A stretch of DNA of 64,000 bases from the NCBI RefSeq assembly GCF_023336895.1, contig NZ_JAMBLT010000001.1, forward strand, positions 1-64,000. The letters are read 5' to 3'. Below, piece after piece: positions 1-64,000 of this stretch. Origin of the DNA: Parasutterella secunda. Lineage in GTDB: Bacteria; Pseudomonadota; Gammaproteobacteria; Burkholderiales; Burkholderiaceae_F. The first letter of the stretch is position 1; each line of letters opens with the position of its first letter. Made by a program: the position numbers and the translations under genes. The notes under the pieces were generated by a model, which worked only from the letters and a program-made list of their open reading frames with translations, made no database searches and was not told the DNA's origin.

Positions 1-1
1 A

Positions 2-70
2 GCCTTTTCTTCATTGCTGGGTATTTTCGGCTGGCGGCAAATTGAATACGGAACCTACTACAAACTCTAG
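2..70 (+). CDS. C-terminal end of an unidentified CDS (5' truncated by window edge)
   Basis: An open frame enters from the left edge and ends at TAG (68-70), giving 22 residues that finish GTYYKL. A strong intrinsic terminator follows 24 bases later, which is the main reason to believe this is a real gene end. The fragment is hydrophobic and aromatic but too short to assign to a family, so no function is proposed. Confidence 0.4.
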   Translation, partial: AFSSLLGIFGWRQIEYGTYYKL

Positions 71-94
71 CTGACTATATTGAATTACCAATCG

Positions 95-131
95 GCTCTC
101 AGCTTCATCGAAGAAGCTGAGAGCATTTTTT
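95..131 (+). terminator. Rho-independent terminator
   Basis: A perfect 12-bp stem (GCTCTCAGCTTC, 95-106, with its complement at 113-124) has a 6-base loop and is followed by ATTTTTT. It closes the truncated plus-strand gene and lies just beyond the stop of the converging M20 hydrolase. Confidence 0.85.
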
Positions 132-156
132 CAGTTAATCAACACTGAAACAGCGT

Positions 157-1356
157 TTATTTGGCCAATGCCTCCAGACGTTTAATTGCCATATTGGCTA
201 CAACGCTGACAGCAACCGGCAAAACCTCGTCATTGAAGTCAAAGTTTGGATTGTGGAGACTGACGGTATGCTCATCATCCTTAATACCAACGCGAATAAT
301 GCAGCCGGGCACTCTTTGCAGATACTCGCTGAAGTCTTCAGAACTCATGAAAGGATCAATCACTTTAACGTGATCTTCCCCCAAAAGTTCACCGGTCACC
401 TTCAGTGCCGCCTCTGTCTGAGCCGGGCTATTGATGACAGAACCGCATTCATGGACGTACTTCAACTCCACTTCACAACCGTTGGCTGCGGCAATGGACG
501 GCACCATGGTCTTGACGACCTCTTCGATCTGAACACGTGTTTGCGGCAAGAACGTGCGAATGGTGCCGCTTAACGTACATTCTGCAGGTACAACATTCAT
601 GGCTTCAAAACGACCGGCATTGATCGAGCAGATGGAAAGAACCGCCGTATCAATCGGATTGACCTTACGGGAAACAATCGTTTGCAAAGCCGTTACGATT
701 TGGGCTGCTACCGGAATGGGGTCCACGCCTAAATGAGGACGGCCACCATGAGTTCCCTTCCCCTTCACCGTGATGTAGAGACTGTCTGAGGCAGCCTGCA
801 AAGGACCTGGTTTGAAACCGATCGTTCCCTTGGGCAACATCGGTTCTGTATGGCCACCATAAATTTCTTCAATACCATACTTTTCCAGTAAGCCAGCTTC
901 AATGAGGGTACGCGCACCCTGGCTAATCTCTTCTGCAGGTTGGAACACCAAAACGACTTTACCCGGGAAGTCACGATGGGAAGCTAAATAACGAGCCACG
1001 CCCAAAAGCCAAGTTGTGTGGCCGTCATGTCCGCAAGCGTGCGCATAGCCTTCATTTTGACTGACCCAATCCTTGCCGCAACGATCGTTCATCGGCAGAC
1101 AATCCATATCGGCACGAACACCGATCGTGTGTCCCGGGCGATTACCCTCAATAACAGCAATAACTGCTCCCTTGACAAAATCGGTATTGATATCCGTGAC
1201 ACCCCATTGACGAAGGTGATCACAAATGACACCAACTGTGCGCTCGGTATTAAAACCGTACTCGGGATGACTATGAAGATCGTGACGAATTGCTGTTAAT
1301 TCATCTGCCCACTGAGCCACGTCAGGCAACAAACGGTCTGCTAGCAGTACTGCCAT
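157..1356 (-). CDS. M20D-type amidohydrolase (hippurate/N-acyl-amino-acid hydrolase family)
   Basis: This 399-residue metallo-amidohydrolase of peptidase family M20 would hydrolyse N-acyl amino acids or a similar amide in the cytoplasm. Visible family motifs are HSHPEYGF near the N-terminus, RADMDCLPM, the metal site HACGHDGH near residues 105-112, FQPAEE and the C-terminal MSSEDFSEY. The frame is open further upstream, but ATG at 1356 is preferred because AGGAGA sits 8 bases before it. The substrate cannot be read from sequence: hippurate hydrolase, aminoacylase and N-acetyl-diaminopimelate deacetylase all share these motifs. It stands alone and is divergent from xpt. It is one of three M20 genes in the window. 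Confidence 0.85.
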   Translation of the reverse strand: MAVLLADRLLPDVAQWADELTAIRHDLHSHPEYGFNTERTVGVICDHLRQWGVTDINTDFVKGAVIAVIEGNRPGHTIGVRADMDCLPMNDRCGKDWVSQNEGYAHACGHDGHTTWLLGVARYLASHRDFPGKVVLVFQPAEEISQGARTLIEAGLLEKYGIEEIYGGHTEPMLPKGTIGFKPGPLQAASDSLYITVKGKGTHGGRPHLGVDPIPVAAQIVTALQTIVSRKVNPIDTAVLSICSINAGRFEAMNVVPAECTLSGTIRTFLPQTRVQIEEVVKTMVPSIAAANGCEVELKYVHECGSVINSPAQTEAALKVTGELLGEDHVKVIDPFMSSEDFSEYLQRVPGCIIRVGIKDDEHTVSLHNPNFDFNDEVLPVAVSVVANMAIKRLEALAK

Positions 1357-1509
1357 TGTTATTTCTCCTAAAGAAGGGATCAAACGCTACATCACAATAA
1401 TTAATATCGTTAGTCGTTTGAATAAAAAAAGTTATGAGAAACTTTAGCACTAATGCAGTGATTTCTTCTAAACGAAAGTGGCTAAAGAAGCGAAATATTC
1501 TCCGAGCCG

Positions 1510-1515
1510 TATAAT
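1510..1515 (+). promoter_or_regulatory. Candidate -10 element (TATAAT) for xpt operon
   Basis: A perfect TATAAT lies in the 323-bp gap between the divergent M20 gene and xpt. I see no good TTGACA at the right spacing. If used, transcription would start near 1522 and leave a leader of roughly 158 bases before xpt. Confidence 0.45.
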
Positions 1516-1588
1516 TGCGCCATCTCTTCTTTGTTCTCAACAAGATAGCCTTTGGATTAGGTTCTACCTATCTATTTTCAGAGCTATT

Positions 1589-1671
1589 TTGTTGGACTGG
1601 CAGGTACTCACTGAAATTCTTTACTGAAAGGAGACGGCGTACCGGATCCAACAGGATATCGTCGGGCGCCG
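1589..1671 (+). promoter_or_regulatory. Structured 5' leader of xpt-permease operon, candidate riboswitch or attenuator
   Basis: Three helices can be drawn by eye. A long one pairs GTTGGA-CTGG (1591-1600) with CCGG-A-TCCAAC (1642-1652). A second pairs GGTAC (1603-1607) with GTACC (1639-1643). A third pairs CGGCG (1635-1639) with CGCCG (1667-1671), which ends 8 bases before the xpt ATG. They share bases and so exclude one another, and the third would mask the place where a ribosome site belongs. The region does not match the classical purine aptamer as I know it. Confidence 0.4.
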
Positions 1672-1679
1672 AAAATACT

Positions 1680-2246
1680 ATGAAAGCACTCAAAGAGCGC
1701 ATTCTTCGAGACGGAAAATGTCTTGACGGTGGCATCCTTAAAGTCGATAACTTCATCAACCATCAAATGGATCCCATTTTGATGAAATCCATGGCTGTCG
1801 AATTCGTCCGCCGCTTCGCCAGCACCAAGATCAACAAAATTCTAACCATTGAAGCAAGCGGCATTGCACCTGCCATCATGGTGGGTTACTTGCTCGAATT
1901 ACCCGTTGTCTTTGCGAAAAAGAAAGTTCCGAGCACGATGGACAATATGCTTGCAACAAAGGTATTTTCCTTCACCAAAAACCGTACTTATGACGTTTGC
2001 GTCAGTAAAGATTATCTCTGCCCCGGTGATAAGGTTTTGTTCATTGATGACTTCTTAGCCAATGGCAATGCCGCCAAGGGCATTATGGACCTCGTCAATC
2101 AAGCCGGTGCAGAACTCGTCGGCATGGGCTTTTTAATTGAAAAAGGCTTTCAAGCCGGTGGCAACGAACTTCGTAAGATGGGTATTCATGTTGAATCCCT
2201 TGCTATTATCGATAGCTTAGACAACAACAAGATCACACTTCGCTAA
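1680..2246 (+). CDS. xpt: Xanthine phosphoribosyltransferase
   Basis: The enzyme converts xanthine plus PRPP to XMP for purine salvage. The 188-residue protein starts [12 protein letters not shown], closely following the Bacillus Xpt N-terminus, and carries [12 protein letters not shown] and the PRPP-binding loop [16 protein letters not shown]. The frame is open 165 bases further upstream, but that extension does not look like the family, so ATG 1680 is chosen. No clear Shine-Dalgarno precedes it; the nearest purine-rich motif, AAGGAG, is about 47 bases upstream inside the structured leader. It is followed after 10 bases by a xanthine/uracil permease, so uptake and salvage are co-transcribed. 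Confidence 0.92.
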
Positions 2247-2256
2247 AGGAAAAAAC

Positions 2257-3627
2257 GTGGCCGAATTAAATCTCGAAGAGCACTCTTACAACTCTAAATC
2301 TTCTGAGTTAATTTACGGACTGGAAGACCGTCCTCCCTTAAAAGAGACCCTTTTTGCAGCACTGCAGCATATGCTGGCCATCTTTGTGGCCATCGTAACG
2401 CCTCCCCTGATCATTGCAGGAGCTTTGCAATTGGATCTTGAAACGACGGGCTATCTGGTTTCCATGTCTTTGATGGTTTCCGGTATTGCCACGTTTATTC
2501 AATGCCGCACCGTAGGCCCCATCGGTTGCGGCTTGTTGTGTATTCAGGGAACCAGTTTTTCCTTTATCGGTCCCATCATCTCCGCGGGTCTCACCGGAGG
2601 ACTTTCGGCGATTTTCGGCGCCACTATTGTTGCGTCCACCGTGGAAATGTTTGTTAGCCGAATTCTGAAATACACACGCCGCGTGATCACTCCGCTTGTT
2701 TCTGGCATTGTGGTGACCTTAATTGGCATGAGCTTAATTAAAGTCGGCATCATTGCTTGCGGTGGCGGCTACGCTGCCAAGGCGGCCGGCACTTTCGGCA
2801 ATTTTCAAAATCTAGGCATCGCCGCTTTGGTTCTTTTTTCCATCATTTTCTTTAATCGCAGTTCCAACCGTTATCTTCGGATGAGTTCAATTGTCATCGG
2901 TTTAGCGATCGGCTACGTTGTCTCCTGGTTCTGCGGAATGGTGGACTTTTCTTCTGTCAAAAGCTACAGCGGCTTCAATGTTCCCATCCCGTTTAAATAC
3001 GGTGTGTCATTTGACTGGGGCGCCATTATCGGTCTCGGTCTTGTTTACCTCATCACAGCCATTGAGGCCTACGGGGATGTCACCGCAAACTCCATGATTT
3101 CCGGTCAGCCTTTCCGTGGCGATCAATTCATGAAACGCGCGCAAGGCGGCATTCTCGCCGATGGTTTTAATTCCATGTTGGCCGGTATGCTCAATTCTTT
3201 CCCCAATTCCATCTTTGCTCAAAACAACGGCATGATCCAATTGACCGGCGTAGCCAGCCGTTATGTCGGCTACTTCATTGCCGGCTTTTTGATTTTATTG
3301 GGACTCTTTCCTGCCATCGGTTTAGTGTTTTCTTTAATGCCTGACCCGGTCTTAGGTGGAGCGACATTGCTTATGTTCGGTACGGTTGCCGCCGCAGGCA
3401 TGCGAATCATTGCCAGCCAACGCATTGACCGTAAAGCCATTTTGGTCATTGCCTTAAGTTTCTCGTTTGGGTTAAGTGTTGAACTTGTTCCGGAAATTCT
3501 TTCCCAATTCCCTGAGACGCTTCGCAATATTTTTGCCTCAGGCATCACCACCGGCGGTTTAACGGCCATTATTGCCAACACGCTGATTCATATTGAAGAA
3601 TATCAAGACAACAAAGACGAGCAATAA
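2257..3627 (+). CDS. NCS2-family xanthine/uracil permease
   Basis: This 456-residue inner-membrane symporter has about 12-14 hydrophobic segments and belongs to the nucleobase-cation symporter-2 family (XanP/PbuX/UraA group). It starts at GTG with AAAGGA 6 bases before it, 10 bases after the xpt stop. Family features include the N-terminal ALQHMLAIFVAIVTPPLI segment and the central EAYGDVTANS motif, a charged half-helix typical of xanthine/uric acid carriers. Its coupling with xpt makes xanthine the likely substrate, though uric acid or guanine cannot be excluded. A strong terminator follows. Confidence 0.9.
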   Translation: MAELNLEEHSYNSKSSELIYGLEDRPPLKETLFAALQHMLAIFVAIVTPPLIIAGALQLDLETTGYLVSMSLMVSGIATFIQCRTVGPIGCGLLCIQGTSFSFIGPIISAGLTGGLSAIFGATIVASTVEMFVSRILKYTRRVITPLVSGIVVTLIGMSLIKVGIIACGGGYAAKAAGTFGNFQNLGIAALVLFSIIFFNRSSNRYLRMSSIVIGLAIGYVVSWFCGMVDFSSVKSYSGFNVPIPFKYGVSFDWGAIIGLGLVYLITAIEAYGDVTANSMISGQPFRGDQFMKRAQGGILADGFNSMLAGMLNSFPNSIFAQNNGMIQLTGVASRYVGYFIAGFLILLGLFPAIGLVFSLMPDPVLGGATLLMFGTVAAAGMRIIASQRIDRKAILVIALSFSFGLSVELVPEILSQFPETLRNIFASGITTGGLTAIIANTLIHIEEYQDNKDEQ

Positions 3628-3636
3628 GCGCATCAA

Positions 3637-3665
3637 AGCTCCCGAAAGTTCTCGGGAGCTTTTTT
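3637..3665 (+). terminator. Rho-independent terminator
   Basis: A 9-bp perfect stem AGCTCCCGA (3637-3645) pairs with 3652-3660, followed by a T run. It ends the xpt-permease operon. Confidence 0.9.
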
Positions 3666-3770
3666 CAAAATACTGCATAGGGTATTTCGCTTACCGCAAA
3701 CTCTCTAAAAGACCGAACAAAACCGTTATACTTTTCAAATTCGCTTAATTAACTGTGATTGGATAGCACT

Positions 3771-6407
3771 ATGCGTGAAACCTACTCTCCGCAAACTGTT
3801 GAAGCAGAGGTGCAGGCAGCTTGGAAAAAAGCTGATGTCTACCATGCTCACGAACATGCTAAAGACAAGAACGGCAAAGAAAAACCCAAGTTCTATGTTT
3901 TGTCCATGTTGCCTTACCCGAGCGGTAAGTTGCACATGGGTCACGTCCGCAACTACACATTAAACGACGTGATGTATCGCTACCTTCGTATGAAGGGCTA
4001 CAACGTGATGACCCCGATGGGATGGGATGCCTTCGGTTTACCGGCAGAAAACGCCGCCATTAACCATGGCATTGCTCCGGCCAAGTGGACTTTTGACAAC
4101 ATTGCAGAAATGAAAAACCAAATGCAACCGTTGGGTCTTGCATTTGACTGGAGTCGTGAAGTAGCCACATGTACGCCTGAGTACTATCGCTGGAACCAGT
4201 GGATGTTCCTGAAAATGTTGGAAAAGGGCATCTGCTACCGAAAGACCCAAATCGTTAACTGGGACCCGGTTGATAAGACCGTCTTGGCCAACGAACAGGT
4301 TGTCGATGGTCGCGGTTGGCGCTCCGGTGCTGTTGTTGAAAAACGTGAAATTCCCGGCTATTACCTCGGTATCACTCAGTACGCTGACGAACTCCTAAAA
4401 GACCTTGACACGCTCAAAGGTTGGCCAGAACAAGTCCGCAGCATGCAGGAACACTGGATCGGCAAATCGGTTGGTGTGAAGCTTGCTTTCCCCTACACGA
4501 TTGACGGTAAAGACGAAAAACTGCAGGTTTTCACCACTCGTGCGGACACTTTAATGGGGGTGACATTTGTTGCTATCGCCGCTGAACACCCCTTGGCCAA
4601 GCGTCTGGCTCAAGACAATCCTCAGGTTGAAGCCTTTATTCAGGAATGCGCCAAGGGCGGCGTCAGTGAAGCTGATTTGGCCACCCGTGAAAAAGAAGGC
4701 GTTCCGACAGGCTTTTGCGTCAAACATCCGCTCACCGGTGCAGACGTTCCGGTTTGGGTCGGCAATTATGTGTTAATGAGCTACGGCGAAGGCGCCGTTA
4801 TGGGCGTTCCGGCTCATGATGAACGTGATTTTGCTTTTGCTAAGAAATACAACTTGCCGATTAAGCAGGTTGTCGGCATGCCCGGCAAGACTTACAGTAC
4901 GGACGCTTGGGAAGAATGGTACGCCGATAAGAGTGATGCCACTGAGCTGGTTAACTCCGGCGAGTTTGATGGCCTGACCGTTCACCAAGGCATTGACAAA
5001 ATCGCTGATGCTCTTCAAGCCAAGGGCTTGGGTGAAAAACAAACCCAATTCCGTATTCGTGACTGGGGTATCAGTCGCCAACGCTATTGGGGTACACCGA
5101 TTCCTATCATCAATTGCCCGCATTGCGGCCCTGTTCCGGTTCCGGAAAAAGACCTCCCAGTGGTTCTGCCCACTGACTTGGTGCCTGACGGTTCCGGCAA
5201 TCCGTTAAATAAGTGTGAATCGTTCCTAAAGTGCAAGTGCCCGAAGTGCGGCGGTGACGCAACCCGTGAAACCGACACAATGGACACGTTCGTTGATTCT
5301 TCGTGGTACTTCATGCGCTACTGCTCACACGATTGCGACACAGCAATGGTTGATGAACGCAATGATTACTGGGCTCCGGTGGATCAATACATCGGCGGTA
5401 TTGAACACGCCGTATTGCATTTGCTCTATGCACGCTTCTGGACCAAGGTCATGCGTGACTTGGGACTCGTGAAGTTTGACGAACCGTTTACACGGCTTTT
5501 CACTCAAGGGATGTTGACTGCCGAATGCTATTACCGCGAAATGCCCGATGGTAAGAAGCGTTGGTACTACCCGGATGAAATTGAGATCTTCTACGATGAA
5601 AAAGCCCGTCCGGTTAAAGCTATTGCTAAGGACGATGGTCTGCCTGTCACCATGGGCGGCGTCGAAAAGATGAGTAAGTCAAAAAACAATGTGGTTGAAC
5701 CAAAGACCATCATTGACAAGTTCGGTGCCGACACGGCCCGCAGCTTCGTGATGTTTGCAGGACCTCCCGATCAATCGGCCGCTTGGAGCAATTCCGGTGC
5801 GGAAGGGACGTTCCGCTTCCTGCGCAGACTTTGGAACTGGTGCTTCAAGAATAAGGAAGCGATTGAAAAGGCGGGTGCTGTTGAAGTCTCTGCCCTTACG
5901 GCCGAACTGAAGAATTTGCGTCGTGACATTTATCAGTCGCTCAAGCAGGCAACGGCCGACATTGACCGCATGCAGTACAACACCGTTGTCTCTGCGACGA
6001 TGAAGATGCTCAATTCGCTCGAAGGCGTGAAATCATGTCAAGATGCCGCCACCGCGTCCGTATTCAAGGAATGCGCCAGTATCTTGATTCGCACCCTTTA
6101 TCCGATTGCGCCTCATATTACAACGCAGCTTTGGCAAGACCTGGGCTTTGAGTCCGCCATGGGATCTATCCTTGACGCCCCCTGGCCAGAAGTGGATGAA
6201 AAAGCGTTGGTAGCCGATGACATGACTTTGGTTGTACAGGTCAACGGTAAATTGCGCGGCTCAGTGACGGTGTCCGCACAGGCCGATAAAGAAAGCATTG
6301 AAAAAGCCGCCCTTGAAAACGAGAATGTGAAGAAATTCACTGAAGGCAAAGTGATCCGCAAGATCATTATCGTGCCGAAGAAACTCGTCAATATCGTCGC
6401 GGCATAA
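3771..6407 (+). CDS. leuS: Leucyl-tRNA synthetase
   Basis: This class I aminoacyl-tRNA synthetase charges tRNA-Leu. The 878-residue length is normal. The HIGH motif is HMGH at residues 55-58 within [16 protein letters not shown], and the KMSKS loop is at residues 633-637. A CP1 editing domain lies between them, including the GVPAHDERD segment, and an anticodon-binding domain follows. ATG 3771 is chosen over an in-frame TTG four codons earlier because the MRETYSP start matches other LeuS proteins. It begins the leuS-lptE-holA order common in beta- and gammaproteobacteria, although a terminator separates it from lptE here. Confidence 0.97.
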
Positions 6408-6432
6408 TCAATCTGAGTCACCTCCTGCAACG

Positions 6433-6465
6433 AGTCCCGAAGCCAACCAAGCTTCGGGACTTTTT
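6433..6465 (+). terminator. Rho-independent terminator
   Basis: An 11-bp perfect stem AGTCCCGAAGC (6433-6443) pairs with 6451-6461, followed by TTTTT. It ends leuS. A TATAAT hexamer at 6470-6475 immediately beyond may serve lptE. Confidence 0.88.
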
Positions 6466-6514
6466 GCCTATAATGAGCCTATTGCCTACTGGACATACTT
6501 TTGGGAATTCAATT

Positions 6515-7027
6515 ATGGCTTTGGCCCGACGTTCATTTCTTTTTTCTGCTCTGGCTTGCACACTGTTGGCAAGCGGTTGCGGTTTTCATCTCCGCGGACA
6601 AGTGACTTTGCCCTTTCAGACGCTCTACGTCAACATGCCGGTCAATGACAAAGTCGCTGCAGATATCAGGCGAATGATTGCGGCCTCAACCAATGTGACA
6701 ATCGTCTCTCAAGCCAATAGGGCTGATGCTATTTTGGAATTGCTCTCTTCCGGCCGTCACCGTGAAGTGATTTCCGTCAATATGCAGGGTGAGGATCGCG
6801 ACTACCAATTGACCCTGAATATGACTTTCCGACTGGCAACTCCCGACGGTGAAGAATTTTTCCCGCCGACAACATTTACCGCTTCACGCACCATGTACTA
6901 CAACGATGACGAGTACCTGTCTCGTGCGTCTGAAGAAAATGTTCTCTACAACGAAATGCAACAGGATCTGATTTCTCAGTTGCTCAGTCGTCTCACAACC
7001 GTCGAACCCATCCCGCATGAATATTAA
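6515..7027 (+). CDS. lptE: LPS-assembly lipoprotein LptE
   Basis: LptE is an outer-membrane lipoprotein that plugs and assembles the LptD translocon for lipopolysaccharide export. The 170-residue product has a lipoprotein signal peptide with lipobox LASGC and acylated Cys22, followed by the typical GFHLRG start of the mature protein. The frame could start 17 codons earlier, but ATG 6515 gives a proper signal peptide (ARR then a hydrophobic core). The stop overlaps the holA start by 11 bases, so the two are translationally coupled. Confidence 0.9.
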   Translation: MALARRSFLFSALACTLLASGCGFHLRGQVTLPFQTLYVNMPVNDKVAADIRRMIAASTNVTIVSQANRADAILELLSSGRHREVISVNMQGEDRDYQLTLNMTFRLATPDGEEFFPPTTFTASRTMYYNDDEYLSRASEENVLYNEMQQDLISQLLSRLTTVEPIPHEY

Positions 7028-8030
7028 AAGCGAAGAACTGGGGAGAATCCTTGATCGAGAACGCGCTCAAGGGCAACTCTCTCCCCTTTGGATTATCGTT
7101 GGAGAAGAGCCCCTTTTGGCGATGGAAGCAGGCGATGCGTTGCGCTTCACAGCAAAAGAATTGGGTTATTCTGAGCGCGTTGTTCTGGCCATGAGTTCAG
7201 TGAGCGACTGGTCACCGCTTCTGGATGCGGTGAGTTCTGTATCGCTTTTTGATGATAAAAAAATTATTGAATTAAGATTTTTATCTTCAGGTCCTGGTGT
7301 TAAAGGCGCTAAAGTATTGGCTCAATTTACCGAATTAGTCCCGCAAATTGATTCCACCGTTACCGTTATTCACTTAACACAAACCGACTATTCAACACAA
7401 AAAACAACCTGGTTTAAAAATCTTGCCGCGAGTGGCCATGTCATCTCCTGTCAACCGGTTTCCCGAGCACAGTACCCAGCCTGGATTAAAGAACGTTTAC
7501 GCAAACAAGGTCAAAGCATGCAGGAGCAGGCCTTGAATTTTTTTGCCGAGCAAACCGAAGGGAATCTGATGGCTGCCAAACAAGAGCTCATGAAACTGGA
7601 TTTGCTGTATCCGGGAAAGGAGCTCACGTTGCGCGAAGTCGAAGACTGTGTGATGAATGTGTCTCGGTATAGCATTGAAGACCTTCTGGAAGCTATCGCT
7701 CAAGCCGATGTCGCTCGCACGACTCGAACTGTCAATGGCATGCAATCCGAAGACGAACCCATGCCTTTTGTTTTAATGCGAGTGAGCAGCTTCCTCAGAG
7801 ACACGCTTGCCCTCACCGTGGATCGACAAGCTCCCGTTATGCCCTCTGTCCGCGCGTTAGCCGGTCAACTCGCCAGACGCTCAACGCCAGCCAAAATTGC
7901 CAATATGCTTGCCCGTTGCGCGGATTTAGACCGTTTGGCCAAGGGGCTTACTGTTCAAAATAAAGATGATGTGTGGTCGGAATTAAAAACACTGTGTGTA
8001 TTTCTTGCCCACGCTGCTAATAGGAAATAA
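7017..8030 (+). CDS. holA: DNA polymerase III subunit delta
   Basis: The delta subunit of the clamp loader opens the beta sliding clamp. The 337-residue protein begins MNIKSEELGR and contains PLWIIVGEEPLLAMEAGD, the family's degenerate nucleotide-binding fold without a working P-loop, and the C-terminal collar region with SRYSIEDLLEAI. Length is normal. Its start lies within the end of lptE, the usual arrangement. A 5-base gap leads to rlmL. Confidence 0.93.
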   Translation: MNIKSEELGRILDRERAQGQLSPLWIIVGEEPLLAMEAGDALRFTAKELGYSERVVLAMSSVSDWSPLLDAVSSVSLFDDKKIIELRFLSSGPGVKGAKVLAQFTELVPQIDSTVTVIHLTQTDYSTQKTTWFKNLAASGHVISCQPVSRAQYPAWIKERLRKQGQSMQEQALNFFAEQTEGNLMAAKQELMKLDLLYPGKELTLREVEDCVMNVSRYSIEDLLEAIAQADVARTTRTVNGMQSEDEPMPFVLMRVSSFLRDTLALTVDRQAPVMPSVRALAGQLARRSTPAKIANMLARCADLDRLAKGLTVQNKDDVWSELKTLCVFLAHAANRK

Positions 8031-8035
8031 TCGTT

Positions 8036-9223
8036 ATGGCTGCCTATCACTTTTTTGCGGTTTGCCCGCGTACTCTTGAGCCGATCTTGGCTCAGGAACT
8101 TCAATCATTGGGCGCACAAAATATCAAAGTCAATGCCGGCGGCGTTCTTTTCGAGGGACCTCTATCCTTGGCGATGAACGCATGCTTGAGAAGCCGCTAT
8201 GCCAGCCGAATATTGCTTCGTATTGCTACCAGACAGTACTACGACAGCCACGATATCTACGACATGGCCCACGTTTTACCCTGGGAACGTTTCTTCGATG
8301 TTGATGCCAAAATTCGTGTAGACATTACAGCGCATCGTTCACCGCTTGAAAGTCTGGATTTCACCACCTTACGCATTAAAGACGGCATTTGTGATCGGTT
8401 CCGAGAAGGCTGCGGAAAACGACCCAGTATTGAAAAAAACAATCCTGATGTTCGTATCCATGCCTTTATCAATGAGCGTTACTGCACGTTCTATTTAAAT
8501 TTATCCGGAGAGCCTTTGTTTAAACGGGGCTGGCGCGTTGAAAAAGGTGAGGCGCCCCTTAAAGAAAACATGGCCGCAGGCCTTTTGGCGCTTTCCGGTT
8601 GGACACCGGATCAACCCCTGTTGGATCCCTTCTGCGGCTCAGGCACCATTGCTATCGAAGCAGCACAAATTGCCTGCAATATGGCTCCGGGCCTAAATCG
8701 TTCCTTTGCCTTCGAAAAACTGAACATTTTTGATTTGCAAGAGTGGCAAGAAATGAAAGAGGACGCAAAGGCAGAGATTAATCTTCATGCCCCTGTGCAA
8801 ATTCGTGGCAGCGATATCTCTTCCATTGTCGTATCAAAAGCCCAAGCCAACGCTCAGCGAGCGGGTTTACAGGCTCTTTTAGATGATGGCCGCTTAGTGT
8901 TGACACAAGGCGATGCCCGACAAGTTAGCGCTTTCTCTGACAAAGGGTTCATCGTCACCAATCCCCCATACGGTGAACAGTCCAATCCGAAGAGTGCAAC
9001 AGTTGCATCCATGATGAAAAATGTTGCCGATAATCTCAAAAAATCTTTCTCAGGCTGGACAGCTTGGATGCTGACAAGCGACAGAAAGTTGCCTTCCCAA
9101 ATGAGATTGTCAGAATCAAGAAAAATTGTGATCTTCAATGGTCCCTTGGAATGCCGGTTCTTTAAATTTGAGATGGTCAAGGGGTCATTTCGCAATAAAA
9201 AAGCGGACTCAGAAACCGCTTAA
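8036..9223 (+). CDS. rlmL: THUMP-domain class I rRNA methyltransferase (RlmL-type, m2G2445)
   Basis: This 395-residue SAM-dependent RNA methyltransferase has an N-terminal ferredoxin-like/THUMP region (residues about 1-160), then a Rossmann methyltransferase domain with DPFCGSGTIAIEAA (SAM site) and catalytic NPPYGEQ. It resembles the N-terminal RlmL half of E. coli RlmKL and lacks the RlmK half, so it should modify only G2445 of 23S rRNA. The specific target is inferred from family. It directly follows holA, and its end overlaps the converging GtrA-like gene by 4 bases. Confidence 0.85.
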   Translation: MAAYHFFAVCPRTLEPILAQELQSLGAQNIKVNAGGVLFEGPLSLAMNACLRSRYASRILLRIATRQYYDSHDIYDMAHVLPWERFFDVDAKIRVDITAHRSPLESLDFTTLRIKDGICDRFREGCGKRPSIEKNNPDVRIHAFINERYCTFYLNLSGEPLFKRGWRVEKGEAPLKENMAAGLLALSGWTPDQPLLDPFCGSGTIAIEAAQIACNMAPGLNRSFAFEKLNIFDLQEWQEMKEDAKAEINLHAPVQIRGSDISSIVVSKAQANAQRAGLQALLDDGRLVLTQGDARQVSAFSDKGFIVTNPPYGEQSNPKSATVASMMKNVADNLKKSFSGWTAWMLTSDRKLPSQMRLSESRKIVIFNGPLECRFFKFEMVKGSFRNKKADSETA

Positions 9224-9591
9224 CGAAAAACGAACACTTTCGTTAAAACAAAACCCAACGCTAGACTGGTCGCAGATGAAAGAACTAGGGTGATAAGAGG
9301 ATACCAATTGCTTTGATCTGCGCACCAACCGATACCCCAAGAGATACCGGCCATAATGATAGTCATCTTGATGTAGCCGGCAAAATTTCTTTGCTTCTGA
9401 AAAGTAAATTTTGCGTTCATGACGTAGGAGAACGTTACTGCAATCAAAAATCCCAACAAATTGGATAAGCTCTGAGACAAGGAACCGAACTCGTAAAAGC
9501 AGCCAAAGGCTCCCCAATGGATCCCTGTGTTGAGTACCCCAATAGCTGCGTAGGTTAGAAATTGCCGAAACCGATCGTCAACTCTGAACAT
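9220..9591 (-). CDS. GtrA-family membrane protein
   Basis: This 123-residue protein has four predicted membrane helices, with the GtrA/PF04138 pattern: FLTYAAIGVLNTGIHW at the start, SYVMNAKFTF in the middle and the C-terminal FVLTKVFVFR. GtrA-like proteins are thought to flip polyprenyl-linked sugars in cell-surface glycan pathways. The start overlaps the end of the upstream Fe-S oxidoreductase gene by 14 bases, so it is coupled to it. No glycosyltransferase partner is nearby, so its lipid-sugar substrate is unknown. Confidence 0.82.
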   Translation of the reverse strand: MFRVDDRFRQFLTYAAIGVLNTGIHWGAFGCFYEFGSLSQSLSNLLGFLIAVTFSYVMNAKFTFQKQRNFAGYIKMTIIMAGISWGIGWCADQSNWYPLITLVLSSATSLALGFVLTKVFVFR

Positions 9592-11563
9592 TGTCTAAAC
9601 CTTTAGCGACAATTTCAGACAGCTCTTCAATATCCATCCCAGAGAGTACTTTATCCTCGCTCATGGCACTTTCAAACATCGTCAAACAATGCGGACAGCC
9701 AACGGCCACTGTTGAAGCTGAACGACGCAAGTCCGTTAAACGAATAAAGTTAATTTTTTTCGTTGAACTTTCCATCCACATTTGCCCGCCGCCGGCGCCA
9801 CAGCACATTGCCGTTTTTCCTCGTTGCAGATTCTCAACACGGGTGATGCCGCCCACAGCATCCAAAATTTTTCTGGGTGTTCCCACACTGTTGTTATACC
9901 TGGCCATGTAACACGGATCATGGAAAACGACCTTTTCGGCTTGCTTAAGTTGCGGCTTAATACGCCCAGACTCAATCAAACCCAAAATGAGCTGGGTGTG
10001 ACTTACCACATCAAATTGTCCGCCTTCAAACTGCGGATACTCGTTCTTTAATGTATTGAAGCAATGCGGACAGTGGGCCAAGATATGTTTGAATTGGTAC
10101 TTACGCAAATTCTCAATATTTTCCTGAGCCGCCAGCTGGAATGTGTATTCTTCCCCGCTTCGTCTGGCGAAGTCACCATGACAACGTTCCTCTTGCATAA
10201 CAGCAAAAGAAACGCCGGCAGCATGCAAAATCTTAACCATAGCTCGCGCAATTTTTTGTGCACGACGGTCATAAGAGGCTGAGCATCCGACCCAATAGAG
10301 ATAATCAACGGGCTTGCCTTCAGTTGCAATTGGAACATCCAACCCTTTTGCCCAATCCAAACGCGAAGCCGGATCCATTCCCCAAGGATTTCCGACACTT
10401 TGAGTATTTTGTAGTGCTTTGGCTAAACCGGCAGGAAATTCCCCCATCTCAAGCGCCAAGTGTCTGCGCATATCGACAATGGTTGAGGGTAAATCCAATC
10501 GTGCCGGACAGGCTTGCATACATGCCCCGCACGTTGTGCAACTCCAAAGTGCTTCTTTGCTGACAATGTCTCCGACAAGTTCCTTGTCATTGGGGTGATG
10601 CAAACGCTTCTTTAAGGATAAAACCAAAGCTTTCGGATCCAAAGGAGCTCCTGCACGCAAGGCCGGACAAACTTCCGAGCAACGGCCGCACTCAGTGCAA
10701 GCATCAAAATCCAAGCGTTGCTTCCAACTAAATTGATCAAAGTTGGAAATACCGAAAGATTCCTGTTCCTCAATATCTTCAATCTTTGCCAGTTGTCCTT
10801 TCGGAGCAAGTTTTCGCCAATAAATATTGGTCGGCGCTTTAAACATATGGCCAAAAAAGGTGAACGGAATGAGCGCAACAAAAATCAAAGCCCCAGCCCC
10901 ATGGACCAACCACCAGGTAAAGTGTGCCCCCTGAAGCTGATCAGGCGTGAACATTTTGAGGAAAACTAATGAAAAGGCATACCCGACCGGAGAGTAAATA
11001 GCCCATTCGGGTTGTTGAGCCGCCAAACGCAGTCCTTCAACAACAAATCCGGTCAACACAATAATGGCCAACGAGGTCAAAATCCAAGCAAAGCGCCAAG
11101 AGCGCTCTAATTTTTTCCCTTTAACCGCAAAACGTCTCCATGCTGCGACAGCCAAACCAATTAATGTCAGAAGACCTGCTAAGTCCAAAATAAATTTGTA
11201 GGCAAGATACAGGTTACCCTTCAGTAAGCGCGCATCGAACAAATAATGAGCGATATCCCAATCGAGAACCGCGGTCGCAGTACCAAAAAAGAGAAAAACG
11301 AATCCCCAAAAGATAAAGAAGTGAATTAAGCCGCTTGGCGTTTTCAATAAACGCCGATGCATGAAGGCATCACGCCAAACTCCCATCCACCGATCTTTCT
11401 TATGCTCGGGAAGGTTCAGGGGACGCCCAGCGCGCCAAAGGCGTACACATTGGCAAATGCCGATGATGCAGGCGATCACCGCAACAAGCCCAACGACATA
11501 TACACCAATCTCGGCCCAAAACGGAATGTTCCAAAATGCTGGACGAATCGGCATTGATTCCAT
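9578..11563 (-). CDS. Membrane-anchored heterodisulfide-reductase-like Fe-S oxidoreductase (EtfD/HdrD-like)
   Basis: This 661-residue fusion has an N-terminal NarI-like domain with about five membrane helices, which probably contacts haem or quinone. A ferredoxin domain follows with two 4Fe-4S motifs (CTECGRCSEVCP, CTTCGACMQACP), then two CCG cysteine-rich domains (CPHCFNTL, CCGAGGGQMW, CPHCLTMF). The layout matches proteins proposed to pass electrons from electron-transfer flavoprotein or other soluble donors to the quinone pool. It starts at ATG 11563 with AGGAAAA upstream. No etfAB or acyl-CoA dehydrogenase lies next to it. Donor identity is therefore inference. Confidence 0.85.
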   Translation of the reverse strand: MESMPIRPAFWNIPFWAEIGVYVVGLVAVIACIIGICQCVRLWRAGRPLNLPEHKKDRWMGVWRDAFMHRRLLKTPSGLIHFFIFWGFVFLFFGTATAVLDWDIAHYLFDARLLKGNLYLAYKFILDLAGLLTLIGLAVAAWRRFAVKGKKLERSWRFAWILTSLAIIVLTGFVVEGLRLAAQQPEWAIYSPVGYAFSLVFLKMFTPDQLQGAHFTWWLVHGAGALIFVALIPFTFFGHMFKAPTNIYWRKLAPKGQLAKIEDIEEQESFGISNFDQFSWKQRLDFDACTECGRCSEVCPALRAGAPLDPKALVLSLKKRLHHPNDKELVGDIVSKEALWSCTTCGACMQACPARLDLPSTIVDMRRHLALEMGEFPAGLAKALQNTQSVGNPWGMDPASRLDWAKGLDVPIATEGKPVDYLYWVGCSASYDRRAQKIARAMVKILHAAGVSFAVMQEERCHGDFARRSGEEYTFQLAAQENIENLRKYQFKHILAHCPHCFNTLKNEYPQFEGGQFDVVSHTQLILGLIESGRIKPQLKQAEKVVFHDPCYMARYNNSVGTPRKILDAVGGITRVENLQRGKTAMCCGAGGGQMWMESSTKKINFIRLTDLRRSASTVAVGCPHCLTMFESAMSEDKVLSGMDIEELSEIVAKGLDNVQS

Positions 11564-11578
11564 AACTTTGTTTTCCTG

Positions 11579-14500
11579 TTAGTACTTAATGGAAGACCAC
11601 ACCTTATCGAGCCGTTTAACACTGACGGGCATCGGCGTCCTTAACTTCTGCGCAAATAACGACACCCTAAGCTCTTCGATCATCCATCTGAATTCTTCTA
11701 ATCGATTATCCGCAACCCCTTTTCGCGAAGCCAATTCTCTTTCATACATCGTGACAAAGCGAGAAATATCACGCATTTTTTGAGCATCTTTTTCAGGCTC
11801 ATCACGTCTTTTCTCCAGACGTACCAGAATAGCTTGAAGGTAGCGCGGATAATGCGACAAATGCAGGTAGCCAATTTTAAGCAAAAAATCCTTAAAAAAC
11901 AGACTCTTTAATTGGTGCTCGATATCCTCTAACACCCACTTGTCAGAGCAAGACTTTAATTTCTTAATAACTAAAGCCGTATCGGAAATAATTTGGCTCA
12001 GAAGTCTTGAAATATCTTGGGCAATTAAATTTAACTTTCCTTTTGCCTCTTGACGTCTTGACTCAAATTGCTCGGCATTAACCGGTAAAGGTTCGGTCAT
12101 TGCGCACTGATTCAAAGAAGCATCAATAACGGCCTCCCGCATCGCCTCGAAACTATCAAAAACGTCCGCCATGGGTTCAAGCATCGCCGCTTGCATTTGA
12201 ACCGATTGCAATGGCTTTAAACTTTTTTCCAAATAACGGATTTGTTCCCGAAGCTGTAATTTGAAAAGGCGCAACAAGCCTTTTTGATGTTGACGCGCGG
12301 CTTCATCAGGATTATCAAAAACTTCCAGTGAACAGTAACTGTCATGATCCACCAATGCCGGATGCCCAATAAGAGACTGTCCCTTTCGTTTGATTTCCAT
12401 GATGTCAGGCAACTCACCAAAGTCCCATTGAGTGATTTCCTGATCACATTCATGAGAAACTTCACTGTCTTGAGCCGCCACCTGTTGGAAGGATTTTTGA
12501 GCTTGTCCTCCTAATTCGGATTTCAGAATAGCTAAATTTCTCCCCATTTCAATTTGTCTGCCGTACTCATCGAGGACTTTAAAATTCATCGTTAAATGTG
12601 CGGGCAACTGCTCAAGTTTAAAGTCCTCTTGTCTCGGACGAATAGCGCACTGCGACTCAATATCATCACAAAGAACTTGCAATAAAGGTTTAGTGCCGAG
12701 AACATCGGCCGCTCTTTGAGCAAAGCCTTTGGCATATTCGGCTAAAGGCACACAATGACGTCGATAGCGCTGCGGCAAACTCTTTAACAAAAGCTGAACT
12801 TTCTCTTTAAGCATTCCCGGCACAAGCCACTGCGTTTTAACCTCATCGACCAAATTAAGCGCATAAAGAGGAACAGCAAGTGTCACCCCATCTCTCGGGC
12901 TGCCAGGTTCAAAGTGATACGTCAGCGCCATGGATACTCCCTTCATATCCATTGCCTTCGGAAAATACTCCGTTGTAATGCCGCTTGCTTCATGACGCAT
13001 CAGCTCATCACGGGACAAATAAAGCAATCGAGGATTGTCTTTTTCCGCCTTGCGTCTCCACTGTTCAAAAGTAACAGCGCTGACGACTTCTGCAGGAATG
13101 TGTGAATCATAGAATTGAACAATGAGTTCATCATCAACCAAAACATCCAAACGTCTGGCTTTATGTTCTAGATTTCGAATTTCACGGACAAGCTGCTGGT
13201 TATGTTTGAAAAACGGCGCTTGTGTTTCAAATTCTCCATTTACCAAGGCCTCTCGGATAAAAAGCTCTCGGCAAAGCGCAGGATCCTTATCGGTGTAGGT
13301 GACTTTTCTTTGACCATAAACGGTCAGCCCGTAAACGGTTCCTTTTTCCATCGCCATAACCGCTCCGGCTTTTTTCTCCCAGTGCGGCTCTGAGTAGCTT
13401 TTCTTTATCAGATGGGCGCCAACTTTTTCTATCCACTGTGGATCTACATCGGCAACGGTTCGAGCAAAAAGTCTTGACGTTTCCACTAATTCCGCAGCCA
13501 TTATCCAACGGCCGCATTTCTTTACCCTGGGTGAACCGGGCCAGATATAGAACTTAATACCCCGAGCTCCCAAAAAAGGCGCTGCTTTAGGCTCGGCATC
13601 CGGAATTTTGTACCCTAAATTCCCTAATAATCCGGACAGCAACGCCGTGTGAACTTGTTCATAGGTTGCCTCTTTATCGTTAAGCTGCCAACCTAATTCA
13701 GCGGTTAATTCCTTAAGTTGTCGGTAAACGTCACGCCATTCTCTCAGACGTCTAGGGCTTAAAAATTTGCGCCGGAACTCTTCGGTAAGTTTGCGATTGC
13801 TCTCCTTATGATCCATGGCATTTTGTACGTAGCGCCATAATTTCACAAATGTTGAAAAATCGCTTTTGTCATCAGCCATTGAGCGATGAACATTGTCGGC
13901 GGCTTCCTGCCGATCCAACGGACGTTCTCGAGGATCTTGTACGGAGAGAGCGCTCGCAATGATGAGCACTTCAGCCAGTGATCCATTTTCTTTTGCAGCC
14001 AAAAGCATTCGAGCAACTTTAGGGTCAACGGGAAGCTTGGCCAATGCTCGTCCGATATCCGTTAAACGCTCACGCTCGTCTAAAGCATTTAATTCTTTCA
14101 GCAGTGAAATTCCATCGACGATAGCCCGATTGGGCGGAGCTTGCACAAAGGGAAACGCACGCACGTCACCTAATCTCAAGGCCTTCATTCGTAAAATAGC
14201 CGCCGCCAGATTCGTTCGCATGATTTCCGAATCTGTAAAGGCAGGACGACGCGCGAAATCTTCTTCACTATACAAACGTATACAAATCCCGTTGGCCACG
14301 CGGCCACAACGGCCGGAACGCTGATTGGCTGATGCTTGACTGACCGGTTCAACCAGCAACTGATCGACTTTGTTGCGATAGGAATAGCGTTTAACTCGGG
14401 CCAATCCCGTATCAACCACATAGTGAATGCCAGGGACAGTAATGGAGGTTTCTGCTACATTGGTCGAAAGAACTATGCGACGCTTTTCACTGGTTTTAAA

Positions 14501-15511
14501 AACTTTTTCTTGCTCTGCGGCTGACAGTCTCGCATAAAGCGGAAGAATTTCCGTCGTTGGCGGTTGCGTGCGAGTCAATGTTTCGGCAGCCTCTCGAATT
14601 TCGCGTTCACCCGGCAAAAATACCAAAATGTCTCCGGGACCTTCTCGCGTCAATTCATCGCACGCATCCGAAATCGCATTCATCAAACTTTTATCATCCG
14701 TTTCGTCTTCATCTTCCGGCGCGCGATAACGGATTTCGACCGGATAGGTACGACCGGAAACCGTCAAAACAGGTGCCGGCTGACCTTTTTCGTCCGAGAA
14801 ATGCTTGGCAAAACGCTCACTGTCAATCGTAGCTGACGTGACGATCACTTTAAGATCGGGTCGTTTTTTTAATAAACCTTTCAGATAGCCGAGCAAAAAG
14901 TCAATATTGATACTTCGTTCATGCGCCTCATCAATAATGATCGTATCGTAAGCTTTTAAAAGAGGATCTCCCTGAGTTTCGGCAAGCAAAATGCCATCAG
15001 TCATGAGTTTAACTTTAGCGCCTGGATCCGTACGATCTGTAAAACGAATCTTAAAACCCACCCATTGCCCCAGATCGGTACCGGTTTCTTCGGCCAAACG
15101 TTTGGCAATAGAGGAAGCCGCGATACGCCGAGGCTGCGTATGTGCAATTTTTCCCTTTCTTCCACGACCGGCTAACACACAAAGTTTTGGCAACTGAGTG
15201 GTTTTCCCGGATCCCGTTTCACCACAAAGGATCAGTACCCGATTTTTCTTAATGGCTTCAATAATCTCTTTAGCTCTTTGAGAGACAGGAAGACCCGGCG
15301 CAGGCGTCAGACGAGCATGTACCCCGGCTTTGGCGTTTGCCTTATTTGATGCAGAATTTTCATCGGCTTCTTTTTTCTCGGTACTTTTATTTTTTTCTTT
15401 TGTTATACGTGCTGCTTTCTTTTTTTCTGCCTCAAGCGCCTGGGCTTGAGCTTGTTGCTTTCGCGCCTGCATCAAACCGCTCAATTGATCTCGTAAACTA
15501 TTTCCACTCAC
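11579..15511 (-). CDS. hrpA: ATP-dependent RNA helicase HrpA
   Basis: This 1310-residue DEAH-box helicase is full length for HrpA. A charged Lys/Glu/Ala-rich N-terminal extension (residues 1-65) precedes the helicase core, with Walker A GETGSGKT at residues 97-104, DEAH at 194-197 and SAT motif III. The large C-terminal HrpA domain (DUF3418) follows. E. coli HrpA rescues stalled ribosomes by acting on mRNA. The start is GTG 15511, with AAGGAAG just upstream. The gene ends 15 bases before the Fe-S oxidoreductase start and may be co-transcribed with it. Confidence 0.95.
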
Positions 15512-15614
15512 TCTTTCTTCCTTAAGATTCTTTTCTCACCTAAAGCAAGACAAATTCAAAGCGAATTCTTACAATAAACGACAGTTTTATTTAACTTTTG
15601 GGGAGACATTCAGT

Positions 15615-15884
15615 ATGACTCGTATGGTCCACTGTCTCAAACTTAACAAAGAAGCCGAAGGCTTAGACTTCGCACCGCTGCCCGGTCCTCTCGGTCAGAA
15701 GGTTTATGAAAACATTTCCAAAGAGGCTTGGAATGAGTGGATTCGTCTGCAAACCATGATGGTAAACGAATACCAACTCAACCTGGCCGACCCTGAGGCA
15801 AGAAAGCATCTTCTGACTCAGATGCAAAAATACTTATTCGGCGACGGTGTTGAAGCTGTTCCCAACTACACGCCTCCGAAATAA
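15615..15884 (+). CDS. yggX: Fe(2+)-trafficking / oxidative damage protection protein YggX
   Basis: This 89-residue protein aligns along its length with E. coli YggX. It shares the N-terminal cysteine, [24 protein letters not shown] and the Q-T-M-x-x-N-E motif. YggX protects iron-sulfur clusters from oxidative damage and is thought to handle labile iron. The start ATG has GGGGAG 8 bases upstream. It stands alone, divergent from hrpA and convergent with rpiA. Confidence 0.93.
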
Positions 15885-15889
15885 CGTTC

Positions 15890-15919
15890 TTCGGGCACCA
15901 AACGGTGCCCGAATTATTA
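15890..15919. terminator. Intergenic terminator-like hairpin between yggX and rpiA
   Basis: A 10-bp perfect stem TTCGGGCACC (15890-15899) pairs with GGTGCCCGAA (15904-15913) around AAAC. Only short T-rich flanks follow, so strength is uncertain. It lies between two converging genes and may serve both. Confidence 0.65.
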
Positions 15920-16573
15920 GGGTGTCAAGGTCTTAACGCCGTCTTTTGTTCCTAAAAGCAAAACATCGGCGCCTCGTTTAGCAAATAAGCCTACCGTCAC
16001 AACACCGACAATTTGATTGAGTTTTTCTTCCCAGTGAACCGGATCGTCAATCGCCCATCCGTGAACATCGAGGATTTTGTTTCCGTTATCCGTTGTGAAA
16101 TCTCGGAGCACTGGACGACCGCCCAATTTTTCAATCTCTCTGGCAACCGCATTGACAGCCATCGGAATCACTTCAATCGGCAGCGGAAACTTGCCCAAAA
16201 CATCAACCTTTTTCGATTCATCGGCAATGCAGACAAAGCGCTCCGATACCATGGCGACAATCTTCTCCCTGGTCAGCGCTCCACCGCCTCCCTTGATCAT
16301 GGCAAAATGCGGATCAATTTCATCGGCTCCGTCGACATAAACACTAATTTTTTCCACCTCATTGAGATCAAGGACCTTAAAACCATAGGCCTGAAGTTTA
16401 TTGGTTGAGCGCACACTGCTGGAGACGCAAGCAGGCACCGAGATACCGCTTTCTTTGAGCGCGTCAATAAAACAATCTACGGTCGATCCCGTTCCAACCC
16501 CCAGAATTTCGCCGGGTTTTACATATTGCAAGGCAGCCTGTCCGACGGCTTTTTTAAGTTCCTGCTGATCCAT
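15917..16573 (-). CDS. rpiA: Ribose-5-phosphate isomerase A
   Basis: The enzyme interconverts ribose 5-phosphate and ribulose 5-phosphate in the pentose phosphate pathway. The 218-residue length is normal. The family motifs GVGTGSTV (phosphate loop), YVDGADEID (catalytic Asp) and [11 protein letters not shown] are all present. ATG 16573 has AGAGG 5-9 bases upstream. It stands alone, divergent from the two-component system. Confidence 0.96.
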
Positions 16574-16738
16574 AACGACCTCTTGTGAATCAATATTTCA
16601 ACAACACAGATTTTAAATGACGGCTATCATTCGGTGTTAGAACTTTTTTTTGTTTTGAATACTGTGGAAAGAGCGACCCCTATTTTTGCCGTCGAGACTT
16701 TCAAAAGTCTAGGCGACAAGACATTTCGAGGACAGAGT

Positions 16739-19048
16739 ATGTTCGGCGTCATCATGACGTGGATCATGCTCATTTGCGTGATTATCGGAATGATTTTCAT
16801 CGGCCGCGTTATTCAATCAGAAGACCAAAAATCACAACTGTCTCAGTTACACCAAACAACAGAACTGTGGGCTGAATCTTTTTCCATTCGTCTAAATTCC
16901 GATTTAGACCGTCTCGGTCAGTTACACAACGCACTGCCTCAAAATCTAAGCTTCCGAGACAATCTATCCAGATTAGAGCAGCAAACTAGGGAGCTGATGC
17001 AGCAGCGAGCCGAAATTCTCGAAATTAATTACCTCGATGGAAACAATCGCGTTGTTGCTTCTTTTGCTTCACCGCATCCTTTCGGCGACATTACGTTACG
17101 AACCGGGGAGCGCTATCAAAGGCCCAGCACCATGGGCGCCATTCTTCGTTCCAGACGAACCGGATCTTCGTCATTTTCAGAACCCTACTCGTTGCCCATT
17201 GAAGGATCGCCATTTATTGATCTGGTGTCTCCAAGCATCGTAGGGGGTGAGCGCTATCTGCAAATCTCTCGTTTGTCCATTTGGTCACTTTTGCGTCAGG
17301 CAACCCAGAGCCGGCGGGATGCTTCTTTTCGCATTAGCCTGCTCTACAACAGTGAACCGATTGTTGCCGCCAGTACAGACTCGCGCAGACAAACGATCAC
17401 TTACAAAATGCACCTTTCCCCGCTTCCGGCAGGCTTTGAGTTACAAGTTTCAAGTTATGCTCAAGGTCTATTGACCCAGAACACTCTTTTCTGGGTGATC
17501 AGCGCACTGGGAATTTTTTTGGTCGTCGCTCTCTTGGGATTGATCCGCTTCAATTGGAGACAAAACAGCACAGAAACCGCACTACGCGCAGAATCTGCGC
17601 TTAGAAAAACCATCGCTGACAGTCAATTGTCCGGTCTGCAGGTAACCGACAGAAACGGTCGTATTGTTTACACAAACCGCACGTTTACCGATTTACTGGG
17701 TTTGAGCGCCAATGAGCATCTAATCGGGCAGTTACCTCCCTATTCTTACTGGCCTAAAGGCGATGCAGGCTTTCGTTTAATGGAGTTATTTGACACGATT
17801 AAACGCGGGCAAATGACAACAACCAGTTATGAATTTCATCCTCTGAGACCCGATGGTTCCACTTTCAGTGCGTTTATCCACATCTCTCCCATGATTACCG
17901 TTGAAGGTACCCATTTAGGATGGCTGTGGACACTGACCGATATTTCCGAAATTCGTCAGGCGCAGGAAAGAGTCACTGCAGCGCATGAACGATTCACTCG
18001 CGTTCTCGAGTCTATGCAGGATGCTATCAGCGTGGTTGACCCCCAAAGCAACGTGTTGCTTTTTTCCAATACTGTCTACGATTCTCTCTTCGGAGAAACC
18101 AGTCAAGGTCATCTTCAAGCACACATGGAACTCATTAATCAAATGGGTGAAAAGAAAGTTAAAGAGGCTTCGGATATATCTTCCGATATTTACCTCGAAG
18201 ATCTTGACCGCTGGTTTGATTTGCACGAGCGCACCATCACATGGACAGACCGTACGGCTGTTAGGTTGCAGATTTTGTCTGACATCACAGAAAGACGTAA
18301 AAATGAAAACCTGCTTGTTGAACAACAAGCGCGCTCGGAATTGAATTCGCGACTGGTGACAATGGGTGAAATGGCAAGCTCACTTGCTCACGAGCTAAAT
18401 CAACCTCTGACAGCTATCTCTAATTACGCCTTTATTGTTTCGAGCTTAATGAAAAAGGCGGGCGTGCCTGAAGAGCATGAAATGTTTTATTCCATCTCGC
18501 GTATTGAGGCACAAGCCCAAAGAGCCGCGGCGATTATTCAAAGAATTCGTTCATTTACTAAACGAAGTGAACCGAAAATGGAGTCTATTCCTGTCATGAA
18601 TCTGATTAAGGAAGTGATGGAATTGGCCTCTATTCAAGCCAGAAGACACAATGCGAAGGTTCAGTACTACGTTGCCCCTGACATCACCAATGTCTGGTGT
18701 GATGAAATTATGATCGAACAGGTTCTCTTGAATTTGATCAAAAATGGCATTGAAGCCAGTGTTGGGATCGAGGGACAAAAACCGGAAGTCACCCTGACAG
18801 TTTATAGCGGCATTGATCACCACATTATTTTTGAAGTTGCCGATAACGGCGTTGGCATTGATGATGAACATAAAGCTCAACTGTTTGATCCGTTCTTTAC
18901 GACCAAGTCCACGGGGATGGGAATGGGCTTAAACATCTGCCGAACCATCGTTGAATTGCACCATGGTCGCCTAACGATATCGGACAATATCGGAAGAGGA
19001 ACAATTTTTACATTAACGCTTCCATCCGAAAACAAACAAACAGTTTAA
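16739..19048 (+). CDS. dctS: Sensor histidine kinase, DctS-like
   Basis: This 769-residue membrane kinase has a transmembrane helix near the N-terminus, a periplasmic sensing region of about 230 residues, and a second helix near residues 245-270. A PAS domain follows with VTDRNGRIVYTNRTF and a YWPKG segment typical of DctS-type PAS domains, then a second PAS-like region, the H-box LAHELNQPLTAI and an ATPase domain (NGIEA, DNGVGID, GMGMGLNIC). GTG 16634 is possible, but ATG 16739 has GAGGA upstream and removes an unlikely N-terminal tail. The DctS assignment, sensing C4-dicarboxylates, is by resemblance. The response regulator follows 49 bases later. Confidence 0.8.
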   Translation: MFGVIMTWIMLICVIIGMIFIGRVIQSEDQKSQLSQLHQTTELWAESFSIRLNSDLDRLGQLHNALPQNLSFRDNLSRLEQQTRELMQQRAEILEINYLDGNNRVVASFASPHPFGDITLRTGERYQRPSTMGAILRSRRTGSSSFSEPYSLPIEGSPFIDLVSPSIVGGERYLQISRLSIWSLLRQATQSRRDASFRISLLYNSEPIVAASTDSRRQTITYKMHLSPLPAGFELQVSSYAQGLLTQNTLFWVISALGIFLVVALLGLIRFNWRQNSTETALRAESALRKTIADSQLSGLQVTDRNGRIVYTNRTFTDLLGLSANEHLIGQLPPYSYWPKGDAGFRLMELFDTIKRGQMTTTSYEFHPLRPDGSTFSAFIHISPMITVEGTHLGWLWTLTDISEIRQAQERVTAAHERFTRVLESMQDAISVVDPQSNVLLFSNTVYDSLFGETSQGHLQAHMELINQMGEKKVKEASDISSDIYLEDLDRWFDLHERTITWTDRTAVRLQILSDITERRKNENLLVEQQARSELNSRLVTMGEMASSLAHELNQPLTAISNYAFIVSSLMKKAGVPEEHEMFYSISRIEAQAQRAAAIIQRIRSFTKRSEPKMESIPVMNLIKEVMELASIQARRHNAKVQYYVAPDITNVWCDEIMIEQVLLNLIKNGIEASVGIEGQKPEVTLTVYSGIDHHIIFEVADNGVGIDDEHKAQLFDPFFTTKSTGMGMGLNICRTIVELHHGRLTISDNIGRGTIFTLTLPSENKQTV

Positions 19049-19097
19049 AATGCTTTTTCGTTAACAAAACTCACGGCCTATTGCCTACATTGAAATT

Positions 19098-19748
19098 ATG
19101 TCTTTTCCCGCATTCAATTTTGACAATATCCGCAAAGAACCTCTGGGAACCGTCTATCTTGTAGACGACGATGCAGATGTGCGTGATTCACTGCGCAGAT
19201 TATTGGAATCACAGGACTATCGGGTTGAAGCTTATGACAGCGGTGAAGCATTCATCGCCAAGTATGATCCGAACGCCATTGCTGTGCTCTTACTCGATCA
19301 ACGTATGCCCGGAATGCCCGGCACTGAAGTCCAAGATCACCTCATTGCAAGAAAAGCGACTATTCCTATTGTCTTTTTAACTGGACACGGTGACGTTCCG
19401 ATGGCTGTGAGTGCCCTAAAAAAGGGAGCGGCCGATTTCTTGCAAAAGCCGGTAAAGATTGAAATCTTATTACCCTTGATTTCTCGACTTTTGTCTGAGG
19501 CTCGTGAGCAGCGTGTTAAAAGTGAGCGTCAATCTCTCAATGAAGCGATGCTCTCCAAACTCACGCCGCGTGAACAACAGGTGCTTGAACGCATCGTTGC
19601 CGGTCGGCTTAATAAACAAATCGCCGATGACTTGGGTATTTCTATTAAAACAGTTGAAGCCCACCGTGCTTCAATTATGGATAAAACCAATTCGGGAACA
19701 GTCGCCGATTTGATGCGTGTTGTCATGAGTGCCAACAAGCAAATTTAA
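19098..19748 (+). CDS. dctR: FixJ/DctR-type response regulator
   Basis: This 216-residue regulator is the cognate partner of the upstream kinase. It has a receiver domain with YLVDDDADVRDSL, phospho-acceptor Asp in LLLDQRMPG, TGHGDVPM and Lys in FLQKPV, then a LuxR-type helix-turn-helix (LTPREQQVLERIVAG, IADDLGISIKTVEAHRA). This arrangement is standard for FixJ, TtrR and DctR. With the DctS-like partner, control of C4-dicarboxylate uptake genes such as dcuC is plausible, but no target is proven here. A terminator follows. Confidence 0.85.
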   Translation: MSFPAFNFDNIRKEPLGTVYLVDDDADVRDSLRRLLESQDYRVEAYDSGEAFIAKYDPNAIAVLLLDQRMPGMPGTEVQDHLIARKATIPIVFLTGHGDVPMAVSALKKGAADFLQKPVKIEILLPLISRLLSEAREQRVKSERQSLNEAMLSKLTPREQQVLERIVAGRLNKQIADDLGISIKTVEAHRASIMDKTNSGTVADLMRVVMSANKQI

Positions 19749-19767
19749 TCTGCGGAAAATTACCTCA

Positions 19768-19800
19768 AAAGTCCGCTTCCTCAAAAGCGGACTTTCTTTC
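19768..19800 (+). terminator. Rho-independent terminator
   Basis: An 11-bp stem AAAGTCCGCTT (19768-19778) pairs with 19785-19795, followed by CTTTC. It ends the dctS-dctR operon. Confidence 0.8.
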
Positions 19801-19819
19801 ATATAGGCCATTGATCGTT

Positions 19820-20668
19820 ATGTCAGCTCAACTCATTGACGGAAAAGCCATTGCTCAGGCTATTAGAGCGCATACAAAGCAAGCAGCTGCAAAACTGCGC
19901 CGAGCACCAGCTTTGGCAGTTGTGATGGTTGGAGAAAATCCTGCCAGTGCTGTTTATGTTCGCAATAAAGTCAAGGCTTGCAACGAAGTCGGAATTACCT
20001 CCATTGAGCATCGTCTTCCGAGCGATTGTTCTGATGAAAGATTATTGGAGGTTATTCGCGCTCTCAATGAAGACGCTTGCATTGACGGCATTTTGGTTCA
20101 ATTGCCGCTGCCTGAGCATATGCATGCCGGCCTTATCTTAGAAACCATTGACCCCAATAAAGATGTTGATGGTTTTCACATCTATAACACCGGCAAATTG
20201 GTAACGACCGGCGGAGGCTTTAAACCCTGTACACCTGCCGGCATCATTGAACTGCTCAAAGCCATTGACTATCCAATTGAGGGTAAGCACGCTGTCATTC
20301 TCGGACGATCCAATATTGTCGGAAAACCGCTAGCTATGCTTATGCTTCAGGAAAACGCGACGGTAACAATGACTCATAGCCACACGCCGAACCTCAAACA
20401 TTACACCCAAGATGCCGATATCTTGGTCGCCGCCATTGGCAAAGCGAAATATGTTACGGCTGACATGGTCAAACCGGGGGCTGTTGTTATTGACGTGGGA
20501 ACAAACCGTGATGAAAACGGTAAGCTCTGCGGAGACGTGGACACCGAACACGTTAAGGAAGTTGCCGGATGGATTACCCCCGTGCCGGGCGGCGTTGGTC
20601 CCATGACAATCGCTATGCTGATGTATAACACACTGCTATCAGCACAAAAGCGTCAAAATATCATCTAA
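19820..20668 (+). CDS. folD: Bifunctional methylenetetrahydrofolate dehydrogenase/cyclohydrolase
   Basis: FolD makes 10-formyl-THF from methylene-THF for purine and fMet synthesis. The 282-residue protein shows ASAVYVRNKVKAC (substrate site with catalytic Lys), DGILVQLPLP, the NADP site GRSNIVGKPLA and PVPGGVGPMT near the C-terminus. ATG 19820 is preferred over the TTG three codons earlier. The stop codon at 20666-20668 abuts the 3' end of the group II intron. Confidence 0.96.
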   Translation: MSAQLIDGKAIAQAIRAHTKQAAAKLRRAPALAVVMVGENPASAVYVRNKVKACNEVGITSIEHRLPSDCSDERLLEVIRALNEDACIDGILVQLPLPEHMHAGLILETIDPNKDVDGFHIYNTGKLVTTGGGFKPCTPAGIIELLKAIDYPIEGKHAVILGRSNIVGKPLAMLMLQENATVTMTHSHTPNLKHYTQDADILVAAIGKAKYVTADMVKPGAVVIDVGTNRDENGKLCGDVDTEHVKEVAGWITPVPGGVGPMTIAMLMYNTLLSAQKRQNII

Positions 20669-20678
20669 TCGGATAGGA

Positions 20679-20701
20679 GGTAGGCAGTTATTCTGTCTAC
20701 C
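20679..20701 (-). other. Group II intron domain VI hairpin
   Basis: On the minus strand GGTAGACAG pairs with CTGCCTACC around AATAA, with one A-C mismatch in the stem. It sits between domain V and the inferred 3' splice site, where domain VI belongs. The branch-point adenosine cannot be fixed by eye. Confidence 0.55.
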
Positions 20702-20711
20702 GTCCTTCCAC

Positions 20712-20743
20712 ACCACCCATCGTACGGTTCCGTAATGGGCGGT
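20712..20743 (-). other. Group II intron domain V
   Basis: The 32-base minus-strand hairpin consists of a lower 9-bp stem (ACCGCCCAT with ATGGGTGGT, one G-U pair), a 2-base CG bulge on the 3' side, a 4-bp upper stem TACG/CGTA and a GAAC loop. This is the catalytic domain V architecture, and the lower stem and bulge look intact. Confidence 0.78.
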
Positions 20744-20745
20744 TA

Positions 20746-22019
20746 TTAATAACTTCCTTGAGTACGTTTCTTATAAACATCCCCAAGACAGACCCATCCT
20801 TTTCGATGAAGAAAGCCATTGGTAAACGTCGTTGCCAGTATCCAGCTGTGTGCAGTACGCCAGTATGACTTGCGAGTGTTCGCATGTTGCCATGCTAGCG
20901 AGGGTGACACCCCCAGTCTCATCAGCGCTTCGTACTGATCTTTTTCCACTGCTTCCAGTAGATCTGCCTTATTCGACGCCTCAACCATTTGTCCGTGTCT
21001 CGGACAAAAATCGCCATATCACTTCTCAAAAAGTAATTCACCCAGCCTCTCACAAACTCTGAAAGCTGTTTTCTGAAGGCGTCCAGGCTTTGCCCTCGGC
21101 TTCGGCTCGTTATCTCTCTGAGCCGTTTGACACATTTGTCCTTGGATTTCTGATGCGGTTTGTCTTTGATTTTTCCACCCTTTTCGGCGTAAAAACCAAA
21201 TCCCAAAAACTTCACATCGCTACTTCCAATGTAACGGATCTTCGTTTTCTCCTCGTTGAGTTTCAGGAAAAGTTTCTTTTCAATGAAAGGCTTGATATTC
21301 GCTAGCGTCCTTTCTGCTGCCTTCCTGCTTTTGCAGAAGATCATCATATCGTCCGCATAGCGAACAAACGGGTGACCTCTTTCTTCCAGTTTCTTGTCCA
21401 ACTCATTGAGCATGATGTTGGCTAGGATTGGAGATATCGGTCCTCCCTGTGGGGTCCCTATCGTATTGGGGGTGCTTTTACCGTCCTCCAATACCGGGGC
21501 TCATAAAAACTTGTGAATCAGCGAGATAACTCGGCCGTCCTTGATTCTCTCTGACAATAGTTGCAGGAGCTTCGAGTGATTGACCGTATCAAAAAACTTC
21601 GCCAAGTCCAAATCCACGACCCATACATATCCTTCATTGGCTAGTTTCAGACACTGTTCAACCGCTGTTTGACAGCTTCGATTCGGTCTAAAGCCGTGAC
21701 TGCTCTCGGAGAATACCTTTTCGTACTCTTCGCTTAGCTTTTGTTGCACCGCTTGTTGGACCCATCGGTCAATCGCTGTCGTGATGCCCAGTGGTCTGAA
21801 TTTCCCTTTTTCCTCCTTCGGAATGAGTACTCGTAGTACGGGTTGTGGTTTGTATTTCCCCGCTTTTATGGACTGCACCAGTTCGGGGCCATGCTCGAAT
21901 AAGTGGGCTCGAAGGTCTCCAACCTCCATTCCGTTGACTCCTGCACTTCCCTTGTTGGCGACCACTCTCTTCCAGGCTTGGTTGAGATTGGCACTTTATA
22001 TGGCTTCCAGTGTAACCAT
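20746..22019 (-). pseudogene. Broken group II intron reverse transcriptase/maturase
   Basis: A reverse transcriptase plus maturase domain can be followed across frames. The start MVTLEAI is at 22019, followed by an in-frame TAA at 21996-21998. RT motifs follow (NKGSAGVNG, RPLGITTAIDRWVQQA, SHGFRPNRS, VDLDLAKFFDTVNH), then an in-frame TGA at 21501-21503. GTPQGGPISPILANI and the catalytic box FVRYADDMM come next, then the maturase X domain. A one-base frameshift in an A run (T run 20941-20945 on the plus strand) comes before the tail YEALMRLGVSPSLAW. Two nonsense codons and one frameshift imply no full-length protein. Confidence 0.88.
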
Positions 22020-22453
22020 CCGTTCTACTCTGTTACGTGGTGGCATTCATCCTTGGTTGTCTTTTCTTGGACTCATTGACTACCGCTATCCTTTCGATTC
22101 CGTCAATACTTTCACAGCAACGATCTTTTGACCTTTCCACTTCATTGTCCAAGAAGCTACTTCAGGTGCCTCCGTTATTAATTTCGGCCCTTCACCAGTG
22201 CCATCCACTGGCTACTATGGCGTCTGCTGACTGCTCTCAGCAAGTTTTGCTCCGCGCTCGGTTCGATGTGGGAGCACGTCTGAGAGCCCTCCCCGGGTAA
22301 GGACTTAATCTTTCCCTTCATGTGTCCGCTTCGTTTACACCACAAGTTCTGGGTAGCTTTGGGACTTCAGCTTGTAGTGCAGCCTTATCCACTTGCAAAT
22401 GCCTAACGAAGTTTCTGTTCGTCGGACCAAAGGTTTGCCTCGGGCTTCTTTCA

Positions 22454-22485
<32 letters not shown>

Positions 22486-22564
22486 AGCTATGGGCTTGTC
22501 GCTACCAACCGCCCTCGGGACTTTCACCCGTTAGATTAAGTGCCATGCCGGGCACACACTTATT

Positions 22565-22588
22565 GGAAGCCGAACTTATTCGGCTTCC
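22565..22588 (-). terminator. recX 3' hairpin overlapping its stop codon
   Basis: GGAAGCCGAA pairs with TTCGGCTTCC around TAAG, and the recX stop TAA lies in the loop. No T tract follows on the minus strand, because the group II intron begins after AATAAGT. Whether it still terminates is unclear; it appears to have been the intron's landing site. Confidence 0.6.
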
Positions 22589-23100
22589 ACGAAATAATCC
22601 TCAAAATCGTCCGATTGAATAACTCGACGGGCGACATCCATTGAAAACCCTCGCGCTAAAAGGTAGCGCATCTGTTTACCCCGTTCTTTGAAGTCCTGCG
22701 GCGCCGCACCAAAACGCTTCTGCCACAAAGCCTGCGCCCTTTCATATTCGCTTTGCCCTAAATCCTGCAGCGTCTTTTCAATAATGCCGGCTGACACGCC
22801 GTCGGCTTTTAATTCATAGGCCAAACGAGCATTACCATACCGAGCCGAACGAAGTCTCACCCTAGAACGCGCAAAACGCTCGTCAGACAAATAGCCGCGT
22901 TGTTCAAGCTCATCCAACAAAGCCTCCAGCGTTGTCTCATTCTCCGACTCTTGTAAGTAAGGCCGCAGCTTTTGTCGCAATTCCTGACGACTGTACTCAC
23001 GTCTAGCTAAGTACCGAATAGCCCGAGTTTTTATGCTCGGGCTTTCGCGTTTACTTTGCTTTAGGGCAACAGTCGAATTCTCTTCATTAGATTTCAACAT
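22576..23100 (-). CDS. recX: Recombination regulator RecX
   Basis: RecX binds RecA filaments and limits their growth. The 174-residue protein shows the RecX helical repeats: [37 protein letters not shown] and the C-terminal [19 protein letters not shown] 23100 lies inside the last codons of recA and overlaps by 14 bases; a TTG four codons earlier is possible. The overlap implies co-transcription and translational coupling with recA. The last residues VEAE are encoded in one arm of the terminal hairpin. Confidence 0.9.
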
Positions 23101-24160
23101 CAGCGTCTTCAACTTCAGCCTTCTTCAAGGTTTTAACGCCTTTGAGTTCACGAATCTTATCTTCGATTTCCGTCAGTACTTCAGGATTATTCTTCAAAAA
23201 CTCTCTGGCATTATCGCGGCCTTGACCGATCTTATTGCCCTGATAGCTGTACCATGCACCCGATTTTTGCATCAGATTCAATTCCACAGCCATGTCAATG
23301 ACCTCTCCTTCATGCGAAATGCCGTCACCATAAAGGATGTCAAATTGAGCCGTTTTAAAGGGAGGCGCCACCTTATTTTTAACCACTTTCACTTTTGTAT
23401 CGGAACCGATGACTTCATCACCCTTTTTAATGGCACCGACACGGCGGATATCCAAACGCACCGAGCTGTAAAACTTCAAAGCGTTACCACCGGTCGTGGT
23501 TTCCGGGTTTCCGTAACTGACACCGATCTTCATACGAATTTGGTTAATGAAAACAACCAACGTATTGGTCCGTTTAATGGATGAAGTCAGTTTTCTGAGA
23601 GCCTGACTCATCAGACGAGCCTGCAAGCCCGGCAACGCTTCGCCCATCTCCCCTTCAATTTCAGCCTGCGGCGTTAAAGCGGCCACCGAATCAATAACGA
23701 CCATGTCAACCGAGCCGGAACGAACCAAGGCGTCACAAATCTCAAGCGCTTGCTCACCGGTATCTGGTTGAGAGATCAGCAACTCGGAGAGATTAACACC
23801 AAGGCGTTGTGCATATTGGATATCTAAAGCGTGTTCAGCGTCAATATAAGCACAGGTTCCACCGGTTTTTTGCATTTGAGCCACCACATGCAAAGCCAAT
23901 GTGGTCTTACCTGAAGATTCCGGACCATAAATTTCGATGATACGGCCACGAGGCAAACCTCCGACTCCCAAGGCGAGATCAAGACCGAGCGAACCGGTGG
24001 AGACCACATCAATGTCTTCGCTCATCCCTTTATCGCCCATGCGCATGATCGAACCCTTGCCAAATTGTTTTTCAATTTGAGCCAGTGCTGCACTCAGTGC
24101 CTTCTTTCGTTCTTCACCCTCTACACGCTCGACACGCGGTAACGTTTTCTTTTCAGCCAT
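23087..24160 (-). CDS. recA: Recombinase RecA
   Basis: The 357-residue strand-exchange ATPase also activates LexA self-cleavage. It carries Walker A GPESSGKT (residues 79-86), the Walker B region [10 protein letters not shown], loop L2 around [14 protein letters not shown] and [14 protein letters not shown]. It starts with AAGGAAAG just upstream and is followed by overlapping recX. I could not find a convincing LexA box in the 360 bases upstream, although SOS control is expected for the family. Confidence 0.98.
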
Positions 24161-24524
24161 TTTCTTTCCTTAAACGGTTATCGTGCACCCTAGCTCATCG
24201 AACCGACACCTATTTAATATATTTTTACAGGAGTATTTAAAAAATATATCAATCGGCGTCTTTGTCTTTAAATTCGGGCAACTTGTTTTCTGTACAAGAC
24301 GAATTATTCACAATAAAAGATCATTTGTCGAGACTTTAATTGGTTATTTTTATTATCGTTTACCCTAATATTTGTATCAAACAATGATCTTTATCAAATA
24401 AAGTAAAACCATCAGCAAAATGCCCTCCCCAAAAAATTATTTGACAAAAGCTTTTAAATGCGGCATCATTTCGCACTCGGTTGGACACGTTACCAGTGGG
24501 CTTGTCCCGCTCGTTAAAGCAAAC
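24161..24524. other. Intergenic region between recA and tRNA-Lys cluster
   Basis: This AT-rich region must carry the recA promoter (minus strand) and the tRNA promoter (plus strand). I see no ORF with family character and no perfect LexA dyad. TTTA-N10-ACAG near 24216-24233 is at best a half site. Confidence 0.5.
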
Positions 24525-24600
24525 GGGTCGTTAGCTCAGTCGGTAGAGCAGCGGACTTTTAATCCGTTGGTCGAGAGTTCGAGTCTCTCACGACCCACCA
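24525..24600 (+). tRNA. tRNA-Lys (anticodon TTT)
   Basis: The 76-base cloverleaf has acceptor arm GGGTCGT/ACGACCC, D-arm TAGCTCAGTCGGTAGAGCA, anticodon loop CTTTTAA, T-loop TTCGAGT and an encoded CCA end. It is the first of three lysine tRNAs in tandem. Confidence 0.97.
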
Positions 24601-24623
24601 CCATCCGAAAATGTTGAAGGTTT

Positions 24624-24699
24624 GGGAGCGTAGCTCAGTTGGTAGAGCAGCGGACTCTTAATCCGTCGGTCCAGAGTTCGAGTCTCTGCGCTCCCACCA
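24624..24699 (+). tRNA. tRNA-Lys (anticodon CTT), copy 1
   Basis: The 76-base cloverleaf has acceptor arm GGGAGCG/CGCTCCC, anticodon loop CTCTTAA and an encoded CCA end. It is identical to the next copy. Confidence 0.97.
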
Positions 24700-24726
24700 A
24701 ACCTCCACGAAACCTTGATTGGCATT

Positions 24727-24802
24727 GGGAGCGTAGCTCAGTTGGTAGAGCAGCGGACTCTTAATCCGTCGGTCCAGAGTTCGAGTCTCTGCGCTCCCAC
24801 CA
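24727..24802 (+). tRNA. tRNA-Lys (anticodon CTT), copy 2
   Basis: An exact duplicate of the preceding 76-base gene, 27 bases downstream. The spacers differ, so only the tRNA unit is conserved. Confidence 0.97.
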
Positions 24803-24976
24803 TCGCCATCTTCTCCCCCACACCTTTTCAGCTCTCATTATTACTTGTTTGTTTTCTCATTTTTCTTCGTAACAACTTGAAAATTTCCGTCCAATTTCGC
24901 TCTTTTCTCTCCAAAAAACAACACTTAACGCTACAATAAATTCCTTGTTAAGTCTGTAGATACTGCCTTTTCAGAA

Positions 24977-25477
24977 ATGTTGTTTTTACCTACTCCTGAA
25001 GATACTGATCGACTGGGTTTATTGCTTGCTCAAAGCCTATTGGCTAACCGTCAAGCGATTACTCAATTAGGCCTCAATATTCGTCTAGAGGGTGATCTCG
25101 GCGCAGGTAAAACCAGTCTGACGCGTGCCACATTACGCGCCTTAGGCGTGAGCGGCCGAATCAAAAGTCCAACTTTCACATTGCTCGAGACTTACCCAAT
25201 CGATTCGGAAATTGAAGTTTTCCACTTTGACTTTTATCGATTTGAAAGTCCTGAAGAATTTTTGGACGCAGGATTTCGCGAAAACTTTGCTCCCGGCCAT
25301 ATCACTTTTTGTGAGTGGAGCGAAAAAGCAGGAAACTGCTTGCCTAACGCCGATTTAACGATCAGCTTAAAACCTCACGACGAAGGTAGGCAGGCCTTTT
25401 TGACAGCCTCTACAGAATTAGGATTAAACGTACTGAAAGCAATAAACGAAGCATGGACATCTCACGCAGAACACTGA
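24977..25477 (+). CDS. tsaE: tRNA t6A37 threonylcarbamoyladenosine biosynthesis ATPase TsaE
   Basis: TsaE is the ATPase partner of TsaB/TsaD in making t6A on ANN-decoding tRNAs. The 166-residue protein has Walker A GDLGAGKT (residues 39-46), SPTFTLLETY and FDFYRFESPEEFLDAGF, all family hallmarks. It overlaps the amidase gene by 25 bases, the usual tsaE-ami pairing in proteobacteria. The TsaC/Sua5-type enzyme of the same pathway lies at 31247-32227. Confidence 0.95.
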   Translation: MLFLPTPEDTDRLGLLLAQSLLANRQAITQLGLNIRLEGDLGAGKTSLTRATLRALGVSGRIKSPTFTLLETYPIDSEIEVFHFDFYRFESPEEFLDAGFRENFAPGHITFCEWSEKAGNCLPNADLTISLKPHDEGRQAFLTASTELGLNVLKAINEAWTSHAEH

Positions 25478-26847
25478 TCGGTACCACAACGGGTACACTG
25501 GCGCTCACCTTACTTCCCGTGCGGGTTGCTCATGCCGCACAGATGGTTGATGTCCGCATGTGGCCGGCAGAGGAATACACGCGTGTCACGCTTGAACACG
25601 ATGAACCGATTAAATTCAAGTATTTTCTTGTCCGCTCCCCCATGCCCTACCGCCTGGTGGTAGACATTGAAGGGTTAAAACTCACTGCGAAACTTCAGAA
25701 AATGATCTCCGACGTTTCGCCTAAAGATCCCTATATTCAAGCGGTTCGAATCGGCCAATTTACACCGACTGTTGTCCGCCTGGTGATGGATCTCAAAAGC
25801 GAGGTCAGACCTGAAGTTTTCTCTTTAAAGCCCGTTGCCAATTACAAATATCGCTTAATTTTCGATATTTACCCGGTTCAGTCGGAGGATCCGATTGCTG
25901 GTGTTATTGCCGGTCTTAACAATAAAGGCCAACAAAAAGATCCTTTGGGTGATTTAATCGCTCAAAATCGTCAGTCAGCTAAACAAAACGAGAGCTCAAA
26001 AGAAACAAAAACAGAGCCTCAGAAGCCTGCTCAAACGGCTAAAAACACAAACGCCGAAAAAAATAAAGCTCAAGCTTCAACATCAAAGTCTAAAACTGCG
26101 GCTGAAACTAAAAAACAAACTCAGCCCAAAGCGGTTGCCCCAAAAAAGAGGGATATCGTCATTGTGGTTGACGCCGGACACGGTGGCGAAGACCCTGGCG
26201 CAGTCGGCAAGCGTAAAACGTATGAAAAGCACATTACGCTTTCCATTGCAAAACGACTGGAGCGCCTGATCAAACGAGAAAAGGGAATGAAGGTCGTGAT
26301 GACCCGCTCATCCGATCACTTTGTGAGTTTAAGTCAGCGAGTGATGATTGCTCAAAAAGCTAAAGCACACCTTTTTGTCAGTATTCATGCTGATGCTTGG
26401 ACAAAGCCATCGGCCAAAGGATCTTCCGTTTATGCATTGGCCGAACGGGGTGCGACAAGTTCTGCAGCACGATGGTTGGCTAAAAATCAAAACGATGCTG
26501 ACTTAATCGGTGGGGCCAACTTTAAAGAAGTTGACAGACGTCTGCAGTCCGTTCTGGTTGATATGACCACTTCGTGGAAAATCAACTACAGTCTTGAACT
26601 CGGTCATAGCGTTTTGCAATATCTCAGCCGCATTAATACATTGCATCGCAGACAGGTCGAACAGGCTGGTTTTTTAGTCTTAAAAGCGCCTGGTATTCCC
26701 TCCATTCTTGTGGAAACGGCTTTCATCAGCAATCCTCAAGAAGAGCGCAAGCTCAAAACAGCGGCTTACCAGCAAAAAGTAGCCGATGCTATCCTGAAAG
26801 GAATTAAAGCCCAAGTCAAGAAAAATGACTCCATTATGCAAAGTTAG
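25453..26847 (+). CDS. amiC: N-acetylmuramoyl-L-alanine amidase AmiC
   Basis: This periplasmic peptidoglycan amidase splits daughter cells. The 464-residue precursor has a twin-arginine signal (SRRTLIG) ending near AHA, then an AMIN septal-targeting domain (residues about 30-140) and a low-complexity Lys/Gln/Thr linker. The zinc amidase_3 domain follows, with DAGHGGEDPGAVG, FVSIHADA and the C-terminal VETAFISNPQEE catalytic Glu. It overlaps tsaE. Its activator EnvC/NlpD is not in the window. Confidence 0.94.
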   Translation: MDISRRTLIGTTTGTLALTLLPVRVAHAAQMVDVRMWPAEEYTRVTLEHDEPIKFKYFLVRSPMPYRLVVDIEGLKLTAKLQKMISDVSPKDPYIQAVRIGQFTPTVVRLVMDLKSEVRPEVFSLKPVANYKYRLIFDIYPVQSEDPIAGVIAGLNNKGQQKDPLGDLIAQNRQSAKQNESSKETKTEPQKPAQTAKNTNAEKNKAQASTSKSKTAAETKKQTQPKAVAPKKRDIVIVVDAGHGGEDPGAVGKRKTYEKHITLSIAKRLERLIKREKGMKVVMTRSSDHFVSLSQRVMIAQKAKAHLFVSIHADAWTKPSAKGSSVYALAERGATSSAARWLAKNQNDADLIGGANFKEVDRRLQSVLVDMTTSWKINYSLELGHSVLQYLSRINTLHRRQVEQAGFLVLKAPGIPSILVETAFISNPQEERKLKTAAYQQKVADAILKGIKAQVKKNDSIMQS

Positions 26848-26951
26848 AAAGACGCTTTGAAAACTTTTGCAACGCATCTTTTCGACGATTTTGACGCTTT
26901 ACGGCTAAAATAGTTAAATCGTATTGTTTTTTATTCAAGGACATCGCAATC

Positions 26952-28016
26952 ATGGCTATCGTCTCTTTACGTCAATTACTGGATCATGCCGCAGAAAATG
27001 GTTATGGCGTTCCGGCATTCAACGTGAATAATATGGAACAAGTTCAGGCCATTATGTCTGCAGCCAGCGAAGTAGGAGCCCCGGTTATCATGCAAGCTTC
27101 TGCTGGTGCACGCCGCTATACCGGTGAGCTTTTCTTGAAAAACTTGATTCAGGCTGCTGTTGAAACCTACCCTGATGTCCCTGTCTGTATGCACCAAGAT
27201 CACGGTCAAAACCCGGCCGTTTGCCAAGGCGCCATCCGTATGGGGTTCTCTTCAGTCATGATGGACGGTTCTCTTCAAGCTGACGGTAAGACTATTGCCA
27301 GCTATGACTACAATGTCAACGTTACTCGCCAAGTGGTCGATATGGCTCACTGCATCGGTGTCAGCGTCGAAGGTGAATTGGGATGCCTTGGTTCCCTTGA
27401 AACCATGAAGGGAGACAAAGAAGACGGTCACGGAACCGATGCTAAGATGACCCGTGAGCAGCTTTTGACCGATCCGGATCAAGCGGCCGACTTTGTTGAA
27501 AAGACTCAGCTTGACGCACTGGCAATTGCCATCGGTACCAGCCATGGTGCCTACAAATTCAGTCGCAAACCGACCGGTGATATTCTGTCTATTGAACGCG
27601 TCAAAGAAATCCACCGTCGTTTACCGAACACCCATTTGGTCATGCACGGTTCTTCTTCCGTCCCACAAGAATATTTAGCTGAAATCCGCGAATTTGGCGG
27701 ACAAATGCGAGAAACGTACGGCGTGCCGGTTGAAGAAATTCAAGAAGCCATCAAACATGGTGTCCGCAAGGTTAACATCGACACCGACATTCGTTTGGCC
27801 ATGACGGCGGCTGTTCGTCGCTTCTTGGTTGAAAATCCGACGAAGTTCGATCCGCGTGAATACTTAAAGGCCGCCCGTAAGGCAGCTTATGAGTTGTGCA
27901 AACAACGTTATTTGGACTTCGGCTGCGAAGGCCAAGGTGCCAGAATCAAACCGATTGATCTCTTTACGATGGCCAAGCGCTATTCCAACGGTGAATTAAA
28001 GCAAAACGTCATCTAA
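26952..28016 (+). CDS. fba: Class II fructose-bisphosphate aldolase
   Basis: This zinc aldolase interconverts fructose 1,6-bisphosphate with DHAP and glyceraldehyde 3-phosphate. The 354-residue protein has [10 protein letters not shown] (zinc His), [19 protein letters not shown] and MHGSSSVP, which place it in the CbbA-like branch of class II aldolases. The long insert ending [12 protein letters not shown] is also typical. With fbp at 43.7 kb it supports gluconeogenesis. A hairpin follows. Confidence 0.95.
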
Positions 28017-28035
28017 CCCAACGGTTTTGTAACAC

Positions 28036-28066
28036 AGAGGGGAGCGAGCTCCCCTCTTAGCTTTCT
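28036..28066 (+). terminator. Rho-independent terminator
   Basis: A 9-bp stem AGAGGGGAG pairs with CTCCCCTCT (28049-28057) around CGAG, followed by a weak T-rich stretch. It ends fba, 7 bases before the dgkA ATG region. Confidence 0.7.
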
Positions 28067-28072
28067 TAGAAA

Positions 28073-28462
28073 ATGCCTGACGCTAAAGACCTCAAAGGTA
28101 AAACTGGACTAAAAAGATTGGCTAACGCGTTCCTTTATTCCAAAGATGGATTCGCGGCCGCTTATCGTTCTGAAGAAGCTTTTCGCCAAGAATTCTGGCT
28201 ATTAGTGGTGGGCGCCGTCATTGCTATTTTGCTGCCTGTCAGCCTTATGCAAACCGTTGCGCTGATTGCCGTCTTACTATTCCTGCTCATTGTTGAAATT
28301 CTTAATTCTGCTATTGAAGCTGCAATCGACCGCATAGGAGCTGAGATTCACCCTCTATCCAAACGCGCTAAAGACATGGGAAGCTGCGCTGTTCTTATGG
28401 CTTGTGCCATGGCTGCCTTAGTATGGATAAGCATTTTGGCTGATTGTATTTTTAACCGATAG
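28073..28462 (+). CDS. dgkA: Diacylglycerol kinase
   Basis: This small inner-membrane kinase recycles diacylglycerol to phosphatidate. The 129-residue protein has three membrane helices and the family signature EILNSAIEAAIDRIG, followed by HPLSKRAKDMGSCAV. Its length fits DgkA. It starts close behind the fba terminator, so transcription may depend on read-through or on an unseen promoter. Confidence 0.94.
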   Translation: MPDAKDLKGKTGLKRLANAFLYSKDGFAAAYRSEEAFRQEFWLLVVGAVIAILLPVSLMQTVALIAVLLFLLIVEILNSAIEAAIDRIGAEIHPLSKRAKDMGSCAVLMACAMAALVWISILADCIFNR

Positions 28463-28600
28463 CCCATCTGTCAACAATTGTTTTTCAGCAAGACAATTGG
28501 AGATAGAAAATTCTCGCACTGCGTACAAAAACCGCTAGAATGTATCCGTTAAAACGTTGGCAATGGGCCAACCCAATTTTCACAACGGAATCAAACGATC

Positions 28601-29488
28601 ATGCCCATTCTTGATACTTCTTTGCACTCCTTAAAGCGCATCTATCGCGGCAAAGTTCGCGACAGCTATGAGCTCGATGATGACAAGCTCTTGATTATTG
28701 CCACGGACCGTATCTCTGCGTTTGACGTCATTCTCGACGATCCCATTCCCTACAAAGGCATGGTGTTGCAGGCACTGACGGATTTTTGGTTTGAGAAACT
28801 CAAAGGCATCGTTCCGAATCATCTCACGGGTATTGATCCCACGACGGTCGTTGCCGAAGATGAAGTCGATCAAGTGAAGGGACGCTCAGTGGTCGCCATG
28901 AAACTGAAACCGATTCCGATTGAATGCGTGGTTCGCGGTTATATCGCCGGCGGCGGCTGGAAAGATTACCAGGCAACGGGCAAAGTCTGCGGAGTTGAAT
29001 TGCCCGCCGGTCTCAAACAAGCCCAAAAACTGCCGCAACCGATTTTCACACCGGCTGCCAAGATGGAAGTTGGCACCCACGATGAAAATATTTCTTTTGA
29101 ACAGGCAGTGCAATTAGTCGGTGAAGATGTCGCTCGACAAATCCGCGACTACTCTATCGAGCTTTACACACGTGCCGCAGAATATGCACTGACAAAGGGC
29201 ATTATCATCGCTGACACCAAATTTGAATTTGGTCTGGACAAAGACGGGGTTGTTCGCCTGATGGACGAAGTGTTGACGCCTGACTCATCACGCTTCTGGC
29301 CTGCTGATCAGTATAACGAAGGCATTTCTCCGCCTTCATTTGATAAACAGTTTGTCCGTGATTGGCTCGAAACTCAGCCTTGGAACAAAACAGCCCCCGC
29401 CCCTCGCGCTCCTCAAGAAATTCTGGAAAAAACGTCCCAGAAGTACCGCGAAGCGTTGCGCCGCTTGGCTGGCCGTGATGTGGCTTAA
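28601..29488 (+). CDS. purC: SAICAR synthase
   Basis: PurC joins aspartate to CAIR in step 8 of IMP synthesis. The 295-residue length and motifs ([57 protein letters not shown]) fit the longer proteobacterial form. A terminator-like hairpin follows before purE, yet the purC-purE-purK order suggests joint control of purine synthesis. Confidence 0.97.
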
Positions 29489-29511
29489 TGTGATATTGAG
29501 TTAAACCCTAT

Positions 29512-29552
29512 GGCGCGGAATGGCTTTATCGCTCCGCGCCCTTCTTGTTTTT
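29512..29552 (+). terminator. Probable terminator between purC and purE
   Basis: An 8-bp stem GGCGCGGA (29512-29519) pairs with TCCGCGCC (29533-29540) and is followed by an interrupted T-rich tract ending GTTTTT. Confidence 0.65.
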
Positions 29553-29566
29553 AAGGTTAAAAAATT

Positions 29567-30061
29567 ATGCAAAATTCTCCTCTTGTCGGTGTTGTCATGG
29601 GGTCAAATTCTGACTGGGACATCATGAAAAATGCCTGCGACATTCTCAAAGAATTTGGTGTTCCTTTCGAAGCACAAGTGGTTTCAGCTCACCGTATGCC
29701 CGATGAAATGTTTCGCTATGCCGAGACCGCTCAAGAGCGCGGATTAAAAGTGATTATCGCCGGTGCCGGCGGTGCCGCTCATCTGCCCGGCATGCTAGCC
29801 GCTAAAACCGTTGTCCCGGTCTTGGGTGTTCCAATTCCTTCGCGTTATCTAAGAGGCGAGGATTCATTGCTTTCCATTGTTCAAATGCCCAAAGGTGTAC
29901 CTGTGGCTACATTTGCCATCGGTGAAGCCGGTGCCGGCAATGCCGCCCTTTTTGCAATTGAAATGTTAGCCGCTGCCGGATGCGAGGAAATGAAAGATAA
30001 AATCTCGGCTTTCCGACGTGCACAAAATGAAAAAGCACGAAATATGGTTTTACCTCTCTAA
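29567..30061 (+). CDS. purE: N5-CAIR mutase
   Basis: The class I PurE moves the carboxyl group of N5-CAIR to give CAIR. The 164-residue protein has [19 protein letters not shown] (catalytic His) and [11 protein letters not shown]. It is followed after 17 bases by purK, its usual partner. Confidence 0.97.
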
Positions 30062-30078
30062 AGAATGCGAATCGAGTT

Positions 30079-31245
30079 ATGAACAAAAAATTGCCACTTA
30101 ACCCCGGAGAGATGTTGGGGATGATGGGCGGCGGTCAATTGGGTCGTATGTTTGCCATTGAAGCCGCTTATATGGGTTATCACGTAACGGTGCTTGAACC
30201 GGGTGAAATGCCGCCGGCAGCAGAGGTATCTTTAAAACACATTGCGGAACCTTATTTAAGTGAAAGCGGTCTGGATCGCCTTGCCCGTGAAAGCAGCGCG
30301 GTGAGTACTGAATTTGAAAACGTTCCCGCTCAAGCTCTTAACCGCTTGGCAAAAGAAACCTTTGTTGCTCCGCCGGGCAATGCCGTTGCAGTGGCCCAAG
30401 ATAGAAATGCTGAAAAACATTTCATCGAAACAAGTGCTCACGTCCCTGTTGCCCCTCATTGTCAAATCAGCTCTGAGCAAGACATTGAAGCCGCTGACGA
30501 ATCGCTCTTTCCTGCCATCCTTAAAACCGCTCGATTAGGCTACGATGGGAAAGGACAGGTTCTCGTTGATGATCGAGAACAGTTGCGAGAAGCGTTCACT
30601 ACGTTGAACAAAGTTGACTGTATTCTTGAAAAGCGTCTTAAGCTATTTAAAGAAGTTTCAGTCATTGTGGCCCGATCCTACAACGGTCAAACAGCGACGT
30701 TCCCCGTCTGCGAGAATCGTCATCGTAACGGTATCTTGGCTGTTACTGTTATGCCCGCGCGCATCAGCGAAACGATTTCCGATCAAGCCCGTCAATACGC
30801 CACACAAATTGTGGATGCTCTGAACTACGTCGGTGTACTTTGCGTGGAGTTTTTCGTTCTTGAGGATGGAACTTTAGTGGCCAATGAAATGGCCCCTCGT
30901 CCACACAATTCAGGTCACGCAACCATTGATGCCTGTTGGAGCAACCAATTCGAGCAACAACTTCGCTGCATGACCGGTCAACCATTAGCCGATACCACTC
31001 AGCATTCGGCCGCTGTCATGCTCAACCTGTTGGGTGACATTTGGTTTGATGGGGAAAATCACAGAGAACCGGACTGGTCCTCTGTACTGGCCATCCCCGG
31101 AGTCAAACTTCACCTTTATGGGAAAGCTCAAGCCAGAAAAGCCCGTAAAATGGGACACGTGACCTGTTTGGGTAAGACAATTCAAGAAGCCTTGCAACGT
31201 GCTCAAGACGTTGCCAAGGTACTTGGTTTACCGGAGCCGCAATAA
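30079..31245 (+). CDS. purK: N5-CAIR synthase (ATP-grasp)
   Basis: PurK carboxylates AIR with ATP and bicarbonate. The 388-residue ATP-grasp enzyme has the N-terminal MMGGGQLGRMFAIEA loop, the central TARLGYDGKGQ loop and the metal-binding EMAPRPHNSGH. It follows purE closely. The TAA stop at 31243-31245 lies one base before the ATG of the Sua5 gene, so these are one transcription unit. Confidence 0.96.
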   Translation: MNKKLPLNPGEMLGMMGGGQLGRMFAIEAAYMGYHVTVLEPGEMPPAAEVSLKHIAEPYLSESGLDRLARESSAVSTEFENVPAQALNRLAKETFVAPPGNAVAVAQDRNAEKHFIETSAHVPVAPHCQISSEQDIEAADESLFPAILKTARLGYDGKGQVLVDDREQLREAFTTLNKVDCILEKRLKLFKEVSVIVARSYNGQTATFPVCENRHRNGILAVTVMPARISETISDQARQYATQIVDALNYVGVLCVEFFVLEDGTLVANEMAPRPHNSGHATIDACWSNQFEQQLRCMTGQPLADTTQHSAAVMLNLLGDIWFDGENHREPDWSSVLAIPGVKLHLYGKAQARKARKMGHVTCLGKTIQEALQRAQDVAKVLGLPEPQ

Positions 31246-31246
31246 T

Positions 31247-32227
31247 ATGCAAGCAGTTGATGAAAGAGCTATCCGAGCGGCAGTAGATGTCTTGGAGTGT
31301 TCCGGTTTGGTCGCCATGCCGACTGAAACCGTTTATGGCTTAGCCGCCAATGCTGAAGACGAAAAAGCTGTCAAAAAAATTTTTGAAGCTAAAAACAGAC
31401 CGACAACACATCCGTTGATCGTTCACATTACCGGTGAGGAAGCTTTGGATCATTGGGCTAAAGAGATTCCTCAAAGCGCATACGTATTGGCTAGGCGCTT
31501 TTGGCCCGGACCGCTGACCATGATTTTGAAAAAATCGGATGCCGTTGGCGATTGGATTACCGGAGGTCAGGATTCCGTTGGCCTGCGTTGTCCATCTCAC
31601 CCTTGGGCTATGGCGCTGATTAAAGCGTTTGCAGGTAAGCATCATCGCGGTCTAGCTGCACCGTCGGCCAACACTTTCGGAAGAATTTCTCCCACCACGG
31701 CGCAGCACGTTCGTGATGATTTGGGCGAAAAACCCAAAGGAAAGGTTGACTTTATTCTCGATGGCGGCGAGTGCGATGTCGGGGTTGAATCGACAATTAT
31801 CAACTTAAGCGGTGAGCATCCTGAGATTTTGCGGCACGGTGCCATCACACGCAATATGCTTGAAGAAGCCCTGGGCTGCGCTGTTCCTGACGGCGGCCAA
31901 GACTCTCCTCGAGTCTCAGGCTCCCTAAAGAGCCACTATGCTCCTAAAACCAAAGTGATTCTTTCATCGGATATCACCGGCGATTTAAAACGATATCAAG
32001 ATAAGAAAATCGCCATTATGGCTTCAAAAACGTTGTCGGAGCAAACGCCGGCCCATGTCATTAAGTGGTTTGTCGCCCCAGAAAGCGCAACAGAATATAT
32101 GCATGACCTTTACGTGAGACTTCATGAATTGGATCAAGCCGGTGCCGATCTGATATTGATCGAGACACCGCCCACTGGCGATGCATGGAACGCTGTACAG
32201 GACCGACTCGCCCGAGCCTCTGCATAG
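31247..32227 (+). CDS. L-threonylcarbamoyladenylate synthase, Sua5-type
   Basis: The enzyme makes threonylcarbamoyl-AMP for t6A37 in tRNA, the step before TsaE/TsaD. At 326 residues it is the long Sua5 form: a YrdC-like domain (PTETVYGLAANA, KNRPTTHPLI, SANTFGRISPTTA) plus the C-terminal Sua5 domain after the SPRVSGSLKSHYAP linker. ATG 31247 is chosen, one base after purK, because the longer frame only extends back into purK. Confidence 0.93.
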   Translation: MQAVDERAIRAAVDVLECSGLVAMPTETVYGLAANAEDEKAVKKIFEAKNRPTTHPLIVHITGEEALDHWAKEIPQSAYVLARRFWPGPLTMILKKSDAVGDWITGGQDSVGLRCPSHPWAMALIKAFAGKHHRGLAAPSANTFGRISPTTAQHVRDDLGEKPKGKVDFILDGGECDVGVESTIINLSGEHPEILRHGAITRNMLEEALGCAVPDGGQDSPRVSGSLKSHYAPKTKVILSSDITGDLKRYQDKKIAIMASKTLSEQTPAHVIKWFVAPESATEYMHDLYVRLHELDQAGADLILIETPPTGDAWNAVQDRLARASA

Positions 32228-32238
32228 TTGGGAATCTT

Positions 32239-32991
32239 ATGCCAGAAGAATTGGTGAGACTGTCAAAGCGCATCAGCGAATTAGGCATCGCCTCGCGACG
32301 CGAGGCCGATGCCTGGATTGAAAAAGGTTGGGTTAAGGTTAACGGTGAAATAGCCGTCTTAGGCATGAAAGTTCGATCAAGCGATCGGATTCAAATTTCA
32401 TCGAAAGCCAAAGCCCAGCAAGATAAGCTGGTGACCGTTGTTCTGAATAAACCGATTGGTTATGTAAGCGGGCAAGCCGAGGACGGTTATGAGCCGGCCA
32501 AGGTACTGGTTACGGCTCAAAACCGCTGGGAAAAAGATGACTCCCCTTTACGGTTTCATCCTTCACAATTGGCGCATTTAGTGCCGGCCGGCCGCCTTGA
32601 CATTGATTCCGTTGGCCTTCTTGTCCTCACTCAAGACGGTCGTGTTGCCAAAAGCATCATCGGTGAGAACAGTGAGATTGAAAAAGAATACATTGTTCGT
32701 GTGACACGATTCGACGGCTGCGAGCCGAAACTGACCACTGAACAGCTTCAACTTTTAAATTACGGTTTATCTTTGGATGGGAAACCCTTGCAAAGAGCCA
32801 AAGTCACTTGGCTTAACGAAGATGAACTGCGCTTTATCCTTAAAGAAGGGAAAAAGCGACAGATCCGCAGAATGTGTGAAGCCGTCGGACTCAAAGTTCT
32901 TCGACTTAAACGTGTCCGAGTAGGCAATATTGTTCTAGGCCAATTACCTCTCGGTCAATGGCGCTACATCAAACCAACAGAACACTTTTAA
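32239..32991 (+). CDS. RluF/RsuA-family pseudouridine synthase
   Basis: This 250-residue RNA pseudouridine synthase has an N-terminal S4 RNA-binding domain (RLSKRISELGIASRREAD) and a synthase domain with catalytic Asp in GRLDIDSVGLLVL and the closing EGKKRQIRRMCEAVG. It resembles RluF, which acts on 23S rRNA U2604 and tRNA-Tyr U35. The exact target is inferred; RluB and RluE are relatives. It sits 11 bases after the Sua5-type gene, and its stop lies 5 bases before the transporter ATG. Confidence 0.88.
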   Translation: MPEELVRLSKRISELGIASRREADAWIEKGWVKVNGEIAVLGMKVRSSDRIQISSKAKAQQDKLVTVVLNKPIGYVSGQAEDGYEPAKVLVTAQNRWEKDDSPLRFHPSQLAHLVPAGRLDIDSVGLLVLTQDGRVAKSIIGENSEIEKEYIVRVTRFDGCEPKLTTEQLQLLNYGLSLDGKPLQRAKVTWLNEDELRFILKEGKKRQIRRMCEAVGLKVLRLKRVRVGNIVLGQLPLGQWRYIKPTEHF

Positions 32992-32996
32992 TTTTC

Positions 32997-33884
32997 ATGA
33001 AAAATCGAGCTCTCCTGGCCCAATTTTTATTGGTATTTGTCACCCTTTTGTGGGGCTCGACTTTTTTGACGCTGCAAATTGCCCTTCAATGGGCTGATCC
33101 CATTGTTATTGTTGCTCTACGCTTTATCATCGCCTCTCTCATCGTTTTTTGTTTACTCAAGGGAAAACTTTCAGCCATCACAAGATATGAGTGGAGAGGC
33201 GGATTTTTCATCGGATGCTGTATTTTCGGAGTCTATACCTTACAAACCATCGGATTAGATTCCATTCCGAGCAGTACATCTGCGTTTTTAACTGGGCTTT
33301 ACGTCGCTTTTGTTCCCCTGTTGCAGTGGATTGTTTTTAAAAATGTCCCACAACCTATCACGATAGTGACTATTGTTTTAGCCTTTGCCGGCATGACCCT
33401 ATTTGCCAACCCATTTTCAGTCAGTTTTTCCGGCCAAATCGGTGAATGGGTAACGGTTTTAAGCGCTCTGATCTGTGCGGCTGAGATTCTCTCAATCAGC
33501 TACTTTGTCAAGGGATGCCGTCCGCTTCAACTCAGCTTTACACAGCTCATCACGGTTGCCGCCCTTGCCTCAGCAACACTGTTGTGGCACGAACCGATCC
33601 GACCTACCCAATGGTGTTCCGGCTTATTTATCTGCATAACGGCGTTGGCAGCTATCGTCAGTTTTGTCCAATTCGGAATTGGTTGGGCTCTAAAATACGT
33701 CTCAGCACTTCGCGCAACCTTAATTTATGCCCTAGAACCGGTTTTCGCAGGCATTATCGGTTGGTTAGCCGGGGAATATTTCGGTGTCACCGAAATTACC
33801 GGAGCTATACTCATCGTTCTTGCCGTGTTAGTCAGTGCCTGGCGTCCCAATAAACGGAAAAAGACGGAGGGAACAACCCTATGA
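32997..33884 (+). CDS. DMT-superfamily (EamA) transporter
   Basis: This 295-residue inner-membrane protein has ten predicted helices in two EamA repeats. The first has FVTLLWGSTFLTLQ and PSSTSAFLTGLYVAFVPL; the second ends ALEPVFAGIIGWLAGE. These are drug/metabolite exporters. The substrate cannot be told. ATG 32997 follows the pseudouridine synthase stop by 5 bases, and the 3' end overlaps murI by 4 bases (ATGA), which indicates translational coupling. Confidence 0.9.
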   Translation: MKNRALLAQFLLVFVTLLWGSTFLTLQIALQWADPIVIVALRFIIASLIVFCLLKGKLSAITRYEWRGGFFIGCCIFGVYTLQTIGLDSIPSSTSAFLTGLYVAFVPLLQWIVFKNVPQPITIVTIVLAFAGMTLFANPFSVSFSGQIGEWVTVLSALICAAEILSISYFVKGCRPLQLSFTQLITVAALASATLLWHEPIRPTQWCSGLFICITALAAIVSFVQFGIGWALKYVSALRATLIYALEPVFAGIIGWLAGEYFGVTEITGAILIVLAVLVSAWRPNKRKKTEGTTL

Positions 33885-34681
33885 CAGAAGAGTATGCAGT
33901 CGGTTTTTTTGATTCCGGCTGGGGAGGTCTGTCCATTTTAAAGACAGCCCGACAGACATTGCCGCATGAAAATTTTATCTATGTAGCCGACTGTGGCTTC
34001 GCTCCCTATGGTGATCGCTCCCACGACTTCATCGTAGAGCGGGCCCAAAAAATTGCTGATTTTTTATTTAACCAAAAGCATGTCAAGGCGTTGGTTATCG
34101 CCTGTAATACCGCCACGGCAGAAGCCATTGACACGCTCAGAAAAGAACGCCCTGAAGCTGTGATTATCGGAGTGGAACCAGCCATTAAGCCAGCAGTCCT
34201 ATCTTCTCAGAACAAACGCATCGGGATGATTTCCACAACAAGAACGGCTCGGTCGGCTCGCTATAAAAATCTCGTAGAACGTTTTGGTCAAAACGCGAGC
34301 ATATTTTCCTGCGGCTGTCCCGGTCTGATGGATTGTGTGGAGGCCGGAGAATTTGACTCTGAAAAAACCATGGGTCTCTTACAACGCTACCTCGAGCCAA
34401 TGATTCATGAACATATTGACTCCTTGGTTTTAGGCTGTACTCATTACCCGTTTTTATTGACAAGCATTCGAAAAATTGTTGGCCCCGGCGTTCAAATTTA
34501 TGAACCGAGCTTAGCCGTCTCACTACATTTAAAAGAGTGCTTGAGAAAAATCGGCCGTCTAAATACTCAGGGAACGGGACATGAACGCTTTTATGTCAGT
34601 AAGCTCAATGAGCAAAGAAAAAGCGTGGCTTGCCGACTTTGGGGGCAAGCCACGCCTTTTGAAGAATTAGGAATCAATTAA
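33881..34681 (+). CDS. murI: Glutamate racemase
   Basis: MurI makes D-glutamate for peptidoglycan. The 266-residue protein has the acid pair FDSGWGG (Asp11, Ser12) and both catalytic cysteines, Cys75 in IACNTATAEA and Cys186 in LGCTHYPF. Trp in GWGG replaces the usual Val or Ile of GVGG. It overlaps the EamA gene by 4 bases. Its last 20 or so codons contain a 12-bp perfect hairpin that serves best as a terminator for the opposite strand. Confidence 0.94.
   Translation: MTEEYAVGFFDSGWGGLSILKTARQTLPHENFIYVADCGFAPYGDRSHDFIVERAQKIADFLFNQKHVKALVIACNTATAEAIDTLRKERPEAVIIGVEPAIKPAVLSSQNKRIGMISTTRTARSARYKNLVERFGQNASIFSCGCPGLMDCVEAGEFDSEKTMGLLQRYLEPMIHEHIDSLVLGCTHYPFLLTSIRKIVGPGVQIYEPSLAVSLHLKECLRKIGRLNTQGTGHERFYVSKLNEQRKSVACRLWGQATPFEELGIN
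34618..34655 (-). terminator. Minus-strand terminator embedded in the 3' end of murI
   Basis: A 12-bp perfect stem GCGTGGCTTGCC (34623-34634) pairs with 34644-34655. Read on the minus strand it is followed by TTTTTC (34622-34617), an intrinsic terminator for the DUF72-kynB-thioesterase operon, whose last stop is at 34678. The plus-strand side has only CTTTT. The bases also code for murI residues. Confidence 0.82.
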
Positions 34682-35094
34682 GGTTCGATTAGAAATTCCT
34701 GCATCTTCTCGCGAAGGGTAGATGGAATTGGCGTGGACTTTCGATTTTCGGAATCGATACAAACCATCACTTCACGACACTTCACATGCAGAGCATCACC
34801 TTTATAAAACTCGATTTCTACAGTAAAAGAACTGTTGCCAATGTGACTAACCCATAAACGAAGTTCACCAACATCACCGATATGAAACGGTTTAAAAAAG
34901 TCCGATTGCACCGAAACGACCGGAATCAGAACATTTTTTGTTGACATATCTTCCCAGGGCAATTGCATCCCTTCGCGAAACCAATCTTCCGTCAAGCCGT
35001 TAAACAATACAAAAAAGTTCGGATGAAAAACAATTCCTGCCGGATCACAATGGGCAAAGCGGATCATGCAGCTTTTCTTAAAAACTTTCCCCAT
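34678..35094 (-). CDS. YbgC/4-hydroxybenzoyl-CoA-thioesterase-family acyl-CoA thioesterase
   Basis: This 138-residue hotdog-fold protein has the active-site region RFAHCDPAGIVFHPNFF with the catalytic Asp of 4-hydroxybenzoyl-CoA thioesterase-type enzymes. It would hydrolyse an acyl- or aroyl-CoA. ATG 35094 is chosen because AGGAG lies 8 bases before it and it starts one base after the kynB stop. The pairing with a kynurenine formamidase-like gene hints at an aromatic substrate, but that is conjecture. Confidence 0.85.
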   Translation of the reverse strand: MGKVFKKSCMIRFAHCDPAGIVFHPNFFVLFNGLTEDWFREGMQLPWEDMSTKNVLIPVVSVQSDFFKPFHIGDVGELRLWVSHIGNSSFTVEIEFYKGDALHVKCREVMVCIDSENRKSTPIPSTLREKMQEFLIEP

Positions 35095-35095
35095 T

Positions 35096-35698
35096 TCAAC
35101 TCTCCTCTTTTTCAATCAACACAGCTCGAACGGGGCTAGCTTCCAATCCTTTAATTTTCAAAGGCAAAGCAATCAATTCATAATCTCCGGCTCGAACTGC
35201 CGACAGCTCCAGATTCTCCAAGATGATGGCTCCGCCGTCAATAGCTAAAACATGGGATGCAAGTTTCTCATCGCCGGCGCAATCAATGCTGGGTGTATCA
35301 ATGCCAATAACCGTCACCCCTTGATCCAACAAACGGCAAATGGCCTCTGCGCTTAAATAAGCAAACGAATCCGACCACTGCGCAGGTATTTTAAATCCTG
35401 TTTTTATCAAAACTCGGCAGCTGTGAACACCAACAAGTTGATCGGCCGTAATTTCACCTGAAGTTTTAATTTCAATAACTTGGCACGGCCCAATCAGCCT
35501 TTCAGGAGCAATTGTTGAAACATCACCGGCTCGATTCAAATGCTTGGGAGCATCCACATGAGCCCCCAGATGAGCACTCATCGTAAAGGTGCCGACACAA
35601 AGTTTTTCGGATTGAAGAAAATCAAGCGACAAAGGCGCATCGCCCGGATAAACGGGCGATGCTGTCGTCAATAATGGAGTGATATCGATGATCTTCAC
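35096..35698 (-). CDS. kynB: Kynurenine formamidase-like cyclase-family hydrolase
   Basis: This 200-residue metal-dependent hydrolase of the cyclase family has the metal motif HLGAHVDAPKH and ends in GDYELIALPL and LEASPVRAVL, very close to bacterial KynB, which cleaves N-formylkynurenine. Length fits. Tryptophan 2,3-dioxygenase (kynA) and kynureninase (kynU), usual neighbours, are absent here, so another amide substrate is possible. The start overlaps the end of the DUF72 gene by 4 bases. Confidence 0.75.
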   Translation of the reverse strand: MKIIDITPLLTTASPVYPGDAPLSLDFLQSEKLCVGTFTMSAHLGAHVDAPKHLNRAGDVSTIAPERLIGPCQVIEIKTSGEITADQLVGVHSCRVLIKTGFKIPAQWSDSFAYLSAEAICRLLDQGVTVIGIDTPSIDCAGDEKLASHVLAIDGGAIILENLELSAVRAGDYELIALPLKIKGLEASPVRAVLIEKEES

Positions 35699-36771
35699 AA
35701 GGTTCTGGGATCTAATTGAGCGTCTTTTTCACTTGAAAGCTTATTGACCACATCTCGAGCAATTTCGATCATCGTCAACGGCGCGCAACCTTCAGCCTTG
35801 TTGTTGGTAATCACAAAACTCTTTTGATTGGACTTCTGTGCGATATCCAACAAATGAACAATTCCAGAACGCGTGGCAGGATCAGGATGCACAATCTTAT
35901 TGAAGGGAGCGTATGTCATTTTTGCCACACCGTGACGCTGAATCGGATTCAAAGACCAACGAACAACAAGCGGTCCCTTCATTTTCCAATCTTCACCTTG
36001 AGCTTCCGGATCTTCGTAGTAACGCAGAGCCGCTGTTTGACGAATGACATCCGGCATTGAAGGATGCACACCCACAACCAGACGCACTCCGCTTGGACGC
36101 AAGGCGTTTAAAAGGCGTTTTGTATAAATAGACAGTGTACGGACTTCAACGGCATAAACGGGTTGTTCCCCCTCAACTTCTTTCGGTAGATCTGCGAAGA
36201 ACTGGGCGATTCGATCAATGTAGCTGTAGCACTCTGCCTGGGTGGGCAACAAAGGTCTGGGAATGGGAGATAGTTGGAAAACCAAGGGGCCTGCATTTTC
36301 TCCCAATCCGTTAATGACAGGGTACACAAATTCGTGCATAGCCGCGTGCAAATCAAGGAAGTCTTGATTGAGAGAACGGAACCGTCCCTTAGGATCACGC
36401 TTGACGGCATCGGTTACGCTTTGAGGGGCTTTGATCAAGAAACGGAAATTCTCATCTACTTGATTGGCCATTGCTGCATAAGACATTTCATTGAGTGTTC
36501 CGAAAAACGACCAATCAATACCAACCGCTCTTAACACCGGATGCTTACAGTAGGCGGTTAAACCTCGTTTGGTTAAATCTTCCACTCCACTTGTTTCGCC
36601 CCAAACAATCCCTTTCCAACCCGGAAAATTCCAACTGGCGCAACCCAGATAAATAGAACGAGGCAACAAACGACCTAAACGCAAAACGTCTTGAGAAGGC
36701 GTAACCGGAGTAATCGGCGAAGAGGTAACTTCATCAAAACTGTAGGGATCTGTCGTAAATTGATCAAACAT
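35695..36771 (-). CDS. DUF72-domain protein (YecE-like)
   Basis: This 358-residue protein has a TIM-barrel-like DUF72 domain. It starts after about 40 residues with IYLGCASWNFPGWKG and includes VDENFRFLIKAP and the PLVVRWSLNP segment. The function of this widespread family is not established, although some members have been linked to nucleic acid or sugar chemistry. It heads a tightly coupled operon with kynB and the thioesterase. Confidence 0.85.
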   Translation of the reverse strand: MFDQFTTDPYSFDEVTSSPITPVTPSQDVLRLGRLLPRSIYLGCASWNFPGWKGIVWGETSGVEDLTKRGLTAYCKHPVLRAVGIDWSFFGTLNEMSYAAMANQVDENFRFLIKAPQSVTDAVKRDPKGRFRSLNQDFLDLHAAMHEFVYPVINGLGENAGPLVFQLSPIPRPLLPTQAECYSYIDRIAQFFADLPKEVEGEQPVYAVEVRTLSIYTKRLLNALRPSGVRLVVGVHPSMPDVIRQTAALRYYEDPEAQGEDWKMKGPLVVRWSLNPIQRHGVAKMTYAPFNKIVHPDPATRSGIVHLLDIAQKSNQKSFVITNNKAEGCAPLTMIEIARDVVNKLSSEKDAQLDPRTL

Positions 36772-36936
36772 ATCACTAGCCCAATCTGTATATCAACAAA
36801 AATAAAAACAAAAACGAAATTCTCAATCAAATGAGTGCCTTACCCTGAGTATACGACCGATTGAATCAGGCTATACGGTCGCAAATGAGTAATTTTGCTC
36901 AGAAGGACAAAAAATACCAAAAAAAAGTGACTACTT

Positions 36937-36961
36937 CAAAGTCTGACGCAAAAGTCTGACG
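36937..36961. repeat. Short tandem direct repeat
   Basis: CAAAGTCTGACG is followed immediately by CAAAAGTCTGACG, in the 283-bp gap between the DUF72 start and the Spy-like gene end. No other structure is seen in this gap apart from AT-rich sequence and the Spy-like gene terminator. Confidence 0.6.
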
Positions 36962-37015
36962 CTATCTGAATACAACAATTTGATTTCTTTGAAACTATTT
37001 TTTTGTCTTAACAAA

Positions 37016-37042
37016 CAAAAAAATACCCGGGAAAATCCCGGG
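37016..37042 (-). terminator. Rho-independent terminator (minus strand)
   Basis: CCCGGGA (37026-37032) pairs with TCCCGGG (37036-37042). On the minus strand the stem is followed by TATTTTTTT. It ends the Spy-like gene. Confidence 0.85.
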
Positions 37043-37054
37043 CGGGTTAAACGA

Positions 37055-37648
37055 TCATGGACGTGGCGCCTTAGCAGGGCGAGGAGTCTTGGGTGGAGCG
37101 GGCGGCTCCAAGAGACTACCGGTGTTAACAATGTGGTCAAATTCGACCATCTTTTCCTCACCCACCACTTTTTGCAATTCTGCTCTGGCTTTCACATACG
37201 CATCGAAAGCTTTCGCATGTTCATTCATGAAGGCGCTTCGAGCTTCGAGCCGGGCCTGCCGGGTCATACCGGGTTCAATAGCGGCACGATGACTAAGACG
37301 AACCTGCGCTAAATCCCCGTAAGCTTTTTGCATCTGCTGCCAGGCTTTTTGCTGAGTCGCAGACACTCCCAACACGGCTCCCACTTCATTAATAAAATCG
37401 AGGGCTTCCTCACGATCCATACCAAAAGTATGAACACCCCGTTGCTCGAGTAAACGCGCCGGAGCTCTGTGATGCGGACCTCTTCGAGGGGCGTCCGCCC
37501 AATAAGCGCAATGGGGACCGTCATAACGATGATGCCATCCCGGACCGGGTTGTCCATCCCAACACGGAGCACCGTGCCAGGCAAAACTACTCAATGGGAT
37601 TAAACCGACTGATAAAACGGCAGCGATGATGAGTGGTTTTCTTGTCAT
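37055..37648 (-). CDS. Spy/CpxP-like periplasmic protein
   Basis: This 197-residue secreted protein has a signal peptide (MTRKPLIIAAVLSVGLIPL, cut near SSFA) and a His/Pro/Trp-rich stretch with metal-binding look (WHGAPCW, GWHHRY, GPHHRAP). A helical region of about 100 residues resembles Spy/CpxP LTXXQ-type chaperones (LGVSATQQKAWQQM), and the tail is Pro/Lys-rich. The role may be envelope stress or metal response; this is inferred from composition only. A strong ribosome site GGGGAG precedes ATG, and a terminator-like hairpin lies in the leader. Confidence 0.6.
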   Translation of the reverse strand: MTRKPLIIAAVLSVGLIPLSSFAWHGAPCWDGQPGPGWHHRYDGPHCAYWADAPRRGPHHRAPARLLEQRGVHTFGMDREEALDFINEVGAVLGVSATQQKAWQQMQKAYGDLAQVRLSHRAAIEPGMTRQARLEARSAFMNEHAKAFDAYVKARAELQKVVGEEKMVEFDHIVNTGSLLEPPAPPKTPRPAKAPRP

Positions 37649-37666
37649 ATTGTTCTCCCCTATCTG

Positions 37667-37705
37667 AAAAAGATCCCCCGCCTAATCTTCGCTTTGCCGG
37701 GGGAT
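37667..37705 (-). promoter_or_regulatory. Terminator-like hairpin in the 5' leader of the Spy-like gene
   Basis: On the minus strand ATCCCCCG (37705-37698) pairs with CGGGGGAT (37680-37673), followed by C and five T. It lies about 20 bases upstream of the start codon and has no upstream gene to terminate. It may attenuate the Spy-like gene. Confidence 0.55.
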
Positions 37706-37834
37706 GTAAGACTTTAGCTTTGCTTGCAATTGCAGTGTACGTGAGTCACTCGCAACAATCCTTTGGTAACTGTGTGATTTTGTTATGTACATTAATCATT
37801 TTGTAATCTTTAGGCGCAAAAAAGCTGACTCTAA

Positions 37835-39286
<1,452 letters not shown>

Positions 39287-39310
39287 AGCACGCATTACTT
39301 AATGCTTTTA

Positions 39311-39350
39311 GGCCCAAACGTTTTCAATTTGATTCGTTTGGGCCTTTTTT
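39311..39350 (+). terminator. Rho-independent terminator
   Basis: A 10-bp stem GGCCCAAACG (39311-39320) pairs with 39335-39344 and is followed by six T. It ends purB and abuts the end of the converging symporter gene. Confidence 0.88.
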
Positions 39351-40716
39351 ATTTACCTGGCTGTTGCTGCAATTTTTGTTCGAAGTCTTCCAAACACCGA
39401 ACGACAACTTTGTGTAAGCACAACAGAGCAATCAAGTTAGGGATGACCATCAAACCGTTAAAAAGGTCTGCCAATGCCCAAACCAGATCTACCTTTAAAA
39501 CAGCTCCGAACCCGATAAATAAACAGACAATCAATCGATAGGGAAACAAGCCTTTGGGGCCAAATAGGAATCGAACATTTTGTGAGCCAAAAAAGTACCA
39601 TCCGATAATGGTTGAGTAAGCAAAAAAGAATAAACAGATGGCGACAAACGCTCTGCCATAATCGCCCAAACCGACATCGTAGGCTCTCTGCGTTAGCTCA
39701 ATACCCGTGCTTTGATAATCCAGCACACCGGTCACCAAAATGACAATACCCGTAAAAGTAACAATCAGAACCGTTGCAAAGACTCCGAAGATAGCCACTA
39801 GTCCTTGCTCTGCCGGATGCTCTACTTTGGCGATAGCATGAGCGTGCGGTGTTGATCCCATACCGGCTTCATTAGAAAAAAGACCACGAGCCACCCCAAA
39901 CTGCATGGCTTTTGCCACCGTGAAACCCAGCGCTCCACCACCAACGGCTTGAGGATTAAAAGCCGCAGTAAAAATTAATTCAAACGCAGGCAGTATTTGA
40001 TCCCAATGACTAAGAATGACAAAAGAGCCTCCGATCAAATACGTGGCTGCCATCAAAGGAACCAGTTTTTCCGTAACAGAGGCAAGACGACCGATTCCTC
40101 CGAAAAACACAGAACCGGCCAACACGGCCGTTGCCACTCCGGAAACCCAGAGTGGGATATCGAAAGCAGATTGCATTGCCAACGATATGGAGTTTGACTG
40201 AACCATATTGCCGATACAGCCCAAAGCAATAATGATGGCTACGGCAAAAAAGTAAGAAAGAAAGCGATACTTTTTCCCCATACCTAATGTGATGTAATAA
40301 GCTGGGCCACCGACAATATGGCCTGAAGCATCACGAGTACGGAATGTTAGTGCTAAAACAGCCTCTGCAAAAATAGTGGCCATCCCGAAAAAAGCTGCCA
40401 ACCACAACCAAAAAAGTGCACCAGGTCCACCTGAAACAATAGCGGTAGCGGTCCCGGCTACATTTCCGGTACCAACCTGTGCAGCAACCGCGGTTGCCAA
40501 CGCTTGAAAGGAACTCATGCCCGATTGATCCGCCTTTTTCCCAAAAAGCGAAGCACCACCGAACAGATAGCGCGCAGCCCAACCGAAGTAACGAACTTGA
40601 ACAAAACGAAGGCGGATCGTGTAAAAAATGCCTGTCCCGCACAACAAAGGAATTAGGAAAAACACGCCCCAGAGATAACGATTGATATCGTGAACACAGG
40701 TGTTTAGAAGCTCCAT
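39349..40716 (-). CDS. Alanine/glycine:cation symporter (AGCS family)
   Basis: This 455-residue inner-membrane carrier has about ten helices, with AGCS signatures QVGTGNVAGTATAI, GGPGALFWLW and GVARGLFSNEAGMGSTP. It imports alanine or glycine with sodium or protons. ATG 40716 is selected because GAGGAAAG precedes it; the longer frame adds 26 residues that do not fit. It is divergent from pepN, and the 278-bp gap between them holds only AT-rich promoter-like sequence. Confidence 0.94.
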   Translation of the reverse strand: MELLNTCVHDINRYLWGVFFLIPLLCGTGIFYTIRLRFVQVRYFGWAARYLFGGASLFGKKADQSGMSSFQALATAVAAQVGTGNVAGTATAIVSGGPGALFWLWLAAFFGMATIFAEAVLALTFRTRDASGHIVGGPAYYITLGMGKKYRFLSYFFAVAIIIALGCIGNMVQSNSISLAMQSAFDIPLWVSGVATAVLAGSVFFGGIGRLASVTEKLVPLMAATYLIGGSFVILSHWDQILPAFELIFTAAFNPQAVGGGALGFTVAKAMQFGVARGLFSNEAGMGSTPHAHAIAKVEHPAEQGLVAIFGVFATVLIVTFTGIVILVTGVLDYQSTGIELTQRAYDVGLGDYGRAFVAICLFFFAYSTIIGWYFFGSQNVRFLFGPKGLFPYRLIVCLFIGFGAVLKVDLVWALADLFNGLMVIPNLIALLCLHKVVVRCLEDFEQKLQQQPGK

Positions 40717-40994
40717 TTCGCTTTCCTCAATCCAAACATCAAAAAAGAGAAAGGAGCTCTTTATTTTATGAAGATAAGCAAAAGAAAAAGTCAATGATTT
40801 TCTTAAATCTACTTATTTTCCTCTAAATTCGTTCAATAACCCTGAGGATATGTTCTTAAGCACATTCGGTTAGACAGAGCGTTCGCTTTTTGTCAAAAAA
40901 TAAGTCTCTGGAAAGCAGAAAAATCTCTGTTAAATGCTTACAATGTTTGGGTTGAAATACTAAAGAAACGTCCTGATTTTCAGAGGTTTTAAGC

Positions 40995-43667
40995 ATGGCG
41001 TCGGCTACCGTTTTCCGCAAAGATTACATTCCCCCCACACACTGGGTTGATTCAGTTTATCTAGAGTTTGACCTTCACCCTCAGCAAACACATGTCCACA
41101 GTACGTTGATGATCCGCCCCAATGAAGATCGAATCAATAATGATCTGGTACTGAATGGACGGGATTTAGATTTAATTCGCATCGCCATTGACGGTCGTGA
41201 ATTGGACAGATCCGAATACACGATATTGCCCACCGGAGACATTGTTCTTCGCGGTATTACCGAAAACATTAAGCTTGAAATCGAAAACGTCATTAATCCT
41301 CAAGCTAATTCCTCGTTGATGGGGTTGTACCTGTCAAACGGAAACTTTATGACACAGTGTGAGGCAGAAGGTTTCCGTCGGATAACCTACTACCCTGACA
41401 GACCGGATGTTTCAGCCAAATTCACGGTCAGAATCAACGCTCCGAAATCAGTCTGTCCCGTTTTGCTTTCTAACGGTAATTTGATTGAAGAAGGTGAATT
41501 GGACGGTAATTGGCACTACACCTGTTGGGAAGATCCGTTTCCCAAACCCAGCTACCTCTTTGCACTAGTGGCCGGCAATTTGAAATGCCGCGAAGAAAAA
41601 TTCCAACTGAAAAACGGAAAAAAGGCACTTTTACAGATTTGGGTTGAACCCCGCAATTTGGATAAAACGGAATTCGCTTTAGAAAGTTTAAAGCGCGCGA
41701 TTGCTTGGGATGAAGAACGGTTTGGCCTGGAGCTTGATTTGGAACGCTTCATGATTGTCGCCACCGATGACTTCACCATGGGCGCCATGGAAAATAAGGG
41801 ACTGAACATTTTTAATTCTCGCTGTGTGTTGGCAACACCGCAGGTAGCAACGGACCGTGATTTTGCTCGGATTGAAAGTGTTATCGGACACGAATATTTC
41901 CACAATTGGACGGGTGACCGTGTCACTTGTCGCGATTGGTTCCAACTCACTTTAAAGGAAGGCTTAACGGTTTTCCGCGAACAGGAATTCGCAGCTGATA
42001 TGCTGGGGGATTCCACCGCCCGAGCAGTCAAACGCATTGAAGATGTTCGTTATCTGCGCGACAGACAATTCCCGGAAGACGCCGGCCCCATGGCCCATCC
42101 GATTCGTCCGGAATCTTATGAAGAAATCAACAATTTCTATACCACCACGGTATACGAAAAAGGTGCTGAAGTTATCCGTATGCTTCAGACACTTTTAGGC
42201 AAGGACGGATTCAAGAGAGGACTAGATCTCTATATCAGAGAGCACGACGGCAGCTGCGCCACCTGCGAAGATTTTCTTAATGCAATGGCTGAAGCCAATA
42301 TGCGCAATTTGAATCAATTTAAGCGTTGGTATTCGCAAGCCGGAACCCCCCATGTGCGCGTTCGCACACACTGGGATGCTCAAAGCGCAACCTATGCCGT
42401 TACATTGACCCAATTTTGTCCGCCTTCTCCGGGACAGGACAAGAAGGAACCTTTCTTTATTCCTTTTGATATTGCTTTATTCAACAGCAAGGGCACGCCC
42501 ATCGCATTGCAGTTGCAAGAAGAAACAACCGCCAAGGGGACTTCTCGCGTATTAGAACTAACCGATGAAGAGCATACTTGGGTATTTGTTGGCGTTAAAG
42601 AACAACCCATCCCCTCTTTAGCTCGAAATTTCTCTGCTCCGATCATCGTTGATTACAACTACACACCCGAAGAGCTTGTCTTTTTAAGTCAATGTGACAA
42701 CGATGCCTTTAATCGCGCGCAAGCGATGGAGGAACTATCGCTTCTTTGCATCAACGAAATGGTGGCTGACTTTGAACGCGGCACGCGTATGGTCATCAAT
42801 CCGCACTACAGAAACGCCTTTGAATCCATGTTGACCGACAAGAGCGTTTCGCCGGCATTTAAAGCCATTGCGCTGACACTACCCAGCGAAACCCGTATTG
42901 CCGAATCCCAGCCGATGATTAACCCGATTGCGATTCGTGCCGCTATTCGTTCACTGAGAGAACAACTTGGAAGACAGTTCTCACACGTTATCATGCGTGT
43001 CTTTGATGACAATGCACCCAATCCCGTTTACTCGCCGAGCGCTGCTGAGGCTGGGAAGCGGGCCATGCGTGCTTTCTGCTTTGAATTACTGTTGGCAGGC
43101 GGCAATGCCAAGTCGCTGTTGCGGGCTCGTCAAATTTTTGAAACCAGCAAAAACCTGACAGAGCGTCTGGATGCATTAAGAATCATCGTAAACAGCGCAT
43201 CCCCAACGAAATTTACCTTATTGGAAGCGGCAGAAGCTGAATGGCGCAAAGAACCGTTATTGATTAATAAATGGTTCACGCTTCAAGCAACCGCTACTGT
43301 TCCGATGGACGAATGTCCAATCGTTGACGTGGTCCAAAATCTGATTGAGCGTTATCCCGGCTACAACGTACACAACCCCAACAATGTCTATTCGCTCGTG
43401 TTGGCATTCTGCCAAAACAATCTGGCAGAGTTCCATAGACCGGATGGCGCCGGGTACAAACTCTGGGTTGAGCAAGTACTTAAACTCGACAGAATTAATC
43501 CACAAGTTTCCAGTCGCTTAGCTCGCTGCCTAGACAATTGGCGCCGATACACCCCGGAATGCTCTAAGCTGATGTTCAGCGCGCTCAAATATGTTTATTC
43601 GCAACCCAATTTGTCTTCTGATCTCAAAGAGGTCGTTGGCAAAGCGCTCAATAATGCAACCCATTAA
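40995..43667 (+). CDS. pepN: Aminopeptidase N (M1 family)
   Basis: This 890-residue cytoplasmic zinc aminopeptidase removes N-terminal residues from peptides. The GAMENKGLN exopeptidase motif and the zinc site HEYFH (residues 299-303) with downstream Glu322 are present, followed by the PepN-type Ig-like and long C-terminal helical domains. Length is full. It lies 20 bases before the fbp ATG, so the two are probably co-transcribed. With the amino acid symporter and M20 hydrolases it fits a peptide-using lifestyle. Confidence 0.96.
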
Positions 43668-43687
43668 TTTTGAGAAGGATTTTTAAG

Positions 43688-44680
43688 ATGGCAAAAACTT
43701 TAGACCTCTACCTCCATGATTTGGAAACGCATCATGGAGTTGATCCTCGGTTGACCGCTTTGATCAATCACTTGGCCTGCACTTGCAAAGAAATCAGCTT
43801 TAAAGTCAGTCAAGGGGCGTTGGCCGGCGTGTTGGGTTCAGCCGGCAGCGAAAATATTCAAGGTGAAACGCAGAAAAAACTCGACATTATTGCCAACGAC
43901 ATCATGTGTCGAGCCTGCACTGAGAGCGGTTTTGTCAGTGGTGTGGCCAGCGAAGAAATGGATCATGCGCTTCAAGTACCGGCAAATTGTGATGTTGGAC
44001 CTTATCTGGTGCTCTTTGATCCGCTCGATGGTTCGAGCAATATCGACATCAACGTCTCAATTGGCACCATCTTTTCTATCCTTCCGGCAGGCACTCCACA
44101 CCGTGACGTCACAGATGAAGAGTTCTTGCAACCCGGAAGAAAACAACTGGCCGCCGGTTACGTCATTTACGGTCCGCAAACTCAATTGGTCTTTACTCTC
44201 GGTTTTGGAACAACGCTTTTCACTCTCGATTTAGGTACCGGTAATTTCTACCAAACCATCGAAAAACTTGAAATTGCTCCGCAAGCCAAAGAGTTTGCCA
44301 TTAACTGCTCCAATATGCGTCATTGGGAAGCTCCTGTGCAACGCTACATCACTGAGTTACTAGCAGGCACAACCGGACCGCGTGGCAAAGACTTCAACAT
44401 GCGATGGGTTGCCGCAATGGTTGCTGAAGTTCACCGCATCCTCAATCGAGGTGGTATTTTCATGTACCCGCGCGATGACCGCGATCCTTCTAAACCCGGG
44501 AAATTGCGTCTGATGTATGAAGCCAACCCGATGAGTTGGTTGGTGGAACAAGCCGGCGGTCGCTCCACCAACGGGAAAGAGGATATTTTGGATATCACTC
44601 CGGAAGGACTGCATCAGCGCGTTGCTGTTTTCTTAGGCGCAAAAGAGGAAGTGGACTTAGTCACCTCTTACCATCGTTAA
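43688..44680 (+). CDS. fbp: Class I fructose-1,6-bisphosphatase
   Basis: This key gluconeogenic phosphatase has 330 residues with the metal/phosphate motif [17 protein letters not shown], and C-terminal [23 protein letters not shown] 43688 has AAGGA 9 bases before it, and the [11 protein letters not shown] start is preferred to an upstream alternative. It follows pepN directly. A 55-codon membrane-protein gene begins 9 bases after its stop. Confidence 0.95.
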
Positions 44681-44689
44681 GAGATTTTC

Positions 44690-44857
44690 ATGGATTGGTT
44701 GGATTTTCTGCTCAACTGGATACTTTTGCCTCTTATCATCATCTATGGTTTTGTCAGTTGGTGCAGAGAAAACCCTGACACAAAGTTTTGGAACAGTCCA
44801 TACGAACACGATGATAAAAAAGAGGAAAAAGAGAATCGTTCCTTGAAAGACAAATGA
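44690..44857 (+). CDS. Small membrane protein of unknown function (55 aa)
   Basis: An ORF starts at ATG 44690, 9 bases after the fbp stop, with AAGAGA upstream, and ends at TGA 44855-44857. The product starts MDWLDFLLNWILLPLIII, a single membrane helix, followed by a highly charged tail rich in Lys, Glu and Asp. A perfect intrinsic terminator follows 9 bases later, so it is the last gene of the pepN-fbp unit. I do not recognise a family. Position, ribosome site and composition support it as real. Confidence 0.7.
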   Translation: MDWLDFLLNWILLPLIIIYGFVSWCRENPDTKFWNSPYEHDDKKEEKENRSLKDK

Positions 44858-44866
44858 TCTCTTCTG

Positions 44867-44908
44867 AAGGCGTTTTTGATTGTTTTTATCTATCAAAAAC
44901 GCCTTTTT
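44867..44908 (+). terminator. Rho-independent terminator
   Basis: A 14-bp perfect stem AAGGCGTTTTTGAT (44867-44880) pairs with 44892-44905, followed by T residues. It ends pepN-fbp-small membrane gene. Confidence 0.88.
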
Positions 44909-44945
44909 CATAGATAAAAACTATTGCTCAATCGGACAACTTGAA

Positions 44946-44974
44946 TTGTTTTTTGTTGACAGCATTCTTATACT
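44946..44974 (+). promoter_or_regulatory. Candidate sigma-70 promoter of the hydrogenase fusion
   Basis: TTGTTT (44946-44951) and TATACT (44969-44974) are 17 bases apart, about 50 bases before the ATG. A TTGACA at 44956-44961 overlaps the spacer but has no -10 at proper spacing. No clear FNR or sigma-54 site was found. Confidence 0.4.
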
Positions 44975-45025
44975 CACAGCAAACCCCTTTACACCCATTG
45001 GCCTATCTTGAGTTTGGGAGATTCT

Positions 45026-47074
45026 ATGTCTAAGCATGAATCATTGGATGTTCGTGTCGCTGTCGAACCGGATAATCCCGCATTGATTCGTAATGAGTCT
45101 TTATGTGTTAATTGTTCCATGTGCCGCCAAGTATGCGAAGACTATATCGGCGTACACGGTCATTACGATTTAACAAAAACCGGCGATAAAGCCATCTGTA
45201 TTCACTGTGGCCAGTGCATCAACGTCTGTCCTACCGGAAGCCTTTTAGGTCGCAATGAGTATTCTCAAGTACAAGAAGCTATTGATGATCCGGAACGTAT
45301 TGTCGTCATTTCCACTTCTCCTGCTGTCCGCGTGGCTCTTGCAGAAGCTTTCGGCCTTGAGGCAGGTCGCTTTGAAGAAGAAAAAATGGTGGGCCTTTTG
45401 CGTCAACTCGGCGCTGACTATGTGCTTGATACCAACTTTGCTGCAGACCTTACGATCATGGAAGAGGCTTCTGAATTAGTGCAAAGAATCACGAAAAAGA
45501 GTGCTCCCCTGCCGCAATTTACGAGTTGTTGTCCCGCCTGGGTTAAATATGCCGAAACGTTCCACCCGGAAATAATTGCCAATATTTCCAGCGCAAAAAG
45601 TCCGATTGGTATGCAAGGGGCCACGGTTAAAACCTATTTTGCTCGTGAAAATGCACTGGATGCCAAAAAAATCGTCCACGTTGCTTTAGCTCCCTGTACT
45701 GCTAAAAAGTTTGAAGTCCGACGCGAGGAGTTCAATAGCAGCGGCCGCTATCACGCAGATGAATCCATCCGTGACACAGATTTCGTTATTACAACAACAG
45801 AGTTAGCCGAGTGGGCTCAATCTAAGGGAATTGGTTTTGATGACATCACTCCTTCCCACTATGACCGCTTAATGGGAGAAGGGTCCGGTGCAAGCGTTAT
45901 TTTTGGAAACACCGGTGGAGTCATGGAAGCGGCCTTACGTACTGCACACTTTCTGGTGACGGGCCACGCGGCCCCTGCTGAATTCTATGATCTTCAACCA
46001 GTCAGAGGTTTGACAGACGTAAAAGAAGCCTGTGTTCGGATTGCTGACTTGACTCTAAACGTAGCCGTAGTTTACGGTACCGCCAACGCCGGAAAACTTA
46101 TCGATCAAATCAATAAGGGTGAGAAAACTTATCACTTCATCGAAGTGATGACCTGCCCAGGAGGTTGTATCTCAGGCGGCGGTCAGCCCAAATTAAATTG
46201 GGGACAAGAAGACCTCACTCGTCAGCAGCGAATCGATGCTTTGTACGCTCGTGACAGCAGCTTTGACAGGGCACACCGTACAAGCTACGAAAACGAAGAA
46301 ATCAAGCGTATCTACGAACAATTTTATGGTCATCCATTATCGGAATTGGCCGAAAAACTTTTACACACGCACTACACGGACCGTAGTGCATCTTTAGGAG
46401 AAAAGAAAATGAAATACCGTTGCAAAGTATGCGGTTATATCCACGAATGCGAAGGTGAATTGCCCGCTGATTACATTTGCCCTATCTGCAAGAAGGGAAT
46501 TGAATTTTTCGAACCTGTCGAAGAATCCAAAAAAGCCTGCGGACAATTGGCTGGCACCAAGACTGAAAAGAATTTGATGACCGCTTTTGCTGGTGAGTCA
46601 CAAGCTCGTAACAAGTACACCTACTTTGCTGAAGTAGCTAAACGCGAAGGCTATGAACAAATCGCCGCTATCTTCTTGCAAACGGCTCGTAATGAACAAG
46701 AACATGCCCGCTTGTGGTGCGATGCCTTGGGTTGGATTCAAGATACGGCCAAGAATCTCGGCGCTGCTGCAGAAGGTGAAAATTACGAATGGACCGATAT
46801 GTACGACGGCTTCGCAAAAGACGCAGAGGAAGAAGGCTTTAGCGAATTAGCTGCTAAGTTCCGCGCTGTTGCCGCTATTGAAAAGGCCCATGAAGAACGC
46901 TATCGCAAACTTCTCAAAAACGTTGAGATGAAGCAAGTTTTTGAAAAGGCCGGTCAGGCAATGTGGGAATGCCGCATTTGCGGTCACCTTGTAATGGGCG
47001 TTAAGGCTCCTGAGGCTTGCCCGGTTTGCGGCTATGCTCAAAGCTATTTTGAAGTACGAGCCGAAAACTACTAA
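45026..47074 (+). CDS. [FeFe]-hydrogenase / rubredoxin / rubrerythrin fusion protein
   Basis: This 682-residue protein has two ferredoxin 4Fe-4S motifs (Cys27-30-33-37, Cys58-61-64-68). An [FeFe]-hydrogenase H-domain follows with TSCCPAW (166-172), APCTAKK (222-228) and [14 protein letters not shown] (375-388), then a small-subunit-like tail to about residue 455. From Met462 come a rubredoxin-like knuckle pair (CKVCGY, CPICKKG), a ferritin-like di-iron rubrerythrin ([29 protein letters not shown]) and a final rubredoxin (CRICGH, CPVCGY). ATG 45026 has GGGAG upstream; the TTG six codons earlier is rejected. The likely reaction is H2-linked reduction of peroxide. No hydEFG maturases lie in the window. 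Confidence 0.93.
46396..46411 (+). promoter_or_regulatory. Internal ribosome binding site and ATG at the hydrogenase/rubrerythrin junction
   Basis: AGGAG (46396-46400) lies exactly 8 bases before ATG 46409-46411, in frame with the fusion at codon 462, just before the first rubredoxin ([10 protein letters not shown]). Initiation here would yield a free 221-residue rubrerythrin. Confidence 0.6.
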
Positions 47075-47097
47075 TCACTAACAATGTGATCACTAAA

Positions 47098-47118
47098 GGG
47101 GCGACTCGCCCCTTTTTT
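47098..47118 (+). terminator. Rho-independent terminator
   Basis: GGGGCG (47098-47103) pairs with CGCCCC (47107-47112) around ACT, followed by six T; flanking A and T extend the stem. It ends the fusion gene, and mscL converges from the other side. Confidence 0.85.
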
Positions 47119-47119
47119 C

Positions 47120-47602
47120 TTATTTTTCAGACTGCTGTTTGAGCAAATCACGGATTTCCTGTAACAGAACAATATCAGCTGGAATAGGAGCAGGAGCGGC
47201 CTTAGCGGCTTGCTCCTCTTCCTTTTTCTTAGCCATTAACTTAGCCTCAGCAGCCGTACGAACTTTATTGACAACACGAACTAAACAGAAAACCACCAAA
47301 GCCATCAAGAGGAAATGAAAGACGGCGGTGAAAAAAGCACCGTAACCAAAAACGGCGGCACCGGCCTTCGTTAATGCGTCATAGGACATGGGGCCGGTGT
47401 AATTTTCCGGCATGGAAAGCACAAAGAAAAAATTCGAGAAATCTTGTGAACCGATTAAAACGCCGAGAATGGGATTGATCACATCTTTAACCAAAGAATT
47501 CACAATAGCCGTAAATGCCGCGCCGACGATCACACCGACAGCCATATCAACAACATTGCCACGGCTGATAAACGCCTGGAAATCAGAAATAAATTGCTTC
47601 AT
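47120..47602 (-). CDS. mscL: Large-conductance mechanosensitive channel MscL
   Basis: This osmotic safety valve is in the inner membrane. The 160-residue protein has the MscL start (FISDFQAFISRGNVVDMAVGVIVGAAF), two membrane helices and the amphipathic C-terminal helix with a Lys/Glu linker and LLQEIRDLLKQQ. It is a little longer than the E. coli protein through an expanded Lys/Glu/Ala-rich linker. It is convergent with the hydrogenase fusion and stands alone. Confidence 0.95.
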   Translation of the reverse strand: MKQFISDFQAFISRGNVVDMAVGVIVGAAFTAIVNSLVKDVINPILGVLIGSQDFSNFFFVLSMPENYTGPMSYDALTKAGAAVFGYGAFFTAVFHFLLMALVVFCLVRVVNKVRTAAEAKLMAKKKEEEQAAKAAPAPIPADIVLLQEIRDLLKQQSEK

Positions 47603-47708
47603 ATTGATCCTAAAATGAAAAAAGCCTTGCGATTATATAGACATAGGCCGTTTTAGTGATTTATCGCCATTTTTTCTGAAATTTCAGTAAAATAGCAAGC
47701 CTGTTTTT

Positions 47709-47782
47709 GCGGATGTAGCTCAATGGTAGAGCAGAGGCTTCCCAAGCCTATGACGGGGGTTCGATTCCCCTCATCCGCTCCA
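47709..47782 (+). tRNA. tRNA-Gly (anticodon CCC)
   Basis: The 74-base cloverleaf has acceptor GCGGATG/CATCCGC, anticodon loop TTCCCAA, T-loop TTCGATT and an encoded CCA. It resembles E. coli tRNA-Gly(CCC). Confidence 0.96.
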
Positions 47783-47796
47783 ATTTTCTTATTGCA

Positions 47797-47821
47797 ACGG
47801 ACCCAAGAGTCCGTTTTTTTC
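47797..47821 (+). terminator. Rho-independent terminator
   Basis: ACGGAC (47797-47802) pairs with GTCCGT (47809-47814), then T7. It ends the tRNA-Gly transcript and lies just before trmB. Confidence 0.82.
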
Positions 47822-47825
47822 TAGT

Positions 47826-48548
47826 ATGACCGAAAGAAGAGTCCTGAGCGCCGAAGAAATTGAGGCGTTCAAGAAAAAACATATCCGCAGTTTTACCCTG
47901 CGCCGCGGCCATATCAGCCAAGCTCAAAAGCGCGCGCTCGAAGAGTTGCTTCCCCGATACGCGGTTGAATATGAACAAAAACTCATTAATCCGACAGAAC
48001 TTTTCGGACGCGAGGCACCATGGGTGTTAGAGATTGGTTGCGGTATGGGAGAGACAACGGCCCTTATTGCGCAGATGCACCCGGAAGTTAATTTTTTAGG
48101 TTGTGAAGTTTTTTCCGCCGGAGTCGGTGCGTTGGCTAAGCGGCTCGATGAAATGGCCCTCACTAACGTAAGAATTATTCAACATGACGCAGTTGAAGTC
48201 GTCAAAGACATGATTGCTCTTGACAGTCTTCAGGGCGTTCATATTTACTTCCCTGATCCGTGGAGAAAAGCCAGACATCATAAGCGTCGTCTCGTCGCAC
48301 AACCGTTTATCCACGAACTTGTCCAACGAATTAAACCGGGTGGATATATTCACTGCGCGACAGACTGGGAAAACTACGCCGAGCAAATGCTGGAGGTTTT
48401 ACAAAATGAGCCTCTTTTAAGCAATCTGTACGATGGGTACTCCCCCGTTATGGCCAATCCCATCACCGAGCGACCGATGACAAAATTCCACGCTCGCGGT
48501 GAACGTTTGGGCCATGGTGTTTGGGACCTTGTTTTTAAACGGAAATAA
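47826..48548 (+). CDS. trmB: tRNA (guanine-N7-)-methyltransferase TrmB
   Basis: TrmB methylates G46 of tRNA variable loops. The 240-residue protein has the SAM motif [12 protein letters not shown], the signature [15 protein letters not shown] and the C-terminal [13 protein letters not shown]. It starts only 5 bases after the tRNA-Gly terminator and is followed after 11 bases by uppP. Confidence 0.96.
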
Positions 48549-48559
48549 TCGGTTTAAGT

Positions 48560-49411
48560 ATGGATCTCATTTATCAAATCAAAGCGTTCATTCTTGGTAT
48601 CGTGGAAGGCTTGACAGAATTTCTGCCCATTTCTTCCACTGGCCACTTAATCATTGCCGGAGACTTGCTCAATTTCGATGGCCCTGAAGTCAACACTTTC
48701 AGTATCGCCATTCAAGCCGGCGCTATTTTTGCAGTTTGCTGGTTCTATCGGGTCAAACTTTGGAATATTCTCACCCATTTGTTTAAACCCGGAAAAGAGC
48801 AACAATTAGCAATCAATATTGTTGTTGCATTTTTGCCGGCTGCCGTATTAGGGGTCATTTTCGCCGATATGATTGAACGGCTGTTATTTAATGCGGTGAC
48901 TGTCGCAACGGCTCTTGTTGTGGGTGGTTTGATCATTTTCTGGATTGAAAACCTGCATGCAAAACGTTCATACGCCCCTCGTGTCCAAACGATGGACGAC
49001 ATGACCATTAAAGATGCTTTCCTTGTCGGTTGTATGCAATGTATTGCTATGATTCCAGGAACAAGCCGTTCTGGTTCAACCATCATTGGCGGCTTGGTCT
49101 TAGGTCTGTCAAGAAAGGCCGCCACAGAGTTTTCCTTTTTTCTAGCAATTCCTACTATTTTCGGCGCCACTGTTTACTCATTGGGAAAAACTTTTTTACG
49201 AGTCTCCAATGAACACAGTTTTGTCTGGACATCTGAGATGACTTGGGGCTTTAGCATCGGTTTTGTTGTGTCTTTTATTAGCGCGTTGATCGTTGTTAAA
49301 TGGCTTTTGCGTTATGTTTCCAGCAACGATTTCAAGCCCTTTGGATGGTACCGGATTATTTTTGGCGTAGTCATTTTAGGTACACACTTTAGCGGCCTTG
49401 TCCAGTGGTAA
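48560..49411 (+). CDS. uppP: Undecaprenyl-diphosphatase UppP (BacA)
   Basis: UppP dephosphorylates undecaprenyl diphosphate to recycle the lipid carrier for peptidoglycan. The 283-residue membrane protein has both hallmark motifs, EGLTEFLPISSTGHL and PGTSRSGSTI. Length is normal. It is the second gene of the trmB-uppP unit. Confidence 0.96.
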   Translation: MDLIYQIKAFILGIVEGLTEFLPISSTGHLIIAGDLLNFDGPEVNTFSIAIQAGAIFAVCWFYRVKLWNILTHLFKPGKEQQLAINIVVAFLPAAVLGVIFADMIERLLFNAVTVATALVVGGLIIFWIENLHAKRSYAPRVQTMDDMTIKDAFLVGCMQCIAMIPGTSRSGSTIIGGLVLGLSRKAATEFSFFLAIPTIFGATVYSLGKTFLRVSNEHSFVWTSEMTWGFSIGFVVSFISALIVVKWLLRYVSSNDFKPFGWYRIIFGVVILGTHFSGLVQW

Positions 49412-49497
49412 TTTTGACCGACGGCAGATCAGGTTAATATTTTTTGATTTGCCGTTTTTTTGTTTGTATTTTTAGTCAATCTGTACGACAATTATCT

Positions 49498-49680
49498 TGT
49501 TCCCGGTAGGCGGATAGTGCTTTAAGATTCCTTGTTCCAATGCTTATCCAAACCGGTTGCTGGACTTGGGGCCGGCTGTGCGGAGGCACGTGTTGCTTCC
49601 CCGAAACCCGTCTCAGAGGCGACCAATCTTGACTCTTCGGACTCAGGATGCAAGGCAACCCTTATCGGGAACTTTTCTTT
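49498..49680 (+). ncRNA. ssrS: Candidate 6S RNA
   Basis: The roughly 180-base region between uppP and the EVE gene has no convincing ORF. It folds as a closed rod: a terminal stem of about 12 bp pairs GTTCCCGGTAGG (49499-49510) with CCTTATCGGGAAC (49660-49672), and an apical GC-rich arm contains GGGG...CCCC and a GTGC-GGAG-GCAC hairpin, with looser regions between. T-rich sequence follows. Size, rod shape and position before an EVE-domain gene fit betaproteobacterial 6S RNA. I cannot check the consensus, so this remains a candidate. Confidence 0.6.
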
Positions 49681-49703
49681 TGCTCTTGCCTTGTCTTACC
49701 CCG

Positions 49704-50174
49704 ATGAAAAAATATTGGCTGATGAAGTCCGAACCCTCAGAGTGCTCATTTGAAAGTGTGCTGGAAATGCCTCAGCAGACTGTGCCCTGGTTCGGTGTTC
49801 GTAATTACCAAGCTCGCAACTTCATGCGAGATCAGATGACTGTCGGCGATTCCGTACTTTTCTATCATTCCTCATGTGCTTACCCCGGTATTGCTGGCTT
49901 AGCTCATGTTGCCAGCAGTGCTCATCCGGATGAAACACAATTTGATCAAAACAGTGTTTACTTTGATCCAAAATCTTCCCGTCAAAACCCACGCTGGGTT
50001 TGTGTGGACGTTCGCGCTGATGAGGCTATAGAACTAATCGGCATTTCCGAACTTCGCAAGTATCCTGAACTCGCTCAAATGCGGGTATTACAAAAAGGAA
50101 ACCGTTTGTCGATTACGCCAGTAACAAAAGAAGAATACCTTTTCATTGTTAAAAGGTTGGTCAAAAAAATTTAG
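49704..50174 (+). CDS. EVE-domain protein
   Basis: This 156-residue protein is a single EVE (PUA-like) domain, starting MKKYWLMKSEPSECSFESV and containing PWFGVRNYQARNFMRD and FYHSSCAYPGIAGLAHV. EVE domains bind modified bases in RNA or DNA; the cellular role is not settled. ATG 49704 is chosen because the upstream open frame overlaps the RNA-like region. In Burkholderiales this gene commonly neighbours the 6S RNA locus (recalled knowledge, not checked). Confidence 0.87.
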   Translation: MKKYWLMKSEPSECSFESVLEMPQQTVPWFGVRNYQARNFMRDQMTVGDSVLFYHSSCAYPGIAGLAHVASSAHPDETQFDQNSVYFDPKSSRQNPRWVCVDVRADEAIELIGISELRKYPELAQMRVLQKGNRLSITPVTKEEYLFIVKRLVKKI

Positions 50175-50212
50175 ACTTTCCTTTAGCCCTTTTTGAGGGA
50201 GATTTGGGTCAT

Positions 50213-50241
50213 TTGCAAAATAAAAAAAACTACGGCATAAT
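50213..50241 (+). promoter_or_regulatory. Sigma-70 promoter for tRNA-Thr
   Basis: TTGCAA (50213-50218) and CATAAT (50236-50241) are separated by 17 bases of A-rich sequence, and the tRNA starts 37 bases further on. A small CTCCC/GGGAG hairpin lies between promoter and tRNA. Confidence 0.6.
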
Positions 50242-50277
50242 TCTGCTTCTCCCAAAACGGGAGGCTGAAAATGGGAA

Positions 50278-50353
50278 GCCGGTTTAGCTCAGTTGGTAGA
50301 GCAGCGCATTCGTAATGCGAAGGTCGGGAGTTCAAGTCTTCTAACCGGCACCA
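50278..50353 (+). tRNA. tRNA-Thr (anticodon CGT)
   Basis: The 76-base cloverleaf has acceptor GCCGGTT/AACCGGC, anticodon loop TTCGTAA and an encoded CCA. The T-stem contains G-U pairs but is complete. Confidence 0.95.
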
Positions 50354-50360
50354 TCTCTTA

Positions 50361-50387
50361 AACTCGTTCCTTTGGACGAGTTTTTTT
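50361..50387 (+). terminator. Rho-independent terminator
   Basis: AACTCGT (50361-50367) pairs with ACGAGTT (50376-50382), overlapping a run of seven T. It ends the tRNA-Thr transcript. Confidence 0.8.
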
Positions 50388-50446
50388 GTATCTGCACCTT
50401 TTTTCTGTGTTAGGCTTAGCGCTTCATTCTTCTTGGGTTTAATACG

Positions 50447-51499
50447 ATGATTGACATCGACCACCTCTCTCAAGCCTTTAGTACCCCTGACGGCAAAACA
50501 GTTCACGCTGTCAAAGATGTAACCCTTCACATCAATAAAGGGGAAATTTTCGGCATTATCGGCCGCTCCGGTGCCGGTAAATCAACTCTTGTCAGAACAA
50601 TCAATTTTCTGAATAAACCCACGCAAGGATGCGTTCGAGTCAATGGTGAATCTCTCAATGACATGAATGCTGATCAGCTGCGCACAATTCGCTCAAAGAT
50701 CGGCATGATTTTTCAGCACTTCAACCTGCTGAGTTCTCGCACCGTATTCGACAACATCGCTCTGCCACTTGAGCTGCATAACGTCCCCAAAGAGGAAATT
50801 GACCGCAAAGTTAATCATTTAATTGACCTTGTTGGTTTGTCTGAACACAAAAACAAATATCCTCGTCAATTGTCCGGTGGTCAAAAACAGCGTGTCGGCA
50901 TTGCCCGAGCTCTGGCCAATGACCCCATTGTGTTGCTTTCCGACGAAGCTACCAGTGCTTTGGATCCGGAAACAACACGCTCAACATTGGATCTGTTATT
51001 AAAAATTAATCAGACCTTGGGCGTCACAATCGTCCTGATTACCCACGAAATGGAAGTAGTCAAACAGATATGCGACCGCGTGGTTGTCATGGACAAAGGC
51101 GAAATTGTGGAAAGCGGAACGGTACTTGAGGTATTTCGCCATCCTAAACACCCGACAACGCGCGCCATGCTTGCCGACGTCGTTGTTCACGACATGCCGC
51201 AGCGAATCTATAACACCGTTCGTGAGCGTATAGAAACCGCCGTGAATAATGGCCGCTTCGCCAAACTTCTCCGATTGACCTTTGTAGGCTCAGAAGTCAC
51301 GTTGCCTGTTTTGTCTATCATCACCCGTCGATTTGAAATTGATTTCAATATCTTGCAGGGACAAGTTGAGGAGTTGAAAGGAACCAGTTTTGGTATGCTC
51401 ACGATTTTGGCCGAAAGCCCCAACTATGAAAATTACCGGGCTGCATTACAGTTTTTGAATGATAACCAAGTTGAGTATGAAGAGGTAGCCTTAGTATGA
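50447..51499 (+). CDS. metN: Methionine ABC transporter ATP-binding protein MetN
   Basis: This ATPase of the D/L-methionine importer has 350 residues with Walker A GRSGAGKS (39-46), signature LSGGQKQRVGIARAL and Walker B LLSDEAT. The C-terminal NIL domain (about residues 270-350) binds methionine and inhibits transport. It overlaps metI by 4 bases. The substrate-binding lipoprotein metQ is not next to it and must be elsewhere. Confidence 0.95.
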   Translation: MIDIDHLSQAFSTPDGKTVHAVKDVTLHINKGEIFGIIGRSGAGKSTLVRTINFLNKPTQGCVRVNGESLNDMNADQLRTIRSKIGMIFQHFNLLSSRTVFDNIALPLELHNVPKEEIDRKVNHLIDLVGLSEHKNKYPRQLSGGQKQRVGIARALANDPIVLLSDEATSALDPETTRSTLDLLLKINQTLGVTIVLITHEMEVVKQICDRVVVMDKGEIVESGTVLEVFRHPKHPTTRAMLADVVVHDMPQRIYNTVRERIETAVNNGRFAKLLRLTFVGSEVTLPVLSIITRRFEIDFNILQGQVEELKGTSFGMLTILAESPNYENYRAALQFLNDNQVEYEEVALV

Positions 51500-52149
51500 A
51501 TGCAGACATTGTCGCCCTTTTAGGGGAAGGTTTTATTGAAACCGTCATTATGGTGATTGGAAGCGGTGTCCTTGGCAGCATCATTGGCATCCCGTTAGGT
51601 GTCCTTTTACATGTAACCGATAAGGGCGGCTTAATGCCCAAGCTGGCTACAAATGCCATTGTGGGTGTTATTGTAAATGCCGTGCGTTCAACCCCCTTCA
51701 TTATTTTGCTGGTTGCTATTTACCCACTCACCCGCTTGATTGTCGGAACAACGATTGGCACCACAGCAACATTAGTGCCGCTCGTAATTGGGGTCGCTCC
51801 CTTTATCGCTCGTTTGGTTGAAACAAGCCTTCGTGAGGTTGATCGTGGACTCATTGAGGCGGCCCAATCCATGGGGGCAACCAACATGCAAATCATCAAT
51901 AAGGTGCTTATTCCTGAAGCCATGCCCGGCATTGTTGCCGGCGTGACGATCGCTATCGTTACCTTAGTGGGTTACTCTGCCATGGCAGGAGCAATCGGCG
52001 GAGGCGGATTAGGCGACATCGGTATTCGTTATGGTCACAATCGATATATGCCTGACGTCATGTGGACTGTTGTTTTAATTCTTGTTGTGTTTGTCCAAGT
52101 GATACAGAGTTTCGGCGATTGGTGCGTTAGAAAGGTCTCAAAACGTTGA
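51496..52149 (+). CDS. metI: Methionine ABC transporter permease MetI
   Basis: This 217-residue permease has five or so membrane helices and the EAA-loop motif SLREVDRGLIEAAQSMGA that contacts MetN. NAVRSTPFIILL and GAIGGGGLGDI are typical of MetI. It is translationally coupled to metN (ATGA overlap). No SAM riboswitch or MetJ box was seen upstream of the pair. A shared terminator follows. Confidence 0.95.
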   Translation: MNADIVALLGEGFIETVIMVIGSGVLGSIIGIPLGVLLHVTDKGGLMPKLATNAIVGVIVNAVRSTPFIILLVAIYPLTRLIVGTTIGTTATLVPLVIGVAPFIARLVETSLREVDRGLIEAAQSMGATNMQIINKVLIPEAMPGIVAGVTIAIVTLVGYSAMAGAIGGGGLGDIGIRYGHNRYMPDVMWTVVLILVVFVQVIQSFGDWCVRKVSKR

Positions 52150-52151
52150 AA

Positions 52152-52177
52152 AATGGCGGGATTTCCCGCCATTTTTT
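52152..52177. terminator. Bidirectional Rho-independent terminator
   Basis: AATGGCGGGA (52152-52161) pairs with TCCCGCCATT (52164-52173), with A on the left and T on the right. It serves metNI and the converging LapA-like gene. Confidence 0.88.
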
Positions 52178-52180
52178 GTT

Positions 52181-52720
52181 TTATTTTTCCTTCGTTGTAT
52201 CCTCTATTTTCTTTTCACCGATACTAATGTCTTTACCGGCAGCCATTTCAACCAACTGGGATAGACGGTCTTCCACTTCTCCCACACTGGCGGAAAGTGA
52301 ATTCACCGTTTCCTGCGCACTCTCATCCACCGCCGATTGCAATCCATTGACTGCTGCCATTAAAGAAGAATGGCGAGATGCACTTTGATTTTGCAACTCC
52401 AAAATCTGCTTTTGCATCTCATTTTTCAATTCCACAAAACGAGATTGCTCGGCTTTTTGAGCCAGATCTCGTGCCTGCTGAAGCTGTTTATTAACACGAC
52501 GCAATTCCATTGAAAGCGCCGCTTGTTGAACAAAGCCGTAAACCAAGCAAATCAAAATCACCAAACCGGGTCCTAACAATAGTATGAGTCCCAAGGGAGC
52601 CTGTATCTCCGTGTAGAGCAAATTCACATTGACATTTGCCATGACGCCTTCCCAGTTAACCACAAGGAAAACAGAACAAAGGACAAACAATAAAAGTAAG
52701 AAAACGGTTCTCAAATGCAT
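52181..52720 (-). CDS. LapA-like membrane protein with coiled-coil tail
   Basis: This 179-residue protein has two membrane helices (residues about 5-22 and 45-65) flanking a short VNWEGVMANVNVNLL segment, the LapA/DUF1049 pattern. A long cytoplasmic coiled coil rich in Gln, Glu and Ala and a charged tail follow. Similar Burkholderiales proteins start M-x-LRT, so ATG 52720 (CGAGA upstream) is preferred to the codon 12 residues earlier. E. coli LapA acts with LapB in controlling LPS synthesis; the longer tail makes a shared role uncertain. Confidence 0.7.
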   Translation of the reverse strand: MHLRTVFLLLLFVLCSVFLVVNWEGVMANVNVNLLYTEIQAPLGLILLLGPGLVILICLVYGFVQQAALSMELRRVNKQLQQARDLAQKAEQSRFVELKNEMQKQILELQNQSASRHSSLMAAVNGLQSAVDESAQETVNSLSASVGEVEDRLSQLVEMAAGKDISIGEKKIEDTTKEK

Positions 52721-52864
52721 GGCTGTTCTCGAAAATTTTTCGTTAATGAACCTCATAACTGTATCACGAGCAACGCCTCATCGTAACGAATTTTTGAAAA
52801 ATTACTTTTCCAACCTTTCGAAAACGACTAAGATGGTGAAGGATTTTCAGAAGGAGTACTTTTC

Positions 52865-53512
52865 ATGCAACACGATCCTCGTTTTCCTCGTTTACACATT
52901 GTTGATCACCCTCTGATTCAGCACAAACTCAGCATAATGCGCGATAAGAACACCTGCACAAAGGATTTCCGTGCCTTACTTCGAGAAATCGCTTTACTAA
53001 TGGGTTACGAAGTCACGAGGAATTTGCCGCTTACTACCCACAGCATTGAAACGCCCCTTTGCCGTTTTGATGCGCCATTCCTAGCCGACAAGAAGCCGGT
53101 TATTGTTCCTATCTTGCGTGCCGGCCTAGGTATGGCCGATGGATTTTTGGAGCTAATGCCTTCTGCACGCGTCGGTCACATCGGCATGTACCGAGACGAA
53201 AATAAGCGTCCGGTCGAGTACCTGGTTAAATTGCCGGATTTAGAAGGTCGCACATTTTTCTTAGTGGATCCGATGTTAGCAACGGGATATTCTGCTGCAC
53301 ACGGTGTTGAAGTACTGAAAAAGCGCGGCGTTAAAGGCGAAAACATTATTTTCATGTCTTTGCTTTGCGCACCTGAAGGCGTAGAAACCTTCCAAAAGCT
53401 TCATCCCGATGTCGAGGTCTATACCGCAAGTTTGGATGATCACTTAAATGAAAAGGCATACATTGTTCCTGGTTTGGGTGATGCCGGTGACCGCTTGTAC
53501 GGCACTCTCTAA
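52865..53512 (+). CDS. upp: Uracil phosphoribosyltransferase
   Basis: Upp salvages uracil to UMP with PRPP. The 215-residue protein has the PRPP loop [23 protein letters not shown] and the uracil-binding C-terminus [19 protein letters not shown] 52865 has AAGGAG upstream. It stands alone; the NCS2 permease at 2.3 kb is the only related carrier in the window. Confidence 0.96.
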
Positions 53513-53535
53513 AAAATTATCCAAACAATAAAATT

Positions 53536-53602
53536 AAGGGTTAACCCTAGTATTTTTGGTTAAACTTACAGTTTAGAAATACTTTTATAAGGGTTAACCC
53601 TA
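53536..53602. promoter_or_regulatory. Symmetric array of three dyads upstream of the fumarate reductase anchor gene
   Basis: Two copies of the perfect palindrome GGGTTAACCC (53538-53547 and 53591-53600), both flanked by AA before and TA then ATTTTTG after, have centres 53 bases apart, about five helical turns. A third perfect dyad, TAAACT-TAC-AGTTTA (53561-53575), is centred within one base of the midpoint. The layout suggests a cooperative regulator site. Confidence 0.6.
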
Positions 53603-53697
53603 TATTTTTGATTATAAAAACTTAAATTAATCTGAAAAAAGCTAAAAACATCTGATCTAACTCAAACCTTTTTACTGAAAAAGAGAGGATGATACGC

Positions 53698-53769
53698 ATG
53701 TCGGAACGCAGAAGCGTTCTGTCTGTTTGTGTTTTTAAACGTCATCAAAGCGCTTGGACCGCGTTTTGA
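53698..53769 (+). CDS. Possible leader peptide/small ORF (23 aa)
   Basis: ATG 53698 has AGAGGA about 9 bases upstream. The product MSERRSVLSVCVFKRHQSA plus WTAF ends at TGA 53767-53769, 40 bases before the cytochrome b ATG. The hairpin GAACGC-AGAA-GCGTTC lies inside it. It could be a regulatory leader or chance; no family is recognised. Confidence 0.3.
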   Translation: MSERRSVLSVCVFKRHQSAWTAF

Positions 53770-53809
53770 ATTTAGGACATAACTTCTTAATAAAAGGTTA
53801 AATTTCATC

Positions 53810-54601
53810 ATGTCGATGTATACCTCTGATCAAGAAAAGTATTCCAACACCCCGACGTCTGAAGAAGTCATCGCTGGTGTGGAATTGCGCAATGCCAAGC
53901 GCAAGAGCAGATGGCCGGCTTACTGCGACGTTGCCCAATCCGTTACGGGCTTGTTGCTCGGCTTGTTCCTGTTCTGCCACATGGCTTTCACGAGCTCTAT
54001 TCAATTGGGCAAGGATGTGTTCTGGAACTTGGTCGCTTTCTCCGGCGGCTATCCGATCGATGGCGAAGAACATGCTTGGATGCACGTCGTTTTGATCGGC
54101 GCCATCACCCTCTTGGTGATCATCCACGCTTTGATGGCTTTGCGTCGCTTCCCGACGAGCTATCGTATGTTCCATAACATCAAGAGCCAATACCAATTCA
54201 TCGCTCACCGCGACACCACGCTTTGGATCGTTCAAATCGTGACCGCTGTGATCTTGACCGGTATGGTCTTCCCGCACGTCACCCCGATGTTGCTCGACCC
54301 GCACGCCATTGGCCCGAACCTTTCTTCCGTTCACACCTATCACAATGGTTTGCTCTGGACGTTCGTCTTCTTGGTGGCCACTGAATTGCACGGCATGATC
54401 GGTTTGTATCGTCTGTGCGTCAAGTGGGACGTCTTCGCTGGTAACCGTGAAGCCCTCCGTAAGATCATGTACTGCGTGGTCGTTTTGATGATCGCCTGCG
54501 GTTCCATGACGATGTGGACGTACTACAGCAACGGTAAGGCCCTTGTTGAAAGCGGCGAACCGATCGTTAAGTACGAACCGGTTAACAACTGGTGGAAGTA
54601 A
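53810..54601 (+). CDS. frdC: Fumarate reductase cytochrome b subunit (FrdC-like)
   Basis: This 263-residue di-haem membrane anchor resembles the epsilonproteobacterial (Wolinella) fumarate reductase. It has about five helices and conserved histidines in FLFCHMAF (His57), AWMHVVL (His92), IIHALMALRR (His106), FPHVTP (His156) and TELHGMIGLYR (His194). It would link menaquinol oxidation to fumarate reduction. Codon choice is strongly biased, a sign of high expression. It is followed at once by a terminator, and no frdA or frdB lies beside it, which is unusual. Confidence 0.85.
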   Translation: MSMYTSDQEKYSNTPTSEEVIAGVELRNAKRKSRWPAYCDVAQSVTGLLLGLFLFCHMAFTSSIQLGKDVFWNLVAFSGGYPIDGEEHAWMHVVLIGAITLLVIIHALMALRRFPTSYRMFHNIKSQYQFIAHRDTTLWIVQIVTAVILTGMVFPHVTPMLLDPHAIGPNLSSVHTYHNGLLWTFVFLVATELHGMIGLYRLCVKWDVFAGNREALRKIMYCVVVLMIACGSMTMWTYYSNGKALVESGEPIVKYEPVNNWWK

Positions 54602-54626
54602 TCCTCAGTTTTGACTGAATGACATC

Positions 54627-54657
54627 AAACGCGACCTTCGGGTCGCGTTTGTTTTTT
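54627..54657 (+). terminator. Rho-independent terminator
   Basis: AAACGCGACC (54627-54636) pairs with GGTCGCGTTT (54641-54650) around a UUCG tetraloop, followed by GTTTTTT. It makes the cytochrome b gene monocistronic. Confidence 0.92.
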
Positions 54658-54716
54658 GGGTATTCAATTTTGAATTCGGTACACTATTCGGAAAACTAGA
54701 TTAAAAGGAATAAAAA

Positions 54717-55064
54717 ATGCGTTTTCGTTTTTTAGCAATGGCCGCCTGTACGATTGCTCTTCTGACAGGATGCATGGCCAGTTCTGTAACCCCGCAGGGA
54801 CAAAAAGTCGTCATTGTTCAAAGTTTGCCTACCCAATATCAATGCACTTACAAAGGAGAAGTCGCTGGCTCTCAAGGAAACTGGCTTACGGGAAGCTGGA
54901 CATCTAATAGCAATTTAGCGTTGGGAGCCAGAAATGATTTAAGAAATGAGGCTGCTGAATTAGGCGCTAATGTTGTTGTGATCACAGAAACCATCAACGC
55001 CACGGACGAAGATAACTCTTTAGAAAATATCACACACGTTGGCCGTGCTTATCTTTGTCGCTGA
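54717..55064 (+). CDS. DUF4156-like lipoprotein
   Basis: This 115-residue secreted lipoprotein has a short signal peptide with lipobox LLTGC (Cys19). The small mature domain has CTYKGEVAGSQGNW, a Cys pair near the ends and ARNDLRNEAAELGANVV, a pattern recalled for DUF4156 proteins. Function is unknown. It lies between the cytochrome b terminator and a converging regulator gene that ends one base beyond its stop. Confidence 0.7.
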   Translation: MRFRFLAMAACTIALLTGCMASSVTPQGQKVVIVQSLPTQYQCTYKGEVAGSQGNWLTGSWTSNSNLALGARNDLRNEAAELGANVVVITETINATDEDNSLENITHVGRAYLCR

Positions 55065-55065
55065 T

Positions 55066-55731
55066 CTAAATAGTGACGCCGCGATCACGAGCCCACAGTG
55101 CTGCCTGTGTACGTGAAGCAAAGCCCATTTTCTTCAGAATGTGCTTCACGTGCACTTTGACGGTACCTAACTGAATCGAAAGATACTCCCCTGTTTGCTG
55201 GTTACTCATTCCAATTGACAAGCACTTCAATACATCCTTTTCCCGACTAGTCAAACAATTGAGATCCCGATCAACTTCTCCAGTATCATCTCTGAACGCA
55301 CGAGTCAAGGCCGCCATCAAACGATTGCTGACAACGACCTTTCCATTACAAACCCTTTTGATTTGAGACAAAAGCTCCTGAACCTCAATCAATTTGGATA
55401 AATACCCTTCGGCTTGAAGCTGGACCGTAGCCATCAATTCTTCACTGTCATCACGATCGGTCATCATAATGACTCGGGCTGGATTATGAAGAGCTTTTGC
55501 ATAACGAAGCAATTCAATAGCAGCTCCTTTTTTCATATGCATATCAACGATGACTAAATCGGGCTGAAGTCTGTCGATATAAAACATCCCCAACTGCTTG
55601 TCACCCGTTTCAGCGACATTTCCAAAGTCATCATCCGCATGTAAAAGACGCGCTAGAGCTTCCCGAAATAGCGGGGAGCCATCCACAATCACTACGCAGC
55701 TTTTTCTGCTATTTTCCCCTGCTTGCGTCAT
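55066..55731 (-). CDS. NarL/LuxR-type response regulator with altered acidic pocket
   Basis: This 221-residue protein has a receiver domain (phospho-acceptor Asp63 in LVIVDMHM, Lys in YLSKLIEV) and a LuxR helix-turn-helix (CLTSREKDVLKCLSIG, YLSIQLGTVKVHVKH). The usual acidic pair near the start is VDG (Asp17-Gly18) instead of DD, so magnesium binding and phosphorylation may be weakened. No kinase gene is adjacent. The target is unknown; neighbours suggest anaerobic metabolism, but this is only position. Confidence 0.85.
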   Translation of the reverse strand: MTQAGENSRKSCVVIVDGSPLFREALARLLHADDDFGNVAETGDKQLGMFYIDRLQPDLVIVDMHMKKGAAIELLRYAKALHNPARVIMMTDRDDSEELMATVQLQAEGYLSKLIEVQELLSQIKRVCNGKVVVSNRLMAALTRAFRDDTGEVDRDLNCLTSREKDVLKCLSIGMSNQQTGEYLSIQLGTVKVHVKHILKKMGFASRTQAALWARDRGVTI

Positions 55732-55742
55732 ACATATCCTTA

Positions 55743-55765
55743 AAGGGAGTGCGCCGCACTCCCTT
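55743..55765. terminator. Hairpin between M20 hydrolase and response regulator
   Basis: AAGGGAGTGCG (55743-55753) pairs with CGCACTCCCTT (55755-55765) with almost no loop. T runs are short on both sides, so it may be a weak terminator or a processing or pausing signal between two minus-strand genes. Confidence 0.5.
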
Positions 55766-55775
55766 ACTTTAGCTC

Positions 55776-57044
55776 CTATTTTTCATCAAAATGAGACACT
55801 GCGGCCCACAAGATGTCTGTACCCTGCATGAAGTCTTCCATCTTCATGGCTTCATGAGGATTATGAGAACCCAGTTGGTTAGCGACAAAAATCATGGCAA
55901 CCGGTATACCGTTGTTACCCAACACAGCCGAGTCGTGACCGGCCCCGGAAGCCAAGCGCATACAAGGAATTCCCTCAGCCTTAGCGCTCGTTTCCAATCT
56001 GTCACTTAATGCAGCATCCACGCCGGAAGGTGCCGTCACCAAAGCGGGATCGTACTCAATCTTGACGCCTCTTTCAGAAGCCACTTCTTCGCCGTATTTT
56101 TGCATCAAGTCGTGGAAGCGCTTAACCGTATCTGCACTTAAACTACGAATATCCACCGAGAAGGTCACTTCTCCGGGAATAACGGAAATGGCTGCACTGG
56201 AGGCCATTTTCAAAACACCCACGGTAAACACCAAGTCTTCACCTTGAATCAGCCACCGATCCCAGGCCCGGTCAACGCGTTGCATCCAATCCGTAAAGGC
56301 CATCAGCGCATCATGTCGATAAGGTTTATCCGTCGCTCCTGAGTGAGCAGCTTCCCCTAAAATGCGAACAGCCTTGTGTCGAATGTTGCCTCGAATACCC
56401 GTCACAATACCGGCACGGGCTTCTTTTTGAGCATCCAGGGTCGGGCCTTGTTCAATATGCAGTTCCACAAACGCCGCAATACGATCAATATCAACCAATG
56501 GTTTTCCACCGGAAACAGCTTCCGTATCAATACCGCAAGATTGCATCGCTTCGGCCAATGTGCAGGAACCGTCGCGAATCTTTAAAGCGAGATCTTTGGC
56601 AGTCAGTTTGCCCAACATACCCAAAGAACCCATATAGGCTTTACCGAAGAAGGAACTCTCTTCACCACGCATCATCAAAACGGTGTAGTCACGAACAGGC
56701 TGGAACCCCGTTTGTCTCATCCACCATGCCACTGTCAGAGCCGCTGTTACACCAGCCAAACCGTCATAGTTTCCGCCTTGCGGAACGCTGTCGACGTGAG
56801 AACCGGCGACAAAAGCCGGCAAGGAACGATCTTTACCCGGCAGAGTCATCCACACGTTACCCGCTCGATCCGGGGTAATTTCCAACTGTAAAGACTGACC
56901 AATCTTCGTTAAATAATCGAGAACTTCAGTTTCTTTGGCTGAAAAAGCCTGACGCGTAACACCTTGGACGTCCGCACTCATAGCACGAATATCGTCAAAG
57001 ATTTTTTTAGCGAATTCCAATCCTTTTTGTTGCAACTCTGACAT
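55776..57044 (-). CDS. M20-family hydantoinase/carbamoylase-type amidohydrolase
   Basis: This 422-residue zinc hydrolase belongs to the N-carbamoyl-L-amino acid hydrolase/allantoate amidohydrolase group. It has GSHVDSVPQGGNYDGLAGV (metal site), GEESSFFGKAYMGS in place of the usual EEGSRF motif, LHIEQGP and the C-terminal SGAGHDSAVLG. The substrate could be a carbamoyl amino acid, an N-acyl amino acid or allantoate. No hydantoinase gene is nearby. It is divergent from dcuC across a 309-bp gap. Confidence 0.87.
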   Translation of the reverse strand: MSELQQKGLEFAKKIFDDIRAMSADVQGVTRQAFSAKETEVLDYLTKIGQSLQLEITPDRAGNVWMTLPGKDRSLPAFVAGSHVDSVPQGGNYDGLAGVTAALTVAWWMRQTGFQPVRDYTVLMMRGEESSFFGKAYMGSLGMLGKLTAKDLALKIRDGSCTLAEAMQSCGIDTEAVSGGKPLVDIDRIAAFVELHIEQGPTLDAQKEARAGIVTGIRGNIRHKAVRILGEAAHSGATDKPYRHDALMAFTDWMQRVDRAWDRWLIQGEDLVFTVGVLKMASSAAISVIPGEVTFSVDIRSLSADTVKRFHDLMQKYGEEVASERGVKIEYDPALVTAPSGVDAALSDRLETSAKAEGIPCMRLASGAGHDSAVLGNNGIPVAMIFVANQLGSHNPHEAMKMEDFMQGTDILWAAVSHFDEK

Positions 57045-57238
57045 AGCGAATCTCCAAGAAAGAAAATAAACAGTCTAATTGTAGGGATTTTACGAATCGA
57101 AAAACAATCTTAAATTTACATTAAGTCATTTAATATCAATCAATTAGAAGATCTGCCCTAATCATGCCATCATCCTTTGTTGTTCTGAATCAAACAAGTC
57201 TGCAAATTTACAAACTTCTGCACAGAAAGCGCTTCGTT

Positions 57239-57331
57239 ACAGGGATTTCCCTGTGGGCAGAATCGCGAAAGTGTAGGATACTTAACGCAGTGAGAAAACC
57301 GCCGTTAAGAGCGGCAATTTCTCGTGTTTTT
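57239..57331 (+). promoter_or_regulatory. Structured leader of dcuC with terminator-like hairpin
   Basis: The 309-bp gap upstream of dcuC holds two hairpins. ACAGGGA (57239-57245) pairs with TCCCTGT (57248-57254). GAGAAA-A-CCGC (57292-57302) pairs with GCGG-CAA-TTTCTC (57311-57323), followed by GTGTTTTT. The phrase TTACAGGGA recurs just before the dcuC start as its ribosome site. This looks like an attenuator. Confidence 0.45.
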
Positions 57332-57353
57332 AACCTTTTACAGGGAATTTCTC

Positions 57354-58622
57354 ATGTCGTTGCTTGAATGGTTGGCAATTGCCGTTACGATTTTGACGGT
57401 GTATGCCTTGATCAAACGATTGGAAACGCGTCTCGTGCTCTTTACGGCCGGTTTCGTGCTCTGCTTGGTATCCATGGATCCGTTGAGTGCGTTGAATTCG
57501 TTTGCTAAGTCCATGACCAATAACTCCTTGGTGATGGCAATCTGTTCGTCAATGGGTTTTGCATTCATTGCAAATTACACCCAATGTGACCGCAGTCTCG
57601 TTCACTATTTGGCCGCTCCGATCCGCGGTTTGGGCGTCTTCTTGATCCCGATCTGCACGGCTGTGACCTTCTTCATTAACATCGCTATTCCGTCTGCAGC
57701 CGGTTGTGCTGCTGCCGTGGGTTCTACGTTGATCCCTGTGATGTTGCGTGCCGGTATCAAACCCGCCGCTGCCGCTGCTGCAGTGATGGGTGGTACGATC
57801 GGTTCTTATCTCTCTCCGGGTACGTCCCACAACCCGTTCGTTGCTGAAATGGCTGGCATCGACGTGATGGATTTCATCGCCTTCCACGCTATGTGGTCCA
57901 TTCTTTGCGGTGTGATCTTAGTTGTTGGTTTGCTCGTTGTCTGCATGTTCTTGGGCGACCACAAGGGTGAAAAGGTTGACGTTGAAGCTCAAAAAAACGA
58001 CAACTTCAAGCCTAATCCCATTAAGGCTATCATGCCGCTCGTTCCGATCACGATCCTCGTTGTCGGTAACGTTTGGTTGCCTGTGATCAAGATGGGTGTG
58101 GCCCAAGCCATGGTCTTGGGTGCTGTTATCACCTTATTGGTTGGTTTTGCCTTTGACCGCACGAACCCGCAAGAATTCTCCAAGCAATTCTTCAATGGTA
58201 TGGGTAAGGGTTACGCTGACGTGATGGGTATCATCATCGCCGCTGGTGTGTTCGCAGCTGGCTTGCGTGCTACCGGTTTGATCGATACGTTCGTTGACGT
58301 CTTGAAGCACTCCAATGACATCGCTCGTTGGGGCGGTTCCCTCGGTCCGTGGATCATGGGTACCATCACCGGTTCTGGCGACGCTGCTACCATGGCCTTT
58401 AACGAAGCTGTGACGCCGCACGCTCCTGAATTCGGAATGGAAATTAAAGCTTTGGGTGCCTTGGCCTTCTTGACCGGTGCATTGGGTCGTACGATGAGCC
58501 CGATCGCTGGCGCTATGGTTGTTGTGGCCGGTATCGCTATGGCTAACCCGATGGACGTTGCAAAGCGTACAGCTCTGCCTTGCACGGTCGCTGTGTTCGT
58601 TTTGGCATTGTTCATGGTCTAG
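57354..58622 (+). CDS. dcuC: Anaerobic C4-dicarboxylate transporter DcuC
   Basis: This 422-residue inner-membrane carrier has about twelve helices and belongs to the DcuC family, which exports succinate or exchanges C4-dicarboxylates during anaerobic growth. Notable segments are FINIAIPSAAGCAAAVGSTL, GGTIGSYLSPGTSHNP and GSGDAATMAFNEAVTPHAP. ATG 57354 has CAGGGA before it. Codon bias is strong, as for the cytochrome b gene, pointing to high expression. It works naturally with fumarate reductase (succinate export) and may be a target of the DctSR-like system. A strong terminator follows. Confidence 0.88.
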   Translation: MSLLEWLAIAVTILTVYALIKRLETRLVLFTAGFVLCLVSMDPLSALNSFAKSMTNNSLVMAICSSMGFAFIANYTQCDRSLVHYLAAPIRGLGVFLIPICTAVTFFINIAIPSAAGCAAAVGSTLIPVMLRAGIKPAAAAAAVMGGTIGSYLSPGTSHNPFVAEMAGIDVMDFIAFHAMWSILCGVILVVGLLVVCMFLGDHKGEKVDVEAQKNDNFKPNPIKAIMPLVPITILVVGNVWLPVIKMGVAQAMVLGAVITLLVGFAFDRTNPQEFSKQFFNGMGKGYADVMGIIIAAGVFAAGLRATGLIDTFVDVLKHSNDIARWGGSLGPWIMGTITGSGDAATMAFNEAVTPHAPEFGMEIKALGALAFLTGALGRTMSPIAGAMVVVAGIAMANPMDVAKRTALPCTVAVFVLALFMV

Positions 58623-58655
58623 TCCGAACTAGTCGAACTTAACTAAACGCAAAAA

Positions 58656-58686
58656 AGGGGAAGATTCAAATCTTCCCCTCTTTTTT
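58656..58686 (+). terminator. Rho-independent terminator
   Basis: AGGGGAAGATT (58656-58666) pairs with AATCTTCCCCT (58669-58679), then CTTTTTT. It ends dcuC. Confidence 0.9.
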
Positions 58687-58752
58687 CAGGACTACAATTT
58701 TTCTTATCAGGGAGCGTGCACTCTCTGTCGCAGTTCAAATTGGAGAAAAACT

Positions 58753-60027
58753 ATGACTCAATGTGCTTATCACGATCAACTTATCAGTATCCGCCGTGAA
58801 CTCCACCAATTTCCCGAAGAAGGTTGGACGGAATTCTGTACAACGGCTTTTATTGTCCAACACTTACGCGAATTAGGCTATGAAGTGTTGATGGGAGAGA
58901 AAGTCATCTCTCGTAAGGATTGCTTAGGACGTGATCCTAAACTTGTTGCTCAGGCCATTGAAACAGCGAAAGCTCGCGGCGTAAGCCAAGAATTGCTCGA
59001 TGAAATGCAGGAATTGACAGGCTGCGTTGCCGTATTGGATACGGGGCGTCCCGGTCCGACAGTTGCCTTACGCTTTGATATCGACTGCAATAATGTCACA
59101 GAAAATCCCTCTGACGAACATCGCGCTAGCAAGGAAGGCTGGGCCTCTAAGCGTCCTGGATTAATGCACGCTTGCGGTCATGACTCTCACATCTCCACTG
59201 GCTTGGCTATTGCTCGTTGGGCCATGGAACATAAGGACCAGTTAAACGGAAAGCTTAAAATCGTGTTCCAACCGGCAGAAGAAGGCGTACGCGGGGCCGC
59301 CGCCGTTGCCGCTAGCGGCATTGTGGACGATTGCGACTACTTCCTCTCTAGCCACATCGCCATGATGGCTAAGTCTGGTGAAATCATTACAAGCCCTGTC
59401 GGATTCCTCTGCACAACCAAATACGACATCTCCTTTAAGGGCCGTCCTGCACACGCCGGTATTGAACCGAATGCCGGACGAAATGCACTGGCCGCTGCAT
59501 GCCACTGTGTCACACAACTTCTCGGCATTCCGCGTCACGGCGCCGGCATGACACGTGTGAATGTTGGCAAGATTACCGCCGGTGAAGGCCGCAACGTTAT
59601 TCCTGTTAACGCAAAACTTGTCATGGAAGTTCGTGGTGAAACCGGTGAAATTAACCAATTTATGGCAAGCGAAACCGAAAACATTGTTGAAGGCGTTGCC
59701 AAGAGCTTCTCTGTTCAGTACCACATCGAAAAAATGGGTGAAGCCGTTGACCTCTTTAATGATAAGGAATTGGTCGATATGCTCGATGACGTCTGCGCTC
59801 ATACTGAAGGCGTTAATAAGGTGCTGCACGAAGTCAATTTCGGAGGCTCCGAAGACGCTACTATTTTGGCTCGCCGCGTGCAGGCTCACGGCGGCAAGGC
59901 TGCTTACTTTGTGTTAGGTTCCGATCGTACGGGCGGCCATCACACTTCGGACTTTGACATTGACGAAAATTCTTTGGACATCGGTGTCAATATCTACTCT
60001 CAAATGCTTACGCGCTTGATGAAGTAG
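58753..60027 (+). CDS. AbgA-like M20 amidohydrolase (aminobenzoyl-glutamate hydrolase family)
   Basis: This 424-residue M20 enzyme closely resembles E. coli AbgA. Shared features are the RRELHQFPEEGWTEF start, the GCVAVLDTGRPGPTVALRFD segment, HACGHDSH metal site, FQPAEEGVRGA, GRNVIPVNA and the C-terminal GSEDAT and GGHHTSDFD. AbgA needs AbgB to cleave p-aminobenzoyl-glutamate, a folate breakdown product. No abgB or abgT is present, so another N-acyl substrate is possible. It has its own terminator and lies downstream of the dcuC terminator. Confidence 0.82.
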   Translation: MTQCAYHDQLISIRRELHQFPEEGWTEFCTTAFIVQHLRELGYEVLMGEKVISRKDCLGRDPKLVAQAIETAKARGVSQELLDEMQELTGCVAVLDTGRPGPTVALRFDIDCNNVTENPSDEHRASKEGWASKRPGLMHACGHDSHISTGLAIARWAMEHKDQLNGKLKIVFQPAEEGVRGAAAVAASGIVDDCDYFLSSHIAMMAKSGEIITSPVGFLCTTKYDISFKGRPAHAGIEPNAGRNALAAACHCVTQLLGIPRHGAGMTRVNVGKITAGEGRNVIPVNAKLVMEVRGETGEINQFMASETENIVEGVAKSFSVQYHIEKMGEAVDLFNDKELVDMLDDVCAHTEGVNKVLHEVNFGGSEDATILARRVQAHGGKAAYFVLGSDRTGGHHTSDFDIDENSLDIGVNIYSQMLTRLMK

Positions 60028-60053
60028 CGCCGACCGATCGGTAAGGTCTTACT

Positions 60054-60088
60054 AGCCCGCAACGCGTTTGGTGTTGCGGGCTTTTTTT
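60054..60088 (+). terminator. Rho-independent terminator
   Basis: AGCCCGCAAC (60054-60063) pairs with GTTGCGGGCT (60073-60082), followed by T7. It ends the AbgA-like gene. Confidence 0.92.
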
Positions 60089-60147
60089 GAAATATTGGCA
60101 AGTGTTGATCGGCATGGCGATAATGAAGTCTGAGGAGAGTTGACAAA

Positions 60148-62622
60148 ATGGTTGATTGCATCAAAGTTCGCGGCGCTCGAGTTCACAATTTAAAAAATAT
60201 TGATGTCGATATTCCACTCAACAAAATTGTGGGTATTGCTGGTGTATCAGGCTCCGGGAAATCGTCTCTTGCACTGGGAGTCTTGTATTCAGAGGGATCC
60301 AGACGGTATTTGGAGGCTCTTTCAACCTATACAAGAAGGCGTATGACCCAGGCTGCCAAAGCTCAGGTTGACGAGGTGCTCTATATCCCCGCGTCTCTTG
60401 CGCTTCATCAAAGACCGGCAGTTCCAGGAATCAGGAGTACATTTGGAACAGGCTCCGAGTTGCTCAACAGTCTGCGTTTAATGTTTTCTCGTTTAGCCCA
60501 CCACCGCTGCCCCAATGGCCACTATGTTGCTCCGTCCTTAGCGGTTGCTGCAGGAGAAAAACTTCACTGTCCGATTTGTGGAGCTGATTTTTTTGCCCCA
60601 TCAGCCGAAGAGCTCGCTTTCAATAGCCTCGGAGCTTGTCGAACCTGTTCTGGAACGGGCATTGTACAAACTGTCGATCGTTCAACGCTTGTGCCCGATG
60701 AAACGCTCAGCATCGATCAGGGGGCTGTCGCTCCATGGAATTCACTCATGTGGTCCCTTATGACCGATGTCTGTCGGGCAATGGGTGTTAGGACAGATAT
60801 TCCTTTTAAAGATTTAACCGATAAAGAAAAAGATATTGTCTATAACGGTCCGGCCATTAAAAAACATATCCTTTATAAATCGAAAACCACTCAACAAGCC
60901 GGAGAATTGGATTTTACGTATTACAACGCAGTCTATACGGTCGAAAACGCCCTGGCTAAAGTCAAAGACGAAAAGGGAATGAAACGCGTTGAGAAATTCC
61001 TTAAACAAAGTGTTTGTCCGGATTGCCACGGCTCGCGCATAAACGAGATGGCAAGAGCTCCCAAACTCAAAGGGCTGTCCTTAGATGAAGCCTGCCACAT
61101 GACACTTTCGCAATTGAGTGAATGGGTTAAGGACATTCCGTATTCATTACCTGAACCGATGCGTCCCATGGCGCTCAGTATCATTGAGTCATTTCAAAAT
61201 GTCGCCAAACGCTTACTTGATTTGGGATTAGGTTATCTGTCTCTTGACCGTGCCTCCAGTACTTTATCGACTGGAGAACGGCAACGAATGCAATTGGCTC
61301 GTGCCGTCAGAAACCGTACGACCGGTGTTTTGTACGTTCTTGACGAACCCTCGATCGGCTTACACCCAAGCAATATCACCGGACTTATTGGCGTAATGCG
61401 GGATTTAATCGCTGATGGCAATTCCGTTGTTTTGGTCGATCACGATACGCTGATCCTAAAATCTGCCGACTGGCTGATTGAAATGGGACCAACGGCGGGT
61501 ACTGATGGCGGCGAAATCCTCTCCCAGGGCACCGTCGGAGAACTCGCACGTAACCCAAATTCGCAAATCGGTCCTTTTATTGCCACAGAGGCCAAACAGC
61601 TCATCCGAAAACGGAGCTCGAAAGAAAATCTTTTTAATTTAGGAACGATTGATCTTCAAACGAAGAGCATTCACACCGTCAAACCTCTTCGAGTCAAAAT
61701 CCCAAAGGGAAAGTTAACCGTTGTCACCGGGGTCTCGGGCTCTGGGAAAACCACCTTGGTTTTGGAAAGTCTCATCCCCGCTTTAAATGCTGCTGTTAAC
61801 CGAGAAAAGCTGCCTCAACACATAAAAAGTATCTCTGCCCCTGGTATTACGAATATCAAACTGATTGACGCTACGCCTATTGGTATCAACATTCGATCAA
61901 CCGTGGCCACCTATGCCAACGTACACGATGAGTTGAGGAAAATTTATGCAAAAATGCCTGCGGCAAAAGATGCGCAGCTAAAAGCCGGCGACTTCTCATA
62001 CAACACCGGCAAATTGCGTTGTCCTCTGTGTGACGGTACGGGTGTCATCAGTCTCGATGTCCAGTTTCTACCGGACGTTGAGATACCTTGTCCAGACTGC
62101 AAAGGCAGCCGTTACAGTGATGAAGCAAAGAAAATTCGCTCAGAAAATCATTTCAAAGGGCATTCTTTGCCCGAATTGATGTCGATGGACATTAACCATG
62201 TTTTAAAAATCGTTAGCCAAGAAAAAATCATTTCTCAGCGCCTGCAGATACTACAAAACTTAGGGTTAGGCTATTTGACATTAGGAGAAGAAACGCCGAG
62301 TCTATCAGGAGGAGAGGCTCAGCGGCTGAAATTAGCAAGCGAGATGGGTAAGCCCCAATCACAAACCGTTTTCGTGTTTGATGAGCCTACTATTGGTCTG
62401 CATCCTTTAGACGTACAGGTTTTAATGAAAGTTTTTGATCAACTGATTCATAACCAGGCTACCGTTATTGTTATCGAGCATGATCTCGACATTATCCGTA
62501 ATGCGGATTATCTGATTGATATGGGGCCCGGCGGAGGAGACGCTGGCGGACGCATCGTTGCAATGGGAACGCCTGACGATATTCGAAGCAACCCAAACAG
62601 CGTGACAGGCCGTTTTCTGTGA
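60148..62622 (+). CDS. Short UvrA paralogue lacking the UvrB-binding domain (UvrA2-like)
   Basis: This 824-residue tandem ABC ATPase of the UvrA family has Walker A sites GVSGSGKSS (near residue 33) and GVSGSGKTT, signatures LSTGERQRMQLARA and LSGGEAQRLKLA, and zinc knuckles CRTCSGTG/CPDCHGSR and CPLCDGTG/CPDCKGSR. Between the first ABC half and the FNSLGACRTC segment only about 45 residues remain, where full UvrA carries its UvrB-binding domain, and the first knuckle is degenerate (CPNGH). UvrA2 proteins of this type are linked to DNA damage or drug tolerance. The main uvrA should exist elsewhere. Confidence 0.88.
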   Translation: MVDCIKVRGARVHNLKNIDVDIPLNKIVGIAGVSGSGKSSLALGVLYSEGSRRYLEALSTYTRRRMTQAAKAQVDEVLYIPASLALHQRPAVPGIRSTFGTGSELLNSLRLMFSRLAHHRCPNGHYVAPSLAVAAGEKLHCPICGADFFAPSAEELAFNSLGACRTCSGTGIVQTVDRSTLVPDETLSIDQGAVAPWNSLMWSLMTDVCRAMGVRTDIPFKDLTDKEKDIVYNGPAIKKHILYKSKTTQQAGELDFTYYNAVYTVENALAKVKDEKGMKRVEKFLKQSVCPDCHGSRINEMARAPKLKGLSLDEACHMTLSQLSEWVKDIPYSLPEPMRPMALSIIESFQNVAKRLLDLGLGYLSLDRASSTLSTGERQRMQLARAVRNRTTGVLYVLDEPSIGLHPSNITGLIGVMRDLIADGNSVVLVDHDTLILKSADWLIEMGPTAGTDGGEILSQGTVGELARNPNSQIGPFIATEAKQLIRKRSSKENLFNLGTIDLQTKSIHTVKPLRVKIPKGKLTVVTGVSGSGKTTLVLESLIPALNAAVNREKLPQHIKSISAPGITNIKLIDATPIGINIRSTVATYANVHDELRKIYAKMPAAKDAQLKAGDFSYNTGKLRCPLCDGTGVISLDVQFLPDVEIPCPDCKGSRYSDEAKKIRSENHFKGHSLPELMSMDINHVLKIVSQEKIISQRLQILQNLGLGYLTLGEETPSLSGGEAQRLKLASEMGKPQSQTVFVFDEPTIGLHPLDVQVLMKVFDQLIHNQATVIVIEHDLDIIRNADYLIDMGPGGGDAGGRIVAMGTPDDIRSNPNSVTGRFL

Positions 62623-62758
62623 AGAAAAAACTACAAATCAAAGAGATAGTTTTGCAGACAAAGGAACGTTTGACGAGTAAAATATTTGAGTTTTACATCT
62701 GCCTGCCACAGGGGCTGGCTTGTTAACCTGATTGATTGTTTTTGAAAGGAAATTTTCC

Positions 62759-63484
62759 ATGTCCGGACACTCTAAATGGGCAAATATTCAACACCGTAAA
62801 GGCCGTCAAGACGCCAAGCGCTCCAACTTGTGGACTAAACTGGTCCGCGAAATCATGGTTGCCGCGCGCAACGGCGCTGACCCCGACAGCAACTCCCGTC
62901 TGCGTCTTGCTCTTTTAAAGGCCCGTGCCGGCAATGTGCCCAAGGACACCATTAAAAACGCCATCTTGAAGGGCTCCGGCCAGTTGGAAGGCGTGAAATT
63001 TGAAGAAGCCCGCTACGAAGGTTACGGCGTGGGCGGCGCGGCTTTGATCATTGATGCCGCAACAGATAACCGCACCCGTACGGTAGCTGATGTCCGCCAC
63101 ATCCTGAGTAAAAATGGCGGCAACCTCGGCGCAGAAGGTTCTGTTTCCTTCATGTTTAAACACTGCGGTCAATTCCTCTTCGCTCCGGGCACTGCCACTG
63201 AAGATGAAGTGATGACCGTTGCGCTTGACGCCGGAGCCGATGACGTTATCGTTGATGAAGAAGGCGGCATTGAAGTGGTTTGTGATCCCCAAGCTTTCGA
63301 AGCCGTTAACGATGCTTTCGAAAAAGCCGGGATGAAGCCTGAAATGGCTGAAGTCACAATGAAGGCTTTAAATGAAACGTCTTTAAGCGGCGAAGATGCC
63401 GAACGTATGCAACGTTTGATTGATGCTTTGGAAGACTTGGACGACGTTCAACAAGTCTACACAACAGCTGTTTTTGAAGACTAA
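62759..63484 (+). CDS. YebC/PmpR-family protein (TACO1-like)
   Basis: This 241-residue protein starts with the family hallmark [21 protein letters not shown] and contains [21 protein letters not shown] and [15 protein letters not shown]. Members act as transcriptional regulators in some species and aid translation of proline-rich stretches in others. ATG 62759 with AAAGGA upstream is preferred to an in-frame codon nine residues earlier. It is followed after 24 bases by purD. Confidence 0.94.

Positions 63485-64000
<516 letters not shown>

Follow-up and report, generated by a model that had tools for sequence, protein, structure and literature searches.

Conserved, helically phased pairs of putative operators upstream of frdC suggest a fumarate-respiration regulon in Sutterellaceae

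The closest functional counterpart to the promoters described here is the E. coli DcuS-DcuR regulon (dcuB, frdABCD, dctA), which brings fumarate reductase and C4-dicarboxylate transport together as targets. The candidate set of frdC, dcuB-fumB and dcuC matches that regulon in function (PMC9429925), and here as in E. coli dcuB adjoins a fumarase gene. The sites themselves are different. Judged by comparison with the published motif, the DcuR footprint TTATCTCACATAATTTAT has no GGG/CCC palindrome (PMC10636207), and unlike in the DcuSR system, paired palindromes here stand in phase with an FNR-like site.

A second point of comparison is NarL/NarX of E. coli. NarL-activated promoters combine FNR with phased upstream sites, narG being activated from −89 and −195, and NarL recognizes TACYYMT-N2-AKRRGTA (for example TACCCCTAAAGGGGTA), of which the GGG-N4-CCC motif found here is the reverse arrangement (PMC4549865). 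The regulator that we propose below shares the NarL-type output domain and an identical recognition helix with NarL, and differs in having no adjacent NarX, no napA and a degenerate receiver pocket. Palindromes of the form AGGG...CCCT (AGGGCCGATCGGCCCT) are bound by the NarL-family regulators OsdR and DevR (PMC5069765). These hypoxia-linked dormancy regulators (DevR/DosR, OsdR) have universal stress protein genes near them, and a gene of that type carries a site here; their GGG-CCC spacer is 8 rather than 4, they belong to another phylum with other targets, and the homology is at family level only. CemR/HP1021 of Campylobacteria is, by its published description, likewise an orphan response regulator of atypical type with control over energy metabolism, and its targets are different (PMC11334517).

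We analyzed a 64,000-bp stretch of Parasutterella secunda DNA (hereafter, the window) together with related genomes. Sutterella and related bacteria are common in the gut. We describe a genuine, family-conserved and helically phased pair of putative operators for a predicted fumarate-respiration regulon. No description of a GGG-W4-CCC fumarate switch in Sutterellaceae was found in the literature searched, and a search on the bare motif gave no bacterial regulator paper among the matches listed.

A conserved palindrome pair in phase with an FNR-like site

Two exact copies of the palindrome GGGTTAACCC lie upstream of frdC (Table 1), whose ATG begins ~210 bp past the end of the pair. The copies have the same flanks, as a preliminary description of this DNA had noted: the 14-mer AAGGGTTAACCCTA is identical at both, and they are exactly 53 bp apart, start to start. 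No further match was found in the window with one mismatch allowed, and shuffles of the window give an expectation of 1.1 matches at ≤1 mismatch. A genome scan, proposed in the preliminary description as a check against chance frequency, yielded four copies of GGGTTAACCC in 1.98 Mb versus one of a reversed control. The exact 12-mer AGGGTTAACCCT occurs three times in this genome, twice as the frdC pair and once before dcuB-fumB. The GGGTTAACCC copy at C1:117392, whose neighbours are a thiamine-type gene and a gene for an unrelated membrane protein, was taken as chance. The mirror layout remarked on earlier adds nothing as a property of the array, because palindromic outer sites produce it by themselves.

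Table 1. Features of the frdC region and of other loci discussed, in window coordinates
Feature	Position	Strand	Remarks
Putative operator 1, TAAGGGTTAACCCTAG	53535..53550; core GGGTTAACCC 53538-53547		Centre 53542.5, ~−157.5 from inferred start; 116 bp from FNR-like site; kept in 8/8 genus frdC promoters
Putative operator 2, TAAGGGTTAACCCTAT	53588..53603; core GGGTTAACCC 53591-53600		Centre 53595.5, ~−104.5 from inferred start; 63 bp from FNR-like site; kept in 8/8
Central dyad TAAACT-TAC-AGTTTA (TAAACTTACAGTTTA)	53561..53575		Tip of spacer hairpin, not an operator
FNR-like site CTGATCTAACTCAA	53652..53665	+	Score 14/16; equal or better in ~2% of shuffles; inferred at ~−41.5
Inferred −10 element GATGAT	53688..53693	+	Within conserved block GATGATACG; inferred by inspection
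frdC, fumarate reductase cytochrome b subunit	53810..54601	+	Target gene; NF010072, 187.5 bits vs cut-off 187
upp	52865..53512	+	Upstream neighbour; operators independent of it (also present in Duodenibacillus, which has upp elsewhere)
Orphan NarL-derived response regulator, REC + GerE	55066..55731	−	PF00072, PF00196; candidate regulator
Weaker operator-like site ACAGGGATTTCCCTGT	57240..57255		Contains AGGGATTTCCCT at 57241; before DcuC-family gene
DcuC-type C4-dicarboxylate transporter	57324..58622	+	NF037994; probable regulon member
DctS/DctR-like two-component system	16634..19748	+	PAS/Cache histidine kinase (16634-19048) and FixJ/StyR-type regulator (19098-19748); near-constant sequence through the family; rejected as first choice

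Footprinting among relatives bears out the pair. An ungapped alignment of the frdC loci of eight genomes of the genus (this one and seven others), anchored on the first site, places both sites at exactly 53 bp in all eight promoters. Mean column conservation is 0.96 at site 1 and 0.975 at site 2, versus 0.58 in the spacer. The most distant member of the genus (G002) has weaker sites (GGGTTTACCA and GGTGTTTACCC) and the same 53-bp spacing. Across Sutterellaceae, the GGG-W4-CCC motif precedes frdC in the Aphodousia/P. secunda group, Duodenibacillus, Mesosutterella/Dakarella and Sutterella.

We also searched 67 genomes of the family blindly for AGGGWWWWCCC-N{25,55}-GGGWWWWCCC, a pattern that allows 31 spacings. 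Twelve genomes matched, at one place each, and the reversed pattern, used as control, had no match in the same 67. In 11 of the 12 the pair precedes frdC (seven genomes of the genus, plus G064, G034, G068 and G026), with spacings of 53 (n = 8), 54 (n = 2) and 42 bp (n = 1). The sole pair found away from frdC (G084, C99:349-413) has its sites 54 bp apart and precedes a gene for an Asp-Al_Ex (AspT-type) permease. Four Sutterella frdC promoters with an FNR-like site have no operator by a matrix built from the frdC sites. In several Sutterella the position 63 bp ahead of the FNR-like site holds a degenerate palindrome such as ACGTATATACGCGT, which may represent a drift of operator specificity.

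The palindrome pair is genuine, and its reading as paired putative operators is strongly supported. Neither of the refuting outcomes named in the preliminary description, a lack of conservation or a chance frequency, came about. The preliminary description had placed the outer sites on one face of the helix, in agreement with the constancy of the 53-bp spacing in the eight species of the genus and with the shift in other genera to other near-integral numbers of turns (42, 43 and 54 bp).

The preliminary description did not recognize FNR in the palindromes, and the FNR-like site downstream is a separate element. It resembles the class II consensus TTGAT-N4-ATCAA, degenerate in the window and complete in several relatives; in Duodenibacillus and Sutterella the corresponding position holds the full or near-full consensus. 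Its position of ~−41.5 is relative to a predicted transcription start near 53700. A scan of the genus placed the FNR-like centre 63 bp from operator 2 and 116 bp from operator 1 in six species. For G006 and G002 the highest FNR score falls elsewhere, and the aligned block keeps its place. The distances from operator to operator and from operator 2 to the FNR-like site are 43 and 63 bp in Duodenibacillus massiliensis (G023) and 42 and 53 bp in Dakarella (G026).

We tallied these distances over 34 named frdC loci, counting only promoters with a clear FNR-like site. Measured from the FNR-like site, the 36 operators stand only at 53, 62-63, 95, 106 or 115-117 bp. The count of 36 overstates independence, as many of the loci are related. 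The best common period of the distances is 10.5-10.75 bp, the range of the helical repeat of DNA, and for nine roughly independent distances the Rayleigh test gives p ~0.0005 at 10.5. Near-integral turns kept across diverged intervening sequence are the pattern of helically phased upstream operators. The natural spacing variants offer a series for studying how FNR cooperates with an upstream factor. A 23-codon open reading frame (MSERRSVLSVCVFKRHQSAWTAF, 53698-53769) begins at the inferred frdC start; judged by eye, relatives do not maintain its frame, and it is probably not a leader peptide.

Candidate target genes

Scanning promoters with the matrix built from frdC sites only revealed a strong site before dcuB in this genome and in G006, weaker GGG-W4-CCC sites before dcuB in G003, G004, G007 and G008, and one dcuB site in Sutterella wadsworthensis (G017). 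In this genome the third AGGGTTAACCCT is followed by a dcuB-like gene and then a class I fumarase gene. The weaker site before the DcuC-family gene of the window (Table 1) has counterparts in the genus, where seven dcuC promoters carry GGG-W4-CCC-like sites at ~−115 to −130. As in a DcuSR-type regulon, frdC and dcuB(-fumB) share an operator; because the motif recurs at the dcuB-fumB and dcuC promoters, we regard frdC, dcuB-fumB and dcuC as a putative fumarate-respiration (C4-dicarboxylate) regulon.

frdA is not beside frdC in the genus genomes checked; frdA, frdB, aspA and dcuA are together elsewhere (C1:102807-108706 in this genome). The frdAB promoter has no convincing site in the genus, its best score being 10.4 (G006) and those of the other members below 6, and on these scores we do not claim frdAB as a target. 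With only the frdC promoter strong, operator control may extend only to the membrane anchor.

Several other sites were recorded. An operator-like site precedes a universal-stress-type (usp) gene in this genome (C1:205171) and in G006 (C33:30181). The GntR gene beside dcu1 was set aside, its own promoter being without the motif. G005, where neither frdC nor the orphan regulator was found, has two exact copies of AGGGTTAACCCT: one precedes a fumarase gene and may be a terminator hairpin, and the other precedes a gene for a Na/alanine symporter. That pre-fumarase copy, TAAGGGTTATCCCTTA between aspA and dcuA in G003, and a site in G006 (C50:10224) lie in hairpins that could be terminators and were not counted as operators.

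The candidate regulator and its predicted mode of action

The factor most likely to bind the operators is an orphan NarL-derived response regulator, whose gene adjoins frdC in every one of the eight genus genomes with an identified frdC. In other operator-bearing genera its neighbours are dcu2, fum or the same two amidohydrolase genes. The latter (amidohydrolase-type; 55776-57044 and 58753-60027 in the window) accompany the NarL-like gene in much of the family, whether or not nap genes are present. The best PDB match of the protein is E. coli NarL, and its recognition helix (VKVHVKH) is that of E. coli NarL, kept across the orphan clade with one substitution in G026; against the curated NarL profile it scores 171 bits, versus a cut-off of 250. 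The phosphorylation pocket (DD...D...T/S...K) is incomplete, reading VDGSP rather than VDDHP. Members of the genus have VDGSP, VDASP or VDNSP and keep the phospho-accepting Asp, and the G017 protein, with MSLEA and LLR at the pocket, has lost both phospho-acceptor and lysine. No kinase gene was found beside the regulator gene in the neighbourhood examined, and no napA in the genus genomes. Each genus genome has one HisKA_3 kinase over the cut-off, with a marginal second match in G002. This kinase is NarQ-like and in this genome adjoins a response regulator of its own; cross-talk from it to the orphan regulator is possible.

In a tree of 34 NarL-like proteins, a single orphan clade (99/97) holds the regulators from the genus, from Mesosutterella/Dakarella (G009, G026), from Sutterella (G017, G031) and from Duodenibacillus (G023, G034). 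Outside it are canonical NarL proteins encoded beside a NarX-like kinase and nap genes. The best frdC-promoter scores are 12.7-26.3 in genomes of the orphan clade, G031 (4.3) excepted, and 1.0-12.1 in the NarXL genomes G012, G013, G022, G028 and G032. Strong operators coincide with the orphan clade, a co-occurrence that rests on few independent lineages. Several observations speak against this explanation. Canonical NarL has the same helix, so that the helix alone leaves the different site geometry unexplained; G031 has the orphan regulator and an frdC without a strong site; four Sutterella promoters show no operator by the matrix; and G005 carries exact 12-mers with no orphan regulator found. 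Autoregulation through the operator was rejected, as the promoter scan found no site before the regulator's own gene.

The preliminary description had not recognized the motif as NarL. Allowing ≤2 mismatches, we indeed found no NarL/NarP 7-2-7 arrangement in any frdC promoter of the genus; a 2-mismatch match occurs within the frdC coding region at two loci. By inspection, the half site TAACCCT agrees with the heptamer TACYYMT at 6 of 7 positions, with the halves diverging and overlapping rather than face-to-face. One proposal is that a kinase-less NarL-type regulator, having lost its nitrate genes and part of its pocket, was taken over in the gut family Sutterellaceae as a phosphorylation-independent regulator of fumarate respiration that binds GGG-W4-CCC, in the reverse of the NarL geometry, as a phased two-site enhancer with FNR. 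We put this forward tentatively and lean against it in its full form. The finding as a whole looks like the rewiring of a nitrate regulator once nitrate reductase had been lost.

The same operators and regulon may belong to a different regulator, either the DctS/DctR-like (FixJ/StyR-type) system of the window or a factor outside those screened. A C4-dicarboxylate sensor would fit the regulon, the DctR-like proteins of the genus share 87-97% identity, the partner kinase shows a weak Cache-like region, and the co-occurrence screen covered part of the genome's regulators. Both the NarL-like and the DctR-like regulator had been suggested in the preliminary description, and the former is the better candidate: the DctR-like protein explains the distribution of operators less well because a near-identical DNA-binding domain occurs in genera without strong frdC operators. 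In addition, its genes are unlinked to frd or dcu genes, and their own promoters in the genus are without the motif. We judge a different regulator unlikely, and the strongest of the rivals.

On balance, and with modest confidence, we favour the reading in which the sites are paired operators of one dimeric factor, phased with FNR and shared by frdC, dcuB-fumB and dcuC, the factor likely being the orphan NarL-derived regulator. The operators, at ~−157 and ~−104, would be 11 and 6 helical turns upstream of the FNR-like site (~−41.5), a spacing that would put two dimers of the factor and FNR on the same face of the DNA. An FNR-dependent promoter with a partner bound upstream has this geometry, as where NarL activates (PMC4549865). 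In anoxia, FNR would bind next to RNA polymerase at frdC. On a presumed signal, the two operator-bound dimers would aid each other and touch FNR or polymerase, directly or through a bend, raising transcription of frdC; activation is the direction we infer. The same factor would control dcuB-fumB and dcuC, such that fumarate uptake and reduction are switched on together, and would do in Sutterellaceae the job of DcuSR in E. coli. The operators would then be the signature of a common switch governing both fumarate reductase and C4-dicarboxylate transport in gut bacteria, one that is testable through a defined operator sequence, a spacing rule and a candidate regulator.

Alternatively, the bound pair may repress, looping or bridging to block frdC until a signal arrives (fumarate, or the lack of a better acceptor). 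E. coli NarL represses frdA (PMC4549865), and helically phased paired sites are also typical of looping repressors. The sites here are far upstream of the inferred promoter, however, and several Sutterella keep a single distal site in the same phase, which suits activation from upstream better than looping between two sites. We consider repression improbable, ranking it just behind a different regulator.

The spacer and other readings of the repeats

The preliminary description had counted a third operator, the central dyad, midway between the outer sites. The dyad is perfect, and its centre (53568) is 1 bp off the exact midpoint of the pair (53569). Its role as an operator did not survive: an equally perfect dyad with 6-bp arms arises in 17% of shuffles of the spacer, and the seven other species of the genus keep 0-4 of the 6 pairs. 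The dyad caps a larger, species-specific hairpin (AGTATTT...AAATACT, arms 53549-53555 and 53577-53583). The z-score of the spacer hairpin is −1.9 in the window and −2.7 to −6.4 in four relatives, and several species have differing spacer hairpins of their own, among them P. secunda (G008), G003, G007 and Dakarella (G026). The spacer hairpin is possibly a weak upp terminator.

These hairpins bear on a further reading, in which the inverted repeat forms one long hairpin in RNA, a upp terminator or mRNA leader, with the palindromes as the halves of its stem. The region does fold better than shuffles (z −4.3), and a spacer hairpin is present in some upp-linked species. Against this, the outer sites are upstream of the inferred frdC start, their spacing tracks helical turns relative to the FNR-like site, and most species carry only one dcuB site. 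The operators before frdC also persist in Duodenibacillus, where upp is not a neighbour, and on that ground we rejected a upp terminator as the reading of the outer sites. No intrinsic terminator (a GC-rich stem followed by a T run, tied to upp) was called at the operators, and an RNA family search of the region gave chance matches only. The RNA reading is largely refuted, and we hold it to be very improbable.

The last reading takes the palindromes for chance occurrences in AT-rich intergenic DNA or for copies of a mobile repeat (MITE/REP). It would draw on the ~1 GGGTTAACCC-like palindrome expected per genome by chance (one for the reversed control) and has a negligible likelihood, being refuted because the sites are conserved, position by position over several genera and at exact spacing, with zero control matches in the blind search and only four copies in this genome.

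Elsewhere in the window (45008-47074), a single open reading frame joins iron-only hydrogenase large-subunit and small-subunit domains with rubrerythrin and a rubredoxin-like domain (Pfam).
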